Shown here: in pieces, positions 1 through 15,418 of the stretch
How the letters are laid out: every line of letters starts with the position of its first letter
How positions within the stretch are numbered: position 1 is the first letter of the stretch
Assembly: GCA_002887195.1 (NCBI GenBank)
Contig: PJAB01001317.1
Span: forward strand, 1 to 15,418
Direction of reading: 5' to 3'
Length of the DNA: 15,418 bases
From: Chrysochromulina parva
Lineage: Eukaryota; Haptophyta; Prymnesiales; Chrysochromulinaceae
The notes under the pieces: model-generated
Database searches by the model: none
Told to the model about the DNA's origin: nothing
Seen by the model: the letters and a program-made list of their open reading frames with translations, nothing else
Program-made: the position numbers and the translations under genes

Positions 1-127
1 TTTGCCCAGCGCCCTCTTGCGGCTCCGACAAACCGGCAAAGCCGGCCAAGGGTGCTCGCGCGTGCTTCAGACTGATCGCGCGCGCGCGCAGACCTCACCC
101 TCTTCTTCAGACTTCACCTCCGCAGCC

Positions 128-2030
128 ATGAGCGCGCTGATGGACCTTCTCGCAAACGCGGCCACCGACGTGACTGCGGTGCACGATTCTGAGGCTGCAT
201 CCATCCTCCAGCAGCTGTTCTCTTCCGGGCGCGAGTCGTCCGACGTGTCGGCCTCGGATGCAGAGCAAACCGCGGCCACCATGGGTGAGGCCGAGGCCGA
301 CGAAACGCCGAGGCCGTGGACGCGAGAGGAGGATGAGCTCCTGCGGCGCCTCGTGGCTGCCAAGATGGGCCCGCAGGCAGCAAAGCGCGGTCCGGGGAAG
401 GCGCCTGCGGCGCAGCTCGAGACGCGCGAGTGGCGTCAAATTGCGGAGAACTTCGATAACCGCACCGCGATGCAGTGCGCCCACCGCTTCCAGAAGGTCG
501 CCAACCCGGAAAATGTTAAAGGTGCGTCCGCGACCGTGCTTTTGATCTGACCCTTGGCCATTGTCTGCCACCTCTATCTCAATCCTGGTGGCGCGCGCGC
601 GCCTGCCCCCATCCGGCGCATCGGCCGGCCACAGCCCATCAGCCTGCGCGCGGTGCACGCGCGCGTGCGCACCTCCACTCCGGCCTTGTCCTCGCACGGC
701 TTGAACGACTACGCGCGACACCACCCAAGTTGCTTGGACCGGCGCCATGGCGCCCATGGTGCTTGGACGACGTGGTCGGCGGCTCACAAGTCCTCTGACC
801 GCGCGCCCGTGTGTTCGCGCTTGCCGCCCCTCCTCGGCGGTCGCTTGCGCAGGGCCATGGAGCGCTAGCGAGGATGAGCAGCTCGTCGAGCTCGTCGGCC
901 AGTACGGCGGCAAGCACTGGGCACGTATCGCGTCCATGCTGCCGGGGCGTACCGGCAAACAGTGCCGCGAACGCTGGTGTAACAACCTGGACCCATCGCT
1001 CAAAAAGGGCGCGTGGACGCCCGAGGAGGACGAGACGATTCTGAGGCTGCACTCAAAGCTCGGCACCAGGTACGCACCGCCGCTAGCTGAGCGATCCCAA
1101 CGGCCGAAGCCCACCCGCCCTCCGACGCCTCTTCCCTCTCGTGCACCATCCCTCGTTTGACTCGATGCCGTGTCGCGTGTCCCCCGTGCGTGCCTGCGCA
1201 GATGGGCGGAGATTGCCAAGTGCCTTCCGGGGCGCTCGGACAACTCGGTCAAGAATCGCTGGTACTCGACTTGCTCGCGTATCCTACGGCAGCAGCAGGA
1301 GGCCGCCGCGGCCGCGGCGGAGGGCTCCGGGCGTGTCGTGCCCGCCTTCAAGCCCGATTACGGCGAGCCGTCGGCCGACTCCAAACGGGGGCCCAAGTCG
1401 GCCGCGTCGTCCATGGACGCCGCCGAGGCGACCGCGTCGGCGCCCATGGAGGTCACACGCACGCACACGAGCGATACGCTCAGCGACGGCGGCACCGAGG
1501 TGGCGGACACTGCGCCCGCGACGGCGCCCACGACGCCCTCACACTCGGCGGGTTCTACCGGTCTGTCCGCCTCGCCCGCCTCCAAGGAGGCGGGCGGTGC
1601 GGCACGCTTGCGGCCCAAGGAGGGAGCGGCCGCCTCGCCGCGTGAGCGCAAGCGGAAGGCGATGCAATTGCCCAAGCTGACGAGCGCGACCGAGGGTTTC
1701 GTCAAAACTGCCGAGGGTGTCGTCTCGGTCGCGCCGTTTGGGAGCGCGGCTCCCGGAGACGCTCTAGTCCTACCAAAGAGTAAGACGCAGAAGACGCTCA
1801 GCCACCTAGGCAGCCTCGTCTTCGAGCCGCACGCCGAGCATGCCGGCGGCGCGCGCCCGGCGCCGCCGCCCAACGCGGGCGCTGCCAAGGCGCCACCCCC
1901 CCACGAGCCCCTGCCACCCCGCTGCCTCTCAATGCCGCCCACGTGGCCGATGCTGTCGGTCGACTTGCCCTCGCGCATGTCGCCGAGCGTGGGCATTGAG
2001 GATGGCGCGCGCTCCGCCGAGATCCACTGA
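128..2030 (+). CDS. R1R2R3-type MYB transcription factor (three exons)
   Basis: The model joins 128-521, 853-1069 and 1202-2030, giving 479 residues in frame. Three MYB repeats are visible. R1 has W64, W102 and F121, R2 has W134, W154 and W173, and R3 has W186, W205 and W224. R2 contains GKQCRERW, with the cysteine (C169) that corresponds to the redox-sensitive Cys of c-Myb. R3 reads WAEIAKCLPGRSDN, very close to animal c-Myb and plant MYB3R. R1 carries an extra stretch of about 18 residues between its first two aromatic positions. The repeats are known to bind DNA as tandem helix-turn-helix units, and the family commonly controls cell-cycle or developmental genes. The rest (225-479) is Ala/Pro/Ser-rich with a basic cluster (R353-K356) that may be a nuclear signal. 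ATG 128 is the first in-frame ATG. The frame stays open upstream to the window edge, so an earlier start is possible. The family call is firm; the target genes are unknown. Confidence 0.93.
522..852 (+). other. Intron 1 of the MYB gene
   Basis: This 331-nt GT-AG intron (GTGCGT...TTGCGCAG) is phase 1 and splits the Gly codon exactly at the R1/R2 boundary (VK-GPW). The downstream exon continues the MYB R2 repeat without loss. Inside is a perfect 14-bp palindrome, GGCGCCATGGCGCC (741-754), flanked by two copies of TGCTTGGAC (731-739 and 760-768). Confidence 0.88.
1070..1201 (+). other. Intron 2 of the MYB gene
   Basis: This 132-nt GT-AG intron (GTACGC...CTGCGCAG) is phase 2 and splits an Arg codon (AG|A) in R3, between LGT and WAEIAK. 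From recall, many plant R2R3-MYB genes carry a phase-2 intron at or next to this place (LGNR-W), so the position may be ancient. The exon join restores the c-Myb-like R3 exactly. Confidence 0.9.
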
Positions 2031-2115
2031 GATTTGCCGAGACCCATCGAGATCAACGGGTTCGGAAGGATTGAGGAGCGCCGATGGCCTGCCCGCCTGG
2101 TAGCGCTTGATGTGC

Positions 2116-2164
2116 CCCCGCGAGGGTATTGCATCCCCGCAAGGGTATTGCATCCCCGCGAGGG
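2116..2164. repeat. 19-bp tandem repeat, about 2.6 copies
   Basis: The unit CCCCGCGAGGGTATTGCAT occurs at 2116-2134 and again, with one change, at 2135-2153. A partial third copy follows at 2154-2164. It lies in the presumed 3' UTR/intergenic DNA after the MYB gene. Confidence 0.85.
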
Positions 2165-2167
2165 CGA

Positions 2168-2237
2168 CGGTTGTATGCTCGCCGCTTGGCACGGATGCAT
2201 GCTATGGCGGTTGTATGCTCGCCGCTTGCTACGGATG
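2168..2237. repeat. 30-bp direct repeat, 40-bp period
   Basis: Two copies (2168-2197 and 2208-2237) begin CGGTTGTATGCTCGCCGCTT and end ACGGATG, differing at two bases. A 10-base spacer containing GCATGCTATG separates them, and a related GCATGCTACGG occurs again at about 2260-2270. It directly follows the 19-bp array, so this is a small minisatellite-like cluster. Confidence 0.8.
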
Positions 2238-2623
2238 GTGGCGGGGGCGATGATGATATGCATGCTACGGGGTGAGAGGACTGGTGAGGGGAGCGCAGAG
2301 GAACCCGGCGAGGCACCGACGTGGCGATCCGACCGCAAGGCGAGGCGGGTCATCTCGTCGCGTCTCGTGAGCTCGACGCGCGGAGTCCACAGATGAGTGG
2401 GCGCGCCCGCTGTGACGCTTCGCTGCTACCTGTCAGTGCTTGCCCGCAGCCCCATTGACATGAAAGTGCACCGGTTGACGTGCTGGTGTACACGATGAGC
2501 GCATGAAGACTTGAGGTCGTCGCGACCGCGACGACCGACGTGCTGTATTTTGAGGGGAATGTGTCGTTGCTCGCGCGACTACCTCACGCGTGCGCGTGCG
2601 TTCCCTCGGCCCTTGATAAGTCG

Positions 2624-2634
2624 TATTTAATAAA
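2624..2634 (+). promoter_or_regulatory. TATTTAATAAA motif in an AT-rich island (TATA-like or poly(A) signal)
   Basis: The motif sits in a strikingly AT-rich patch of an otherwise GC-rich window, about 330 bases before the HET-LRR start codon and about 600 bases after the MYB stop. Either role is conceivable from position alone. There is no further evidence. Confidence 0.25.
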
Positions 2635-2964
2635 TGAAAGGTTGTTTGAAATGTTTGATGAGTCCGCCAATCCACAATCTTTAATCAGATTGAGATTCAA
2701 TGTTTCAATCTATCGCGGGTTACATTTGGTTACTAAAAGTTACTCAAGTACAATGTACATGTATGTACCGGGTATCAAGACTGTATCAAGAGTGTGTGTC
2801 CCGGCTCCCCCCGGTGAACCGGCGGGGATCTGCGGGGTGTCAAGTTTGATTGGCGTCATTGGCAAAATGTGCAGGTCCAGCAGCGAACCGAACGCAGATA
2901 TCTGTGGAGTTAGGCGAGCAGGACGGCGACGCAGCTCTTCCCTCTGGAGGGGCCGAAGCCCGAA

Positions 2965-4995
2965 ATGGCAGAGCGTCCGCCAAGAGTCGCAGAGCGTCCG
3001 CCAGATACCCTTGCGGACCCGACGTCGCATCGAAAGCTGTCCTGCAGCATCATGAAGGTTGCATGGAGGCAGTGCGTACGCATCACTCGTTTGTGCTGCC
3101 AAGGCGCGCTGGTTAAAGAGACGGAGCCATCGTCAAGCACGAAGGCGTGGGGTGATCCTGATCTCGACCGGTACCGTCTGCCCGCATCCATCTGGCGAGC
3201 CCTTGAATCAGGTCACGTGATGCTGGTCCGCATGACATGGCTGATTGAGTACAGCCGCAGGGGAGGCATCCTAACGCGTCGGCAAGACTTGCCGCCAGAA
3301 GCTTTCATATCTCTCCGTGAGCTCCAAGATCTTTACGGGGAAGGCAACCCCGACAGCGTGCTGCCGATCATTGCAATCTCGTACTGCTGGGAAACTGCAA
3401 GTCATCCTGATCCGCACGGGACACAACTGGCTAAGATTGCCTCGACGATGGAGGCGCAGCGTTCCCTATACGCAAAGTTCTTCGGCGAGATGGGTGTTAT
3501 GATGGACTGGATCAGCATGTATCAGAAAGAACGCACGCCACAGGAGCAATTGGGGTTCCAGTTTGCGCTGACCGAGACGATGGACCTTTGGTATGCCCAT
3601 CAAGGGACGACAGTATACATGCTCACGGCGCCCCCAGAACGAAGCGGACGCTCATACTCGGACTCTGGCTGGCCCACATATGAGCGCTGCTCAGCCGAGC
3701 AGATCAAAAAGTTCTTTCTGCTCGAGGCCAAGTGGAAGCTCTGCATGGACTTGGGCCGTGAGGATGTCAAGGACATGGAGCAACAACGCGCGTGGCCCAT
3801 CGGACCGGAAGACTTTGACACGTTGATTGAGACCAAGAAGTTTACCAATGGCGCCGACAGCAATGCAGTCAAAACGCTGTTCCGCAAAATGAGCGCGAAG
3901 CAGCTGGGGGGCATTAAGAAGCTCGACTTCTTTAGCATGAAGACGCCAAACGTTACGGACTGCGAGCGGCTCGGCAGGTGCCTCAACTTGTGCCGCCAAC
4001 TTGAGACTCTCGATCTTGCTGGGACCGGACTCGCTGAGGGAAAGTCGACGAAGATTGAACTCCTCCTTAGCCCCTCTGCCTGAATGCTGAAACCAACCCG
4101 CGTGCACAACCCCACTGAACCTTACAGATGACTGCGTTGAACTCTTCGCCGCTCTCAAGCCGGGCAGCCTACCCGAGCTTGTGGAGATGTGGTGTGATGG
4201 AGGGGTGAGCATGAAGAAGGATAACCAGATTCGAGATGGTGGGTTCCGCGCTATATTGTCTGCTGCCGTCCACTCAATGCCGAAGCTCGCAAAGTTGTGG
4301 GTGGAGAGTAACCAAATCACCGCCGTTGGTGTGGATGCGATGGCCAAGAGCATTCGAGCGGGAGCGCTCTCCAAGTTGAGTCACCTCGGAATCAACGCGA
4401 ACCTGCTTGCGGATGCCGGTGTCGTCTCTTTGGCTCATTTGAGTGCTGATGGATTTCTCCCAAAGCTCCGTCTGCTCTTTCTGCACAACAGCCAGATCAC
4501 ACGCGAAGGCTTTGCTGGCCTTTCACTCGCGTGCGCGCGTGGGGCATTCAAGGTGCTCGAAGAGCTCCCAAACTTCCCCCGCCCGCCTCGCATGCAAGTG
4601 CTCACCACGGCGTCCTCTCCCCACAGGTGCTCGAAGAGCTCTCGATTGGATTCAACCTCTTGGGAGACAATGGCATTCTTGCCTTCTCCCGAGCATGCGA
4701 AGTCGGTGCGCTGCAACAGTTGCGTCAGCTCTTCTTTCAGAGGTGTGCTATCGGAGATGTTGGCTTCCAATCTCTGGCAGATAGCCTGGGTCGCAAGGCA
4801 CTGCCCAAGCTCTCTGCAATCGACTTGCAAATGAATCCCATCAGCTTGGATGTTGTCTCGATGCTCACCCAAAAACGTGCAGGCGCAAAGTTGCCGCCCC
4901 TGCGTGTTAATGTGACTGATGGAGTTGAGATCCCTTCACTCGTGCTCGAAGTGGATGCAAACGCTCTCTGCTCCATCACTGCAACGTACTCCTGA
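2965..4995 (+). CDS. HET-like effector domain plus leucine-rich-repeat protein (three exons)
   Basis: The model joins 2965-4039, 4128-4552 and 4627-4995, giving 622 residues. The N-terminal half has motifs in the order of fungal HET domains. IAISYCWE (137-143) parallels 'LSYvWG', MDWISMYQ (180-187) parallels 'WiDslCInQ', MDLWYAHQGTTVYML (about 206-220) follows, and GWPTYE (235-240) parallels 'gWtlQE'. HET domains are TIR-related and trigger incompatibility or cell death in fungi. The homology is inferred from motifs. From about residue 315, some nine LRRs of the ribonuclease-inhibitor type follow, for example KLAKLWVESNQITAVGVDAM and KLSHLGINANLLADAGV. Intron 2 falls exactly between repeats 6 and 7. 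No NACHT/NB-ARC ATPase, signal peptide or membrane segment is seen, so a cytosolic protein is likely. ATG 2965 has a favourable context (GAAATGG); ATG 3052 is an alternative. GC content looks lower than in the neighbouring genes. Confidence 0.82.
4040..4127 (+). other. Intron 1 of the HET-LRR gene, apparent GA-AG junction
   Basis: The acceptor CTTACAG|AT is clear. It opens DCVELFAALKPGSLPELVEM, the rest of an LRR begun upstream as LETLDLAGTGLAE. Only a donor leaving one codon base (GAG G|GA) joins the two halves in frame and yields ...GLAEDDCVELF..., so the intron starts with GA. Nearby GT and GC dinucleotides give the wrong phase or delete the repeat. The upstream frame stops at 4081-4083, so some splicing is needed. 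The exact donor is uncertain. Confidence 0.55.
4551..4641 (+). repeat. Perfect 17-bp direct repeat bracketing an intron
   Basis: AGGTGCTCGAAGAGCTC occurs at 4551-4567 and 4625-4641. It spans both intron boundaries and starts with the AGGT proto-splice tetramer. The copies differ in the base before (a/c) and the base after (c/t), which fixes the length at 17. Confidence 0.95.
4553..4626 (+). other. Intron 2 of the HET-LRR gene, flanked by a 17-bp direct repeat
   Basis: This 74-nt GT-AG intron is phase 0 between Lys and Val of two LRRs. Its first 15 bases equal the first 15 bases of the next exon. Removing it restores ARGAFKVLEELSIGFNLLGD. Because of the repeat, any splice register within it gives the same mRNA. 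The body (4568-4624) is pyrimidine-rich and unlike the flanking exons. Confidence 0.9.
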
Positions 4996-5322
4996 CACGA
5001 CAGCCTGTGAGCTGTGTCTGACACAGTGACAAAGACAAATAGTGCGAATCAAGTCTCTTGAACCGGCATGTAAATCGTCTGGGGACGTCGAGTATTTTAA
5101 CAGCCAATTCACACATCGGGAGCGAGACGCGCAAACCTTGGCCGTCCTGGGACAAAAAGGGTGCGCTGCCGCCCACCCGCCGCGTCATGTCCAGCGTGTC
5201 CGTCGTCGTCCCTTGGCCTTCGGTCCGCTGACCGATACACTTTTCCCGTCGCGCAGGAGCGTTCCGATCAGTTCCGAACGAGCGTCATCCGATCTCCGAG
5301 AGGCTCCGCGGCGAACTCGAGC
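4996..5322. other. Intergenic region / 5' end of the GT61-like gene
   Basis: No complete gene is supported here. The stretch holds the HET-LRR 3' end and the leader of the next gene. A good acceptor-like sequence, CTTTTCCCGTCGCGCAG (5240-5256), lies in it, and the downstream frame is open from there. A short upstream exon encoding a signal anchor may therefore exist. One ATG at 5188 (MSSVSVVVPWPSVR, then stop) could be part of it, but the implied 35-nt intron would be unusually short. Confidence 0.35.
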
Positions 5323-6870
5323 ATGGTTCCCGCAAACCTCTGGACAGAGACATCACCGAAATGCGTCCTTTGGGGACGGGGACTTCCTGACGCCATGGCC
5401 AATTTCAGTTGTCCTACTTCCAGGCATACGAATTTCCATTGGCGTTTTGGCATCCCGAACTGTGCAGCTGCAAATGTAACCATTTCCAATCGAGGTGGCA
5501 TCCAAGGCTTGGAGGTGCAGCTAGCGGCGGCGCCTCGCACTGAGGCAGATGCAGCAGCGTTGCGGCTTGTCGTTGAATGCGGCCTTTGGGACTCTTACTG
5601 GGGTGTCAAAGGTTTTCCGTTTGACCCTGGGCTACCCACTCGGCTTCAAACAGCAACAGGCAACGTACCCAAATTTGTCTCGTGGCCGGGGCAGCGCTCT
5701 CAGCAGAGCAAACGGTGGTCGTCGCTCTCGCGACTGCTCTCAGTCTCACCAATAGCAACCCCGCGGCGGGTTGTGCACCATGCTGGCGTGGCTCTGTTCA
5801 TGTATCGGCACACTTGGGTGGGCCACTTCGGTCACAACCTGCTACACAACCTTGCCTGCATCATCGAGACTTTTGACGAGTGGCGAATGTTGCATCTATT
5901 GCCAAAGCGCACCGCCACCTACGTAGCACTCGACCTCGGTGCCCATGGTTCCGAGGAGCTTCCGATGAAAATGCTGAGCATGCTTTTCCACCGCGTGCTC
6001 TCAGCGAGCCAACTGCCCACTGATGAAGAGCACGTATTCGAGCACGCACTCCTCGGCCAGGCCCACCGGCACATGCTCCATATGTCGGTGTATGCCACGC
6101 CGTCGCTCGCGCAACGCCGCCTGTATCGTTCGATGGGAGCCTTGCTCGAGCTGAGCTTCTGCCGTGGGGCGCGCGCCATCTGCACCGCGCCGGCGTCAGT
6201 TGATCCGAAGCAGAAAATGCCTGGGCTCTCGTGGCTGATCGCGGCCGGACGAGGTGTGGAGCGGTGCGCGCAGACGAACCACAGCACCAACATCTCTGCC
6301 GATCCCTCGTTGCCGCCAGTGCGAGCGCTGGTGGCGGTGCGATGCTCAGCAGCAGATGTGACTGCCAAACGCTGCCGCAACGAGGACCCGAACGGAAGTA
6401 AGGGTCGCCGCGCGCTTCTCAACGAGGACGAGGTGATCGCTGCGCTGATCACGGTCAGTGCGGGCACGTGCGTCTTCACGGCAAACCCAGGCACTTTGCC
6501 GCTGGCGCAGCAAGTAATGCTCTTCCGATCCATGGATGTGTTAGTGGCTGCGAGCGGCTCGGCGCTCATCGGAATGTTCTTTATGCGACCGCGGGCAGTT
6601 GTCGTCGAGCTTCTCAGTTTCCAGGGAACCTCAGTGCCTGACACAACGTGGCACGAGCTGGGCATATCCCTCGGGCTCACGTACAAAGTTCTGCACGAAC
6701 AGCACTGGTTTGCGCGCACTGCTTTGCCGTGGGACCGTCGCGAAGCTATCCATGTTGAGCCCAGCGAGCTCGTCGACCTTGTGCGGAGCAGCTTGCATAC
6801 CGCCTATGGGGACCCGAGCGAGGTCGCCCCGGCTTTGATGGCGTCCAATCGCCGAAGGGTCCGGTCGTGA
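5323..6870 (+). CDS. GT61/DUF563-like glycosyltransferase, N-terminus uncertain
   Basis: The frame runs 515 codons from the first in-frame ATG. It shows the two hallmarks of the GT61 (DUF563) family, which includes EOGT and plant xylan/N-glycan xylosyl- and arabinosyltransferases. One is an aromatic/His stretch, GHFGHNLLHNLACIIETFDEW (about 167-187), matching the family's 'HNfyH...lp.l'. The other is a C-terminal block with LLNEDEVIAALI (about 365-376), LPLAQQVMLFRSMDVLVAASGSALIGMFF (about 392-420) and VVELL (427-431), matching '..fQi.lf..advvvg.HGAgl.N.lFm.pg..viEi'. Such enzymes transfer sugars to proteins or glycans in the ER/Golgi lumen. In place of the usual HGAG there is SGSA (411-414), so the donor-site chemistry may differ. 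No signal anchor follows ATG 5323, and the frame is open upstream to about 5161, so an upstream exon is likely. The family call is fairly sure; donor and acceptor are unknown. Confidence 0.78.
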   Translation: MVPANLWTETSPKCVLWGRGLPDAMANFSCPTSRHTNFHWRFGIPNCAAANVTISNRGGIQGLEVQLAAAPRTEADAAALRLVVECGLWDSYWGVKGFPFDPGLPTRLQTATGNVPKFVSWPGQRSQQSKRWSSLSRLLSVSPIATPRRVVHHAGVALFMYRHTWVGHFGHNLLHNLACIIETFDEWRMLHLLPKRTATYVALDLGAHGSEELPMKMLSMLFHRVLSASQLPTDEEHVFEHALLGQAHRHMLHMSVYATPSLAQRRLYRSMGALLELSFCRGARAICTAPASVDPKQKMPGLSWLIAAGRGVERCAQTNHSTNISADPSLPPVRALVAVRCSAADVTAKRCRNEDPNGSKGRRALLNEDEVIAALITVSAGTCVFTANPGTLPLAQQVMLFRSMDVLVAASGSALIGMFFMRPRAVVVELLSFQGTSVPDTTWHELGISLGLTYKVLHEQHWFARTALPWDRREAIHVEPSELVDLVRSSLHTAYGDPSEVAPALMASNRRRVRS

Positions 6871-7137
6871 GTGTGACGATGGAAATGACCAGACACCAGC
6901 TATCACAGTCGGCGAGAGAGGACTACGTTTACTCTGGAGACACCGCGAGTACGCGGCTGAATTTAGCAACCAACCACAACGACGACTGAACATGTTCCTC
7001 ACAACAACCTCACAGACGCACAGTCACACACGCAGAGCGACTCACAATCTCTCTTTCCGGGTTTTTTTGTGACCGCGACGAAACTGACTTCTGTTTTAGG
7101 CAAAAGTTTGCCCCTCGCGTGAAGGGACGCGAGAACC
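6871..7137. other. Intergenic region and leader of the MORC fusion gene
   Basis: No gene is seen here. It includes TTCTGTTTTAG (7089-7099), which resembles a 3' splice site and may end an intron in the 5' UTR. It also includes a hairpin just before the start codon, listed separately. Confidence 0.4.
7114..7133 (+). promoter_or_regulatory. Hairpin immediately upstream of the MORC-fusion start codon
   Basis: CTCGCGT and ACGCGAG form a perfect 7-bp, GC-rich stem around a 6-nt loop (GAAGGG). It ends four bases before ATG 7138. In mRNA this could slow scanning ribosomes. The role is inferred; the inverted repeat is seen directly. Confidence 0.45.
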
Positions 7138-10100
7138 ATGGTACACCTGCTCGAACGGGAAGGACCCATGTCGCCGAGCAGGTGGTCGGGCGCCGACCTG
7201 CCATGGAGTCTGGCTGCCATCGGCCCACAGGTGGTCACACAAGTTGGACCGCGAGTGGACCTCGAGCTCGCGTACGCAGAAGACATGCTCGAAGAGGCGC
7301 CAGCACCGCAACCCGTAGAGGCGCCAGCACCGCACCCTGACGCTGCGCCCTACGCAGACAATGATGCTGCTCCTCCGATCATCGAGGCCGGGGACAGCAT
7401 GTGGCAACAAATCGCAGGAAGCGCTCGTGTACACGTGAAGTTGAAGGGTGTTCACGTGCACACGTGCTCTCCGGGGGGGGCGCAGCAGCATTCGGAAGGT
7501 GTGATGCCCCCGCGGGTAGTCCACTTCGTTGAGAACGCGGCCACGGTACCGTGCGAGTCCGGCGTGGCACCCCGCATCTTCGAGGTCGACCCGATGCATG
7601 TCACGGTCGAGACGGACTCAGAGGACGACGCCACCGCAGACGCCTCCGCGATGCCACGGATGCGGGTTTCCGAGGATCTGCTCGACAAGCTCTCGCAGAG
7701 CCACGCCTCCGCGCTTACCGCCTTCGGCGACCTCATCGACAATGCACGCGAGAGCGAGGCGACGATGATGCGCATCGACATTCGCAAGCACCCACGGCCA
7801 GCCGAGGCGCGTGCGGGGATGGGAGGCGCTCACGACGGCGTGTCTCGGCCGCAGGCTTCGATCTCGCATGGAACCGTCTCTGGCCGGATGCGCACGACTC
7901 TGGCCGACCTCATGCTCGTCCTCGAGGACGACGGGCATGGCATGAGCGAGGGCATCGTGCGCATGGGCCTTGGCTCGATCGGCCACACCTCGAAGAGCCT
8001 GAGCGGCGGCAGTGGCTTGCACTACGGCTTCGGCTCCAAGACGGCACTGTCCAAGCTGGCCGAGTTCTGCCTGATCTTCACACGCGCGGAAGGAGGCCAC
8101 CGGACCGTCGCGCTCCTCTCGTCGAGCTTCTCGATCGCGCGCGGCATGGGCGAGATGCTCGTGCCCATCTGCACATGGGAACGCACCGCTGACGAGCTAC
8201 TGCGCGAGACGGACGAGAAGACCTCGCCGCTCACCCTCAAGCAACGGCGCGCCTCTCGCGACGAGCTGCTGCGCTGCGCTCACCTGCCCTTTGCGAGCGA
8301 GGCGGAGTTGCTCGACGTCTTCAAGCAGGGCCTCTTCGCTGATGGTGGCACCGGTACGTGTCTCGTCTGCTGGTCCCTCAAACCCGTGCTCACGGTGCGT
8401 GTTCACGGCGCTCGTGGCGACGCAAGCGACATCGTCATCCGCCCGAATGCGTCCGACCCGCCGCCGATCACGTCGCTCCGCGCGTACTGCGAGCTGCTCT
8501 ACCTACACGCTCCGAGCGCGACACCGCCTCTTGTGCCCGTGCTCAAGATCGTGCTTCGAGGGCGCGAGGTCCGCTACCGCAACTGGGACGCCTACCTGTG
8601 TGATCTGCGCCACACGGTCACATTGCCCGACCCGGCGGAAAACGAGGTCGAGGCGCAGTACGACATAGTCGACGGGCCGGGCGCTGCGGCGCTCCGGCGC
8701 GAGGCTAAGAAGGTGAGCCAGCAGGCGCGCGCCACCTTGACCATCGGCTACGCGCAGACACTCGATGACGTGTACAACACGCTTTCGTGGCCCAGTGGCT
8801 CTCTCAAAGGCGTGAGTGCCACGGTGATGTCGGAGCGCAAGAGAGCGGTTACGGAGGAGCAGACAGGCTTCGCGTTCTATCACAACGGGCGACTGATTCG
8901 CATCCTCGAGAAGCTCGTGCTAGCGGCCTCTAATTCGATTGCCACCTCGACGCGGCGCATTACGCACTACGGCCAAGGGCTCACTGGCTACGTCTCCGAG
9001 AACTATCTGGCGCCCGAGCACAACAAGGCGGTGTACAAGCGAGCTGAGCTCTTCGCGAGCCTCAAGAACGCCGTCAAGCGATCCTGCCAGAAACACCTGA
9101 GGGAGAAGGTGGCGCCACGCCTCGACGCCATCAAAAGCCTTCCTCTGGCCGCCGCCGCAGTCGCCGCCACCGCCGCGGCGGCGGAGGCCTCGGGCTCTGG
9201 TTCGAGCCTGGACGCCGAGGTCAGGCCGCTTCCATGGGCTGCGACGCCCAAGCACAAGGGCCACCCCAGAAAGTCGCTCGCCGACGAGTGCCAGCGCGAG
9301 GCACGTATGCGGCCTAAGGATATTAGCGACACCACGGTCGGCAGGGTGATCGCTGTCTCAGCTGGACGGTACAAGCTGCGCATGGACGACATGTTACTCT
9401 CAGCCCGCAGCTACCGCGCGAATGAGCTCGTGGAGACCGTCTTCGATCCGAATGAGCTCGATCGCTCGATGAGCCCAGCGCCCGCCTCCCTCTCGGGCTG
9501 CTACGTCGAGGTTTGGTGGCTGTCCGAGGGCGATCAGCACGACGACGCCCACGACGACGCCGAGGCAGCCCACGACGACTGGTGGCGTGCCACGTTGCGC
9601 CATCGACCCGATTTGGGCGAGAGCGGCTGGTTCGATCTCGAGTATGAGGTGGACCAGACGTGCGAAGAGGTGTTCATAGGCATCTCGCCCGGCACCCGGC
9701 TCATGGCGAGCGTGGCCTTCCGGCGCGACGGCGAGAAGCTCGTCTGGAAATTCCCGAACGTGACGGATAAGGATATGTTCAACCTCCGGCGGGTGGATGC
9801 GGCGGCGGATGAGCTGCGGCGTACCATGCTGCAGCGCATGCTACGGCCCGAGTGTGCGAGCGCCGTGTTGGTGGGCGACACGGCTGAGATGCCACGGCCA
9901 CCGGCTTCAGCTGCGCCGGCCTCTGTGGAACCCGCCTCGTTGGAACAGCCAGACGCTGTGGCCGCCGACGTAGCGCCCTCTCGTGCTGCTGAGGCCGCGG
10001 CTTCGTCAAGCGCCATGCGCTCAACAGCAAGGCAGCGGGCCGCGGCTTCGTCAAGCGCAATGCGCTCAATAGCAGGGCAGCGGAATGCGGCGCCGGCGGT

Positions 10101-13100
10101 TGGCGCTGTTGCTGGTGTTGGTGCGGCCGCTGTGGCAAGCACAGAGCAGCTGCGGCGACGGCAGGCGACTGCCACCCCGGTGCACTCATCTGCCGCGGAT
10201 GTGGCCAGGGCGGCCGCGGCGGCCGAGGGGCTCGAGCTGGTGCTGTCCTCGAAGAGTCAGACTGGCTTCAAAGGCGTGTGGAAGAGGAAGGGTGCCAAGT
10301 TCGACGTGTATGAGGTCCAGGTCACTGAGAATGGCAAGGGGCGCTCAATGGGCACCTTTGCGACGCCGGAGGAGGCGGCCTTGTGCTACGCGAGGTACAT
10401 TGAGGCGGAGCGCCAGTCAACCGCCCAGTGGCCGGCTGCACAAGAGCAAGCGCTCTTTCCGGGATTCGTCAACCCGGGAGTCCGATACACGAAAACGAGC
10501 GTCGCAGCCTCCGCCGCAGCAGTACTGCCGCCAGCACCGCCAGCTCCGCCAGCGCCGGCGCGAGCGCCGCTGCCAGCGCCGACATCCCATCGGCGGACGC
10601 CGAAGTCGTTGTCGTTGACTCAGCATGAAAGGAGTTCGACAGCGGCTGAGGAGGCGGAGGAGGCAGAGGAGGCGGAAGAGGCGGAGGAGGCGGAGGCACT
10701 CGCGGCGCCCTCGGCAAGCGGCGGTGGCGGCGGCCGTGGCGGCGGTGCTGCTGGTCGGCATTGCAGGTCGCCGACGGTGATGCTGGGCGCCAAGATCGAC
10801 GCAACGTCCTTTGGCACGGTGGGGCGCCGTAATGAGCGCCCGTCAGAACGCTCGGCCGGTCCAGCGACCCTCTCTGCCGCCACCGAGGCTACCTCCGAGC
10901 AGCCTCCCGAGCAGCCTCTTGCCATCGGGGCGCGGGTCAAGGCGTGCTTTCACGCGTACGAGAAGCCCCGGAAAAATAAAGGTTGGGGGGCTGGCCATTA
11001 CTACACAGGCGCAGTGGTTGCAGTCAATAGCGACGGCACATATGGGGTAAAGTACGATGATGGCGATGTCGAGGACCGCGTCGAGCGGCGGCACATCCAG
11101 CAGATCCCCTTGTCCTCACAGCCAGCGCCACCGACGGCCGTGAGCGGTACCGGGAGACGAGCAACTCTCCGAGGTCGTGCACGGCGCCCCGAACACTCCG
11201 TTGGAGTACGCCCCGCGGAGTGCGAGGGCCGTGTGCATGCGATGCTGGAGGAGATTGACGAGATTGACGAGATTAATGAGGCCCATGTGCATGCGATGCT
11301 GGAGGAGGCTCTCGCGCCAGCTCTCGCGCAGGCGACGCGCTTGCGCGAGAGAGCAGGGACGACGACGGCGGACGAGTCGGCTGATTGGCATGAGCGAGCG
11401 CTCGCATGGCGCAAGCAGGCGGCCGCGGGACTCGCGCGTCTGGTGAGCGAGCCACTTTTGGCCAAGAGCGCGGGCGCGCCGAGTAGAGCGCGCGCGGCGG
11501 AGGGCGCGGGCGCGGCGCACGAGGGCTCGGCGGCGGAGGCGAGCGAAGCGATGGAGATGGACGAGGTGGACAGAATGGTCGAGGCGTCGTCCCGGGCAAA
11601 GACCTCCTCCAACGTAGCATGCGGCCGCCCTCAGCTCGCGCAGCTCAAGCAAGCATCATCTCCCACTGCTACTCCCGGGCAAAGGGCCGACGAGGAGGGA
11701 AAGGAGGGCAAGGAGGGCGAGGAGGGCGAGGAGGGCAAGGAGGGCAAGGAGGACGAGGGGCTAGAGGTGAAGGTCGAGGAGGGAGATTCCGAGATGGAGG
11801 TGGAGGAGGTCGATGAGGACGAAGACGAAGACGAGGACGCTTCGGCCGATGCGATTGGATCTGACGCGGCGCGTGGACGGCTGGCGACCATCACAAAGGA
11901 GGAGGAGGACGAGGAGGATCCTGACGCGCTCTTGGAGAAACTGGAGCAAATGAACGACGAGGAAGTGACGCTGCTGATGGAGGAGGACGCAGGCGCCGAG
12001 GCGGCGGTCGAGAGTACTGGTGCAGAGAGGGCCAGGGCAGCGGCGACAGCCGAGACCAGAGCCCAGGACGACGCCGAGACCAGAGCCCAGGACGACGCCG
12101 AGCCCTTCTCTCATGCGAGTCTCGCCCGTACTCTGCGCGAGAGGATGGCGCAGCTCGGCGGGATTCAGTCCAAGCTGGCCTCGCGTCTCGGCTGCACCAA
12201 ACAGGCGCTCTCGGGCTGGCTCCACGGCAAGTGCCCCCGCGGTCAAGAGGCGCGCCTCGACGCGATCGTTAAGGCATGGCTCGATCGTGTTGAGCAGGAT
12301 CCGACTCAGATCCAATCTCGTCAGATCCAATCTCGTCAGATCCAATCTCGTGATGAGCAGGATCTGACTCGGGAGGCTGTGGAAGAGCCTGCTCCGGCGT
12401 TGGATGAGGAGCTAACGGCCGCGTTGGCCGCGGCTGAGCGCAAAGAGGAGGCTGCGAGGAGGTTGCTCACCGAGGCCGCAGCAACTCGGGCGCAGGTGGC
12501 GGGCGCGATGCAGCAGCAGCAGGCAGCGCGCACGGCCAAGCCAGCCCGAGGCCGATCGTCCCCAGCTCGAGGCAAGGACGAGTTCAAGGACGACCGAACC
12601 GCCGTGTTGGAAACCGGATCGGCCACTGCCGACGAGAGCGCTCATGACGGCGCTCAGGTCAGGCCCTGCGAGGTTGAGAGTGCGGCGGCCGGAAGCAGCT
12701 CACCGCTCAAGCGTCCTAGGGAGTGTCTCGCCGCGACCAGCGCCACCGCCGCCGCCGCGACCGCCGCCGTGACCGCCGCAACCGCGACCGCCGCCGCCCC
12801 CCCACCACCGCAAAGGACGCAGTGGGGGGCGATGGGCCGCATGCACAAAGTGCCTGAGCGGCTACTTCCCACTATGGATCCCCGCAAGAAACCCAAGCAT
12901 TGGAAGCCACCGGCGGCCGTGCCGCCGCCGCCCATGGCCGCCGCACCGCCGCCACCGGCCACGCCACCGCTCGGGACAGCGCCGCCGTTGTCGTCCCGAG
13001 CGTCGTCCCAAGCGGATCGCGATGCGGCCGAGTGGCGGGCCCCTTATGAAGCTCACGCCAAGCTCATGTACGCGGAGCTCATTGTAGGGGGCCTCGTGCG

Positions 13101-14661
13101 CGTGTGGTGGACGAAGACGATGGCGGGCCATCTCGAGCGGTTCCAGTACGGCACCGTCACTGTCGTGGGGCCAGCATCATTGCCACAGCGCAAGCGTGAT
13201 CCTCTCAACTGCACCTTCGAGGTCACTTACCCCGACCAGCCGTGTGGCGCCGAGGGAGGCAAGTTCTTGCACGACCTCGAGCAGGTACACGTGGAGCGGG
13301 TGCCTGAAGGCGCTTACGATCACTACTTCCGGTCTGCTCAGCACGACGCGCTGTCGCACGCTGCATCAGAGCATGCAACCGCACCGGAGCGCAATAGCGA
13401 GCGCCCACCTCGCAAGGCCGCCGTCGCGGGCGCTGCTCGAGGGGCCGCCGCTCTAGGGGCCGCCGCCGCTGAGGCACAGGCCGTCTTAAGCGTGGGCGCA
13501 CGCGTGCTCGCTCGCCATTTGGCGTCCTATTCCAAGGGGGCACGTCGCCTAAAGTCGGGCGCCAACGCGTGGTGGCGTGGCACGATCTTGGCCGTTGGCT
13601 CGGGCGGTGCCACGTACAACGTCGAGTACGATGATGATGGCGTGAAGGAGGACGTGCTTGCCAAATTTGTGCAGCCGCTGGACGAGGAGGGTGATGAGGA
13701 CGAGGACGAGGACGAGGACGAAGACGAAGACGAGGACGACGAGGACGAGGACGACGAGGAGCCCAAGCCGCCGGAGCCGCCCCACGAGGGCTCGCTGCGC
13801 TACGACATCTTCCGTGCCCTGTGCGACGGCCACTCGACGCGAGCGGCCATCATTGACTACGTGGACCAGCACGGTAAGTCGTCCACACGCGGCAAGATTA
13901 CTCACAATCACAGTCTGCTGCAGGCCGACGTGGTCACGGCACTAGGCAAGGAGACGAAGCACGGCCGTCCGCCCCTCTGGTGGCAGGATGCGGACAAGTA
14001 CGGCCTCACTGCGGAAGGCGAGGACATCAAGGACGGCATGGAGCATGGAGAGGAGGCACGAGCGGAGGAGGAGGCCGGGGCGGTGAAGGAGGAGGCTGAG
14101 GCTGAGGAGGAGCCGGCCCCCAGGCTGTCGTGTGGAGGAGGAGTTGTGAAGGAGGAGCCGGCGGCCCCCGGGCTGTGGTGTGGGTACTGCGCCCGCACGT
14201 TCGGTAACCATGGCGCGCTCGCGAGGCATGTGGGGACGTGCAAGCAGCGGCCGGCGGAGTATGGACAGAATGAGGATGAGGACGAGGACGACGACGTCGA
14301 GGACGAACACGAACACGAAGACGAGGACGAGGACGACGAGGAGGAGCCCAAGCCGCCGGAGCCGCCCCACGAGGGCTCGCTGCGCTACGACATCTTCCGC
14401 GCCCTGTGCGACGGCCACTCGACGCGAGCGGCCATCATTGACTACGTGGACCAGCACGGTAAGTCGTCCACACGCGGCAAGATTACTCACGATCACAGTC
14501 TGCTGCAGGCCGACGTGGTCACGGCACTAGGCAAGGAGACGAATCACGGCCGTCCGCCCCTCTGGTGGCAGGATGCAGACAAGTACGGCCTCACTGCGGA
14601 AGGCGAGGTCGTGAGAGCCAAAGAGAGAGCAGCACGCAAGCGCCCCATAGCGTCGCTGTAA
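7138..14661 (+). CDS. Giant MORC-type ATPase / Tudor-like / AP2 / HTH / winged-helix chromatin protein
   Basis: One uninterrupted frame of 2507 codons starts at an ATG in good context (ACCATGG). In order it holds: a GHKL ATPase with MORC-type S5 half (about 178-655), a Tudor/Agenet-like module (787-852), an AP2 domain (1036-1095), a Tudor-like module (1263-1323), a long Lys/Glu/Asp tract (1518-1630), an XRE-like HTH (1660-1716), a Pro/Ala-rich linker, two more Tudor-like modules (about 1981-2058 and 2117-2181), a putative winged helix (2219-2295), a C2HC finger (2348-2368) and a second winged helix (2414-2490). Acidic runs precede both winged helices. MORC proteins compact chromatin and silence genes by ATP-driven clamping on DNA, Tudor-like modules read histone marks, and AP2 and HTH domains bind DNA. 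A nuclear, sequence-guided chromatin factor is inferred. One continuous frame argues against several genes, although frame-preserving introns cannot be excluded. Confidence 0.9.
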   Translation: MVHLLEREGPMSPSRWSGADLPWSLAAIGPQVVTQVGPRVDLELAYAEDMLEEAPAPQPVEAPAPHPDAAPYADNDAAPPIIEAGDSMWQQIAGSARVHVKLKGVHVHTCSPGGAQQHSEGVMPPRVVHFVENAATVPCESGVAPRIFEVDPMHVTVETDSEDDATADASAMPRMRVSEDLLDKLSQSHASALTAFGDLIDNARESEATMMRIDIRKHPRPAEARAGMGGAHDGVSRPQASISHGTVSGRMRTTLADLMLVLEDDGHGMSEGIVRMGLGSIGHTSKSLSGGSGLHYGFGSKTALSKLAEFCLIFTRAEGGHRTVALLSSSFSIARGMGEMLVPICTWERTADELLRETDEKTSPLTLKQRRASRDELLRCAHLPFASEAELLDVFKQGLFADGGTGTCLVCWSLKPVLTVRVHGARGDASDIVIRPNASDPPPITSLRAYCELLYLHAPSATPPLVPVLKIVLRGREVRYRNWDAYLCDLRHTVTLPDPAENEVEAQYDIVDGPGAAALRREAKKVSQQARATLTIGYAQTLDDVYNTLSWPSGSLKGVSATVMSERKRAVTEEQTGFAFYHNGRLIRILEKLVLAASNSIATSTRRITHYGQGLTGYVSENYLAPEHNKAVYKRAELFASLKNAVKRSCQKHLREKVAPRLDAIKSLPLAAAAVAATAAAAEASGSGSSLDAEVRPLPWAATPKHKGHPRKSLADECQREARMRPKDISDTTVGRVIAVSAGRYKLRMDDMLLSARSYRANELVETVFDPNELDRSMSPAPASLSGCYVEVWWLSEGDQHDDAHDDAEAAHDDWWRATLRHRPDLGESGWFDLEYEVDQTCEEVFIGISPGTRLMASVAFRRDGEKLVWKFPNVTDKDMFNLRRVDAAADELRRTMLQRMLRPECASAVLVGDTAEMPRPPASAAPASVEPASLEQPDAVAADVAPSRAAEAAASSSAMRSTARQRAAASSSAMRSIAGQRNAAPAVGAVAGVGAAAVASTEQLRRRQATATPVHSSAADVARAAAAAEGLELVLSSKSQTGFKGVWKRKGAKFDVYEVQVTENGKGRSMGTFATPEEAALCYARYIEAERQSTAQWPAAQEQALFPGFVNPGVRYTKTSVAASAAAVLPPAPPAPPAPARAPLPAPTSHRRTPKSLSLTQHERSSTAAEEAEEAEEAEEAEEAEALAAPSASGGGGGRGGGAAGRHCRSPTVMLGAKIDATSFGTVGRRNERPSERSAGPATLSAATEATSEQPPEQPLAIGARVKACFHAYEKPRKNKGWGAGHYYTGAVVAVNSDGTYGVKYDDGDVEDRVERRHIQQIPLSSQPAPPTAVSGTGRRATLRGRARRPEHSVGVRPAECEGRVHAMLEEIDEIDEINEAHVHAMLEEALAPALAQATRLRERAGTTTADESADWHERALAWRKQAAAGLARLVSEPLLAKSAGAPSRARAAEGAGAAHEGSAAEASEAMEMDEVDRMVEASSRAKTSSNVACGRPQLAQLKQASSPTATPGQRADEEGKEGKEGEEGEEGKEGKEDEGLEVKVEEGDSEMEVEEVDEDEDEDEDASADAIGSDAARGRLATITKEEEDEEDPDALLEKLEQMNDEEVTLLMEEDAGAEAAVESTGAERARAAATAETRAQDDAETRAQDDAEPFSHASLARTLRERMAQLGGIQSKLASRLGCTKQALSGWLHGKCPRGQEARLDAIVKAWLDRVEQDPTQIQSRQIQSRQIQSRDEQDLTREAVEEPAPALDEELTAALAAAERKEEAARRLLTEAAATRAQVAGAMQQQQAARTAKPARGRSSPARGKDEFKDDRTAVLETGSATADESAHDGAQVRPCEVESAAAGSSSPLKRPRECLAATSATAAAATAAVTAATATAAAPPPPQRTQWGAMGRMHKVPERLLPTMDPRKKPKHWKPPAAVPPPPMAAAPPPPATPPLGTAPPLSSRASSQADRDAAEWRAPYEAHAKLMYAELIVGGLVRVWWTKTMAGHLERFQYGTVTVVGPASLPQRKRDPLNCTFEVTYPDQPCGAEGGKFLHDLEQVHVERVPEGAYDHYFRSAQHDALSHAASEHATAPERNSERPPRKAAVAGAARGAAALGAAAAEAQAVLSVGARVLARHLASYSKGARRLKSGANAWWRGTILAVGSGGATYNVEYDDDGVKEDVLAKFVQPLDEEGDEDEDEDEDEDEDEDDEDEDDEEPKPPEPPHEGSLRYDIFRALCDGHSTRAAIIDYVDQHGKSSTRGKITHNHSLLQADVVTALGKETKHGRPPLWWQDADKYGLTAEGEDIKDGMEHGEEARAEEEAGAVKEEAEAEEEPAPRLSCGGGVVKEEPAAPGLWCGYCARTFGNHGALARHVGTCKQRPAEYGQNEDEDEDDDVEDEHEHEDEDEDDEEEPKPPEPPHEGSLRYDIFRALCDGHSTRAAIIDYVDQHGKSSTRGKITHDHSLLQADVVTALGKETNHGRPPLWWQDADKYGLTAEGEVVRAKERAARKRPIASL
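7669..9102 (+). other. MORC-type GHKL ATPase and S5 module of the giant protein
   Basis: Four ATP-binding motifs are visible. Motif I is AFGDLIDNARES (N202), motif II is DDGHGM (264-269), motif III/lid is HTSKS...GLHYGFGSK (283-301), and motif IV is GTGTCLVCW (404-412). The MORC-specific second half follows with FYHNGRLIR (580-588) and GYVSENYLAPEHNKAVY (617-633), like the 'vYyNnRLI' and 'PTHNKQdF' blocks of animal and plant MORCs. The position normally held by the catalytic Glu of motif I (AELIDN) is Asp198. Confidence 0.88.
9496..9693 (+). other. Tudor/Agenet-like module 1 of the giant protein
   Basis: GCYVEVWWLSEGD opens the segment and DDWWRATLRHRPDLGESGWFDLEYE continues it. This is the pattern of Royal-family folds: a charged 'V.V.W' strand, a 'WW.A.v' strand, then an aromatic/acidic 'Y..D' strand. 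A run of DDAHDDAEAAHDD is inserted in the first loop. It probably reads a modified tail; the ligand is unknown. Confidence 0.55.
9994..10083 (+). repeat. 45-bp coding tandem duplication
   Basis: Two adjacent 45-bp units (9994-10038 and 10039-10083) differ at three bases and encode AAASSSAMRSTARQR and AAASSSAMRSIAGQR. They lie in the linker before the AP2 domain, and the period of exactly 15 codons keeps the frame. Confidence 0.9.
10243..10422 (+). other. AP2 DNA-binding domain of the giant protein
   Basis: SKSQTGFKGVWKRKGAKFDV, then YEVQVTENGKGRSMGTFAT and PEEAALCYARYIEA, match the AP2/ERF order 'S.y.GV..r..kw.A.I......lGtF.t.EeAA.AYD.a'. The three-strand sheet plus helix binds DNA in plants, apicomplexans and phage homing enzymes. 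Other algal genomes carry scattered AP2 domains in non-ERF proteins. Confidence 0.85.
10924..11106 (+). other. Tudor-like module 2 of the giant protein
   Basis: IGARVKACFHAYEKPRKNKG, then YYTGAVVAVNSDGTYGVKYDDGDVEDRVERRHI, has the 'YtG.V..v..dGtY.V.YdDGd.E..V....i' signature of single Tudor-like domains. It sits between the AP2 domain and the acidic tract. Confidence 0.75.
11233..11307 (+). repeat. Duplicated VHAMLEE coding motif with IDE repeats
   Basis: A 21-bp unit beginning GTGCATGCGATGCTGG occurs at 11233-11253 and 11287-11307. The sequence between encodes IDEIDEINEA from a GAGATTGAC-type repeat. The segment is likely helical and short enough to be a coiled-coil or binding motif. Confidence 0.75.
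11689..12027 (+). other. Charged Lys/Glu/Asp low-complexity tract of the giant protein
   Basis: The coding DNA is a GGAGGGCAAGGAGGGCGAGG-type purine repeat, then GAC/GAG/GAA runs. The protein reads KEGKEGEEGEEGKEGKEDEG, followed by a long acidic stretch ending in DPDALLEKLEQMNDEEVTLL, which has a heptad-like look. It is probably disordered with a short coiled coil. It adds strand-asymmetric purine content to the gene. Confidence 0.8.
12052..12099 (+). repeat. 24-bp coding tandem duplication (ETRAQDDA x2)
   Basis: Two identical adjacent 24-bp units (12052-12075, 12076-12099) encode ETRAQDDA twice, just before the HTH domain. They are identical at third positions too, so the duplication is young. 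Confidence 0.95.
12115..12285 (+). other. XRE/lambda-repressor-like helix-turn-helix of the giant protein
   Basis: GGIQSKLASRLGCTKQALSG, then WLHGKCPRGQEARLDAIVKAWL, has the 'tq.kLA..lGvs...iS.Wl.Gk..p....l..ia..l' pattern of Cro/C1-type HTH domains. It would bind DNA. A eukaryotic MBF1- or homeobox-like relative is the alternative reading. Confidence 0.65.
12307..12351 (+). repeat. 15-bp coding tandem repeat, three exact copies (QIQSR)
   Basis: CAGATCCAATCTCGT is repeated three times without a change (12307-12321, 12322-12336, 12337-12351). A partial relative lies on each side: GATCCGACTCAGATCC before and GATCTGACTCG after. It encodes QIQSR three times directly after the HTH. Confidence 0.97.
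13078..13311 (+). other. Tudor/BAH-like module 3 of the giant protein (tentative)
   Basis: LIVGGLVRVWWTKTMAGHLE, then FQYGTVTVV and CTFEVTYPD, with a closing FLHDLEQVHVERV, resembles Royal-family 'G..V.VwW......y.GtV......f.V.Yd' strands. It has a longer loop (PASLPQRKRDPLN) than a plain Tudor domain. Confidence 0.45.
13486..13680 (+). other. Tudor-like module 4 of the giant protein
   Basis: LSVGARVLARHLASYSKGAR, then AWWRGTILAVGSGGATYNVEYDDDGVKEDV, shows 'vGarV.A......ww.GtI..v....tY.V.YdDd..e..v'. It parallels module 2 closely and may be a diverged duplicate. It runs straight into the first acidic tract. Confidence 0.72.
13756..14023 (+). repeat. 268-bp internal duplication, copy 1, with putative winged helix
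   Basis: This copy matches 14341-14608 with four differences by eye. It encodes a Pro-rich lead (EPKPPEPPHEG), then SLRYDIFRALCDGHSTRAAI and a stretch ending LWWQDADKYGLTAEGE (2219-2295). The helix-helix-hairpin order and the 'Y.LT..Ge' ending resemble winged-helix domains of the MarR/PadR kind. The fold is inferred. A strong donor-like GGTAAGT occurs inside (GT at 13874). Confidence 0.9.
14179..14241 (+). other. C2HC zinc finger between the two winged helices
   Basis: C2348, C2351, H2364 and C2368 give Cx2Cx12Hx3C, with the Phe and Leu spacing of a classical finger (ARTFGNHGALARH). The last ligand is Cys rather than His. It lies alone between the duplicated segments. Confidence 0.75.
14341..14608 (+). 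repeat. 268-bp internal duplication, copy 2, with putative winged helix
   Basis: The copy lies 585 bases (195 codons) after copy 1 and keeps the frame. Differences include Asn/Asp in ITH(N/D)HS and Lys/Asn in KET(K/N)HG, plus two silent changes. An Asp/Glu run precedes both copies, which could have mediated unequal exchange. The GGTAAGT is kept (GT at 14459). The protein ends 17 codons later. Confidence 0.92.
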
Positions 14662-15225
14662 TCGGCCATCTCTCATCTGCACCAGGAGATATACCGCTCG
14701 CGATTCGAGATCAAAGGGGATGCTCGAAGATGTTTGATGCGCAGTCACTGGTGAATGCACCGAGAGTTCGAGAGGCGATCTGATTGCTGCTCGCGCCTTT
14801 AGATTCCCTGTGGGATTCTCGAAGAGCGCTCGATCGCGCATTGCTTATGACCATCACAGGCATATGATGAGCATGAGATTGCTCCTCTTTCGATCTTTCG
14901 AAAGTCGAGCGACGATGGATCGGGTGTGTTTTCGAGCGACGATGGATCGGGTGTGTTTTCCCCGCCCCCCACCGCGATGTTAAGCCTGGTCTAGCTTTCA
15001 GCAGGGACCGGGTTGTCGCGCAGGCTCACCAGGCTGCTTGTGTAGCTCTGATGAACCGCAATCACAAGTCCATTTTTGGCTCCAGAATGCGGGATTGGGA
15101 AATTAGCGATGACCATTTTCACATTCACAGGCGCTGGATTGGGGTGCAACATCCACGTACAGTACTGTATCAACAATGAGTCGCCCGTGGGAGCACTACC
15201 AGATCCACAAAAGCAAGCCGGCGTA
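14662..15225. other. Intergenic region after the MORC fusion gene
   Basis: No complete gene is supported. It contains the 10-bp palindrome CTTTCGAAAG (14895-14904), a 27-bp tandem duplication (14905-14958), a C-rich run (about 14959-14970), and an acceptor-like TTTTCACATTCACAG (15116-15130). From 15055 a + strand frame is open to the window edge. Confidence 0.45.
14905..14958. repeat. 27-bp tandem duplication
   Basis: Two exact adjacent copies of a 27-bp unit starting TCGAGCGACGATGGATCGGG lie at 14905-14931 and 14932-14958. They sit in intergenic DNA directly beside a CTTTCGAAAG palindrome. Confidence 0.93.
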
Positions 15226-15418
15226 ATGATGCAAGCTGAGTGGGCTGCCGTGGTCACCATGTCGGCTGTCAGTGCCTACTTTATCTGGCGCGCACGTCAC
15301 CGGTTCGAGTCGTTGAAATTGTATTCCTGCTCGAGGATGACCGCAGAAGAGGTTAGCTTCATCTCGGTTCCTATTGGTGATGTTGAGCGCCAACTTCTCG
15401 CTGTCATGGAAAAGTATG
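15226..15418 (+). CDS. Partial unrecognised gene running off the right edge
   Basis: From ATG 15226 the frame stays open to the end of the window (64 codons). In fact it is open from 15055, longer than expected by chance at this moderate GC. It starts MMQAEWAAVVTMSAVSAYFIW, a hydrophobic stretch that could be a membrane segment or signal anchor, followed by basic RARHR, then a mixed soluble stretch ending IGDVERQLLAVMEKY. The start may instead be upstream, or an exon may begin at the acceptor-like CACAG at 15130. An opposite-strand frame (14991-15260) overlaps and cannot be ruled out. No family is recognised. Confidence 0.35.
   Translation, partial: MMQAEWAAVVTMSAVSAYFIWRARHRFESLKLYSCSRMTAEEVSFISVPIGDVERQLLAVMEKY

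Follow-up and report, generated by a model that had tools for sequence, protein, structure and literature searches.

MORC2 is described as a clamp that hydrolyses ATP as it compacts DNA (PMC12216690); circles of DNA are captured by it, and its binding shows no preference for particular sequences (PMC11879086). MORC and HDAC3 of T. gondii are recruited to promoters by AP2XII-1 and AP2XI-2 (PMC10781626), and in P. falciparum contact anchors are marked by AP2-P and MORC (PMC12221972). The question raised by the locus studied here is whether such an ATPase and the domains that direct it could be carried by one polypeptide. The window, i.e. the whole stretch of 15,418 nucleotides analysed, is contig PJAB01001317.1 of the haptophyte Chrysochromulina parva, and the protein under study is P0001. 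We argue that P0001 is probably a divergent MORC chromatin ATPase whose targeting has moved into the same chain, uniting clamp, address and mark-reader.

The reading frame and its surroundings

The features of the locus are as follows (window coordinates, strand, description).

7138..14661, +, stop-free coding frame of P0001, 2507 aa, ATG at 7138, stop at 14661
7651..9117, +, MORC GHKL-S5 ATPase core, residues 172-660 (Pfam, PDB searches, motif survey, alignment)
9280..9741, +, module X, residues 715-868, two beta-strand clusters, Tudor/SH3-like
10210..10413, +, AP2 module, residues 1025-1092 (own-genome matches, module-family profile, model)
10909..11109, +, Tudor domain (Tudor_5 / PTM_DIR17-like), residues 1258-1324 (Pfam)
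12112..12297, +, putative XRE-type helix-turn-helix (HTH), residues 1659-1720 (Pfam fragment scan, profile search)
12400..12531, +, long helix, possible coiled coil, residues 1755-1798 (model block pLDDT 79-92)
12712..14028, +, stretch homologous to the free-standing protein P0008, residues about 1859-2297
13039..13302, +, SH3-like barrel, residues 1968-2055 (seen in the model, matches P0008)
13480..13683, +, Agenet domain, residues 2115-2182 (Pfam, 6.7e-7)
13771..14028, +, winged-helix-like copy 1, residues 2212-2297
14164..14247, +, C2H2/C2HC-like zinc finger, residues 2343-2370 (E 0.007, under the Pfam cut-off)
14356..14613, +, winged-helix-like copy 2, residues 2407-2492

Module X (shared with other MORCs), the long helix, a second MORC in the genome, the free-standing protein related to the C-terminal part and a Glu-to-Asp change in the active site go beyond the features listed by the first-pass annotation.

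That the protein is encoded in a single uninterrupted frame, as the first-pass annotation had stated, is borne out by our analysis. No internal stop codon was found in the frame from 7138 to 14661, and the longest stop-free run, 2512 codons, is far above the maximum of 545 (mean 356) obtained with 100 order-2 Markov sequences. GC content by codon position shows coding periodicity across most of the frame, and the periodicity is lowest in the Ala/Pro/Ser-rich linkers at residues ~901-1000, 1101-1250 and 1800-1950. The first-pass annotation had named frame-keeping introns that delete the AP2, HTH or winged-helix parts as grounds for abandoning its reading. The frame holds five possible frame-keeping GT-AG pairs, compared with 10.3 ± 4.6 after codon shuffling and 14 on the antisense strand, so that there is no excess over either.

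Upstream of P0001 lies a three-repeat MYB gene (window about 281-2030, +), and a frame at 5161-6870 (+), directly upstream of the MORC gene, encodes a GT61-type glycosyltransferase domain. The MYB gene has two GT-AG introns, at 522-852 (331 nt) and 1070-1201 (132 nt). Since this gene on the 5' side has introns, frame-keeping introns within the linkers of P0001 are conceivable, which counts against our reading. Among the 18 matches to PF00118 in the C. parva genome, seven are unbroken and span 487 or more of the 490 positions, and the remaining 11 are partial. Two of these partial matches lie at contig ends, and the ones on contigs C1293 and C1184 are in different frames, a pattern expected from introns. 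We take the P0001 frame as essentially one coding unit, in which short in-frame linker introns are possible.

The MORC core and its catalytic position

P0001 has the GHKL (Bergerat) ATPase domain with the N, G1 and G2 motifs by which the MORC family is recognised: Asp198 at the position of the catalytic Glu, Asn202, DDGHGM, HYGFG and the lysine of EHNK. At residue 577, GFAFYHNGRLI fits the S5-domain motif of MORC proteins, GhXhhpXXRhl, as given in PMC2292703. The assignment to a MORC GHKL-S5 core made by the first-pass annotation is upheld by Pfam, where Morc6_S5 is above the cut-off (E 3.4e-11) and HATPase_c_3 scores 25.8 bits on the whole protein, narrowly above the cut-off of 25, and 30.4 bits on a fragment. 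The S5 half is poorly modelled (block pLDDT mostly 28-71), and this weighs against our reading. Pfam scans of the whole protein and of the fragment gave no match to a CW domain; human MORC2, MORC3 and MORC4, in contrast, are GHKL-S5-CW proteins with a Glu (Glu35) where P0001 has Asp. The core is followed by module X, whose strands are modelled with block pLDDT mostly 62-89 and which has no Pfam match.

A second MORC, P0007 (1141 aa, contig C439 of the same assembly, G000), is found in the C. parva genome; its GHKL-S5 core is followed by module X, Tudor, AP2 and a tail that resembles SAM. Over P0001 residues 172-868 the two proteins are 26% identical (BLASTP, E 5e-46), an alignment that takes in module X, and in the AP2 module their identity is 61%. 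The S5 domain of P0007 is under the Pfam cut-off, another point against our reading, but phmmer relates P0007 to MORC2 at 1.8e-20. The architecture of P0007 is kept in three metagenome proteins, P0011, P0012 and P0013 (98, 93 and 86%). These four share with P0001 the GHKL-S5 core, module X, one Tudor and one AP2 but differ from it in length (1090-1145 aa), in the SAM-like tail and in module order, X-Tudor-AP2 compared with X-AP2-Tudor in P0001. The difference in order also speaks against our reading. Domain scans of the four gave no HTH, winged helix, zinc finger or Agenet above cut-off. Metagenome MORCs P0014-P0019 (761-957 aa) resemble P0001 in the GHKL-S5 core and in module X, the latter being common by BLASTP to P0007, P0001 and P0014-P0019. 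They have no BLASTP match to the AP2 of P0001 or P0007 and no Tudor_5 match; SAM_NCD1 is found under cut-off in P0015-P0017, and alignment suggests a similar tail in the rest. That no full-length relative of P0001 is present among the matches listed is a further point against our reading.

The MORC active-site Glu (E35 in MORC2) is absent from P0001. The catalytic motif is GDLIDN in P0001 and AELVDN in Ascaris MORC2; the human MORC2 likewise carries Glu at this place. Asp takes this position, as GDLxDN, in 9/9 sequences with an intact N motif (P0001, P0007 and P0011-P0017), a count that includes the near-copies P0007 and P0011-P0013; P0018, P0019 and P0021 do not have the motif stretch. The active-site Glu is not one of the two hallmark MORC domains as described in PMC5651269. 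Because both hallmark domains are found in P0001, we read Asp198 as a variant of this MORC set and not as grounds for exclusion from the family.

The substitution does count against our reading, since an Asp at the catalytic position may slow hydrolysis down or abolish it; the E35A variant of MORC2 has almost undetectable ATPase activity (PMC11879086). It is possible, but somewhat unlikely, that P0001 is a hydrolysis-poor, ATP-gated clamp that would bind ATP and stay closed on DNA as a long-lived roadblock, not a cycling motor. The effect of E35A and the presence of GDLxDN in every intact motif, where the Ascaris and human MORC2 have Glu, are consistent with such a clamp, as is the retention of the Asn, the G1 and G2 glycines, the S5 motif and the HNK/HSK lysine. 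On the other hand, Asp could still act as a base, and its conservation fits an adapted active enzyme equally well.

Predicted DNA-binding and reader modules

Downstream of module X, the AP2 module of P0001 (residues 1025-1092) agrees with AP2/ERF domains in both sequence and fold. The Pfam AP2 model gave no match to the whole protein or the fragment, yet a profile built from 32 rows of the modules found retrieved only AP2 domains as significant, including WRI1 (1.4e-7) and AtERF1 (4.5e-7), and in the model the module consists of three strands and one helix, with block pLDDT of about 75-90, dropping to 64 where the helix ends. The AP2 domain claimed in the first-pass annotation is thus sustained. 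So are its Royal-family readers, each above a curated cut-off: Agenet at residues 2115-2182 on the whole protein (30.1 bits, cut-off 27; 25.2 on the fragment) and PTM_DIR17_Tudor at residues 1258-1324 on the fragment (27.6 bits, cut-off 27.2). At the latter site Tudor_5 is just below its cut-off of 31 (30.4 bits, E 3.3e-7), and the region has pLDDT under 50 in the model.

Three further modules that had been claimed are candidates. For the XRE-like HTH, HTH_31 (1.5e-4) and HTH_3 (4.2e-4) match the fragment under the Pfam cut-off, but a four-row profile matches 434 repressor at 1.4e-4 and the region is helical in the model, with helices 1 and 2 merged. For the twin winged helices, there are two near-identical three-helix units (5 of 255 nt differ; block pLDDT of 64-93 for the first and 54-89 for the second), but the wing part of copy 1 is modelled at low pLDDT (52-62), and neither a Pfam match nor a useful PDB profile match was obtained. 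For the zinc finger, one C2H2/C2HC-like motif is present, its best E value (0.007) being under the Pfam cut-off. The winged-helix copies, together with an acidic stretch, belong to a 300-nt duplication (window 13687-13986 and 14272-14571, spacing 585) with 94% identity. The unit looks recently doubled or homogenised, and an assembly artefact is possible. Between the HTH and the C-terminal part, the helix at residues 1755-1798 is modelled as long and may be a coiled coil, a candidate for the C-terminal coiled coil through which most MORCs dimerise.

The C-terminal part of P0001 has a free-standing relative in the same genome, P0008 (G000:C831; 555 aa in a 556-codon open frame). The alignment starts at residue ~1859, and over residues ~1968-2297 of P0001 the two proteins have the same order, with 65% identity in the SH3-like barrel and 53% in the Agenet-winged-helix part. 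P0008 differs from P0001 in having no MORC core, a single winged-helix copy and no zinc-finger match. As P0008 is free-standing and homologous to this part, P0001 looks like a MORC joined to a reader/winged-helix protein. It could be argued that the two are still separate transcription units, a MORC gene ending at residue ~1860 and a reader/winged-helix gene like P0008 following in the same frame. P0008 matches only residues ~1859-2297 and the second winged helix, and introns do exist nearby, in the MYB gene. But no stop separates the two parts, so that the in-frame joining of two genes would have to be a coincidence; nor are frame-keeping GT-AG pairs in excess, and this genome does have long unbroken frames, as seven of the 18 matches to PF00118 illustrate. 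We regard two units as very improbable.

The first-pass annotation had proposed a self-contained machine of a MORC with DNA and chromatin readers. The sequence and models place a MORC core, AP2, Tudor/Agenet and a putative XRE-like HTH in one stop-free frame, and the AP2-Tudor link recurs in the second MORC of the genome and in its three metagenome relatives. Self-containment is weakened, since the C-terminal third has a free-standing relative and AP2, HTH and winged helix occur in other frames of the genome.

A pool of modules and the possible aiming of MORC

The AP2 module of P0001 has at least 136 matches in its own genome, itself included, many of them in tandem arrays, with long arrays on contigs C536, C1888 and C1315 of G000 and others. 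It also occurs in P0010 of the same genome, next to Agenet and a RING-like stretch that scores below cut-off, and in the metagenome protein P0003, alongside OTU and SAP. Two further own-genome matches were found for the HTH, P0022 and P0023, and the winged helix matches P0009 at 42% and, more weakly and via P0008, a region of P0025. By eye, P0022 is dynamin-like; P0023 (L057:1172-5941, +) has a SNF2-type helicase, PHD-like fingers and three XRE-type HTH units; and P0025 (L059:468-6656, +, 2063 codons) has AP2-like, CXXC-like, chromodomain-like and winged-helix-like units. Domain shuffling among chromatin-type proteins seems general in the C. parva genome.

With AP2 modules so common, the AP2-MORC fusion could be incidental: AP2, Tudor, HTH and winged-helix modules are spread over many unrelated proteins of the genome, and a MORC could have acquired some that do not make it site-specific, the AP2 being perhaps a protein-protein or non-specific DNA module. 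The wide occurrence of AP2, HTH and winged helix listed above is in line with this. Incidental shuffling is nevertheless unlikely in our opinion, given that each of the two MORCs identified in this genome has AP2 and Tudor, that P0011-P0013 retain them, and that a MORC-AP2 partnership is documented in Apicomplexa.

Comparison of P0012 with P0013 suggests that the AP2 module of the sister MORC can be exchanged. The two are identical at 454/470 positions in the core, 156/161 in module X, 37/45 in 661-719, 55/56 in Tudor, 94/94 in 776-893, 19/19 before AP2, 33/52 in AP2, 59/73 in 966-1062 and 72/75 in SAM. The AP2 segment (P0007 residues 913-965) thus has the lowest identity, below that of the linkers, and the 113 residues preceding it are identical. 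The AP2 identity of 63.3% compares with a mean of 65.5% (sd 5.7) for random own-genome pairs (903 pairs from 43 modules, caught by pattern in fetched loci, out of at least 136 matches), and 71% of these pairs are as alike or more so. A Fisher test of AP2 against its neighbours (Tudor, 776-893, pre-AP2 and SAM, leaving out the core, X, 661-719 and 966-1062) gave p 1e-12, residues not being independent. The simplest reading of these identities is that AP2 was swapped for another copy from the pool, the upstream neighbours unchanged. A chimeric metagenome assembly or very fast local evolution could also account for the difference; because P0013 represents 24 member sequences on 4 contigs (P0012, 4 on 1), a one-off error in P0013 is less likely. 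Exchange is absent from the pairs P0007-P0011 (53/53 in AP2) and P0007-P0012 (52/53), and it is apparent in the sister gene, not in that of P0001. Orthologs aside, P0001 and P0007 have better AP2 matches in the pool examined (72% and 75%) than each other (63.3%), so that the two modules may have been separately recruited or converted.

Under our preferred reading, that of a MORC with its targeting in the same chain, P0001 would dimerise through its GHKL heads upon ATP binding, perhaps with a second contact through the long helix at 1755-1798, and the dimer would close on DNA in the way of human MORC2 and of MORC-1 in C. elegans. DNA sites would be selected by AP2, HTH and perhaps also the winged-helix domains, and the Tudor/Agenet barrels would select nucleosomes by their histone marks. 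The in-chain AP2 would replace the separate AP2 proteins that take apicomplexan MORC to promoters. Chromatin would then probably be compacted locally or anchored in loops, in most cases with a repressive effect. P0001 could instead be an activator or loop-anchor that holds distant loci together with either outcome for expression, as has been proposed for AP2-P/MORC of P. falciparum, which is present at active as well as silent loci and where contacts are anchored (PMC12221972). We find this rather doubtful, as a repressive role is described for MORC in other eukaryotes (PMC12221972, PMC12216690) and in T. gondii (PMC10781626).

P0001 both resembles and departs from known systems. Human MORC2 is reported to bind DNA independently of sequence (PMC11879086), and the chain of P0001, in contrast, holds domains predicted to be of DNA-binding type. 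The MORCs of T. gondii and P. falciparum are, like P0001, tied to AP2 domains. In Apicomplexa, however, MORC and ApiAP2 are separate proteins in a complex, and in P0001 AP2 is in the chain, a likeness that does not imply kinship of AP2 subfamilies. PfMORC further differs in having a Kelch propeller (PMC12221972). The earlier statement that no described MORC carries its own DNA binders stands as far as AP2 is concerned, no MORC-AP2 fusion being found among the literature matches listed (open-licence papers, MORC as term). Domain fusion as such is already known in MORCs, since a 2008 paper described MORCs joined to mark-binding domains, among them bromo, BAM, CW and TAM/MBD (PMC2292703).

Restriction enzymes are known to swap their target-recognition domains. 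By comparison, we propose, tentatively, that the AP2-MORC partnership has become fixed within a single polypeptide in both paralogs, with AP2 as a swappable cassette, drawn from a genome-wide pool, that re-aims a constant DNA-clamping engine. As the pool is large and the sister MORC shows an apparent exchange, such a MORC could quickly acquire a new address and keep the same engine. If true, the exchange would give a direct view of evolution rewiring silencing or looping programmes. The Asp that these proteins share where a catalytic Glu is usual offers a natural way to ask whether MORCs must hydrolyse ATP fast in order to function, and P0001 presents the MORC-AP2 complex of Apicomplexa in physically fused form, a 'Rosetta stone' link. 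As MORC2 is described as having no sequence preference (PMC11879086) and apicomplexan MORC relies on AP2 partners, how MORC ATPases find their sites is at issue, and P0001, with its AP2, HTH-like and histone-reader-like domains, would make MORC targeting testable within one molecule.
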